This document shows, in pieces, positions 1 through 37,935 of a stretch of 37,935 nucleotides of DNA. Position 1 is the first letter of the stretch; every line of letters begins with the position of its first letter. Where the stretch lies: the NCBI GenBank assembly GCA_028821475.1, contig JAPPGB010000106.1, positions 1 to 37,935 on the forward strand, given 5' to 3'. Source of the stretch: Spirochaetaceae bacterium (lineage in GTDB: Bacteria; Spirochaetota; Spirochaetia; SZUA-6; Bin103). Position numbers and translations under genes: made by a program. The notes under the pieces were generated by a model. The model worked only from the letters and a program-made list of their open reading frames with translations, did no database searches and was not told the DNA's origin.

Positions 1-1
1 G

Positions 2-151
2 TGCGGGCCGATCGTGGCGCCCCTGCCGGAGGGCGCGCGCAAGGCCATCGAGCGGCGTTTCGGCGCCGGCGCCGTCCACCGCGCCACCGCTGCCGTGACG
101 CGCCGCGTCGGCGCGCCGGGTGGCGGCGGCCTGGAGCGCCGGCGTGGCTAG
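2..151 (+). CDS. C-terminal fragment of an unidentified protein (5' end outside window)
   Basis: Frame 2 is open from the window edge to a TAG at 149-151 and reads as about 49 residues starting CGPIVAPLPEGARKAIERR. The Ala/Glu/Arg helix-like composition looks like a genuine protein C-terminus. The other two plus frames read as Arg/Pro-rich shadow, or stop at 96-98. The stop overlaps the GTG start of the next gene (GTGGCTAG), as expected of an operon partner. I do not recognise the family from this short piece. That it is coding is an inference from composition and from the coupled start downstream. Confidence 0.5.
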   Translation, partial: CGPIVAPLPEGARKAIERRFGAGAVHRATAAVTRRVGAPGGGGLERRRG

Positions 152-1163
152 CGTACGGCGCCTGTTGCGCAGCGTGTTGTGGACCCTGCGCGGCGTGCAG
201 GTGACCGCCCTGGTGGGCAAGAGCGGGACCGGCAAGAGCTTTCGCGCACAACTCATTGCGCAGAAATACAACATCGACGTCATCGTGGACGACGGGTTGC
301 TCATTCAGGGCCAGAAGATCCTCGCCGGGCGCTCGGCCAAGCGCGAGCGCGGCGTCATCGAGGCGGTAAAGGCGGCGGTGTTCCACGACGAGACGCACGC
401 GCGCGAGGCATTGCGCGTCCTGGAGCGCATCCGGGCGCAACGCATCCTGATCCTGGCGACCTCGGAGAAGATGGCGGTGCGCATCGCCGACCGGCTCGAC
501 CTGCCGCCCCCGCATCGGCTCATCAGCATCGAGGACGTGGCGACGGAAGAGGAGATCGACACCGCGTTGCGCTCGCGCCGCGCACAGGGCCGCCACATCA
601 TCCCGGTGCCGCCGATCGAGGTACGGCGCGACTACGGCCACATCATGATCGATTCGATCACCATTTTCCTGCGCAACAAGATCCTGCGCCGGCGCGGCAA
701 GGTGTTCGAGAAGACCGTGGTCAGCCCGCAGTACGAGCGCCGCGGCAGCGTGACCGTATCGGAAGCGGCCCTGACACAGATGGTGCTGCATTGCGTGGGC
801 GAATTCGCGCCGGAGTTCAAGGTCGAGCGGCTGGTGGTGGTGGGCGACCTGCGCCAGCCCGGCCTGGAGGTGATGCTGCGCGTACCGTTCGACGCGCCGG
901 TTGCCGGCCGCCTGCACCAGCTCCGCGACTACATCATCTCCAGCGTGGAGCGGTTCTCGGGGTTGCTGGTGGACCAGGTCGACATTACCGTAGACCAGAT
1001 CGAAGGCCTCGACGCATCGCCGGGCGCGGCACCCGCGGAGGTACGCGCCGGCGAGCAGGGCCGGCGCCACGGGTTGCGGTGGCCGCGCCGCGACCGCTTC
1101 AGCGGCCACGACGCCCCGGAGCCGCCGCCGCCGGACGACGCCGCCGGGTCCAGCGGCGACTGA
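144..1163 (+). CDS. P-loop ATPase-like protein with Asp23/Gls24-like C-terminal domain
   Basis: The protein has 339 residues. Start GTG 144 is chosen because GGAG (133-136) lies 7 nt upstream and because it overlaps the preceding stop. Residues 22-32 carry a Walker A (GKSGTGKS at 25-32) directly after a short N-terminal strand. A hydrophobic strand ILILATSE at about 101-108 could be the Walker B-like strand but has no obvious acidic pair. After a linker, residues 190-285 (VSPQYERRGSVTVSEAA, then alternating strands and a final VDITVDQI) resemble the Asp23/Gls24 (DUF322) alkaline-shock/envelope fold. The tail (290-339) is low-complexity, rich in Arg, Gly, Pro and Asp. The likely location is cytoplasmic: there is no signal peptide. 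The role is unknown; nucleotide-dependent sensing or envelope-stress coupling is only a guess. The domain assignment is by eye. Confidence 0.7.
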   Translation: MASVRRLLRSVLWTLRGVQVTALVGKSGTGKSFRAQLIAQKYNIDVIVDDGLLIQGQKILAGRSAKRERGVIEAVKAAVFHDETHAREALRVLERIRAQRILILATSEKMAVRIADRLDLPPPHRLISIEDVATEEEIDTALRSRRAQGRHIIPVPPIEVRRDYGHIMIDSITIFLRNKILRRRGKVFEKTVVSPQYERRGSVTVSEAALTQMVLHCVGEFAPEFKVERLVVVGDLRQPGLEVMLRVPFDAPVAGRLHQLRDYIISSVERFSGLLVDQVDITVDQIEGLDASPGAAPAEVRAGEQGRRHGLRWPRRDRFSGHDAPEPPPPDDAAGSSGD

Positions 1164-1171
1164 GCCGCGGG

Positions 1172-1183
1172 CGGGCCGGCCCG
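1172..1183. terminator. 12-bp G/C palindrome between convergent genes
   Basis: CGGGCCGGCCCG is a perfect palindrome in the 31-bp gap between the convergent P-loop gene and the nucleotidyltransferase gene. It has no T-tract on either side, so at best it is a weak or Rho-assisted bidirectional stop. It could equally be a chance event at this GC content. Confidence 0.25.
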
Positions 1184-1194
1184 GAACGTGCGCC

Positions 1195-2229
1195 TCAGCT
1201 CCGTGCGGTTCTCTGCAGGCGCTCCGCCACCCGCAGCGCGTCCACCTGCGGCAGCACCAGCGGCTCCATCGCCGCGCGCAACCGTTGCGCCAACCCCTTG
1301 ACCGGGCGCTCCTCGAACCGCCAGGAGTCGTCACCGGCCGCCACGTCGCTCAGCAACGCGCTGAACATCAGGACGCGCAGCCGGCGCCCGCTCGCCGTGC
1401 CGTCGGCGACCTGTTCGTCCAGCGCCGTCAGGCGCCGGCCGACCGCGGACCCGTCCAGCCGCGGCCCCGCCTGGCCGGCCAGTTGCGGCAACAGCACGGC
1501 GAACAACCCCAGATCATGGGCGGAATCGAGAATCTCCGCGGCCCGGCCGCAGGACAGGATCTTGACCAGCTCTTCGGTCAACCGCTCCGCCGAGCACTCG
1601 GTGAGACGCGCGGCGTACCGGCCGATCAGCACCCGGTAGCGCCGCTCCATGGAGAAGCCGACGAGGCGGGCGTACTTGACCGCCCGGATCATCCGCACCG
1701 GGTCCTCCCGGAACGACTCCTCCGGGGCGCCCACGGTGCGCAGTGCGCGCCGCTGGATGTCGTCGAACCCGCCCACGTAGTCGATAAGCCGCTCGCTGCG
1801 CGGCGCGTAGTAGAGCGCGTTGAAGCTGAAGTCGCGCCGGAACGCGTCCTGGTCCACGGTGCCGTAGCGATTGGCGGTGGAGGTATCCGCGGCGCGGAAC
1901 GTGGCTACCTCGAACACCCGCCGCCCCGACGGCACGTGCACCAGCTTGAACCGGCGTCCGATGATGCGCGCGCCGCGAAACAGCGCGGTGATCTGCCGCG
2001 GGCGGGCGCTGGTTGCCACGTCGAAGTCCTTCGGGTCGCGCCCGGTCAGCAGATCGCGCAGCGCACCGCCGACGATGTATGCCTCGTGGCCGGCGCGCGT
2101 CAGCCGCTGGCAGATCGCGGCCGCCCCCGAGTCTATGGTGGAGCCGCGAATGCCATGCTCACTCGGCAGGTAGACGTTGGCGGTGGCGCGTGTGGCGCCA
2201 TCGACGGATCTTCGATATCGCTTGAGCAA
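1195..2229 (-). CDS. pcnB: Poly(A) polymerase / CCA-type tRNA nucleotidyltransferase
   Basis: Class II nucleotidyltransferase of about 344 residues. It adds nucleotides to RNA 3' ends: poly(A) tails for decay, or CCA on tRNA. The catalytic core is clear: VGG at 53-55, RDLLTGRDPKDFD with the metal-binding D-x-D at 68-70, then IIGRRFKLVHV (89-99), RRDFSFNAL and the RNA/ATP-binding segment REDPVRMIRAVKYARLVGF. The I-I-G-R-R-F-x-L-x-H-V string fits the signature reported for bacterial poly(A) polymerases rather than CCA enzymes. There is no ATG in frame; TTG at 2229 is the best start and lies 26 nt after the clpX-like stop, so the two are probably co-transcribed. The frame runs open far upstream through clpX, but that part is shadow. 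At 344 residues it is shorter than E. coli PcnB and lacks its long basic tail. Confidence 0.8.
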   Translation of the reverse strand: MLKRYRRSVDGATRATANVYLPSEHGIRGSTIDSGAAAICQRLTRAGHEAYIVGGALRDLLTGRDPKDFDVATSARPRQITALFRGARIIGRRFKLVHVPSGRRVFEVATFRAADTSTANRYGTVDQDAFRRDFSFNALYYAPRSERLIDYVGGFDDIQRRALRTVGAPEESFREDPVRMIRAVKYARLVGFSMERRYRVLIGRYAARLTECSAERLTEELVKILSCGRAAEILDSAHDLGLFAVLLPQLAGQAGPRLDGSAVGRRLTALDEQVADGTASGRRLRVLMFSALLSDVAAGDDSWRFEERPVKGLAQRLRAAMEPLVLPQVDALRVAERLQRTARS

Positions 2230-2255
2230 TGGTCCGGGAGAAACGGCGCCGGCGG

Positions 2256-3398
2256 TCAGCCGAGCGCGAAGCCGAACTCGCCGTCGCGCAACTCCAGGCG
2301 CACGCGCTTTACCCCCGCTTCGGAATACGCCTGGAACGCGGCATCTTCGAGGTGCCGGGCAAACACCGACTCCAACCCGCGCGCGCCGCTCTCCTTGCGC
2401 AGCGCCTGGCGTACCATCAGTTCCACCACGGCGTCGTCCACCTCCAGCTCGATCTCCTCGAACAGGAACTCGTTGCGGTACTGGGTGATGATGTTCTCCC
2501 TGAGGATGCCGGCAAGCTGCCCGGCTGACAGCGACTGAAACGGCACGATGCGCTTGAACCGGCCGATCAACTCGGGCAGAAACCCGAACCTCTGGAAGTA
2601 ACGCACCGCCGCGACATCCTCTTCGCTGTAGGACACCGCGATGCGTTCGGGTTCGTCGCCGATGGCGCGGCGGCCAAAGCCGATGCCGGATCCCGCCGCC
2701 GCATCGGTCACTCCCTTGAAGCCGGAGAACGCCCCGCACGCAATGAACGAGATGTCGGCGGTGGAGACCACCGTGCGCGCGCCGTACTCGGAGTGGGACA
2801 GGTCGTTGGGCACCGAGATGTCCGCCGCCTCGAGCATCTTGAGCAGTTCTCTCTGCACGCCGAGGCCCGACACGTCCTTGGTAGTGGCCGCGCCGGCGAA
2901 CACGGCGTTGTTGTGCCCCGCCGCGACCTTGTCGAATTCGTCCAGGCACACCACGCCCACCGAGGTGGCGTGTTGATTCAGATCCGCGGCGTACAGGAGC
3001 CGGGTCAGAATCGAGGTGACCTCCTGGCCGACGTAGCCGGTTTCCGAGTAGCCGGTCAGGTCCACGATCAGCGTCGGCAGGTGGAGGATGTGCTGAAACA
3101 GCAGTTCGACCAGGTGCGTCTTGCCGCACCCGGTAGGACCGACCAGGAGCAGGTTGGTCTTGGCCGGCAACAGGTCGCGGCTCACTCCTTCGAGGTGGAT
3201 CTTGCGCAGCCGGGACACGTGGCGGTACGCCATGAGCGACACTGCCGTGATCGCCCGCTCCTGGCCGACGTAACCCAACTCCCGAATGGTGTCGGCGATC
3301 TGGCGCGGAGTGAGGAAGGGGATGCTGCGCACGTACAGCACGATCTCCTGATCGTTGCGTTGCGGGCGCAGGTTGCGTGTCTGCCGCGCAAGTGCCAT
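2256..3398 (-). CDS. ClpX-like AAA+ unfoldase lacking the N-terminal zinc-binding domain
   Basis: ATP-driven protein unfoldase of 380 residues from ATG 3398; in-frame alternatives are at 3419 and 3458. Visible ClpX features are Walker A GPTGCGKT (87-94), the pore loop GYVG (121-124), Walker B LDEFD (152-156), an IGF loop (239-241) that in ClpX docks on ClpP, the arginine finger in LIGRFKR (near 280) and the sensor-2 string GARGLES (338-344). E. coli ClpX has 424 residues with a Cys4 zinc domain in the first 60. Here that domain is absent, and the N-terminus is a short basic segment followed by the helical IPFLTPRQIADTI. No clpP is present in the window. This is either a second ClpX paralogue or the sole ClpX in reduced form. 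AGGG lies about 13 nt upstream of ATG 3398, so the start is not certain. Confidence 0.82.
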   Translation of the reverse strand: MALARQTRNLRPQRNDQEIVLYVRSIPFLTPRQIADTIRELGYVGQERAITAVSLMAYRHVSRLRKIHLEGVSRDLLPAKTNLLLVGPTGCGKTHLVELLFQHILHLPTLIVDLTGYSETGYVGQEVTSILTRLLYAADLNQHATSVGVVCLDEFDKVAAGHNNAVFAGAATTKDVSGLGVQRELLKMLEAADISVPNDLSHSEYGARTVVSTADISFIACGAFSGFKGVTDAAAGSGIGFGRRAIGDEPERIAVSYSEEDVAAVRYFQRFGFLPELIGRFKRIVPFQSLSAGQLAGILRENIITQYRNEFLFEEIELEVDDAVVELMVRQALRKESGARGLESVFARHLEDAAFQAYSEAGVKRVRLELRDGEFGFALG

Positions 3399-3504
3399 GA
3401 ACCGGGGCAACCCTAACATCCCGCCCGGCGATGCGCCAGCCCGGACGCTGAACCACACCGCGGCAGATGCCGTCGGTCCGCCGCCGGGGTTAGACTATGG
3501 GGGA

Positions 3505-6078
3505 ATGCAGCCGTCAGGAGAGTCGATCAGCGAGCTTGCAGCAGCGCTGCCGGTCGTCCGCCACCGCGACCGGATCGTGCGCCACGTCGCCGCCAACCCG
3601 GTCATCGTGGTGGAAAGCCCGACCGGCTCCGGAAAGACCACCCAGCTTCCCCGCATCCTGTACGATGCCGGCTACGCCGACAGCGGCCGCATCGGCGTAA
3701 CGCAGCCGCGCCGCATCGCCGCGGTATCGGTCACCGACTTCATACGTGCGCAACTCGCTGCCGACGCCGGGGCCGCCGCCGGCGCGGTCGCCGCGTACAA
3801 GATGCGCTTCGAGGACACCACCACGCGCGAAACGCGCATCAAGGTGATGACCGACGGCGTGCTGCTGCAGGAGCTCGGGCACGACCGCCTGCTCGGCGAG
3901 TACTCGGTGATGATGGTCGACGAGGCGCACGAACGTTCGCTCAACATCGACTTCGTTCTCGGCCTGCTGAAGGGCGTGCTCGCACAGCGGCCCGAATTCA
4001 AGGTGGTGGTCTCGTCCGCCACCATCAACGCGGAGGTGTTCTCCGAGTACTTCGACTCCTGCCCGATCGTGCGCCTCGACACGCCGGCGCACCCGGTACG
4101 GATCCACTACCGCCCGTTTCAACCCGCCGGCGACCCCGACCAGCTCATGGCGGCCGTGGAACGGATCGTGCTTGAAATCGACCGCTCCCGCCGGCCGGGC
4201 GACATCCTGGTGTTCCTGTCGGGCGAACGCGACATCCGCGCCTGCATCGCGACGCTCGCCGCGCGCCGCGAGAGCCGGCGCTGGCAGCTCCTGCCGTTGT
4301 ACGCCCGGCTGTCGCGCGCCGAGCAGGATCGGGTATTCGCGCCGTTTCCGGGCCGGCGCAAGATCGTGGTGGCCACCAACATCGCCGAGACCAGCGTCAC
4401 CATCCCCGGCATCGGCTACGTGATCGACTCCGGTCTGGCCAAGGTGAACTCGTTCAACACCCGCACGCTCACCGCCGCGCTCACCGAGCAGCCGATTTCG
4501 CACGCGTCCTGCAACCAGCGCCGCGGGCGCGCCGGACGCACCGGTCCCGGCTCCTGCTATCGGCTCTACTCGGAGGCATCCTACCAGCGGCGGCCGCTGT
4601 TCGAGACCGAGGAGATCCATCGCACCGACCTGTCGGAGGTGGTGCTGCGGATGGCGGAGCTGGGCATCACCGAGTTCGAGGAGTTCGACTTTCTCTCCTC
4701 GCCGGGCCGCGAACGGATCGCCAGCGCGGTGGCGCTGCTCGGCATGCTCGACGCGCTCGACGCCGACCGCGCGCTGACCGAGGTGGGCCGCACCATGGTC
4801 AAGTTTCCGCTCCTGCCGCGCCACTCCCGCATCCTGGTGGAGGCGATCCACCGCTATCCGGAGGTGCTGGAGGAGGCGATTATCGCCGCCGCCGTCCTGT
4901 CGGTGCCCGCGCCGTTCGTGATGCCGGAGGGCCGCGAGCTGGAGGCGCGCCACGCGCACCACGCGTTTCGCCACCCGCTCGGCGACCTCGTAGCCTGCCT
5001 GGACCTGTACCGGCAGTTCCGCGACAACGGCGACCGCGACGGCTTCTGCGCGCGCCACTACCTGGAGCCGCGCACCATGCACGAGATCCTCAACGTCAAG
5101 GCGCAACTCGAGGAGATCGTCAGCGGGCTCGGCGTGCCGGTGAGCGGCGGCGGCTCGACCAGCCACTACCTGCGCGCCGTCGGACGCGGGCTGATTCAGT
5201 TCATCTGCGTTGCCGCCGCACCGGGCCGCTATCGCAGTCCGACCGCCGGCAACATCTTCATCCACCCCGGATCGGGCATGTACCAGCAGCCGGCGCGCTA
5301 CATCGTGGCGGGCGAGATCATGCGCACGTCGCGCGCCTACGCGCGCTCGGTGTCGCCGCTGACCCGCGAGGAGGTGCGCGCCATCTCGCCCGACCTCCTG
5401 GCCGACCTGATCGCGGTGTCGCAGGACGGGTCGAAGGGCGCGCGCCGCGCCGGGCGTGGTCGCGGCGGCGACCGGCCGGGCACCGGGGAGCGCCCCGGCC
5501 GCCATACCCGTTCCGGCGGAGCGCGCGACGCGGCGCGGCAGCTGCATCTGCTCGGGCGGGTGTTCGAGGTCACCGAACAGCGCAGCAAGCGGCCGCTGGT
5601 TACCCTGCCGTGGCAGGAGGCGGCCCCCATCGCGCGCCGCGCCGGGCGCCGCTCGCTGGCGGCGTACCGCGCGTGGCGCGGCCGCATTACCCTGGACGGG
5701 GATGAGATCATGCCGGGGGCGCGCCTGGAGGCGCTGTTCGAGGTGCTCGCCAGGATCGATCCCGCGCACCGCGTCGACGCCGGCTGGCCGCGCGATACCC
5801 TGCGCATGCCGCAGGACGGCGCGCTCCTGCTCGACCGTCTCCGCCACCTGCTGGCAATCGGCCCGCGCCGCGCCGGATCCCGCAAGTTGGGCTTCATCGC
5901 GTTGCAGACCGATGCCAACGGCGCGTTCTGGCTCTCGCTGCGGCGCAATCTGCAGAACGCGGTGGCGGACAGCCTCGCTGCGCTGGAGACCCTGGCCGAC
6001 GCTCGGCAGGGGGAGCTGGACGACGATCAGAGGGCCGGCGTGAGCGCGGTCTACCGGCGGGTGGCGAACCTGTTGTGA
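3505..6078 (+). CDS. hrpA: DEAH-box ATP-dependent RNA helicase HrpA-like
   Basis: DEAH/RHA-family RNA helicase of 857 residues, cytoplasmic, acting on mRNA or ribosome-associated RNA. The motifs in order are: Walker A GSGKT (41-45), TQPRRIAA (motif Ia), DEAH (139-142), SSATI (motif III), TNIAETSVTIPGI (motifs IV-V) and QRRGRAGR (338-345, motif VI). Winged-helix, ratchet and OB regions follow. E. coli HrpA has about 1,300 residues; this one lacks most of the long C-terminal extension. The start ATG 3505 follows a purine run GGGGGA very closely. The open frame extends to 3355, but that part is antisense to the clpX-like gene. A TAGACT hexamer at 3490-3495 would put the transcript start almost at the ATG, so a leaderless or near-leaderless mRNA is possible. 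Confidence 0.9.
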   Translation: MQPSGESISELAAALPVVRHRDRIVRHVAANPVIVVESPTGSGKTTQLPRILYDAGYADSGRIGVTQPRRIAAVSVTDFIRAQLAADAGAAAGAVAAYKMRFEDTTTRETRIKVMTDGVLLQELGHDRLLGEYSVMMVDEAHERSLNIDFVLGLLKGVLAQRPEFKVVVSSATINAEVFSEYFDSCPIVRLDTPAHPVRIHYRPFQPAGDPDQLMAAVERIVLEIDRSRRPGDILVFLSGERDIRACIATLAARRESRRWQLLPLYARLSRAEQDRVFAPFPGRRKIVVATNIAETSVTIPGIGYVIDSGLAKVNSFNTRTLTAALTEQPISHASCNQRRGRAGRTGPGSCYRLYSEASYQRRPLFETEEIHRTDLSEVVLRMAELGITEFEEFDFLSSPGRERIASAVALLGMLDALDADRALTEVGRTMVKFPLLPRHSRILVEAIHRYPEVLEEAIIAAAVLSVPAPFVMPEGRELEARHAHHAFRHPLGDLVACLDLYRQFRDNGDRDGFCARHYLEPRTMHEILNVKAQLEEIVSGLGVPVSGGGSTSHYLRAVGRGLIQFICVAAAPGRYRSPTAGNIFIHPGSGMYQQPARYIVAGEIMRTSRAYARSVSPLTREEVRAISPDLLADLIAVSQDGSKGARRAGRGRGGDRPGTGERPGRHTRSGGARDAARQLHLLGRVFEVTEQRSKRPLVTLPWQEAAPIARRAGRRSLAAYRAWRGRITLDGDEIMPGARLEALFEVLARIDPAHRVDAGWPRDTLRMPQDGALLLDRLRHLLAIGPRRAGSRKLGFIALQTDANGAFWLSLRRNLQNAVADSLAALETLADARQGELDDDQRAGVSAVYRRVANLL

Positions 6079-6093
6079 GCGCCTGCCTCCGCC

Positions 6094-7155
6094 TCAGCTC
6101 TCGTCGCGCAGCGCTTCGCGCACCGCTGCGGCGGGTACGGCGCGCATCTCGGTCTGCTCGAGGCCGCGCTGCACCACAAAGCGCAACTCGTCGCCGCTGC
6201 GTTTCTTGTCCGCCCACATCGCGGACAGGATCCGGTCGCCGCTGACCTCGACGGCGCACAGACGGTAGCCGTACGCGCGCAGCAGCCGGATGACCCGCTG
6301 CGCGTAGCCGGGGTCGACGATACCGAGCAGGCGGCCGAGACGCATGGCGCGACCGAGGCCCCACGCCACCGCGGCGCCGTGGCTCCAGGCAAAACCGGAC
6401 GCCGACTCGAGCGCATGCGCAAACGTATGGCCCAGGTTGAGGAACGCCCGCGAGGTGCCGTCCGGGCGCACCGCGGTGCCGAGTTCCTCGCGCAGGTCGT
6501 GTGCCACGAAGCGAGCCTTCACCGCCAGGCAGCGGCGCACGTATTCCTCCACCAGAGCCGGGCGGCGCGCCAGCACCTCGTCACGGCGGCACTCCAGCAT
6601 CCCGAACAGTCGGCCGTCGCCGAGCATGGCCGTCTTGATCACTTCGGCCAGCCCGTCGAGGTAGTCGCTGGTGGACAGGTGCGAGACCACGTACGGTACC
6701 ACGATCAGGCGGTGCGCCGGATAGAACGTGCCGACCAGATTTTTCCCGGAGCCAAGATTGATGCCGGTCTTGCCGCCGAGCGCGGCGTCCACCATCGCGG
6801 TCACCGTGGTGGGTACCAGCGTCAGCCGGACGCCGCGCAGATAGATGGAAGCGGCGAACGCGGCCACGTCGCACACCGCGCCGCCGCCGATGCCGATGAT
6901 CTCGCCGCCGCGGTCCATGCCGCGTTCGTGCGCGGCCAGCAGCACGCGCTCCACGGATGCCCAGTGCTTGGCGCCGTCACGGTCTTCGAGCAGCACCGGA
7001 TCGGAAACCGCGGTGCCGAACAGCCGCGCCGTGTTGGCGTCGAACACGACCACGCGGTTGGCGGCGCGGCCGAACTGTGCCGGCAGCCGAGGCTCGAACC
7101 GTACCACGGTTTCCGGGTCGGATACGGAGAATCGGTAGTTGCTCGTGGTCGCCAT
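6094..7155 (-). CDS. aroB: 3-dehydroquinate synthase
   Basis: Converts DAHP to 3-dehydroquinate in the shikimate pathway, using NAD and a divalent metal in the cytoplasm. It has 353 residues, the normal length. Diagnostic strings are GIGGGAVCDVAAFAAS (NAD-binding Gly-rich turn), LVPTTVTAMVDAALGGKTGIN (substrate loop with Asp and Lys), LAEVIKTAM (metal Glu), LNLGHTFAHALE and SHGAAVAWG (metal His residues). The ATG at 7155 sits 15 nt downstream of the LysM gene stop, so the two form one minus-strand operon. It meets hrpA tail to tail with a 15-nt gap. No truncation or missing active-site residue is seen. Confidence 0.95.
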   Translation of the reverse strand: MATTSNYRFSVSDPETVVRFEPRLPAQFGRAANRVVVFDANTARLFGTAVSDPVLLEDRDGAKHWASVERVLLAAHERGMDRGGEIIGIGGGAVCDVAAFAASIYLRGVRLTLVPTTVTAMVDAALGGKTGINLGSGKNLVGTFYPAHRLIVVPYVVSHLSTSDYLDGLAEVIKTAMLGDGRLFGMLECRRDEVLARRPALVEEYVRRCLAVKARFVAHDLREELGTAVRPDGTSRAFLNLGHTFAHALESASGFAWSHGAAVAWGLGRAMRLGRLLGIVDPGYAQRVIRLLRAYGYRLCAVEVSGDRILSAMWADKKRSGDELRFVVQRGLEQTEMRAVPAAAVREALRDES

Positions 7156-7170
7156 CGGCTGCTGTGCCCG

Positions 7171-7986
7171 CTATACCCGCGGCGCCTGCCAAGGGTCGGC
7201 CGGAATGCCGTCCTTGAACACCAGGAAGTAGAGATTCGGCTTCTGGTCGTGCGGGTTCAGGCCCAGGCGCCCGATCTCGGTGCCGATCTCCACCTGGTCG
7301 CCGACCGCAACGTAGGTCTCGGCGCTGCCCAGGTAGCCGAAGATGTAACCGAGCGGATTCTCCACCAGGACCACCTGCCCGAAGCCGCGGCTCGGACTGG
7401 CCCAGCGCACCGTGCCCGAGGAGACCGAGCGTACCGCCGCGCCCACCGTCCCGGCGATCTTCAGGCCGGTCAGCTTGCCGTTGATCCGGGTACGTTGCCC
7501 GTCGGTCGGCCAGAGCCGGTTGTCGCCGCCGCCGGTGCGCACGGGGGCGGCCGGCCCGGCGGCGACCGGGGGCCGCCGCCGCGACGCCTCCGGGGTGCGG
7601 GTCTGCGGCTCGGAGCTCGTGCCCGCTTCCGGCACCACCAGCACCTGGCCGATGCGCACCGTGGTGGGATCGATGATCTCGTTCGCCGCCAGGATGAGCG
7701 CGGGGTTCACGCCATACTTGCGCCCGACGGAGTAGATGGTGTCGCCCTTGCGCATCACGTGCGCGCGCGGAATGGTCAGCTTCTGCCCGCTGCGCAGCCG
7801 GGTGGGGTCGGTAATCCCGTTGCTGCTCTGCAGCAGGGAGACGGACACGCCATACTTCTTGGCGATGCTGTAGAGGGTCTCACCGCGGGCGATTTGATGA
7901 ACCTGAGCCGCCGAGTCGACCGCGGGCAGCGTGGCCACGGCTGTCAGAACGCACAATGCCGCCAGCGGCCGCAAGAGGAGCCCCAT
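7171..7986 (-). CDS. Secreted LysM protein with degenerate M23 (NlpD/EnvC-like) domain
   Basis: The 271-residue precursor has a signal peptide of about 26 residues (basic start, hydrophobic 5-20, AVDSAA). Two LysM peptidoglycan-binding modules follow (about 29-73 and 77-118: ETLYSIAKKYGVS and DTIYSVGRKYGVN). A Pro/Arg/Thr-rich linker leads to an M23-type LytM fold (about 150-265). The M23 zinc and catalytic residues are gone: where the family has YAHL and HLHFEV, this protein has GYLGS and NLYFLV. It is probably a non-enzymatic activator or scaffold for a cell-wall amidase in the periplasm. Start ATG 7986 follows AAGG. The frame extends upstream through both tRNA genes, which is not credible coding. 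It is followed at once by aroB. Confidence 0.85.
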   Translation of the reverse strand: MGLLLRPLAALCVLTAVATLPAVDSAAQVHQIARGETLYSIAKKYGVSVSLLQSSNGITDPTRLRSGQKLTIPRAHVMRKGDTIYSVGRKYGVNPALILAANEIIDPTTVRIGQVLVVPEAGTSSEPQTRTPEASRRRPPVAAGPAAPVRTGGGDNRLWPTDGQRTRINGKLTGLKIAGTVGAAVRSVSSGTVRWASPSRGFGQVVLVENPLGYIFGYLGSAETYVAVGDQVEIGTEIGRLGLNPHDQKPNLYFLVFKDGIPADPWQAPRV

Positions 7987-8095
7987 AGCCTTAATTTTCG
8001 GAGCCGCGGCGCCGCAACTGGAGAGGCGGAACAGAACCTCGCCAGCCGCACTGCGCCGCGCTTCGAGGTCCGGAAAAGAAGGGCAAGGTAAGGAG

Positions 8096-8168
8096 TCGGG
8101 CTGGGGAGACTTGAACTCCCGACCTCTCGGTCCCGAACCGAGCGCGCTAGCCACTGCGCCACAGCCCG
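8096..8168 (-). tRNA. tRNA-Pro(CGG)
   Basis: Read on the minus strand: a perfect 7-bp acceptor CGGGCTG/CAGCCCG with the proline-typical C1-G72 pair and A73. The D stem is GCGC/GCGC. The anticodon stem CTCGG/CCGAG has loop TTCGGGA, giving anticodon CGG. The T arm is GGGAG-TTCAAGT-CTCCC. CCA is not encoded (CTCC follows). It lies 32 nt after tRNA-Asp, so the two share a transcript. Confidence 0.95.
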
Positions 8169-8200
8169 TAGCGACATCGACCGAATTCCTGATGGATGGA

Positions 8201-8274
8201 CGGGAGCGACGGGACTTGAACCCGCGGCCTCCGGCTTGACAGGCCGGCGCGATAACCACCTTCGCCACGCCCCC
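8201..8274 (-). tRNA. tRNA-Asp(GTC)
   Basis: Read on the minus strand: acceptor GGGGGCG/CGCTCCC with one G-T wobble, discriminator G73 (normal for Asp), and D stem GCGA/TCGC. The anticodon stem CCGGC/GCCGG has loop CTGTCAA, giving anticodon GTC. The T arm is GCGGG-TTCAAGT-CCCGT. CCA is not encoded. It is the first gene after the promoter at 8291-8320. Confidence 0.95.
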
Positions 8275-8290
8275 AGTTGGCAGCCCGCAC

Positions 8291-8320
8291 AATATAGGAG
8301 CCGCGCCCACGGAGTGTCAA
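8291..8320 (-). promoter_or_regulatory. Strong sigma-70 promoter of the tRNA-Asp/tRNA-Pro unit
   Basis: On the minus strand a perfect TTGACA (-35) is separated by 18 nt from TATATT (-10). The expected start is about 10 nt before the mature tRNA-Asp 5' end. The surrounding sequence is very GC-rich, so this pair stands out. The LysM/aroB genes downstream may be read through from here. Confidence 0.85.
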
Positions 8321-8444
8321 CGCCCACGCTGCGCCGACATGCGCCGACTCCGCCGAGGCGCGCCGAGGTGTGGCACGCGCGACCGGTTGCGCCCGGTGTG
8401 CGCCCGGGCGCCCGCCGGGGCTCGCCGACAACATACGGCAGGCC

Positions 8445-8473
8445 TTGCTGCAAACGCCGCTATTGCGTACCAT
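8445..8473 (+). promoter_or_regulatory. Possible promoter of the parvulin-type foldase gene
   Basis: TTGCTG and TACCAT are spaced by 17 nt, each matching 4 of 6 consensus positions. The pair ends 16 nt before the ATG at 8490. The rest of the 215-bp gap between tRNA-Asp and this gene shows no gene. Confidence 0.4.
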
Positions 8474-8489
8474 AAGAGCAATTCCCTTC

Positions 8490-10055
8490 ATGGCCAAGAC
8501 TCGAAATCGTACCTCAGCAAAGCGCCCGCATGCCGCCATCGCGGCGCAGCGTTCCAATCATCCGCTCCTGTACGTGGGCAGCCTCATCGTGCTGGTGATC
8601 ATTACCGTCACGTTCATCGGGACGCCGGCGATCGGGCGCTACGGCGGCGCCGGTGCGGGAACCGAGTTCGGAACCTACGACGACATCGCCATTGAACACC
8701 GGCGCGGCAACTACTTCGACAGCCAGATCCTGCAGATCTCCCAGCAGCGCCGCAACAGCGGATTCCGGCAGGATACCGAGACCGAGGCGCGCGCCGTGGT
8801 GCGGCAGGCATTTCAGCGCGCGGCGTACCGGGTCGCGGTGCTGGCCGAGACCGCAAGCGCACCGCTGGCCGTTTCCGAGGAGCGCATCGACGGCGAGCTG
8901 ATTCGTTCCGGCCCGTACGTGGTCGGCGGCGTGTTCAGCGAGGAGCGGTACAACGCCACTCCCGCCTCGCAGCGCAAGGTGAACCGCCGGCTGGTGGAGG
9001 AACAGCTCCTGGAGCGCCAGTATTTCGCCGACCTGACCGCGGTCCACACCAGTTCGCAGGCGGTCGCCTTCTTTCGCGACATGGCAGCGGTCGAACGGCG
9101 CTTCCGGGTCGCCGCGTTCAGCTATGCCGAGTTGCCGCCGGCGGAGCTGCAGCGGTTCGGCGAGGCCAACGCCGCGCAGTTTCAGCGCATCAAGCTGAGC
9201 CGGATCCTGACGGACACCGCGGACGAAGCGGCGGACGTGCTGCGCCGGCTGCAGGATGGCTCGTCCACCTTCGAGGAACTGGCGCGGCTGTTCTCGATTG
9301 ACGACGTCGCATCCGGAGGGGTGCTGGGCTGGCGCTACTACTACGACCTGGAGCGGGACTTCGACGACCGCGAGGCAGTCGACGCGATCTTTGCGCTGGC
9401 GTCCGGCGAGCACACCGAGGTGCTGACCAGCCGTTTCGGAAGCGTGATCTACCGTGCCGACACCGCCGCGACGGCGCCCGACTTCGCCGACGAGGAGGTG
9501 CTCGCGGCGGTGCAGGACTACCTGCAACGATACGAGCGCGGCGTTATCGAGGACTACTACACCACGCTGGCGGCGGAGTTCCGGCAGAGCGCGCAGGCAA
9601 CCGGATTCACCGCCGCCGCCGAGGCGCTCGGCGTGACCACGTTGGAGAGCGACTTCTTCCCGATCAACTTCCAGAACCTGATCGCGATCAGCCGCGTGCG
9701 CGCCGGCGAAGGCGAGGAGCCGGCGGCAAACGAGAGTCTGCAGTCGGCGCCGTTTCACGAGGAGTTCTTCGAACGCGCGTTCTCCCTGGCGCCGGGGGCA
9801 GTGTCGGAGCCGATCGTCCTCGGCGACCGCATCGTGGTGCTGGAGATGATCGAGGAGCGTCCGGCCGAGGACGCTACCCTCGAGCGCGTGGAGAGCTTCT
9901 ACCCGTACTTCGTCACCGGGTCCCTGGACCGTGCCGTGAACGCCCAGGTATTCAGCTCCGACCGGCTGGTCGACAACTTCGAGCAGGGCTATCTGAACTT
10001 CCTGCGCGCCCTCAACACGCCGACGCAGGGGCCGCCCACCCAGGCGGCTTTCTAA
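8490..10055 (+). CDS. Membrane-anchored SurA/PpiD-like parvulin-type foldase
   Basis: The protein has 521 residues. A basic cytoplasmic N-terminus is followed by one transmembrane helix (about 24-46, LLYVGSLIVLVIITVTFIG); the remainder faces the periplasm. Residues about 55-200 are helical and resemble the SurA N-terminal chaperone region (VNRRLVEEQLLERQYFADL). Residues about 233-325 (IKLSRILTDTADEAADVLRRL, FEELARLFS, GGVLGW, IFALASGEHTEV, YRAD) match the parvulin rotamase fold. The C-terminal third has a second parvulin-like strand pattern (FSLAPGAVSEPIV, IVVLEMIEER). The predicted role is folding or quality control of exported proteins, PpiD style. ATG 8490 is used; no strong SD is seen. 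lepA follows after 28 nt on the same strand. Confidence 0.8.
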   Translation: MAKTRNRTSAKRPHAAIAAQRSNHPLLYVGSLIVLVIITVTFIGTPAIGRYGGAGAGTEFGTYDDIAIEHRRGNYFDSQILQISQQRRNSGFRQDTETEARAVVRQAFQRAAYRVAVLAETASAPLAVSEERIDGELIRSGPYVVGGVFSEERYNATPASQRKVNRRLVEEQLLERQYFADLTAVHTSSQAVAFFRDMAAVERRFRVAAFSYAELPPAELQRFGEANAAQFQRIKLSRILTDTADEAADVLRRLQDGSSTFEELARLFSIDDVASGGVLGWRYYYDLERDFDDREAVDAIFALASGEHTEVLTSRFGSVIYRADTAATAPDFADEEVLAAVQDYLQRYERGVIEDYYTTLAAEFRQSAQATGFTAAAEALGVTTLESDFFPINFQNLIAISRVRAGEGEEPAANESLQSAPFHEEFFERAFSLAPGAVSEPIVLGDRIVVLEMIEERPAEDATLERVESFYPYFVTGSLDRAVNAQVFSSDRLVDNFEQGYLNFLRALNTPTQGPPTQAAF

Positions 10056-10083
10056 GCATAGGCAGCCAGAGGCGTCCACCGCC

Positions 10084-11883
10084 TTGAATCAGGCCACCCG
10101 CAACTTCTGCATCATCGCCCACATCGATCACGGCAAGTCCACGCTTGCGGACCGGTTCATTCAGCGCGCCCACATGGTGTCGGAGCGCGAGTTTCACGAT
10201 CAGATGCTCGACTCGATGCCGATCGAGCGGGAGCGCGGCATCACCATCAAGTCACAGGCGGTCTCGATTCCGTACCGGGTGAACGGCACCGAGTATCGAC
10301 TCAACCTGGTCGACACCCCGGGCCACGTCGACTTTACCTACGAGGTCTCGCGCGCGATCTGCTCGTGCGAGGGGGCGCTGCTGCTGATCGACGCCACGCA
10401 GGGGGTGGAAGCGCAGACGCTGTCCAACTTCTACCTGGCCCTGGAGCAGGACCTGGAGATCATCCCGGTGATCAACAAGACCGACCTGCCCGGCATCGAC
10501 TACGACTGGCTCGACGAGCAGATCGACCGCGACCTCGGGCTGGATCCGGAGCACGCCATCCGCGTATCGGCCAAGCACGGCACCGGCATGGACGATCTGC
10601 TCAAGGCGATCGTCGACCAGGTGCCGGCGCCGAGCGGCAGCGCGGCCGACCCGCTGCGCGGACTCATATTCGACTCCGCCTACGATCCGTACCGCGGCGT
10701 GGTAATCCACCTGCGCGTGTTCGAGGGGACGGTCGCGCCCGGCATGCCGATCCGGTTCTGGTCAACCGGCGGAACGCACGTGGTGGAGGAGACCGGCACC
10801 TTCGGCGTCGGCACCACGCAGCGCACCGCGGAGCTGAAGGCCGGCGACGTGGGCTACCTGGTCGCCGGCGTGAAGCGCATTGCCGACGCCCGCGTCGGCG
10901 ACACCGTGACGCGCGCCGACCTGCCGTGCGAACGTCCGCTGGAAGGATTTCGCGACGTAAAGCCGGTGGTGTTCGCCTCCGTCTATCCGGTCGATGCCGA
11001 CGACTACGGCGAGTTCAGCGCGGCGCTTGACCGGCTCGCGCTCAACGACGCCGCCCTGACTTACGAGAAGGACAGCTCGGCGGCGCTCGGCTTCGGCTTC
11101 CGGTGCGGCTTTCTCGGCATGCTGCACCTGGAAATCGTGCAGGAGCGCCTGGAGCGCGAGTTCGACCTGGCGGTGATCGTGACCGTGCCCACGGTGCGCT
11201 ACCGGGTGGTACTCACCGACGGTACCGAGTGCTTCATCGACAACCCGCTCGAATACCCCGATCCGGGCCACGTCGAGTACAGTGAAGAGCCGTTCATCCG
11301 CGCGAGCATCATCACCCCCACCACCTACGTGGGAGCGGTCATCAAGCTGTGCCTCGACCGGCGCGGCGTGCAGAACACCATGAACTACCTCGACGAACGG
11401 CGCGTCGAATTGACCTACGACATGCCGCTCGCGGAGGTGGTGTACGAATTCTACGACACCTTGAAGTCGATCAGCCGCGGCTATGCGTCGTTCGACTACG
11501 AGCTCACCGAGTACCGTGCCTCGCACCTGGTGCGGCTCGACATCCTGCTCAACGGGCGCCCGGTGGACGCGCTCGCGCAACTGGTATTCAGCGACAACGC
11601 CCGAGCGCGCGCCAGCGAGATCTGCCGGCGGCTCAAGGACGAAATCCCGCGCCACCAGTTCAAGGTGCCCATTCAGGGTGCGGTCGGCAGCCAGATCATT
11701 GCCCGGGAGACGGTGTCGGCGGTACGCAAGGATGTAACCGCGAAGTGCTACGGCGGTGACATTACCCGCAAGCGCAAGCTGCTTGAGCGCCAGAAGGAGG
11801 GCAAGAAGCGCATGAAGCAGATCGGCGACGTTCAGTTGCCCAAGTCCGCCTTCCTGGCGGTACTGAAGCCGCCGGCCGACTGA
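10084..11883 (+). CDS. lepA: Elongation factor 4 (LepA)
   Basis: Ribosome-associated translational GTPase of 599 residues, the family's normal length. Motifs: G1 AHIDHGKS (near the N-terminus), switch I RERGITIK, G3 DTPGHVDF, G4 NKTD, and the LepA-specific C-terminal region with HQFKVPIQGAVGSQIIARE and the basic tail RKRKLLERQKEGKKRMK. The start is TTG 10084: the family begins only a few residues before the N-x-x-I-I-A-H-I-D strand, and no ATG is available. AGAGG lies about 12 nt upstream. It is convergent with the HtrA-like protease gene, with a 23-nt G/C-only gap able to form a short GCGCGC stem. Confidence 0.96.
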   Translation: MNQATRNFCIIAHIDHGKSTLADRFIQRAHMVSEREFHDQMLDSMPIERERGITIKSQAVSIPYRVNGTEYRLNLVDTPGHVDFTYEVSRAICSCEGALLLIDATQGVEAQTLSNFYLALEQDLEIIPVINKTDLPGIDYDWLDEQIDRDLGLDPEHAIRVSAKHGTGMDDLLKAIVDQVPAPSGSAADPLRGLIFDSAYDPYRGVVIHLRVFEGTVAPGMPIRFWSTGGTHVVEETGTFGVGTTQRTAELKAGDVGYLVAGVKRIADARVGDTVTRADLPCERPLEGFRDVKPVVFASVYPVDADDYGEFSAALDRLALNDAALTYEKDSSAALGFGFRCGFLGMLHLEIVQERLEREFDLAVIVTVPTVRYRVVLTDGTECFIDNPLEYPDPGHVEYSEEPFIRASIITPTTYVGAVIKLCLDRRGVQNTMNYLDERRVELTYDMPLAEVVYEFYDTLKSISRGYASFDYELTEYRASHLVRLDILLNGRPVDALAQLVFSDNARARASEICRRLKDEIPRHQFKVPIQGAVGSQIIARETVSAVRKDVTAKCYGGDITRKRKLLERQKEGKKRMKQIGDVQLPKSAFLAVLKPPAD

Positions 11884-11906
11884 CGCCCGGCGCGCGCCGC
11901 CGCGCG

Positions 11907-13730
11907 CTACAGCAGATTGGCCTGCTCCAGCGGCGCCGCCAGCAGCACGGATGCCTGCAGAAACCCGGTGAGCCGCCCGCGCACCACCAGGCGCAGGTAG
12001 GCGGTCCGGGACTCCTCGTCCAGCGCGAACTCCTCCAGCCACACCGGGTCTTCCACCGAGATGCGTGAGTCGTCGGCAACCGATCCGGGCACGATCGCCG
12101 TCACCCGGTATTCGTCCCGGAACAGCGTGCGGCCCACGTGCTCTACACCGAGACCGAACAGCGCCACCAGCGCGTCCTGCCACGTGTCGCGCTGCAACGC
12201 CTCATCCAGCGGCAAAGGCGGGCGCGGTCCCAGGAGCGCCAGCAGACGCCGCTCGCGGCCGCCGCGGCGCACGTCTACCTCGACCAGCGCGGGTGCCGGG
12301 AACCCGAGCAGGTGGCGCTGCACCCCGACGATGTCTTCCACGGCGTAGTCGCCGAATCGTACCAGCACGTCGCCGGCGTCGATTCCGGCCAAGTCCGCGG
12401 GCCCGCCGGGCAGCACGTAGTCCACCACCAGCCCCGCGTCGCGGCGATGCACGCTGACGCCCAGCCACAGGTGCGACACCGCCCCACCCTCGTACAGCTT
12501 GGGCAGCACGCGCTCGATCCACTCCGAGGCGATGCCGAAGTTGATGCCCTCGAACTGCTCCATGCCGGCGAAGGTGACGCCGACAAGCTCGCGGTCCGCG
12601 TTCAGCAGCGGACCGCCGCTGTTGCCGGGGTTGAGCGGCGCATCGACCTGCAGCGCGTCGCCGACCTGCAGGAACCGCCGCCCGACGGCGGACACGATGC
12701 CGGAGGTTACCGTCTTGGCCAGGGAGATGTCTCCGGGGGTGCCGATCGCCGTGATCGGGTCGCCGGGCGCCGGGTGCGCGCCGGAAACGGCGCTGAACAC
12801 GTACTCCGGGGTCACCTCCGCCTTCAGGAGGGCGAGGTCGAACACCGGGTCGTACCCGACTACGCGCGCGGTCACCCGCTCGTCGGGCTGCTCCGAAAGC
12901 CGGATGTAGAGGCGCGAATAGCCCTCGTACGCCGGGTCCACTTCGCTGCTGATCACGTGGTAGTTGGTCAGCAGGTGCCCGTCGCGATCGATGAAGAAAC
13001 CGCTTCCGATCACCCGGTCCGGATAGCCGACGCCGCGGCGAATGGCAACCCCGCGGTCTACCCACACGGTGACGGTGCCGGCGAGCATCTCCTCGTAGGA
13101 CGCCGGCGGCGGCAGCTCCGGCACCGGCAGCTCGCGGACGCCGGCCGCGGCCGCGTCCGCCAGCACCGCCAGCGCGTACCGGCTGCGTGCCTCCACCGCC
13201 AGATCGCGCAACACCGGTAGATAGTCAGCGGGCAGCAGCCGCTCACGCGCCGCGCGCAGGCCGGTTATCAGCGCGCTGACCTGCCGCCCGGCGCCGATCA
13301 GGCGCTGCACCTCGCCGTGGTAGAACTCGGTCAGCGAAGCTCGGTGCGCGGAGGGCGTGTCCCCGCCGACCGCGGCCAGCGACTGTGCCAGCGCCACCGC
13401 ATCCAGGTAGCGCTGCTCGCGCCGCGCCACCTCCAGGTCGTCGCGCAGCGCACGGATCGCACTGCGGCGCAATCCCCTCAGGTCGTCCGCCGGGACCCGG
13501 GCCGGCTCCTGAGTCTCCAGGGACCAGATGTTCTGCAGGGCGCGCAACGGCTCTCCGGCCGCCAACTGGCGCTCGATGTCCGCCTTGAAGTATGCCGTGG
13601 AGGCCGCCGGAGGGAGGGCCGGCCCGCGCGTCGTAGCGCAACCGCCGGCCAGCAGTACCATGCCCACCAGTACCAGGAAGAGACGCGACCTTACGGGATC
13701 GCCGCTCGGAAGCGGCCGGCGTCTTGCCAC
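11907..13730 (-). CDS. HtrA-like trypsin-family serine protease lipoprotein with PDZ domain
   Basis: Predicted envelope lipoprotein of 607 residues. A signal sequence ends in the lipobox LAGGC (Cys31). Residues 45-210 form an Ala/Arg/Leu-rich helical region of TPR-like appearance. An S1C protease domain follows with the intact triad His258 (TNYHVI), Asp298 (FDLALLK) and Ser371 (NPGNSGGPLL). A PDZ domain (about 400-480, GPADLAGIDAGDVLVRFGD) comes next, then a C-terminal beta-rich part of about 100 residues I do not recognise. Expected role: degradation or regulated cleavage of envelope proteins. The start is GTG 13730, 6 nt after the ftsH stop, so it is co-transcribed with ftsH. The large N-terminal helical domain is not part of classical DegP or DegS. 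Confidence 0.85.
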   Translation of the reverse strand: MARRRPLPSGDPVRSRLFLVLVGMVLLAGGCATTRGPALPPAASTAYFKADIERQLAAGEPLRALQNIWSLETQEPARVPADDLRGLRRSAIRALRDDLEVARREQRYLDAVALAQSLAAVGGDTPSAHRASLTEFYHGEVQRLIGAGRQVSALITGLRAARERLLPADYLPVLRDLAVEARSRYALAVLADAAAAGVRELPVPELPPPASYEEMLAGTVTVWVDRGVAIRRGVGYPDRVIGSGFFIDRDGHLLTNYHVISSEVDPAYEGYSRLYIRLSEQPDERVTARVVGYDPVFDLALLKAEVTPEYVFSAVSGAHPAPGDPITAIGTPGDISLAKTVTSGIVSAVGRRFLQVGDALQVDAPLNPGNSGGPLLNADRELVGVTFAGMEQFEGINFGIASEWIERVLPKLYEGGAVSHLWLGVSVHRRDAGLVVDYVLPGGPADLAGIDAGDVLVRFGDYAVEDIVGVQRHLLGFPAPALVEVDVRRGGRERRLLALLGPRPPLPLDEALQRDTWQDALVALFGLGVEHVGRTLFRDEYRVTAIVPGSVADDSRISVEDPVWLEEFALDEESRTAYLRLVVRGRLTGFLQASVLLAAPLEQANLL

Positions 13731-13736
13731 GAACTG

Positions 13737-15629
<1,893 letters not shown>

Positions 15630-16037
15630 AATGCCTCCGCGGGGCACCGCCGGTGCCGGCCGCCCTGCGCCGCGAACGCCCGCCGCCCACACGCGGCGCA
15701 CGCCTTCCGCCACTCATGGCCCCAACCGCCACGGTACGCACCAAGCACCAAGGATGCGGCGCGCAACTGCGTGGCAGCGGAGGGAGCGACCCGAACCGGG
15801 TTTGCTTTTCGCCCGCCGCGATTGCCGGTTGGGAGGATGTGGGACACATTCCGGTAGCGTTATTCTATACGTCGGACGCGCCCGCGAGGAACCGAACCCG
15901 ACTCCGATAACATATCGGTAAGCGGCACGCAGGACAACCGGGCCCGACCCCGGCTCGGCAAGGCCGGCGACGTCGCGCGGCTGCACGGTGCCGGTGGCGG
16001 CGCGCGCCCGGCGGCGGCACGCGCCCGGCGTCAAGAG
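15630..16037. other. 408-bp intergenic region upstream of ftsH, with AT-richer island and hairpin
   Basis: No frame here reads as a plausible protein. The segment 15845-15925 is clearly less GC-rich than its surroundings. It contains a minus-strand TAGAAT (15862-15867) that could be an ftsH -10, without a convincing -35, implying a leader of about 225 nt. It also holds the inverted repeat CCGATA-ACA-TATCGG at 15904-15918 (operator or stem-loop). A long GC-rich leader before ftsH might carry a regulatory RNA structure, but I recognise no known riboswitch. Confidence 0.35.
15904..15918. repeat. 15-bp inverted repeat between tilS and ftsH
   Basis: CCGATA and TATCGG flank three bases, forming a 6-bp perfect stem. 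It lies about 35 nt upstream of a possible ftsH -10 element and about 120 nt past the tilS stop. It could be an operator or the stem of a tilS transcript end; no U-tract follows. Confidence 0.4.
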
Positions 16038-17084
16038 TCAATGTGCGTCCGCGGGCGCGGCGCGGCGGCGCGCCACCACGACGGTGCGCAGGTCGCAGGC
16101 GATACACACCCCGTGGCCGGCGGTGAGCAGGCGGCGCGGTGGCGCGCGCTCGGCGAGCAGCGGCTGCAGGAAGCGGCGCGGCAGACGCGCCCGGTCGCGC
16201 CGGCCGCTGACGCCGCGGCTGGTGACCGCGTCCCACGCCTGGTACAGGGCGGCCTGGCGGACCTCCGCCGGCGCGCTCCAGAACAAGCCGGCCGCCACCC
16301 GGTAGTGGCTGCCCCAGCGCGCGTCGCGGGCATAGCGCCACGGCACCGCGCGCCGCGACCGAGCGACCAGTTCGCGCCACGCGGCGGCGCCGCCGTGCGC
16401 CAGCAGGGGCAGATTGCGAGCCGTGCCCGGCACGGCCGCCTCCAACGCCGGCAGCAACTCGCGCACCCGGTTGCGCAGCATCGCCGGGTCGGCGTTGCCG
16501 GGGTCTTCCATTACCGGCAGGCGGGCCTCCGCCACGCAGCGGCGCAACTCCTCGCGCCGCACGCTGAGCAGCGGGCGCAGCACCGGCCCGCTGCGCGCGG
16601 CGATGCCGCCGCCGCGCAGGCTGCCCTGCAGCGCGCGCATCAGGATGGTCTCCAGGTTGTCGTCGAGATGATGCCCCACGGCCACCGCCGCCGCGCCGCA
16701 GCTCGCCGCGACCGCCAGCAGAAAGCCGTAGCGCCGCTCGCGCGCCAGCTCCTCCAGGCTGCGCCCGGTGGCGCGCCGCCGTTGGTGCAACTCGCCGTCA
16801 CCGGCGCCGCCCTCGTGCAGCGCCACCCCGAGGCGCGCGCATTGCTCCCTAACCGCGGCCCGCTCCGCGGCCCGCGACGCGGCGTCGCGAATGCCGTGAT
16901 CGTAGTGGGCGCCCACCACGCGCATCTCCAGCTCCGCCGCCAGGTGCTGCAGCACCAGCGCCAGGGCGGCGGAGTCCGCTCCCCCCGACATGGCCGCAAC
17001 CACCGTGCACGGGCGCGGCAAGGCCACCTCGCGCAGCACGGCGCGCGCCGCCGCCACCGGGTCAGGCACAGTGCCGCGGGTCAC
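16038..17084 (-). CDS. tilS: tRNA(Ile)-lysidine synthase
   Basis: Converts the wobble cytidine of tRNA-Ile(CAU) to lysidine using ATP and lysine; cytoplasmic and essential. It has 348 residues. The PP-loop motif SGGADS is at 33-38, and YDHGIRD and GHHLDDNLETILMRALQGS follow as expected for N-type ATP pyrophosphatases. PVMEDPGNAD, LRNRVRELLPAL and a basic C-terminal domain complete the TilS pattern. Start GTG 17084 overlaps the pth stop (GTGA), implying translational coupling; the longer open frame is antisense-like shadow. The C-terminal part is Arg/Ala-rich and short compared with E. coli TilS (432 residues), consistent with the compact form. Confidence 0.92.
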   Translation of the reverse strand: MTRGTVPDPVAAARAVLREVALPRPCTVVAAMSGGADSAALALVLQHLAAELEMRVVGAHYDHGIRDAASRAAERAAVREQCARLGVALHEGGAGDGELHQRRRATGRSLEELARERRYGFLLAVAASCGAAAVAVGHHLDDNLETILMRALQGSLRGGGIAARSGPVLRPLLSVRREELRRCVAEARLPVMEDPGNADPAMLRNRVRELLPALEAAVPGTARNLPLLAHGGAAAWRELVARSRRAVPWRYARDARWGSHYRVAAGLFWSAPAEVRQAALYQAWDAVTSRGVSGRRDRARLPRRFLQPLLAERAPPRRLLTAGHGVCIACDLRTVVVARRRAAPADAH

Positions 17085-17668
17085 GTGGACGCCGGTGCGG
17101 AGCGTTGATTGATCCGGTTCATGGCGCCCTGGTAGTCGCCGGCCAGCAACAGGCCGACGTGGTCGCAGACCCGCTCCACCGCCTCGGCTATGGCCCGGGC
17201 GTCGGCGGGCGGCGGCCTGCTCAGGACGTGGTCGATCACCGCGACACCCGGCAGCGGGCGGCCGACGCCGAGGTAGATCCGCTTCACTTCGTCGGTCCTC
17301 AACACGCGCAGCACCGAGGCCAGCCCCCGGTTGCCGGCGGACGAGCCGGACAGCCGCAGCCGGCTCGCGCCGGGCGCGAGGTCCATGGTATCGCACACCA
17401 CCACCAGTTCCGGCACGCCGGCGTCGCACTCCGCCAGCACCGGCTTGACGATGTCGCCGGACCCGTTCATGTAGGTGTGCGGCTGCACGACGGTGAGCCG
17501 CGCGCCGGCCACGTGCAGGTGCGCGAGCGCGTAGTTGCGGCGCCGCCGGCGCTTCAACGGCTGGCCGGAACGAGCCGCCAGACACTCCACCACCTGGAAG
17601 CCCGCGTTGTGGCGGCTGCGCGCGTAGCGCCGTCCGGGGTTGCCCAGACCGACCAATACCAATGCCAT
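17081..17668 (-). CDS. pth: Peptidyl-tRNA hydrolase (variant active site)
   Basis: Releases peptides from peptidyl-tRNA dropped by ribosomes. It has 195 residues, and the numbering coincides with E. coli Pth in the positions compared here. Asn10 (GLGNPG), His20 (SRHNAGF), Met67-Asn68 (HTYMN) and Asp93 are conserved. However, the family's His113-Asn114 (GGHNGL) is Asn-Arg here (AGNRGL), and His92 is Cys. A tract of six consecutive basic residues (39-44) is unusual. Start ATG 17668 is chosen to give the canonical N-terminus; the frame's earlier starts lie inside rplY. It lies 46 nt after the rplY stop and overlaps tilS by GTGA, in the order spoVG-tRNA-Gln-rplY-pth-tilS. Confidence 0.92.
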   Translation of the reverse strand: MALVLVGLGNPGRRYARSRHNAGFQVVECLAARSGQPLKRRRRRNYALAHLHVAGARLTVVQPHTYMNGSGDIVKPVLAECDAGVPELVVVCDTMDLAPGASRLRLSGSSAGNRGLASVLRVLRTDEVKRIYLGVGRPLPGVAVIDHVLSRPPPADARAIAEAVERVCDHVGLLLAGDYQGAMNRINQRSAPAST

Positions 17669-17714
17669 CAGCTTCGCCCCGACGGCCGCCGAACGCGGCC
17701 GGCGGCAGGCGGCG

Positions 17715-18335
17715 CTACTCGTCCTCGTCGGCCTCGCCTTCCAGGACGGCTTCTTCGTCCACCTCGTCTTCCTCTTCATCGACTTCCTCAACCTTGTGGG
17801 CGATCAGTGCGATCACCTGGTCTTGGGAAGTAAGCACGCGCACGCCGTCGGGAACTACCAGGTCGCTGGCGTGGACCGATTGCCCCACGCCGAGGTTTTC
17901 GATGTCTACGTCGATCTTCTCGGGCAGGTCGCGGGGCAGACTCTCCACCTCCACCTCGTGCACCAGCAACTCCTGCAGGCCGCCTTCGCGGACGCCGACC
18001 GGGCTGCCGACGAAATGCAACAGCACCCGCGCGCGCAGCACCCGCCCGCGTTCGATCTCGAAGAAGTCGATGTGATCGAGCCGCTCGATCAGGTGGTCGA
18101 TCTGGAAGTCCTTGACGAGCACGTCGTACGTGTCGCCCCCGGCCGACAGGTGAATGATGGTGCTCTCGGAGATGCGCTGAAACTTGCGCGAGAACTCGCG
18201 CGCATCGATGCTCAGCAGCAGCGGCTCGCGATGTCCGTACATCACGGCCGGAATGCGCCCCTCTCGGCGCAGGCGGCGCGCCGCTCCCTTCTTGGTCCGG
18301 GTTCGCAACTCGGCGGTCAGGCTTCGGTCGGACAT
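17715..18335 (-). CDS. rplY: Large-subunit ribosomal protein bL25, long CTC form
   Basis: 5S rRNA-binding protein of the large subunit. At 206 residues it is the long (TL5/CTC) form: an N-terminal L25 domain (about 1-95, RTRTKKGAARRLRREGRIPAVMYG is diagnostic in composition) and a C-terminal beta domain (LPRDLPEKIDVDIENLGVGQSVH). A strongly acidic Glu/Asp tail occupies about the last 25 residues. ATG 18335 has AGGAG 7 nt upstream. It is preceded by tRNA-Gln and followed by pth. Confidence 0.96.
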   Translation of the reverse strand: MSDRSLTAELRTRTKKGAARRLRREGRIPAVMYGHREPLLLSIDAREFSRKFQRISESTIIHLSAGGDTYDVLVKDFQIDHLIERLDHIDFFEIERGRVLRARVLLHFVGSPVGVREGGLQELLVHEVEVESLPRDLPEKIDVDIENLGVGQSVHASDLVVPDGVRVLTSQDQVIALIAHKVEEVDEEEDEVDEEAVLEGEADEDE

Positions 18336-18420
18336 GTCAGGCTCCTGTTTCGTTGTGTGGATTCAGACGCCGCGCCGGCTCATGCCGGCACGGCGCCGTG
18401 CGGACGGTTCGATTCGCAGA

Positions 18421-18492
18421 CTGGGACGGCAGGATTCGAACCTGCGAGTGCCGGTACCAAAAACCGGTGGCTTACCACTTGCCGACGTCCCA
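18421..18492 (-). tRNA. tRNA-Gln(TTG)
   Basis: Read on the minus strand: acceptor TGGGACG/CGTCCCA with the glutamine-typical U1-A72 and G73, and D stem GGC/GCC. The anticodon stem CCGGT/ACCGG has loop TTTTGGT, giving anticodon TTG. The T arm is GCAGG-TTCGAAT-CCTGC. CCA is not encoded. It lies between spoVG and rplY with no separate promoter visible, so it is probably processed from the spoVG transcript. Confidence 0.95.
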
Positions 18493-18538
18493 ACGGGAGC
18501 AGCCATTCTGGCACGGGCGCGCTCGCCGTGAACATCCC

Positions 18539-18832
18539 TCAATCCTCGGGGCCCGGTTCCGGACCGGCGGCGGCAGCCTCCTCGCTACGCCGGTAGTCAT
18601 CGAGGATCCGCGTCTGCAGCACGTCGCGAAACGTCGCGGTGATAGGGTGGGCTATGTCCCGGTAGCGACCGCTCTGCGTCTTGCGGCTCGGCATCGCCAC
18701 GAATGGCCCGCCGCGCCCGAGTATGATCTTGATGTTGTGCACCACAAAACAGTGGTCGAACGTGGCAGAGACGTACGCCAGGAGCTTGCCGGCGACCGCG
18801 TTGCGCGTAATGCGAATGTCGGTGATCTCCAC
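18539..18832 (-). CDS. spoVG: SpoVG family regulator
   Basis: Small site-specific DNA/RNA-binding regulator of 97 residues, the usual length. Start GTG 18832 gives the canonical N-terminus V-E-I-T-D-I-R-I and has GGAGG (18838-18842) 5 nt upstream. Conserved strings are HNIKIILGRGGPFVAMPS and RYRDIAHPITATFR, with the RNA/DNA-binding basic helix near the C-terminus, then an Ala/Glu/Pro tail. In Borrelia, SpoVG is a known nucleic-acid-binding regulator. An upstream ATG at 18929 in the same frame overlaps the promoter -10 and is unlikely to be used. It heads the transcript with tRNA-Gln, rplY, pth and tilS. Confidence 0.95.
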   Translation of the reverse strand: MEITDIRITRNAVAGKLLAYVSATFDHCFVVHNIKIILGRGGPFVAMPSRKTQSGRYRDIAHPITATFRDVLQTRILDDYRRSEEAAAAGPEPGPED

Positions 18833-18929
18833 TGGGTCCTCCGCGGGAACCACGCTGCCCGGAGACCGCCGCGACCCACCGCCTGCAAACACCCACCGCA
18901 GACGCCCGGGAGCAACGGTCAACACCATA

Positions 18930-18958
18930 ATATTAGTTTTCCGTGCCGCCGCTGTCCA
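18930..18958 (-). promoter_or_regulatory. Sigma-70 promoter of spoVG
   Basis: On the minus strand TGGACA is separated by exactly 17 nt from TAATAT in a rare AT-rich patch. The predicted leader is about 90 nt to the spoVG GTG. It diverges from the promoter of the acidic-protein gene about 75 bp away. Confidence 0.8.
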
Positions 18959-19034
18959 GTGCTTCAACGCCCGCGTGCTCGCAGGGCCGGCCGCGCCCCC
19001 GCCGCGCGGAGTACGTGCTTTGCCGAAGTGGCCG

Positions 19035-19065
19035 TTGACACAACCGCGCCGGGGGATTCTATAGT
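19035..19065 (+). promoter_or_regulatory. Sigma-70 promoter of the Asp-rich protein gene
   Basis: A perfect TTGACA (19035-19040) is followed by TCTATA at 17 nt or TATAGT at 19 nt. The expected start is near 19072, giving a leader of about 50 nt with a good SD before the TTG at 19124. Confidence 0.8.
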
Positions 19066-19123
19066 GCGCCATCGCCACTCGGCGTGGCGACCAACGCTGC
19101 TGAACGATGGTGGGGAGGAACAT

Positions 19124-19474
19124 TTGTCTCGGTATGTGACGGCAATGCCGCTCGCTGCTTCAGGTCAGCCGGGCGCCGGCCTCGGCAATCGCCTGCCCGG
19201 TTACCGCAAGCTCACGGCCCACGGAACCGATCTTGAGGATCTGGACGACTTCGACGACGACCTGGACGACGACGACCTCGATGACGAGGGATTCCAGGAG
19301 GACGATCTCGACGACGAAACGGACGACTTCGACGACGACGACGATGACGATGACGACGATGACGACGACGGCGCAGGTGACGCCGACGATGACGGATTCG
19401 TCGATGCCATTTTCGACGACGATGACGACCTGGACGATCCGGACGACGACGATCTCGACCTGGAAGAGTTCTGA
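19124..19474 (+). CDS. Small, extremely aspartate-rich protein of unknown function
   Basis: The protein has 116 residues. TTG 19124 is chosen because GGAGG lies 5 nt upstream and a strong promoter stands at 19035-19065. Residues 1-35 are ordinary and mildly basic (NRLPGYRKLTAHG). Residues 36-116 contain about 49 Asp plus several Glu, punctuated by single Leu or Phe residues, with a run of 13 Asp at 70-82; the protein ends LDLEEF. Asp codons alternate irregularly between GAC and GAT even inside the run, which argues against recent triplet slippage. There is no signal peptide and no membrane segment. I do not recognise a family. Possible roles (cation buffering, nucleic-acid mimicry, a chaperone-like tail) are speculation. 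It is divergent from spoVG and convergent with rsfS. Confidence 0.7.
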   Translation: MSRYVTAMPLAASGQPGAGLGNRLPGYRKLTAHGTDLEDLDDFDDDLDDDDLDDEGFQEDDLDDETDDFDDDDDDDDDDDDDGAGDADDDGFVDAIFDDDDDLDDPDDDDLDLEEF

Positions 19475-19499
19475 CCGGCGCTCTGACCGCCGCGGAACG

Positions 19500-19988
19500 T
19501 CACTCCGCCGGCCCACCGCCGGCGGGTGATCGGACGGGAACGCGGCGCCCGTTGAACCAGAGTCTCTCCAGTTCGTAGTACTCGCGCGTCTCGCGTTCCA
19601 TCAGGTGCACTACCACGGGTCCGAGATCCACCAGCAGCCACGGGTTGTTCGCCATCCGCTTGGAGCCCCCCAGCGGTTCCATGCCCTGTTCCTTGCAGTA
19701 CTGCATCAGGTAGCCGTACACGCCGGCGAGATGGGTTGAGCTGCGCACGGTCGCGATCACGAAGTAGTCGGCCACGTCGCTGACGGCGGCGATGTCCAGG
19801 ATCACCGGGTTCTCGCACCGGTGGTCGGCGAGCAGGCGCGCGAGCGCGCACACGGCGTCCTCGCCGAGCGTTGCCGGTGGCGGCGGGGCATCGGCGGGCC
19901 GATCGTCCGCAGCCGCCGCACGGCTCGTGGCGCGGCGGCTGTCCGATTTGGCGGGTCTATTCGGTACAGGATCTTCCGTTGAAATCAC
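19500..19988 (-). CDS. rsfS: Ribosomal silencing factor RsfS
   Basis: Binds uL14 and blocks subunit joining under nutrient limitation. It has 162 residues if GTG 19988 is used, including a Pro/Ala/Asp-rich N-terminal extension of about 40 residues. The core is typical: LARLLADHRCENPVILDI, DVADYFVIATVRSSTHLAGV, SKRMANNPWLLVDLGPVVVHL and REYYELERLW. It overlaps the LCP gene by 32 bp. The perfect Shine-Dalgarno GGGAGGTGAT contains the GTG itself, so true initiation may be at a non-canonical codon slightly downstream or at a later GTG. It is last in the rplU-rpmA-obgE-nadD-LCP operon. Confidence 0.9.
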   Translation of the reverse strand: MISTEDPVPNRPAKSDSRRATSRAAAADDRPADAPPPPATLGEDAVCALARLLADHRCENPVILDIAAVSDVADYFVIATVRSSTHLAGVYGYLMQYCKEQGMEPLGGSKRMANNPWLLVDLGPVVVHLMERETREYYELERLWFNGRRVPVRSPAGGGPAE

Positions 19989-21150
19989 CTCCCAGAATCA
20001 CGGTCACGTCTATCTCGCTGTCGGTGTCCGCCTCCGCGTGCGGTTCGGTGCGAGCGGTCCCGCACTCCATCAAGTCGGCCACCCGCTGCGCCACCTCCAG
20101 CCGACCGCGGCGGTCGATCACCTCGGTGGCCGCGTAGCCATGATGATCGGCATTGGCGACCCGCGCCACCCGGAACCCGAAGCTCTGCAGCACCGGTGCG
20201 GCGCCGCGCGCCAGGCCGGTCACTCCGGAGCCGTTCAGAATCTCCACGTTGGCCGATGCCACCGAGTCCGTCTGGCCGCTGACCAGCGCGGCGACCACCT
20301 GCGTCACCGCCTCGCGCAACAGGGCGCCGTCGTAGTGCGGGAAAATGAGCGTGCGCCCGTCGACTGTCTGCGGCTGGCCGATCGTATACTGGAAGATCAT
20401 CCGCTCGCTGTCGATCTCGGTGAGCGAGGCGAGCAGGGTGGCGAACCCGGCCTGCGTCAGGTCGTTGCCAATGCGCTGGTGCAGGTAGCGCTGGACGTCC
20501 GCGTGCAGCAGCATCCGGCGCTGCTCGCCGACCGCGCGAAGCGCCCCCTGCATCAGGCGGTGGACGCGGGCGGCCCACTCCACGTCGGGTTCGTCGGGTG
20601 CCTGGTAGCGCAGGTACTCCAGCGCCTTGTCGCCATCCAGAAGTACCGCGCCCGCCGGCAGCAGCACGCGGCCCTCGGCGTCCTCCTGGTCGACCGGCTC
20701 GGGCACGAACACCTCGACGCCGCCGAGCAGATCCACCAGGTCGCGCATGCGGTCGCCGGTGATCTCGAGCACGTACATCGGCTCCACGCCGAGCAGCTCC
20801 TCCACCTTGCCGCGCAGCGGCGCCACGTCGCCGTCGCGATAGATCGTCTCCAGCGCGTCCATGCGGTTGCGGCTGGCGATCAGCGCGCCGACGTTGCCGG
20901 GAATGAGCAGCAACCCGGCGCGGCCGGTATGGGGATCGATCAGGAGCACCTCCACGGCGATGCGATGGCGCGGGTCGGAGATCACCACCAGGCCGACCAG
21001 GAGATCGTGCTCTTCCAGCCAGCGCGAGACCTCGTCGGTGCGCAGGCGGGTGGCGGCGAACACCGCGGTTGCCGCGAGCAGCGCCACGATCGCCAACAAC
21101 AGGAGGTAGCTGAAATCGCGGCGCCCGCTGCGGCCGCCAGTCACGCGCAT
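19957..21150 (-). CDS. LytR-CpsA-Psr (LCP) family protein with LytR_C domain
   Basis: The protein has 397 residues. A short basic cytoplasmic start leads to one transmembrane helix (about 13-36), then an extracytoplasmic LCP domain (LLLIPGNVGALIASRNRMDALETIY, LVDLLGGVEVFVP, LDGDKALEYLRYR-like with basic residues further on) and a LytR_C domain near the C-terminus (VEILNGSGVTGLARGAAPVLQSFGF). LCP proteins transfer polyprenyl-linked glycopolymers to the cell wall in Gram-positives; in diderm spirochaetes the role is unclear. ATG 21150 is 6 nt after the nadD stop with AGGA upstream. Its position between nadD and rsfS is a conserved neighbourhood in spirochaetes as I recall; that is from memory and was not verified. 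Confidence 0.88.
   Translation of the reverse strand: MRVTGGRSGRRDFSYLLLLAIVALLAATAVFAATRLRTDEVSRWLEEHDLLVGLVVISDPRHRIAVEVLLIDPHTGRAGLLLIPGNVGALIASRNRMDALETIYRDGDVAPLRGKVEELLGVEPMYVLEITGDRMRDLVDLLGGVEVFVPEPVDQEDAEGRVLLPAGAVLLDGDKALEYLRYQAPDEPDVEWAARVHRLMQGALRAVGEQRRMLLHADVQRYLHQRIGNDLTQAGFATLLASLTEIDSERMIFQYTIGQPQTVDGRTLIFPHYDGALLREAVTQVVAALVSGQTDSVASANVEILNGSGVTGLARGAAPVLQSFGFRVARVANADHHGYAATEVIDRRGRLEVAQRVADLMECGTARTEPHAEADTDSEIDVTVILGGDFNGRSCTE
19984..19993 (-). promoter_or_regulatory. Perfect Shine-Dalgarno overlapping the rsfS start
   Basis: GGGAGGTGAT on the minus strand matches the full anti-SD complement, but the only standard start codon nearby in the rsfS frame (GTG 19988) lies inside it. 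An ACG codon (19979-19977) has ideal spacing, and ATT (19985-19983) is the codon next to GTG. Confidence 0.6.
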
Positions 21151-21156
21151 GGCGGG

Positions 21157-21801
21157 CTATCCTCGCGGCGAGAAGCCATACAACCTGTGCTCCCGAATGT
21201 ATGCTTCGACCGCGTCGGGCACCAGGGCGCGTATCACCTGACCGGTCCCGACGCGCCGGCGCAGCTCCGACGAGGAGATCGGCAGCCGGTGGTTGGCCAG
21301 CACACGGTGCGGCCACGAGAGCGGCAGCGGTGACCGGCTGCGGCGCGCCACCAGCAGCTCAACCATGCCGAACAGGGTGGCCGCCTCCCGCCAGGTGTCG
21401 AGGTCGTCGCCCAGGTCGTCGCCGACGACCAGCCCCGGACGCTTGCCGATCACGCCGCGCGCCTGCAGTTCGCGCACCGTGTCGACGGTGTACGAGACGC
21501 CGCCGCGCCGTACCTCAACGTCGCTGACCGCCAGCCGCTCGTGTCCGGCAACCGCGAGTTGCAGCATGCGCACGCGATGGGCGGCGTCGGCCAAGCGTGC
21601 CGACGGCTTGTGCGCCGGCAGGTGGGCCGGCACCAACAGCACGCGGTCGTAGCCGGCGCACGCCAGCACGACCTCCGCGATGTGCAGGTGCCCGACATGG
21701 ACGGGATCGAACGAGCCGCCGAGCAGTGCCACGCGCGGCGGGCGTGCGGGCGCGGCGCCGGCGGCCGTACCGACGCCCGCAGCCGCACCCGGCGGCCTCA
21801 C
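21157..21801 (-). CDS. nadD: Nicotinate-nucleotide adenylyltransferase
   Basis: Converts NaMN to NaAD in NAD synthesis. It has 214 residues. The nucleotidyltransferase signature GGSFDPVHVGHLHIAE follows an Ala/Pro-rich N-terminal extension of about 25 residues. Later motifs are the phosphate-binding ISSSELRRRV and DAVEAYIREHRLYG. Start GTG 21801 overlaps the obgE stop (GTGA), giving translational coupling; alternatives nearer the core would remove the unusual N-terminal extension. It lies in a ribosome-linked operon between obgE and the LCP gene. Confidence 0.93.
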   Translation of the reverse strand: MRPPGAAAGVGTAAGAAPARPPRVALLGGSFDPVHVGHLHIAEVVLACAGYDRVLLVPAHLPAHKPSARLADAAHRVRMLQLAVAGHERLAVSDVEVRRGGVSYTVDTVRELQARGVIGKRPGLVVGDDLGDDLDTWREAATLFGMVELLVARRSRSPLPLSWPHRVLANHRLPISSSELRRRVGTGQVIRALVPDAVEAYIREHRLYGFSPRG

Positions 21802-22916
21802 GCGGCGCGCGCGAGCCGGCCGAGTGCGCTGCGCAGATCGGACAGGCCGGAACCGTCGTGGGCGGACACCGCCACTACCTCGTCGTGCGGGCAGCGCATC
21901 CGCAGCCGGCGGCGCAACACGCCATCGGTGTCCAGGTCCTGCTTGGTGCCCACCAGCAGGCGCGGCCGGTCGATCAGCGACGCGTCGTACGCACGCAATT
22001 CCGCCTCCAGCGTGGCGAGCGGATCGCCGTCGTCGGTAAGGTCGATCACGTAGGCAAGCATGCGCGCTCGCGCGATGTGGTCCAGGAACTGCAAGCCGAG
22101 GCCGGTGCCGCCGGATGCGCCGGCAACGATGCCCGGGATGTCCGCGAGCACCACCTCCGATTGTGCGTGCCAACCGGGCGCCGGCGCCGGGCGCGCGGCG
22201 ACCCGGCTGTCGCCGCCGTGTTCCCCGCCGCGCGGCGGCGGCTTCCCCCGCCCCGGCTCCGCGCCGCCACCCGCGAAAGCCGCGGCGTCATTCACGCGCA
22301 TGGTGCCGAGTCCGGGCACGATGGTGGTAAACGGGTAGGCGGCGATCTTCGGGCGCGCGTTGGTCAGCGCGGCGAGCAGCGTCGACTTGCCGGCGTTCGG
22401 CAGGCCAACGAACCCGACATCGGCGATGCTGCGCAGTTCCAGCCGCACCTGCAGCACGCGCCCGGGCCGGCCCGGCGTGGCGAAGCGCGGCGCCCGCCGC
22501 ACCGAGTTGGCGAACCGCACGTTGCCGGCGCCGCCGGCGCCCCCGTGCAGGCACAGCCACTCGTCGTCGCGTCCGGCCAGGTCGTGCAGCACCTCGCCGC
22601 TGCCGGCATCGCGCACCAGCGTGCCCGGCGGCACCGCAATGCGAACCGGCTTGCCGTCGGCGCCGTGCTGCCGGCGGCGTCTGCCCGGCGCCCCATCCTC
22701 GGCCCGGTAGTGGTGGCGCCCCGCCAAGTGCGCGAGCGTGTGTACATTGTGCCGCACGGTGAACAACACGTCGCCGCCGCGGCCACCGTCGCCACCGTCC
22801 GGCCCGCCGCGCGGAACGTACTTTTCCCTGCGAAACGATACCGCGCCGCTGCCGCCGCTTCCGGAACTGACCGTGATCACCGTTCGGTCGACGAATCTCG
22901 CTCCGACACGCGCCAC
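21798..22916 (-). CDS. obgE: GTPase ObgE/CgtA with unusual G-domain insertion
   Basis: Ribosome-assembly and stress GTPase of 372 residues. The Obg fold is at 1-160 (Gly-rich segments GSGGSGAVSFRREKYVPRGGPDGG and GGAGGAGN in part). The G domain has G1 GLPNAGKS (171-178), switch I with AAYPFTT, G3 DIPG (259-262) and a G4 of TKQD type. Between the strand after switch I and G3 lie about 40 extra residues (211-252, Gly/Pro/Arg-rich) that canonical Obg lacks. The C-terminal OCT domain is absent, and the protein ends soon after the G domain. GTG 22916 has AGGAG 5 nt upstream. rpmA precedes and nadD follows with a GTGA overlap. Confidence 0.93.
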   Translation of the reverse strand: MARVGARFVDRTVITVSSGSGGSGAVSFRREKYVPRGGPDGGDGGRGGDVLFTVRHNVHTLAHLAGRHHYRAEDGAPGRRRRQHGADGKPVRIAVPPGTLVRDAGSGEVLHDLAGRDDEWLCLHGGAGGAGNVRFANSVRRAPRFATPGRPGRVLQVRLELRSIADVGFVGLPNAGKSTLLAALTNARPKIAAYPFTTIVPGLGTMRVNDAAAFAGGGAEPGRGKPPPRGGEHGGDSRVAARPAPAPGWHAQSEVVLADIPGIVAGASGGTGLGLQFLDHIARARMLAYVIDLTDDGDPLATLEAELRAYDASLIDRPRLLVGTKQDLDTDGVLRRRLRMRCPHDEVVAVSAHDGSGLSDLRSALGRLARAA

Positions 22917-22960
22917 GCCAGCTCCTGACCTGTCGATTTGGAAGTCGCTCCCGCTACGAC

Positions 22961-23215
22961 TCAGCCGAGCGGTTCGATCGCGACCAACTTGCGTCCGAGC
23001 CGGCTCTTGTATATCACCGTGCCGCCGACGCGGGCGTACAGGGTGTAGTCGCGACCCACGCCGACATTCTCCCCGGCATGCATCCTGGTGCCGCGCTGGC
23101 GCACCAGGATGGCCCCCGCGGCAACCTGTTCGCCGCCGTAGCGCTTGACGCCGAGTCGCTTGCCTCGGGAATCGCGCCCATTGCGCGAGCTTCCTCCGCC
23201 CTTCTTGTGTGCCAC
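22961..23215 (-). CDS. rpmA: Large-subunit ribosomal protein bL27
   Basis: The protein has 84 residues. The N-terminus [19 protein letters not shown], the [10 protein letters not shown] core and IVRQRG-type strand ([13 protein letters not shown]) are typical. The GTG start at 23215 has GGGGAG about 7 nt upstream. There is no N-terminal cleavage extension of the Firmicutes type. It follows rplU directly; the ysxB-like gene found between these two in Firmicutes is absent. Confidence 0.97.
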
Positions 23216-23247
23216 GCTGTTCTCCCCTCAGGTGCCGGCTTCAAGCC

Positions 23248-23562
23248 TCAGGTGCCGGCGTCGATCTTCTCGATGCGCAGCCGCGTCAACGCCTGACGAT
23301 GGCCTCGCTTGCGCCGGTAATTCTTGCGCCGGCGGAACTTGTAGACAATCACCTTGGGCCCGCGCGGATGGTCCGCGAGCGTGGCCGTGACCTTGGCTCC
23401 GGGTACGTGCGGACGCCCGATCCTGGTTTCGCCGTCTGCCGCCACCAGCAGCACGTTGTTCAACTCAACCGTGTCGCCGATCCCCGCCATGCGTTCCACC
23501 GTGACGTGCATGCCCTCGCGCACCCGATACTGCCGACCTTGAATTTCTACCAACGCGTACAT
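23248..23562 (-). CDS. rplU: Large-subunit ribosomal protein bL21
   Basis: The protein has 104 residues. It begins MYALVEIQGRQYRV and ends with the RNA-binding VYKFRRRKNYRRKRGHRQ and a final LRIEKI strand, all typical of bL21. ATG 23562 is chosen to give the canonical N-terminus; the open frame upstream to 23700 crosses the promoter. It is the first gene of the six-gene operon ending with rsfS. Confidence 0.97.
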   Translation of the reverse strand: MYALVEIQGRQYRVREGMHVTVERMAGIGDTVELNNVLLVAADGETRIGRPHVPGAKVTATLADHPRGPKVIVYKFRRRKNYRRKRGHRQALTRLRIEKIDAGT

Positions 23563-23612
23563 CGCTGCAAATCGCTCTTTTCCGAATCTCGCCGTCTCGT
23601 AACTCGGGGTCC

Positions 23613-23642
23613 AAACTACCACGCCGCCGGCGCCGCGGTCAA
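23613..23642 (-). promoter_or_regulatory. Likely promoter of the rplU-rsfS operon
   Basis: On the minus strand TTGACC is separated by 18 nt from TAGTTT, about 50 nt before the rplU ATG. The match is moderate, but it is the only such pair in the 115-bp gap. I see no recognisable L21 leader structure. Confidence 0.6.
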
Positions 23643-23677
23643 ACCGATTCGCAAAGGCGGGCTGCGCAAGCGCGCAG

Positions 23678-24535
23678 CTAACCTGCGGCGTACGCGGCAA
23701 ACAGGTCGGCGATCCCGGCTTCCGGGAGCGGGCCTTCGTGTGCCAGCAGGCGATAGCGGAGGTGCAGCGCGCCGCCCGCGGCGAGGTCGATGGCCCCCGC
23801 TATGCTGGGCGCCGGGTTGATGCCGAACTGGCCGTCGACGCGCCAGTGGGCAGGGTGGCCCGGATTGCCGGGATGGTCGAACACCGCGATCCCGGCGCTG
23901 GCCGGTGCGTCGTCGCCGCGCCGCGCCTGGTCGATCGGCATGTGCACGTCCACCCACGCCGCCCGCTGCTGCTCGGCGTCGCCGTCCCGATTGCCGGTGG
24001 AGGTGACCACCTGGGCTCCGAGGTGGCGCCGATACGGCATGCGCACGTACAGGCCGCCGTAGAGGTACGGCTCGATGCGCAGGTCCACGATCGCGCGCAG
24101 CGTCCACTCCAGGTCGAGCAGCAGCAGGTCGCCGTCGCGCCCGAGCTGCCACTGTTGGCGGTCGGCCGCCACGTGCTGCCCGTCGGCATGCTGCAAGAGC
24201 GCCTCGATCACCCAGCGCGGCGGCTGCGTGCCGGTGATGCGCGGCAGGCCGGGATTGATCCGGCCCAGCGTCTGCCCGGGGCGCTGGCCTGGATAGTGCC
24301 AGAAGTCGCTGCCATTGATGCCCACGAAGCGGGTCTGGATGCCGTGCTGGTGGGGGTGATGCCAGGGACTGTCCTCGGTAAGGCACAGGTGCCGGGGACC
24401 GATGCGCAGCGGATGAACGTAGGAGCCGATGCCGGGGCAGGCGTGATGCTGCAGCATTGGCCCGCGGCGTTCGGCGGTGTCGATGAACAGGCAGCCGTTC
24501 TCGACGCGCGGTTGCCAGTTGGAAGTGTCAGCCAT
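23678..24535 (-). CDS. DUF6807 (PmoA-like) family protein
   Basis: The protein has 285 residues with no signal peptide. Segments typical of the DUF6807/"PmoA-like" family are present: HPLRIGPRHLCLTEDSPWHHPHQHGI near the N-terminus (His-rich, described in parts), then YGGLYVRMPYR and VFDHPGNPGHPAHWRV. Members usually neighbour Gfo/Idh/MocA dehydrogenases and sugar-catabolism genes in Planctomycetes, Bacteroidetes and similar genomes, and the function is not established. The clustered His and Asp residues could bind a metal or sugar. ATG 24535 is used without a clear SD. It is divergent from the VOC gene, with a 124-bp gap that shows no strong promoter. Confidence 0.75.
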   Translation of the reverse strand: MADTSNWQPRVENGCLFIDTAERRGPMLQHHACPGIGSYVHPLRIGPRHLCLTEDSPWHHPHQHGIQTRFVGINGSDFWHYPGQRPGQTLGRINPGLPRITGTQPPRWVIEALLQHADGQHVAADRQQWQLGRDGDLLLLDLEWTLRAIVDLRIEPYLYGGLYVRMPYRRHLGAQVVTSTGNRDGDAEQQRAAWVDVHMPIDQARRGDDAPASAGIAVFDHPGNPGHPAHWRVDGQFGINPAPSIAGAIDLAAGGALHLRYRLLAHEGPLPEAGIADLFAAYAAG

Positions 24536-24659
24536 GATCGGGCGTACTGTATCCGGTGGCGTTCTCCGCCGCTACCGTCGGGGTGACGCCCTTGACGTTG
24601 CGCGAATGCCGGCGTTGCCGGGCGCGCCCGGGGTGCCGTATCCTGTGCGCGGACCAATC

Positions 24660-25082
24660 ATGACCATCAATGCTTACCTGACGTTCGCCGGCGAGTGCCG
24701 CGCGGCGTTCGAGTTCTACCGCACCGTATTCGGCGGTGACTTCCTGTTCATGCAGACGTTTGCGGATGGCCCCGCGGACATGCCGGTGCCCGAGGAGGCG
24801 AAGGGCTTGATCATGCACGTCACGCTGCCGGTGGGCGGCGGCGTGCTGATGGGCAGCGACACCATCGAGCAGTTCAGCCCGCTGCCGGTCACCGGCACCA
24901 ACTTTGCGCTCTCCCTCGGACCCGACAGCAAGGAACAGGCGGACGAGCTGTTCGCGAAGCTGTCCGACGGCGGGCGCGTGACCATGCCGATGCAGGACCA
25001 GTTCTGGGGCGCCTACTTCGGCACCTGCACGGACCGATTCGGCATCGGCTGGATGATCAACTTCGAGACCGGCGGGGGGTAG
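24660..25082 (+). CDS. VOC-family protein, PhnB-like
   Basis: The protein has 140 residues. It starts MTINAYLTFAGECRAAFEFY, the hallmark of PhnB/YjdN-type glyoxalase-fold proteins, and ends FGTCTDRFGIGWMINFE. The middle AKGLIMHVTLPVGGGVLMGSD gives the paired beta-alpha-beta-beta-beta modules. No enzymatic activity can be assigned; many members are of unknown function. The SD is weak and the promoter unclear. A 77-bp gap separates it from the CoA-transferase. Confidence 0.85.
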   Translation: MTINAYLTFAGECRAAFEFYRTVFGGDFLFMQTFADGPADMPVPEEAKGLIMHVTLPVGGGVLMGSDTIEQFSPLPVTGTNFALSLGPDSKEQADELFAKLSDGGRVTMPMQDQFWGAYFGTCTDRFGIGWMINFETGGG

Positions 25083-25159
25083 ACCTGCACGCGGGCCGGC
25101 GAGCGCCGGACCGCCGGCGGCGCACGCGGTGCCGGACGCCCGCCGAGGGACGCACAGCC

Positions 25160-26689
25160 ATGAAACCGAACAAGGTGATGGCGGCGGCGGCGGCGGCGGC
25201 CTTGATCGAGGACGGGGCCACCGTCGGGCTGGTGGGCGGCGGCGGCGGGCTGTGCGAGGCCACCACGCTGCACCAGGCGGTGGAGCGCCGCTTTCTTGAC
25301 ACCGGCGCGCCGCGCGGACTGACCTGCGTGCACGCGCTCGGCATCGGCGACCGCGACCGGCGCGGCATGAACTGCTTCGCCTACGAGGGGCTGGTGCGGC
25401 GGGTGATCGGCGGCCACTGGGTGTGGTCGCCGCGCATGCAGGAACTGGCGCGCAGCGAGAAGATCGAGGCGTACGTGCTGCCCGGCGGCGTGGTGATGCA
25501 ATTGCTGCGCGAGATCGCGGCCGGCCGCCCGGGGCTGTTCACCCACGTCGGCCTCGGCACGTTCGCCGATCCGCGCCACGAGGGCGGCCGGCTCAACAAG
25601 AGCGCGCGCGACGAGTTGGTGGAGCTGGTGGAGATCGACGGCCGCGAGCTGCTGCGCTACCGCCCGTTCGCCATCGACGCGGCGCTGCTGAAGGGTTCCT
25701 GCGCCGACGCCGAGGGCAACGTGAGCCTGGACCGGGAGCCGGCCAACGTCGACCTGTACGCCATGGCGGCGGCGGCACACAACAGCGGCGGCACGGTAAT
25801 CGTACAGGTGAAGGAGCTGGTGCCGGAGGGCAGCCTGCCCGCCCGCGCCGTGCGCATTCCCGGCGTGCTGGTGGACGCCGTGGTGGTCGACCCGGAGCAG
25901 CGGCAGAGCTATGCCATCGGTTACGATCCCTCGCTGTCGGGGGAGCGTCGCCGGGCGGTCGAAGCGCCACCGCCGCCCCCATTCGACATACGCCAGGTGG
26001 TGGCGCGGCGCGCGCGCATGGAACTGAAGCCCGGCGACACGGTGAATTACGGCTTCGGGATTCCGGACGCGGTGGCGGCGATGGTGGCCGCGCGCGGCGA
26101 AACCGGCCTCTACTACCAGACGATCGAGCACGGCACCTACGGCGGCGACCTGCTCACCGGGATGCTGTTCGGCTACGCGCGCAACCCGACCGCGATGATC
26201 GACGCCCCGTCGCAGTTCGACTTCTACTCCGGCGGCGGGTTGGACATTGCGTTCCTCGGGTTCGGGGAGGTGGACGCGACCGGCAACGTGAATGCCTCCA
26301 AGCTCGGCGGGCTCACGGTAGGGCCGGGCGGCTTCGTCGACATCGCCGACAACGCGCGCACGGTGGTGTTCTGCGGCACCTTCGAGGCCAAGGGCGCCGA
26401 CGTGCGGCCGGTCAATGGCCGGCTGGCCGTGCATCGCCACGGCGCCATCGCCAAGTTCGTACGCAAGGTGGCGCAGATTACTTTTTCCGGCTCACAGGCA
26501 ATGGCCCGCGGCCAGACGGTGCGCTTCGTGACCGAGCGCGCCGTGTTCACGCTGACCGGCACGGGGCTGCGGTTGGACGAGACTGCGCCCGGCGTCGACC
26601 TGGAGGCCGACATCCTGGCCCGCATGGCGTTCCGCCCGCTGATGCCGCGGCCGCCGGCGGCAATGGCCGGCGCGCACTTCTCCGAGTAG
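25160..26689 (+). CDS. Family I CoA-transferase (propionate/acetoacetate type, fused alpha-beta)
   Basis: The protein has 509 residues. Two related halves form a fused subunit as in propionate CoA-transferase (Pct) and E. coli YdiF: an N-terminal half with the oxyanion-loop Gly string LVGGGGGLCEATT and RPGLFTHVGLGTFADPR, and a C-terminal half with GDTVNYGFGIPDAVA. The catalytic Glu is Glu323 in TIEHGTYGG (the family usually has ESG). It transfers CoA between short acyl-CoAs and organic acids in the cytoplasm. ATG 25160 has GAGGGA about 8 nt upstream. The tight spacing to the Gfo/Idh gene downstream (12 nt) suggests co-transcription. The actual acid substrate is unknown. Confidence 0.88.
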   Translation: MKPNKVMAAAAAAALIEDGATVGLVGGGGGLCEATTLHQAVERRFLDTGAPRGLTCVHALGIGDRDRRGMNCFAYEGLVRRVIGGHWVWSPRMQELARSEKIEAYVLPGGVVMQLLREIAAGRPGLFTHVGLGTFADPRHEGGRLNKSARDELVELVEIDGRELLRYRPFAIDAALLKGSCADAEGNVSLDREPANVDLYAMAAAAHNSGGTVIVQVKELVPEGSLPARAVRIPGVLVDAVVVDPEQRQSYAIGYDPSLSGERRRAVEAPPPPPFDIRQVVARRARMELKPGDTVNYGFGIPDAVAAMVAARGETGLYYQTIEHGTYGGDLLTGMLFGYARNPTAMIDAPSQFDFYSGGGLDIAFLGFGEVDATGNVNASKLGGLTVGPGGFVDIADNARTVVFCGTFEAKGADVRPVNGRLAVHRHGAIAKFVRKVAQITFSGSQAMARGQTVRFVTERAVFTLTGTGLRLDETAPGVDLEADILARMAFRPLMPRPPAAMAGAHFSE

Positions 26690-26701
26690 GGAGGGGGCCT
26701 G

Positions 26702-27745
26702 ATGGGCGCGCTGCGCATTGCCGTGATTGGTGCCGGCTACATGGGCCGCAAGCACATCCGCTACCTGGCCGCAAGCGAGGAGTGTCGGCTGGCCGCGGTG
26801 GTCGACCCCGATGCGGCCGCCGAGCAGGCGGCGCGCGAGCACGGCGCACGCTATTGCCGCGGGGTCGATGAGCTGCTGTCCGGTGAACCGATCGACGGCG
26901 TCATCGTGGCCTCGCCGACCGGGCTGCACGAGGAGGTGGCGCTGCGCTGCATCGGGGCCGGCGTGCCGGTGCTGGTCGAGAAGCCGATCTGCGCCACCGT
27001 CGAGTCTGCCGAGCGGTTGATCCGCGCGGCAGAACAGGCCGGCGTGGCGCTGCTGGTCGGCCACCACCGGCGTTACAACCCGGCGGCGGCGGCGGCGAAA
27101 CGGCTCTTCGACGAGGGCGTCGTGGGCCGGCTGGTGGGAGTCAGCACCATCTGGTGCATGTGCAAGCCGGACAGCTACTTCAAGGCGGCATGGCGCCGGC
27201 AGCCGGGCGGCGGGCCGGTGCTGACCAACCTGATCCACGAGATCGACCTGCTGCGCTACCTGGCCGGCGACATCGCCGAGGTGGCGGGGTTCACTGCCAA
27301 CGCGGTACGCGGCTTCGCCACCGAGGACTCGGCCGCATTCACCCTGCGCTTCACCGGCGGCGCGCTGGCGAGCGTGGTGATGTCCGACTCCGCCCCCTCG
27401 CCGTGGAGCTGGGAGCAGGCATCCGGCGAGAGCCCGCAGTTCCCGGTCAACGAACAGAACCCGGTCCGCTTCTTCGGAACCGAGGCGGCGCTTGAGTTCC
27501 CCCGCCTGGTCGTGTGGCGCCATCGCGGCAGGAAGAGCTGGACCAGCCCGCTCGCCGCGGACAGCGTGAGCGTGCCGCGCGGTGACGCGTTCGCCCTGCA
27601 ACTCTCCCACTTCGCGGCCGTGGTCCGCGACGGCGCCGCGCCGCTGGTCACGGGCCGCGAGGGCCAGCGCACTCTGGCCGCCACCCTGGCCCTGTTCGAA
27701 GCCGCGCGCACCGGTCGCAGCGTGGCCCTCGCGCCCGCGGGTTGA
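26702..27745 (+). CDS. Gfo/Idh/MocA-family NAD(P)-dependent oxidoreductase
   Basis: The protein has 347 residues. The Rossmann motif VIGAGYMGRKH is at the N-terminus, the family Lys is in VEKPI, and the substrate-side motif GGGPVLTNLIHEIDLLRYLAG is present. It probably oxidises or reduces a sugar, inositol or related polyol derivative; family members vary widely. ATG 26702 has GGGAGG 6 nt upstream, lying right after the CoA-transferase stop. It ends convergent with the MaoC gene, separated by two short hairpins. Confidence 0.9.
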   Translation: MGALRIAVIGAGYMGRKHIRYLAASEECRLAAVVDPDAAAEQAAREHGARYCRGVDELLSGEPIDGVIVASPTGLHEEVALRCIGAGVPVLVEKPICATVESAERLIRAAEQAGVALLVGHHRRYNPAAAAAKRLFDEGVVGRLVGVSTIWCMCKPDSYFKAAWRRQPGGGPVLTNLIHEIDLLRYLAGDIAEVAGFTANAVRGFATEDSAAFTLRFTGGALASVVMSDSAPSPWSWEQASGESPQFPVNEQNPVRFFGTEAALEFPRLVVWRHRGRKSWTSPLAADSVSVPRGDAFALQLSHFAAVVRDGAAPLVTGREGQRTLAATLALFEAARTGRSVALAPAG

Positions 27746-27751
27746 CCCACA

Positions 27752-27782
27752 CCCGCGCAAGCGGGATACGCCGCATGCGGCG
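27752..27782. terminator. Hairpins between convergent Gfo/Idh and MaoC genes
   Basis: CCCGC-GCAA-GCGGG (27752-27765) is a perfect 5-bp stem closed by a GNRA tetraloop. It is followed by the perfect palindrome CGCCGCATGCGGCG (27769-27782). There is no T-tract, so it may act as a bidirectional barrier or Rho-assisted stop. Confidence 0.4.
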
Positions 27783-27792
27783 GTTCGGGGCG

Positions 27793-28251
27793 CTAGGTGG
27801 CCGGCGCCGCGGGCGGCTCCTCTCCCGGCACCCATTGCAGGATGTGGCGCCCCACGGCCACGAGTTCGCCGCGCTGGTTGGCGACCTCCATGTCCGCCGT
27901 GGAGCGGCGCCGCTCCCGGTCGATGGCGGCGATGGTGTAGGTCACCGTAATGGTGTCGCCGAGCAGCACCGGCGCGATGAACCGGATGCGGTCGTAGCCG
28001 GCCGAGACCGGCGTCTCGGGCGCGCCACGGGTGTGGGCGATCGCCATCGTGGACGCGGTGGACATGAAGCCCACCAGCAGCGCGCCGTGCGCCATGCGGG
28101 TGCCGAAACGGGAGCGCTCCATGTACACTTGGTCGACGTGATTGGGGGAAAGGTCGCCGGTGATGCCGGCGAACAGGTAGACGTCGGACTCGCCCACCGT
28201 CTTGGTGAACCGGGTGCGCTGCCCCACGCTGACGTAGAAGTCGGATTCCAC
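27793..28251 (-). CDS. MaoC-like (R)-specific enoyl-CoA hydratase
   Basis: Single hot-dog protein of 152 residues. The hydratase-2 motif is intact: AGITGDLSPNH with Asp33 and His38, then FGTRMAHGALLVGF. The rest fits the fold (DRIRFIAPVLLGDTITVTY). It likely hydrates a trans-2-enoyl-CoA or a related CoA thioester in the cytoplasm. Start GTG 28251 has GGGAG 9 nt upstream. The longer open frame crosses the divergent promoter. It is divergent from the SDR gene, as in a CoA-thioester beta-oxidation-like step pair, but the substrate cannot be inferred. Confidence 0.85.
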   Translation of the reverse strand: MESDFYVSVGQRTRFTKTVGESDVYLFAGITGDLSPNHVDQVYMERSRFGTRMAHGALLVGFMSTASTMAIAHTRGAPETPVSAGYDRIRFIAPVLLGDTITVTYTIAAIDRERRRSTADMEVANQRGELVAVGRHILQWVPGEEPPAAPAT

Positions 28252-28284
28252 TGCTGCTTGCTCCCGCCGGCCGTCGCCCGGCAC

Positions 28285-28314
28285 AGCGTAGGGAGGCCGG
28301 CCGCGGCGTGTCAA
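28285..28314 (-). promoter_or_regulatory. Possible promoter of the MaoC gene
   Basis: On the minus strand a perfect TTGACA is separated by 18 nt from TACGCT, a weak -10. A GGCCGGCC palindrome lies in the spacer. It sits in the 77-bp gap shared with the divergent SDR gene. Confidence 0.4.
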
Positions 28315-28328
28315 CGGCGGTGCGCCGG

Positions 28329-29039
28329 ATGAAGCTCGATTTCGCCGGCCAGACTGCCGTGGTGACCGGCGCGGCGCGCGGCATCGGGCTGGCCATATCC
28401 CGGCTGCTCCACGAGGCCGGCGCACGCGTGGAGGGATGGGACCTGCGGCCGTCGGCGGACCCCTGCTTCGCGCGCTTCCGCCGCGTGGACGTGAGCGACG
28501 AGGCTTCGGTGAACGGCGCCGCGGCGGCGGCCGGCGAGGTCGACGTCCTGGTCAACAACGCGGGGGTGAACGGCCCTACCAAGCCGGCCTGGGAGTACAC
28601 GCTCGCCGAGTGGAACGCGGTGCTGGCGGTCGATCTGACCGGCGTGTTTCTGTGCTCGCGGGCACTCATTCCCGGCATGCGGGGGCGCGGCTACGGGCGC
28701 ATCGTCAACATCGCCTCGATCGCCGGCAAGGAGGGCAACCCGGACGCGATCGCGTACGGCGCGGCCAAGGCCGGCGTGGTGGGCGTCACCAAGACGCTCG
28801 CCCGCGAACTGGCGCGGTCCGGCGTGCTGGTGAACTGCATCACCCCTTCGATGGCCGAAACGCCGTTCCTGGAGGGCATGTCCGCGGAGTACGTCGCCGA
28901 CCGCCGGGCGCGTATCCCGATGGGCCGCTTCGCGCACATCGACGAGATCGCCGCCATGACCGTGTTCGCGGCCAGCCCGGCGTGCAGCTTTACCACCGGT
29001 ATGGCGTTCGACGTCTCCGGCGGTCGCGCCGACTACTGA
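28329..29039 (+). CDS. SDR-family short-chain dehydrogenase/reductase (FabG-like)
   Basis: The protein has 236 residues, classical SDR length. Cofactor motif TGAARGIG (13-20), NNAG, the catalytic Ser in NIASIAG, and Y-G-A-A-K are all present; the C-terminus TTGMAFDVSGG is typical. It probably acts on a hydroxy- or ketoacyl or sugar substrate with NAD(P). ATG 28329 is used; a GTG at 28308 is in frame but would lengthen the N-terminus beyond family norm, and no strong SD supports either. Followed 21 nt later by the TIM-barrel gene on the same strand. Confidence 0.9.
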   Translation: MKLDFAGQTAVVTGAARGIGLAISRLLHEAGARVEGWDLRPSADPCFARFRRVDVSDEASVNGAAAAAGEVDVLVNNAGVNGPTKPAWEYTLAEWNAVLAVDLTGVFLCSRALIPGMRGRGYGRIVNIASIAGKEGNPDAIAYGAAKAGVVGVTKTLARELARSGVLVNCITPSMAETPFLEGMSAEYVADRRARIPMGRFAHIDEIAAMTVFAASPACSFTTGMAFDVSGGRADY

Positions 29040-29060
29040 CGTGCCCGGCGGGAGACACCG

Positions 29061-29897
29061 TTGACCGCGCTCTGCATCCACCAGGTCTGTTTTGGCTTCG
29101 AACCCGACTTCGCGACCTGCGTGGCGGCCCTGCAGCGGCAGGGGGTCGGCCTGACCGCGGTCTGGCACGACAAGCTCGCGGCGGTCGGCGCACGGGCGGC
29201 GGCTCGTCTGCTGTCGGACCACGGCGTGGAGGCGGTTGCGCTGTGCCCGGGAGGCGTGCTCACTGCGCGCCACTCCGGCCCATGGCAAGCGGCGCTGGCG
29301 CACAACCGGCGCTTGCTCGACGACGCGGCGGCGATCGGGGCTCGCTCGCTGGTTGTCATCTCGGGCGGCCTGGAGGAGGGCGAGCGCGACCTGCGCTTCG
29401 CACGCGACCGTGCCCTGGAAGGCATCTCCCGCCTGCTGCCCGACGCGCGCGCCGCCGGCGTACGGTTGGCCATCGAACCGCTGCACCCGATGACCTGCGC
29501 ATTCCGCGGCGTGCTCACCACCCTGGCGCAGGCCAACGACTGGTGCGACCTGCTCGACGCCGGTGACAGCGTCGGCATCGCCCTGGACAGCTACGCCACC
29601 TGGTGGGACCCGGCACTGCCCGCCGAGATAGCGCGTGCCGGACCGCGCCTGCTCCATCTGCACATCGCCGACTGGCTGCCCGACACCGGGGACGTACGCC
29701 TGGACCGCGGCATGCCCGGCGACGGAGTGATCGACTTCGAGTCGCTTCTGGCGAGGGTCGCGTCCACCGGCTTCAGCGGCCCGCTGGAATTCGAGATCTT
29801 CTCTGCCCGCAACTGGTGGCGGCAGCCGCCGAACCGCATCGCCGCCGCCTGCGCCGCGCGCGCCGCCCGCCTGGGCGACGTGCTGGCACTGACTTGA
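29061..29897 (+). CDS. Sugar phosphate isomerase/epimerase-like TIM-barrel protein
   Basis: AP-endonuclease-2/xylose-isomerase-like fold of 278 residues. Metal-ligand candidates fall at the expected barrel positions: Glu in LAIEPLHP, Asp in IALDSYATWWDP, His in LLHLHIADW and Glu in LEFEIFS. It is likely a cytoplasmic isomerase or epimerase of a sugar or keto-sugar derivative. The start is TTG 29061 with GGGAG 6 nt upstream. It is co-directional with the SDR gene. The exact substrate is unknown. Confidence 0.85.
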   Translation: MTALCIHQVCFGFEPDFATCVAALQRQGVGLTAVWHDKLAAVGARAAARLLSDHGVEAVALCPGGVLTARHSGPWQAALAHNRRLLDDAAAIGARSLVVISGGLEEGERDLRFARDRALEGISRLLPDARAAGVRLAIEPLHPMTCAFRGVLTTLAQANDWCDLLDAGDSVGIALDSYATWWDPALPAEIARAGPRLLHLHIADWLPDTGDVRLDRGMPGDGVIDFESLLARVASTGFSGPLEFEIFSARNWWRQPPNRIAAACAARAARLGDVLALT

Positions 29898-29920
29898 TCG
29901 AACAGGTTCGCATCGAACGC

Positions 29921-29947
29921 TGTTGATTGGCTGCTGTTGATTGGCTG
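29921..29947. repeat. Tandem 13-bp direct repeat upstream of the sulfatase gene
   Basis: TGTTGATTGGCTG occurs twice (29921-29933 and 29935-29947) separated by one base, in an AT-richer 75-bp gap just before the sulfatase ATG. A short inverted repeat CGAAC-AG-GTTCG (29899-29910) lies upstream. Candidate regulator-binding site, or simple duplication. Confidence 0.7.
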
Positions 29948-29972
29948 GGGTGTTGGCGGCACAGTGAGGGGC

Positions 29973-31292
29973 ATGGAACGCCCCAACATCATCTACCTGC
30001 ACTCGCACGACACCGGACGATACATCCAGCCGTACGGCTACGGCGTGCGCTCGCCCAACCTGCAGCGGCTCGCCGAGCAGGGCTTGCTGTTCCGGCAGGC
30101 GCACAACGCGGCCCCCACCTGCTCGCCGAGCCGCGCCGCGCTGCTGACCGGCATGTGCCCGCACAGCGCCGGCCAGTTCGGACTGGTCAACCGCGGCTTC
30201 GACCTCGCCGATCCGAGCCGCCACCTGGTGCACACGCTGCGCACGGCCGGCTACCGCAGCACCCTGTGCGGGATTCAGCACGTGCGCCGCGACCCGCGCA
30301 CCATCGGCTACGACGAGATCCTCAAGACCGCGTCGCGCAAGGCGCGCGACGTGGCGCCGGCGGCGGCCGAGTTTCTCGGCGCCGCGCCGCGGGAGCCGTT
30401 CTTTCTGACCGTCGGGTTCAGCGAGACGCACCGCGCGTTTCCGCCGCCGGCGCCGGCCGACGACGCGCGCTACGTGCGCCCGCCGGCGCCGTTTCCCGAT
30501 ACTCCGGAGACCCGCGCCGACATGGCCGCCTACCAGGCCAGCCTCACCGCCCTCGACCACGGCGTCGGCACGGTGCTCGGCGCCCTCGACGACGCCGGAC
30601 TGGCAGACAACACGCTGGTGATCTGCACCACCGACCACGGCCTGCCGTTTCCGCGCATGAAGTGCAACCTGACCGATCACGGCACCGGCGTGATGCTGAT
30701 GCTGCGCGGGCCGGGCGGCTTCGAAGGAGGCCGGGTGAGCGACGCGCTGGTGTCGCACATCGACCTGTTCCCGACCCTGTGCGAGCTGCTGGCGATCGAT
30801 CCGCCGGCGTGGCTGCAGGGGCGCTCGCTGCTGCCGCTGGTGCGCGGCGAGGCGCAGGAGATCAACGACGCGGTGTTCGCGGAGGTCAACTACCACGGCC
30901 AGTACGAGCCGCAGCGCATGATCCGCACCCAGCGGTGGAAGTACATTCGGCGCTTTACCGACCGCGCCGTCCCGTCGCTGGCCAACTGCGACAACAGCAT
31001 CAGCAAGGACCTGGTGCTGCGCCACGGCTGGGCCGAGCTGCCGATGGCCGAGGAGCAGCTCTACGACCTGGTGTTCGATCCCAACGAGGCGGCCAACCTC
31101 GCCGGCGAACCGCGCCACGCGGCGACCCTCGCCGACCTGCGTGAACGGCTGGCGCACTGGATGGACGCCACCGGCGACCCGATTCTGGACGGGCCGATTC
31201 CGAAGCCGGCCGAACACGGCGTCAGCCCGCCCGACGACGTCGATCCGATGGCGGTGTGGGAGTACACGCCGCGTATCCCCCGGTACGACTGA
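29973..31292 (+). CDS. Sulfatase, N-sulfoglucosamine sulfohydrolase (SGSH)-like
   Basis: Formylglycine-dependent sulfatase of 439 residues with Cys50 in the maturation motif C-S-P-S-R (50-54). Other family strings are NIIYLHSHDTGRY (metal-site Asp), FFLTVGFSETHR, ALDHGVG and CTTDHGLPFPR with the Asp-His pair; overall the order of segments resembles human SGSH and bacterial S1_8-type enzymes. It likely cleaves a sulfate ester or N-sulfate from sugars. No signal peptide is seen, so it may act in the cytoplasm on imported substrate. No formylglycine-generating enzyme gene is in the window. ATG 29973 has GAGGGG just upstream. Confidence 0.9.
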   Translation: MERPNIIYLHSHDTGRYIQPYGYGVRSPNLQRLAEQGLLFRQAHNAAPTCSPSRAALLTGMCPHSAGQFGLVNRGFDLADPSRHLVHTLRTAGYRSTLCGIQHVRRDPRTIGYDEILKTASRKARDVAPAAAEFLGAAPREPFFLTVGFSETHRAFPPPAPADDARYVRPPAPFPDTPETRADMAAYQASLTALDHGVGTVLGALDDAGLADNTLVICTTDHGLPFPRMKCNLTDHGTGVMLMLRGPGGFEGGRVSDALVSHIDLFPTLCELLAIDPPAWLQGRSLLPLVRGEAQEINDAVFAEVNYHGQYEPQRMIRTQRWKYIRRFTDRAVPSLANCDNSISKDLVLRHGWAELPMAEEQLYDLVFDPNEAANLAGEPRHAATLADLRERLAHWMDATGDPILDGPIPKPAEHGVSPPDDVDPMAVWEYTPRIPRYD

Positions 31293-31331
31293 TGGCGCAG
31301 TGACGCTGCCGGCGGCGGCGCCGGCTCCCGG

Positions 31332-33197
31332 TTGCCCGGTGCGGCGGCTGACCCGTACTTTGCGGCTCCGGTGACCGACGCTGCCCCCTCCGCCCTGCCG
31401 GCGACACTGTTCGGCATGCTGCGCCACTACCTGCGCCGCCGGCGCGGCACCGTGGCGCTGCTCGGGGTGCTGCTGCTGGCCAGCACCGGCGCCCAGGCAT
31501 TGACGCCGTTGATCGTTCGCCACGTCATCGACGCGGCCACGACCGGCGCCGCGCTCGCCGACCTGGTGTGGTGGGGAGCCGCCTACGGCGGGGCGGCCAC
31601 CCTCGCCTACGTCGTCACGGTGGTTGCCACCCTCCTGAGCGTGCGCATCGGCTGGCAGTCCACCAACGCCCTGCGCACCGACCTGCTGCGCCACACGGTG
31701 CGCCTCGACCTGCGCTTCCACCACGACCACACGCCCGGCGAGATGATCGAGCGGGTGGACGGCGACATCACGCTGATGAGCAACTACTTTGCCGAGTTCG
31801 CGGTGCAGATCGTGGGCAACGCGCTGGTGATCATCGGGGTGATGGCGGTGGTGTTCAGCCAGGACTGGCGGGTGGGTGCGGTGATGGCCGGCTACGTGGC
31901 GGTGTCGTGGTCCCTGCTGCTGGCGCTGCGCAGCATCGGCGTGGAGCAGTGGCAGCGTACCCGGCAGGCGAGCGGCGAGCTGTTCGGCTTCCTGGAGGAG
32001 ACCCTTACCGGCATGGAGGACATTCACACCAGCGCCGGCCAGCCGTTCGTGATCCGCCAATTCTACCGCCTCACCAGGCGTTTCCTTCGCCACCAGATCA
32101 AGGCCGCCATGCGTACCACCTTCATGGTCAACTCGTGGCTGATGGTGGATACGCTCGGCTTTGCCGTGGGACTGGGCCTCGGCGCATTCCTGTACCTGCA
32201 CGGCGGCGCCACGCTCGGTGTCGCCTACCTGGTGTTTCACTACGCCGGCATGATGTCCCGCCCGCTGCGCGTGGTAACGTGGCAGATGGAGGACCTGCAG
32301 CGCGCCGCGGCGGCCGCGCGCCGCGCGGTGCGGCTGTTCCGGGCGCGATCGGCCCTGCCCGCGCCGCCGGTACGCTTCGACGCCGGAGCGCGCCGGCCGT
32401 CTCTGGCGCCCGGTCCGCTCGCCATCGACTTCGACGCGGTCACGTTCGGCTACGACCCGGCCAACCCGGTGCTGGAAGAGGTCTCCCTGCACGTCCCGCC
32501 GGGCGAGGTGCTGGGCCTGATCGGGCGCACCGGCAGCGGCAAGACCACCCTGTCGCGGCTGCTGTTCCGATTCTACGACGTGGACCGCGGCAGCGTCCGG
32601 CTCGGCGGCCACGACGTGCGCTCGCTGGATCTGGCCGATTTGCGTGCCCGGCTGGCGATGGTCAACCAGCGCGTCGACCTGGTGCACGGCTCGGTACACG
32701 ACAACCTGACCCTGTTCGACACCGCGGTGCCGGACGAGCGCGTACGCGAGGTGCTGGACGATCTGGGTCTGGGCAGGTGGTGGCGGGAGCTGCCGCACGG
32801 CATCCACACCGAGCTGGCCGGCCAGAACGCGGAGCTGTCCGCCGGCCAGGCGCAGTTGCTGGCCTTCGGGCGGGCGTTCCTGCTCAGCGAACCGGGCGTG
32901 GTGGTGCTCGACGAGGCCTCCTCGCGCCTCGACCCCGGCACCGAGCGCTCCATCGAACGCGCCGTCGACCGGCTGGTCGCGGGACGCACCGCGATCATCA
33001 TCGCCCACCGGCTGGCCACGGTGATGCGCGCCGACCGCATCGCGCTGCTCGACGGCGGCCGGCTGGCGGAGTTCGGCCGCCGCGGTGACCTGCTGGCCGA
33101 CCCCGCCTCCCGCCTGTCGCAACTGCTGCGCAGCGCGCGCGGCAGCCGGGAGCCGCGCGCGCACGGCAGTCACGAATCCGAGGAGGTGCTGCAGTGA
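31332..33197 (+). CDS. ABC exporter half-transporter, subunit with catalytic Glu (pair 1)
   Basis: The protein has up to 621 residues: a six-helix exporter TMD (first helix from about residue 42, [11 protein letters not shown]), then an NBD. Walker A is GRTGSGKT (near 32526), the signature LSAGQ (32835-32849) carries Ala for the second Gly, Walker B is VVVLDEAS with the catalytic Glu, and the H-loop is IIAHRLA. With the next gene it should form a heterodimer. Starts TTG 31332, GTG 31371 and a later ATG are all possible; no clear SD decides. It follows the sulfatase on the same strand, with a 39-bp gap to the TTG. Transported substrate unknown. Confidence 0.9.
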
Positions 33198-34990
33198 GCA
33201 GGCTGGCGGTGCTGGCGCGGCTGCTCGGCTACCGCAAGTGGAACTTCCTGTTCATGACCTGTGCGCGGGTGCTGGTGTTCGGCGTCTCGTTCCAGATGAT
33301 CGGCATCGTTTCGCGCGTGCTGCTCGACGAGCTGAGCGGCGCCCGCGCGCTGGTGTTCGGGCCCTGGCTGCTGTGCGGCGGCCTGGTGGCCATCGCCCTG
33401 GCGCGCTCGGTGGTGGTGTTCGTCGACGTGCCGCTGCACTTCCGCACCGAGTTCGCGCTCGCCTCGCTGCTGCGCAAGAACGTCCTGGAACGCGTCCTGA
33501 GCCGGCCCGCCGGCCACGCGCTGCCGCATACGCCGGGCGAGGCGATCAGCCGGCTGCGCGACGACGTCGAAGGCGTCGTGAAGCTGCTGATGGAGGCTTC
33601 CTTCCAGGTCGGCACGCTGGCGTTCGCGGTCGCCGGGGGCGCCGTCATGATCGGCATCGACCCGCTGCTCACCGCGATGGTGTTCGTGCCACTGGCCGTC
33701 GTGGTGGTGATCGTGCGCTTCCTGCGCAAGCGGATCAGCACCGTGCATGCCCGGTTCCGGCGCGACACCGGCGCCGTGACAAGCTTCATCGCCGAACTGT
33801 ACGCGGCGATTCCGGCGCTGCAGGCGTTGTCCGCGGAGGAACGCGCCACACGCCGCTTCGAACAGCTTAACGAGCGGCGCCTGGACGGCGCGGTGCGCGA
33901 CCAGCTCCTGACCAAGCTGCTCAGCTCCGGGTTCGACAACATGGCGCAGATCGGTACCGGGGTAATCATGGTGGTGGCGGCCGGCGCCATGATCGACGGC
34001 AGCTTCACGGTCGGCGACTTCTCGCTGTTCGTCTATAACCTGACCTTTCTCTCGCAGCAGGCGGTCGGCATGTTCGGCGGCTTCATGACCCGCCTGCGCC
34101 AGGCCGGGGTATCGCTGGACCGGTTGCAGGAGCTGTTCGGCGACGCCGAGCCGCGCGCCCTGGTGGCGCCGAGCAGCGTGCACCTGCGTGGCCCGCTGCC
34201 AAAGATCCCGTACCGGCCCAAGAGCGCTGCCGACCGCTTCGAACGCCTGACCGTGGAGGGCGTATCGTTCCGCTACGGAGCCTCCGAAGCGGGTATCCGG
34301 GACATCGATCTGGAGGTACGACGCGGCCAGCGCGTGGCCGTGGTGGGCCGCATCGGGGCCGGCAAGTCTACCCTGCTGAAGGTGCTGCTGGGGTTGTTGT
34401 ACGCCGACGCGGGCCGGGTGCTGTGGAACGGCCGCCCGGTAAGCGAGGCGGCCACGGCAATGGTGCCGCCGCGGGTGGCCTACACGCCGCAGGTGCCGGC
34501 GCTGCTGAGCGCCTCGCTGCGCGACAACGTGCTGCTCGGCCTGCCGCGCAACAAGGTCGACCTGCCGTCGGCGGTACGCGCCGCCATGCTGGAAGCCGAC
34601 CTGGCGACGCTGGATGAGGGACTGGACACCATCGTGGGGCCGCGCGGGGTGCGCGTGTCCGGCGGCCAGGCGCAGCGCATCGCCGCGGCGCGCATGTTCG
34701 TGCGAGATACCGAGTTGCTGGTGGTGGACGACCTGTCGAGCGCACTCGACGTGGAGACCGAGGCACAGTTGTGGCGCAACCTGTTCACCCGTTCCCCGGA
34801 ACTGTCGGTGGTGGCGGTCTCCCACAGCCAGGCGCTGCTGCGCCGCGCCGACCTGGTAGTGGTGCTGGAGAACGGCGCCATCTCGGCCCGCGGTACCCTG
34901 GACCGGTTGCTGGACTCCAGCGCCGAGATGCGCCACCTGTGGAGCGGCGCGCGCGCCGAGGCTGACGCGGCGCGCTCGGGGCAGCGCTGA
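33194..34990 (+). CDS. ABC exporter half-transporter, subunit with degenerate Walker B (pair 1)
   Basis: The protein has 598 residues: TMD of six helices, then an NBD. Walker A is GRIGAGKS, the signature is a full VSGGQ, and Walker [13 protein letters not shown] has Asp where the catalytic Glu normally stands. H-loop VSHSQ is kept. The GTG start (33194) overlaps the preceding stop (GTGA), so the two subunits are made in step. The residue swap complements the partner, so one composite site is consensus (partner Walker A/B with this VSGGQ) and one degenerate, as in TM287/288 or BmrCD. Substrate unknown. Confidence 0.92.
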
Positions 34991-35120
34991 CCGGACGCCG
35001 CAGAGCGGCGCAATGAGAGTGCGCGTTGGCCCGCCCGGCACGCGGGGGCGCGGTGAGACTCCGGGGCCGCGCGCGCCGGCAGCAATGGGTGCAGCCGGTG
35101 CAGCCGGTGCGGACTGCCGG
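34991..35120. other. 130-bp convergent gap between the two ABC pairs
   Basis: No gene is seen. It contains GC-rich self-complementary stretches and a tandem repeat near its right end. No T-tract terminator is visible for either operon. Confidence 0.5.
35089..35109. repeat. Short tandem repeat of GTGCAGCCG
   Basis: Two exact 9-bp units (35089-35097 and 35098-35106) and a partial third. They lie between the convergent ABC operons. Probably minor; no function is evident. Confidence 0.6.
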
Positions 35121-36908
35121 TCAACGCGGCGCGCCGGGGCCGGGTGAGACGCCGGCGGCCGCGCCGAGGGCGAGCAGTCCGTGCAACCGGGAGCCGGGGT
35201 CCGCGAGCAGCCGTTGGCGCGGGCCGTACTCCACCATCCGGCCGCGTTCCAGGATCAGGATGTCGTCCACCTTCTCCACCGACCCCGGACGGTGTGCAAT
35301 CACCACGCCGGTGCGTCCGACGAGCAGTTCGGCGAGCGCCTCCTCCACGTCACGCTCGGAGACCGGATCGAGCCGCGCCGCGGCCTCGTCGAGGATGACG
35401 ACGTCAGGATCGCGCAGCAGCACGCGCGCCAGCGCCAGCCGCTGCGCCTCACCCGCCGACAAGGCCAGTTGCGCGCTCGCCAGCACCGTGTCCAGGCCGT
35501 CCGGCAGCGCCGCCAGCCAGGGCAGCAGGTGCAGGCGGTCCAGCGCGGACTCGATCGCGCGGTCGTCCACCGCGGCGTCGAACAGGGCCAGATTGTCGCG
35601 CACCGTGGCGCCGAAGAACTGCACCTCCTGCGTCACTACCGCGATCCGGGCACGCAACTCCCGCAGCCGGAACTCGCGCAGGTCGACGCCGTTCACGGTG
35701 ATGCGGCCCGCCTGCGGGTCGTACAGGCGCGCGAGCAGGCGCATGATGGTGGTCTTGCCGCTGCCGGTGCGGCCCAGGATGCCAAGCGTACGCCCCGGCG
35801 CGACCGTCAACGACAGGTCGCGCAGCACCAAACCGTCGCCTTCCCGCCGGTCGCCCGCGGCCGGGTAGCGGAAGCTGACCCGCTGCAGCGCGATGCTCAC
35901 CGGCCGGCGCGGGAACGTCTCGCGCGTTCCATCCGCCAACGAGCTGCGCTCCGCCAGCAGGCGCTGTATGCGCACCACGTTGCCGCCCGCCTTCTGCAGT
36001 TCCTCCATCTGGTGCGCCAGGTCCTCGAACGGCCAGAACAGCAGGTTGATGTAACTGAACATCAGGTACAGCGTGCCGAGGGTCATGTCGCCGCGCAGTG
36101 CCAGCGCCCCTCCCCACGCCATCATCAGGCCGGTGCCGAGGCCCATCACCACGTTGACCAGCGGCCACACCAGCGTGCCGAGACTGTATGCGCGCTTGGC
36201 GTGATACACCTGCGCCCCGATCAGGCCGGTCATCCGGCGCAGGACGTGCACCAGGCCGCCGAGCGCCTTGATCTCCTCGATGGCTGCCAGGCGCTCCTCC
36301 ACGAAACCGTGCAGGTCGGCGGCCGCCTCGCGCAACCGGTCGTAGTAGGGCACGCCGAAGCTGCGCAGCTTGAGCAGCATCGCGACGACCGCCACGGCAA
36401 ACAGGAACAGCGCCAGGCAGAGTCTCCAGTCCTCGATCAGCAGCGCCACCAGGATCCCGGTCAGCAGCAGCCCCGCGGCCAGCAGGCGCAACGAAAACTG
36501 CGCGAAGAAGGCGGCAAGCTGGTTGGCGTCGCCATCGATGCGCTCCAGCATCGCGCCGGGCGGATGGCGGCCGATGAAGCCGGGATCGAGACCCAGGGTG
36601 TGGCGCACCAGGTCGGTGCGCACGCGGTTGGTGGCGACCCAGGACACATTCTCGCCAATCACCGCGGCCGCCCCGCGGGTGAGCTGGCGCACGGCGGCCA
36701 CCGCCAGGAACCACGCCGCCGCGTGCGCCAGGGCGGCGGACGCCCCGCGCGCGGTCAACTGGTCCACGATGCCGCGCAACAACTGCGGGGCGTACACCCC
36801 GGCGGCCGTGTGCGCGAGCAGCAGCAGCGCCAGCAGGGCGACCTGCCCACGGCAGTCCGCGAGGTAGCGGGTCAGGAACCCGCGATACACCGCGAGCGAG
36901 GGGCGCAT
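35121..36908 (-). CDS. ABC exporter half-transporter, subunit with catalytic Glu (pair 2)
   Basis: The protein has 595 residues from ATG 36908: six-helix TMD (helix 1 VALLALLLLAHTAAG), then an NBD with Walker A GRTGSGKT, signature LSAGE (Ala and Glu replace Gly and Gln), Walker B VVILDEAAARLD with catalytic Glu, and H-loop IAHRPG. It resembles the 31332 protein along its length (EMIERVDGD versus AMLERIDGD, among many). It starts 5 nt after the stop of the partner gene on its right, and ends convergent with pair 1. The open frame continues upstream to 37397, but that is antisense shadow of the neighbour. Confidence 0.9.
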   Translation of the reverse strand: MRPSLAVYRGFLTRYLADCRGQVALLALLLLAHTAAGVYAPQLLRGIVDQLTARGASAALAHAAAWFLAVAAVRQLTRGAAAVIGENVSWVATNRVRTDLVRHTLGLDPGFIGRHPPGAMLERIDGDANQLAAFFAQFSLRLLAAGLLLTGILVALLIEDWRLCLALFLFAVAVVAMLLKLRSFGVPYYDRLREAAADLHGFVEERLAAIEEIKALGGLVHVLRRMTGLIGAQVYHAKRAYSLGTLVWPLVNVVMGLGTGLMMAWGGALALRGDMTLGTLYLMFSYINLLFWPFEDLAHQMEELQKAGGNVVRIQRLLAERSSLADGTRETFPRRPVSIALQRVSFRYPAAGDRREGDGLVLRDLSLTVAPGRTLGILGRTGSGKTTIMRLLARLYDPQAGRITVNGVDLREFRLRELRARIAVVTQEVQFFGATVRDNLALFDAAVDDRAIESALDRLHLLPWLAALPDGLDTVLASAQLALSAGEAQRLALARVLLRDPDVVILDEAAARLDPVSERDVEEALAELLVGRTGVVIAHRPGSVEKVDDILILERGRMVEYGPRQRLLADPGSRLHGLLALGAAAGVSPGPGAPR

Positions 36909-36913
36909 CGGCG

Positions 36914-37754
36914 TTACCGCTGCAGGGCGCGCCGGGCGGCGCCGGCGGCATTCCAGATGTGGCGCATCTCGGCCGACGCGGCGAGTAATTCGTCCAGGCT
37001 GCCGGCACTGTCGACGCGGCCGTCGCGCAGCACCACGATCCGGTCGGCGCGGCGCAGCACGCGCTGGCGGTGCGACACCACCAGGCAGGTGGGCCGCATG
37101 CTGGCCAGCCGGCTCAGCAGGCGATCCCACAACAGCCGCTCGGTGTCGATGTCGAGCGCGCTCGACAGGTCGTCGATCACCAACAAGTCGGCGCCCGTCA
37201 CCAGCATGCGGGCGGCGGCCAGCCGCTGCACCTGGCCGCCGGAAAGCCGCACGCCGCGCGGGCCGACGCGCGTCTCCAGGCCCTCGGGCATCGTTTCCAG
37301 GTCCGGCTCCAGCACGGCGTCGTGCACCGCCCGCGCCAGCGCTTCGGCCGTGACCGGCGCGCCGAGGGCGATGTTGCCGGCGATGGTGTCGCTGCACAGG
37401 CGCGGAACCTGCGGCGTGTAGGCGGCGCGCGGCGGCGTCATGAAGCGCCCCGGCTCGGCCACCGGGTCGCCGTTCCAGCGCAGCTCGCCCGCGTGCAGCG
37501 GCAGCAGGCCGAGCAGCACCTTGAGCAGGGTGGTCTTGCCGGCGCCGACGCGCCCGGTGAGCACGGTAAACGAGCCGCGCTCCAGGGTGAGGGTAACGTC
37601 GCTGATACCGGCCCTGCCGCCGGGATGGCGGTAGGCGGCGGCACGCAGCTCCAGCCGCCGCAACGGCGCGGCGCCGGCCTGACCGGGAGGTGCCGGTGCA
37701 TCGGCCACGCCCGGACCCCGTCGTCCGCCGGCTTGCAGGGTACTGGATGCCGGC
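36914..37754 (-). CDS. ABC exporter half-transporter, NBD part with degenerate Walker B (pair 2), 5' truncated
   Basis: The C-terminal NBD is complete: Walker A GRVGAGKT, signature RLSGGQ, Walker [13 protein letters not shown] with Asp for Glu, H-loop VSHRQR. No transmembrane domain remains. A GTG at 37708 would give a 264-residue stand-alone NBD, but the frame stays open further ([15 protein letters not shown]), reading like the linker after a TMD. I therefore treat the gene as cut by the degraded window end. It resembles the 33194 protein ([13 protein letters not shown] versus [13 protein letters not shown]). The partner begins 5 nt downstream. Confidence 0.75.
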
Positions 37755-37770
37755 GCCGGCCGGCGCCGGC
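37749..37770. repeat. 22-bp perfect G/C palindrome at the end of readable sequence
   Basis: GCCGGCGCCGG joined to its own reverse complement, with no loop. It sits exactly where sequence quality appears to collapse, so it may be the structure that blocked sequencing or assembly. Confidence 0.85.
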
Positions 37771-37773
37771 CGT

Positions 37774-37935
37774 GGGGGGGGGCCCGCGCCCCCGGCGGGG
37801 GGGCGGGGGGGGCGCCCCGGCCCGGGGGGGGGCCCCCCGGCGCGCCCCGCCGGCGCCCCCGGCCCGGCCCCGCGCGGGGCGCGGGGGGGCGGCGCGGCGG
37901 GGCGGGGGGGGGGGCGGCGGGGGGGACGGGGTGGT
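37774..37935. other. G/C-only low-complexity tail, probable assembly or base-calling artefact
   Basis: From 37774 to about 37925 there is no A or T at all, and long G and C homopolymers dominate; only the last few bases include A or T. No protein-like frame and no recognisable repeat element is seen. Real 70% GC coding DNA does not look like this, so I infer corrupted contig-end sequence. Confidence 0.8.

Follow-up and report, generated by a model that had tools for sequence, protein, structure and literature searches.

The window, i.e., the whole 37,935-nucleotide stretch of DNA analysed (contig JAPPGB010000106.1 of the Spirochaetaceae bacterium assembly GCA_028821475.1), carries a ClpX-like gene with a pcnB-like frame directly downstream and a divergent hrpA-like helicase gene on its other side (Table 1). 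Among the Pfam models above cut-off, AAA_2 and ClpB_D2-small matched the protein read from ATG to stop best, and zf-C4_ClpX was missing. The two NCBIfam ClpX models both failed (224.5 and 196.3 bits against cut-offs of 359 and 370.75), and the HslU model remained below its cut-off as well (97.5 against 362.45 bits). With the GYVG and IGF motifs located in the protein, the sequence-only reading of a ClpX-like unfoldase without the zinc-binding domain is confirmed for this gene. A Cys4 domain hidden upstream by a frameshift, which that reading had named as a possible objection, was absent from all six frames over the surrounding 2.4 kb (the lone C..C-like spacing match crosses a stop codon), and the single zf-C4_ClpX match in the whole genome lies in the canonical clpX on a different contig. 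Also near the locus, at 120-1163, is a conserved ATP-binding protein with weak ABC_tran/AAA matches only, which is kept in this vicinity in 5 loci.

Table 1. Features of the ClpX-like locus in the window (residue numbers refer to the ClpX-like protein)
Feature	Position	Strand	Evidence and remarks
pcnB-like poly(A) polymerase/nucleotidyltransferase frame, directly downstream	1195..2223	-	start codon not fixed; TIGR01942 297.5 bits, cut-off 305.65
ClpX-like AAA+ unfoldase gene without zinc-binding domain	2256..3398	-	380 aa (ATG to stop); translation, Pfam/NCBIfam, 71-locus family, trees
IGF motif (ClpP-docking loop), residues 239-241	2676..2684	-	[ILMV]G[FY] in 75/76 family ORFs; within low-pLDDT loop 237-249
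Segment replacing RKH loop, residues 198-208, no RKH	2775..2807	-	RKH in 0/76 family ORFs
Pore-2 segment, residues 158-172	2883..2927	-	15 residues; canonical ClpX 10-11
Walker B CLDEFD, residues 151-156	2931..2948	-	D153 and E154 in 76/76 family ORFs
Pore-1 loop GYVG, residues 121-124	3027..3038	-	GYVG 64, GYIG 9, other 3 (n=76)
Walker A GPTGCGKT, residues 87-94	3117..3140	-	K93 and T94 in 76/76 family ORFs
hrpA-like DEAH helicase, divergent neighbour	3517..6075	+	TIGR01967 562 bits, under cut-off

Clp machinery of the same genome

The genome that holds the window also encodes a canonical, Cys4-bearing ClpX in the order tig-clpP-clpX, a second ClpP besides the one in this cluster, and an hslVU locus of its own, separate from the ClpX-like gene; the ClpX-like protein is therefore an addition to ClpX and not its replacement. 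The inventory of full-length ClpX and of ClpP proposed in the sequence-only reading thus came to one ClpX and two ClpPs, both of the latter with the full Ser-His-Asp triad. In the alignment, both have a largely hydrophobic pocket at what we take to be the pocket positions of ClpP. Judged by eye, the alignment shows no arginine in ClpP2 close to E. coli R192, a residue described as required for docking in E. coli ClpP (PMC7112951), and for this reason ClpP1 may be the better guess as partner of the ClpX-like protein, a weak preference. The second ClpP was considered as a dedicated partner and set aside: across 61 relatives both ClpP types occur with or without the ClpX-like gene, so their co-occurrence is uninformative. 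Elsewhere in the genome, a 316-aa protein gave a weak match to CLP_protease (PF00574, 27.8 bits; G000:C173:43333-43596, L107) and is a distant relative with the ClpP fold.

The ClpX-like family and its kept and altered loops

A pattern-based, non-exhaustive scan of the genome collection recovered 71 loci with relatives of the ClpX-like protein (40-93% identity), mostly in metagenome assemblies, the labels of which cover about a dozen phyla (Spirochaetes, Myxococcota/Deltaproteobacteria, Bacteroidetes, Acidobacteria, Planctomycetota, Verrucomicrobia, Riflebacteria, Nitrospirae, Coatesbacteria, Lindowbacteria, Bacillota and Deinococcales). Within the class, an orthologue was found in 16 of the 394 genomes at E <= 1e-65; given these and the 71 loci, the gene is more than a chance occurrence. 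In a tree of 48 rows, a branch with 100/100 support separated 26 ClpX-like members from the rest, and 20 canonical ClpX (91/87) and two HslU rows (100/100) formed the other groups; the tree was rooted on the HslU rows, and since long branches meet at the root, the nearer sister of the ClpX-like clade is not fixed by it. A quick tree of 73 rows likewise set the ClpX-like members apart from canonical ClpX and placed an Archangium-labelled homologue (L097) inside their clade. Among 37 non-spirochaete-labelled genomes with a ClpX-like gene, hand-chosen from the 71 loci, a ClpX with zf-C4 was present in 36 and ClpP in 34 (the completeness of the remaining three was not given). A plasmid search for the ClpX-like protein gave no match, and phage matches were at the level of ordinary ClpX (34% for the best among the matches listed). 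The ClpX-like proteins are a real, widespread and poorly described family of ClpX paralogues, and the protein in the window belongs to a real subfamily rather than being a truncated ClpX. Beside a family member and a canonical ClpX, one genome contains a further ClpX-related frame (G034:C57:8036-9019; 32% identity, 529-aa open frame).

Motifs were counted in 76 family ORFs, a set freed of identical sequences and including the ORF of the window, and in 15 canonical spirochaete ClpX sequences. The AAA+ core, the Walker motifs, the pore-1 GYVG, the IGF loop, sensor-2 (Arg in 75/75 ungapped family ORFs) and the overall fold are common to both groups, and over 101 family ORFs, duplicates included, BLAST identity to E. 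coli ClpX is 32-38%. What separates the family from canonical ClpX lies elsewhere: the Cys4 zinc domain is found in none of the 76 ORFs versus 15/15, RKH is likewise missing throughout whereas GGRKHP occurs in 15/15, and the pore-2 loop carries 5 additional residues (15 in 73/73 measurable ORFs, the pattern being unmatched in three of the 76, as against 10-11 residues in all 15 canonical sequences). The RKH loop is described as unique to ClpX and as contacting substrate (PMC7112951).

The IGF loops are the part of ClpX that docks ClpP; in E. coli, clefts of ClpP take up I268, F270 and V274, and docking is weakened when the length of the loop is altered (PMC7112951). At this site the family spells IGF in 62 ORFs, LGF in 9, and LGY, MGL, MGF, IGY and VGF once each. 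Entropy at residues 239-241 is 0.83, 0 and 0.28 bits, against about 2-3.6 bits for the surrounding loop residues, and thus the conservation that the sequence-only reading proposed to check applies to the motif, which is strongly constrained, the rest of the loop being variable. The contacts I268 and F270 are kept in the family, V274 aligns with a variable position (A245), and the stretch from the IGF motif to the core of the ClpX-like protein has three extra residues (265-267). The best PDB matches of an AlphaFold monomer model (mean pLDDT 84; low confidence at the N-terminus, pore-1, pore-2 and IGF loop 237-249) were ClpX chains from ClpXP complexes.

Because the IGF motif is kept, the zinc domain and RKH are lost and pore-2 is changed, the side facing ClpP appears conserved and the side facing the substrate rebuilt. 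From these sequence features, the subfamily is probably a ClpP-docking, ATP-driven unfoldase with substrate selection of its own, and the suggestion of a ClpP-partnered machine with different adaptor rules gains support. Yeast Mcx1 is a remodelling chaperone with the ClpX fold that works independently of ClpP, and the ClpX-like protein could have inherited its fold for a similar task; the loss of the zinc domain, the three of 37 genomes without a ClpP match and the unconserved V274-equivalent position are consistent with this, and the last two, together with the three extra residues, count against docking. We nevertheless regard such a chaperone as unlikely, since it would be expected to lose the IGF motif, which 75 of the 76 ORFs keep over great divergence while the flanks vary.

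Gene neighbourhood and the glutaminyl-cyclase-like gene

Neighbouring genes were clustered with the ClpX-like gene cut out. Across 15 spirochaete loci, several of which end at contig edges so that all counts are lower bounds, the divergent hrpA is present in 9, with aroB beyond it in 6, and the genes downstream include hisS in 8 and pcnB in 4; in 10 loci the gene immediately after the ClpX-like gene is glutaminyl-cyclase-like (QC-like). The fullest order, pieced together from L040 (right half) and from L063, L103 and L104 (left half), is aroB - hrpA - clpX-like - QC - hisS - pcnB. The pairing with pcnB, from which the sequence-only reading had raised a link to RNA decay or stalled translation, is restricted among these loci to the window and the 93%-identical L034. 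In L035, which belongs to the window's genus, the order is clpX-like - hisS - pcnB, and in L040 the QC-like gene and hisS lie between; adjacency occurs only where both of these genes are missing. We infer that QC and hisS were lost stepwise, so that the adjacency to pcnB would be recent and not an ancestral partnership. A module for RNA decay or stalled translation made up of the ClpX-like gene, pcnB and hrpA is accordingly quite improbable, although pcnB is the immediate same-strand neighbour in the window and hrpA recurs: pcnB is in the flanks of only 4 of the 15 loci, elsewhere with hisS or QC and hisS in between, and such a context was not recovered outside spirochaetes. We regard hrpA as conserved context, with no evidence for a functional link. 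Outside spirochaetes, conserved neighbours were lineage-local only (a sigma-70 region-4 gene, FHIPEP, an EPSP-synthase-family protein and a kinase). In Myxococcota (e.g., L064 and L073), the ClpX-like gene and a gene with sigma-70 region 4 (seen in the representative) are oriented divergently in 17 loci, and a FHIPEP (FlhA/SctV-type) gene is nearby in 15.

The conserved spirochaete partner of the ClpX-like gene is the QC-like M28 gene, which is missing in the window's genus. It was found in 12 of the 394 class genomes, all 12 among the 16 with a ClpX-like gene (Fisher p 7e-20 class-wide; 11/14 vs 0/12, p 5e-5, inside the order; both values are uncorrected for shared ancestry and inflated by linkage). 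In 11 of the 12 it lies directly downstream on the same strand, with -2 to 116 bases between the aligned ends, and it is probably in an operon with the ClpX-like gene; in the twelfth (G019) the two genes are on separate contigs. The ClpX-like gene occurs alone in the window genome (G000), its congeners G001 and G002, and G034; in the window genome a profile search gave only a weak M28-type match (E 1.1e-8).

The best sequence and fold matches of the QC-like protein (model pLDDT 93) are the bacterial glutaminyl cyclases 6qro, 6qql, 7d1d and 7d1b, with which it has fold and active-site residues in common. The QC/M28 metal and catalytic residues H86, D111, E143, D144, D176, D230, W252 and H253 (correspondence read by eye from alignments) are invariant in 10/10 aligned members. 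The protein differs from these cyclases in its probable operon with an AAA+ unfoldase and in its N-terminus, where a simple hydropathy scan of the members gave no evident signal peptide. The metal residues are common to QC and M28 aminopeptidases (PMC11312887), and cyclase activity is for this reason a guess from the modelled fold. When 41 genomes were searched with a QC profile, three contained strong matches (best E 2.9e-87, 1.2e-54 and 2.2e-41), and in an overlap test the QC-like loci of these three did not coincide with their ClpX-like loci. The strongest match is in an assembly labelled 'Bacillota' (G415; QC-like gene in L184, ClpX-like gene on the non-overlapping L084) and may reflect transfer or contamination.

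Proposed function and its alternatives

The lack of one domain and the low scores against ClpX models would fit a degenerate or truncated ClpX duplicate without distinct function, and yet such a reading is very improbable, because the catalytic residues are invariant, the derived pore-2 insertion is common to the family, and the proteins form a single clade over many phyla beside intact ClpX. A zinc domain missed through a frameshift, or an assignment to HslU, which is likewise an AAA+ unfoldase of a two-part protease with a GYVG pore loop, has nothing in its favour and a negligible chance of being correct, as Cys4 is lacking near the gene and in every family ORF and lies elsewhere in the genome, the ClpX models score higher than HslU, hslU has its own locus, and the tree (with two HslU rows) places the ClpX-like protein apart.

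As a ClpP-docking unfoldase, the ClpX-like protein would form a hexamer, dock ClpP through its IGF loops and pull substrates through the GYVG-lined pore into the protease. It would use neither ssrA tags nor zinc-domain adaptors such as SspB; recognition may instead fall to the pore-2 and RKH-replacing segments, or to other adaptors. In many spirochaete relatives, though not in the window's genus, it may work with the probably co-transcribed glutaminyl-cyclase-like enzyme, which could act at the N-terminus, either on substrates or on the peptides that are released. Against this coupling stands the absence of the QC-like gene from 4 of the 16 class genomes with a ClpX-like gene. Of the leads, the coupling holds the most interest, even though the window's own lineage lacks it, and the genetic link offers a concrete, testable hypothesis on N-terminal chemistry in bacterial proteolysis. 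A bolder version would see a dedicated second ClpP pathway. In it, a zinc-domain-less ClpX would choose clients by a novel architecture of its pore entrance and, in spirochaetes, would be coupled to a glutaminyl cyclase of the cytoplasm, through which N-terminal pyroglutamate is either produced or masked; the chemistry of N-terminal Gln and pyroGlu would then gate proteolysis by ClpP or complete it. We hold this to be speculative and rather doubtful. An open-licence literature search on ClpX and glutaminyl cyclase found nothing, nor did searches aimed directly at ClpX paralogues or at ClpX-like proteins lacking the zinc domain.

The zinc domain, the adaptors that bind it and the RKH loop are the usual explanation for how ClpXP chooses its substrates. 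None of these selectors is present in the family, in which the motor and the dock for the protease are retained, and it therefore offers a natural experiment on client selection by a ClpP partner that lacks them.

A zinc-domain-less ClpX is not unheard of, since Myxococcus xanthus has three ClpXs, one of which, ClpX3 (MXAN_2743), is described as having neither the N-domain nor the RKH motif and sits beside canonical ClpX and two ClpPs (PMC11423568). By its published description, ClpX3 is the closest case in the literature and a candidate member of the family; its reported identity to E. coli ClpX (43.5%; PMC11423568) is higher than the 32-38% of the ClpX-like family. In the available parts of the open-licence literature, our search found no ClpP binding by ClpX3, no account of the breadth of the family and no link to QC. 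Deletion of clpX3 leads to poor growth at 36 C, ClpX3 being needed for growth in heat (PMC11423568), and it may serve as a genetic model. Two assemblies carry tandem, divergent ClpX-like copies, L100 (Verrucomicrobia; 1779-2804 and 3401-4429) and L102 (Anaeromyxobacter; 3919-4902 and 5001-5966), the products of which could possibly form mixed rings.
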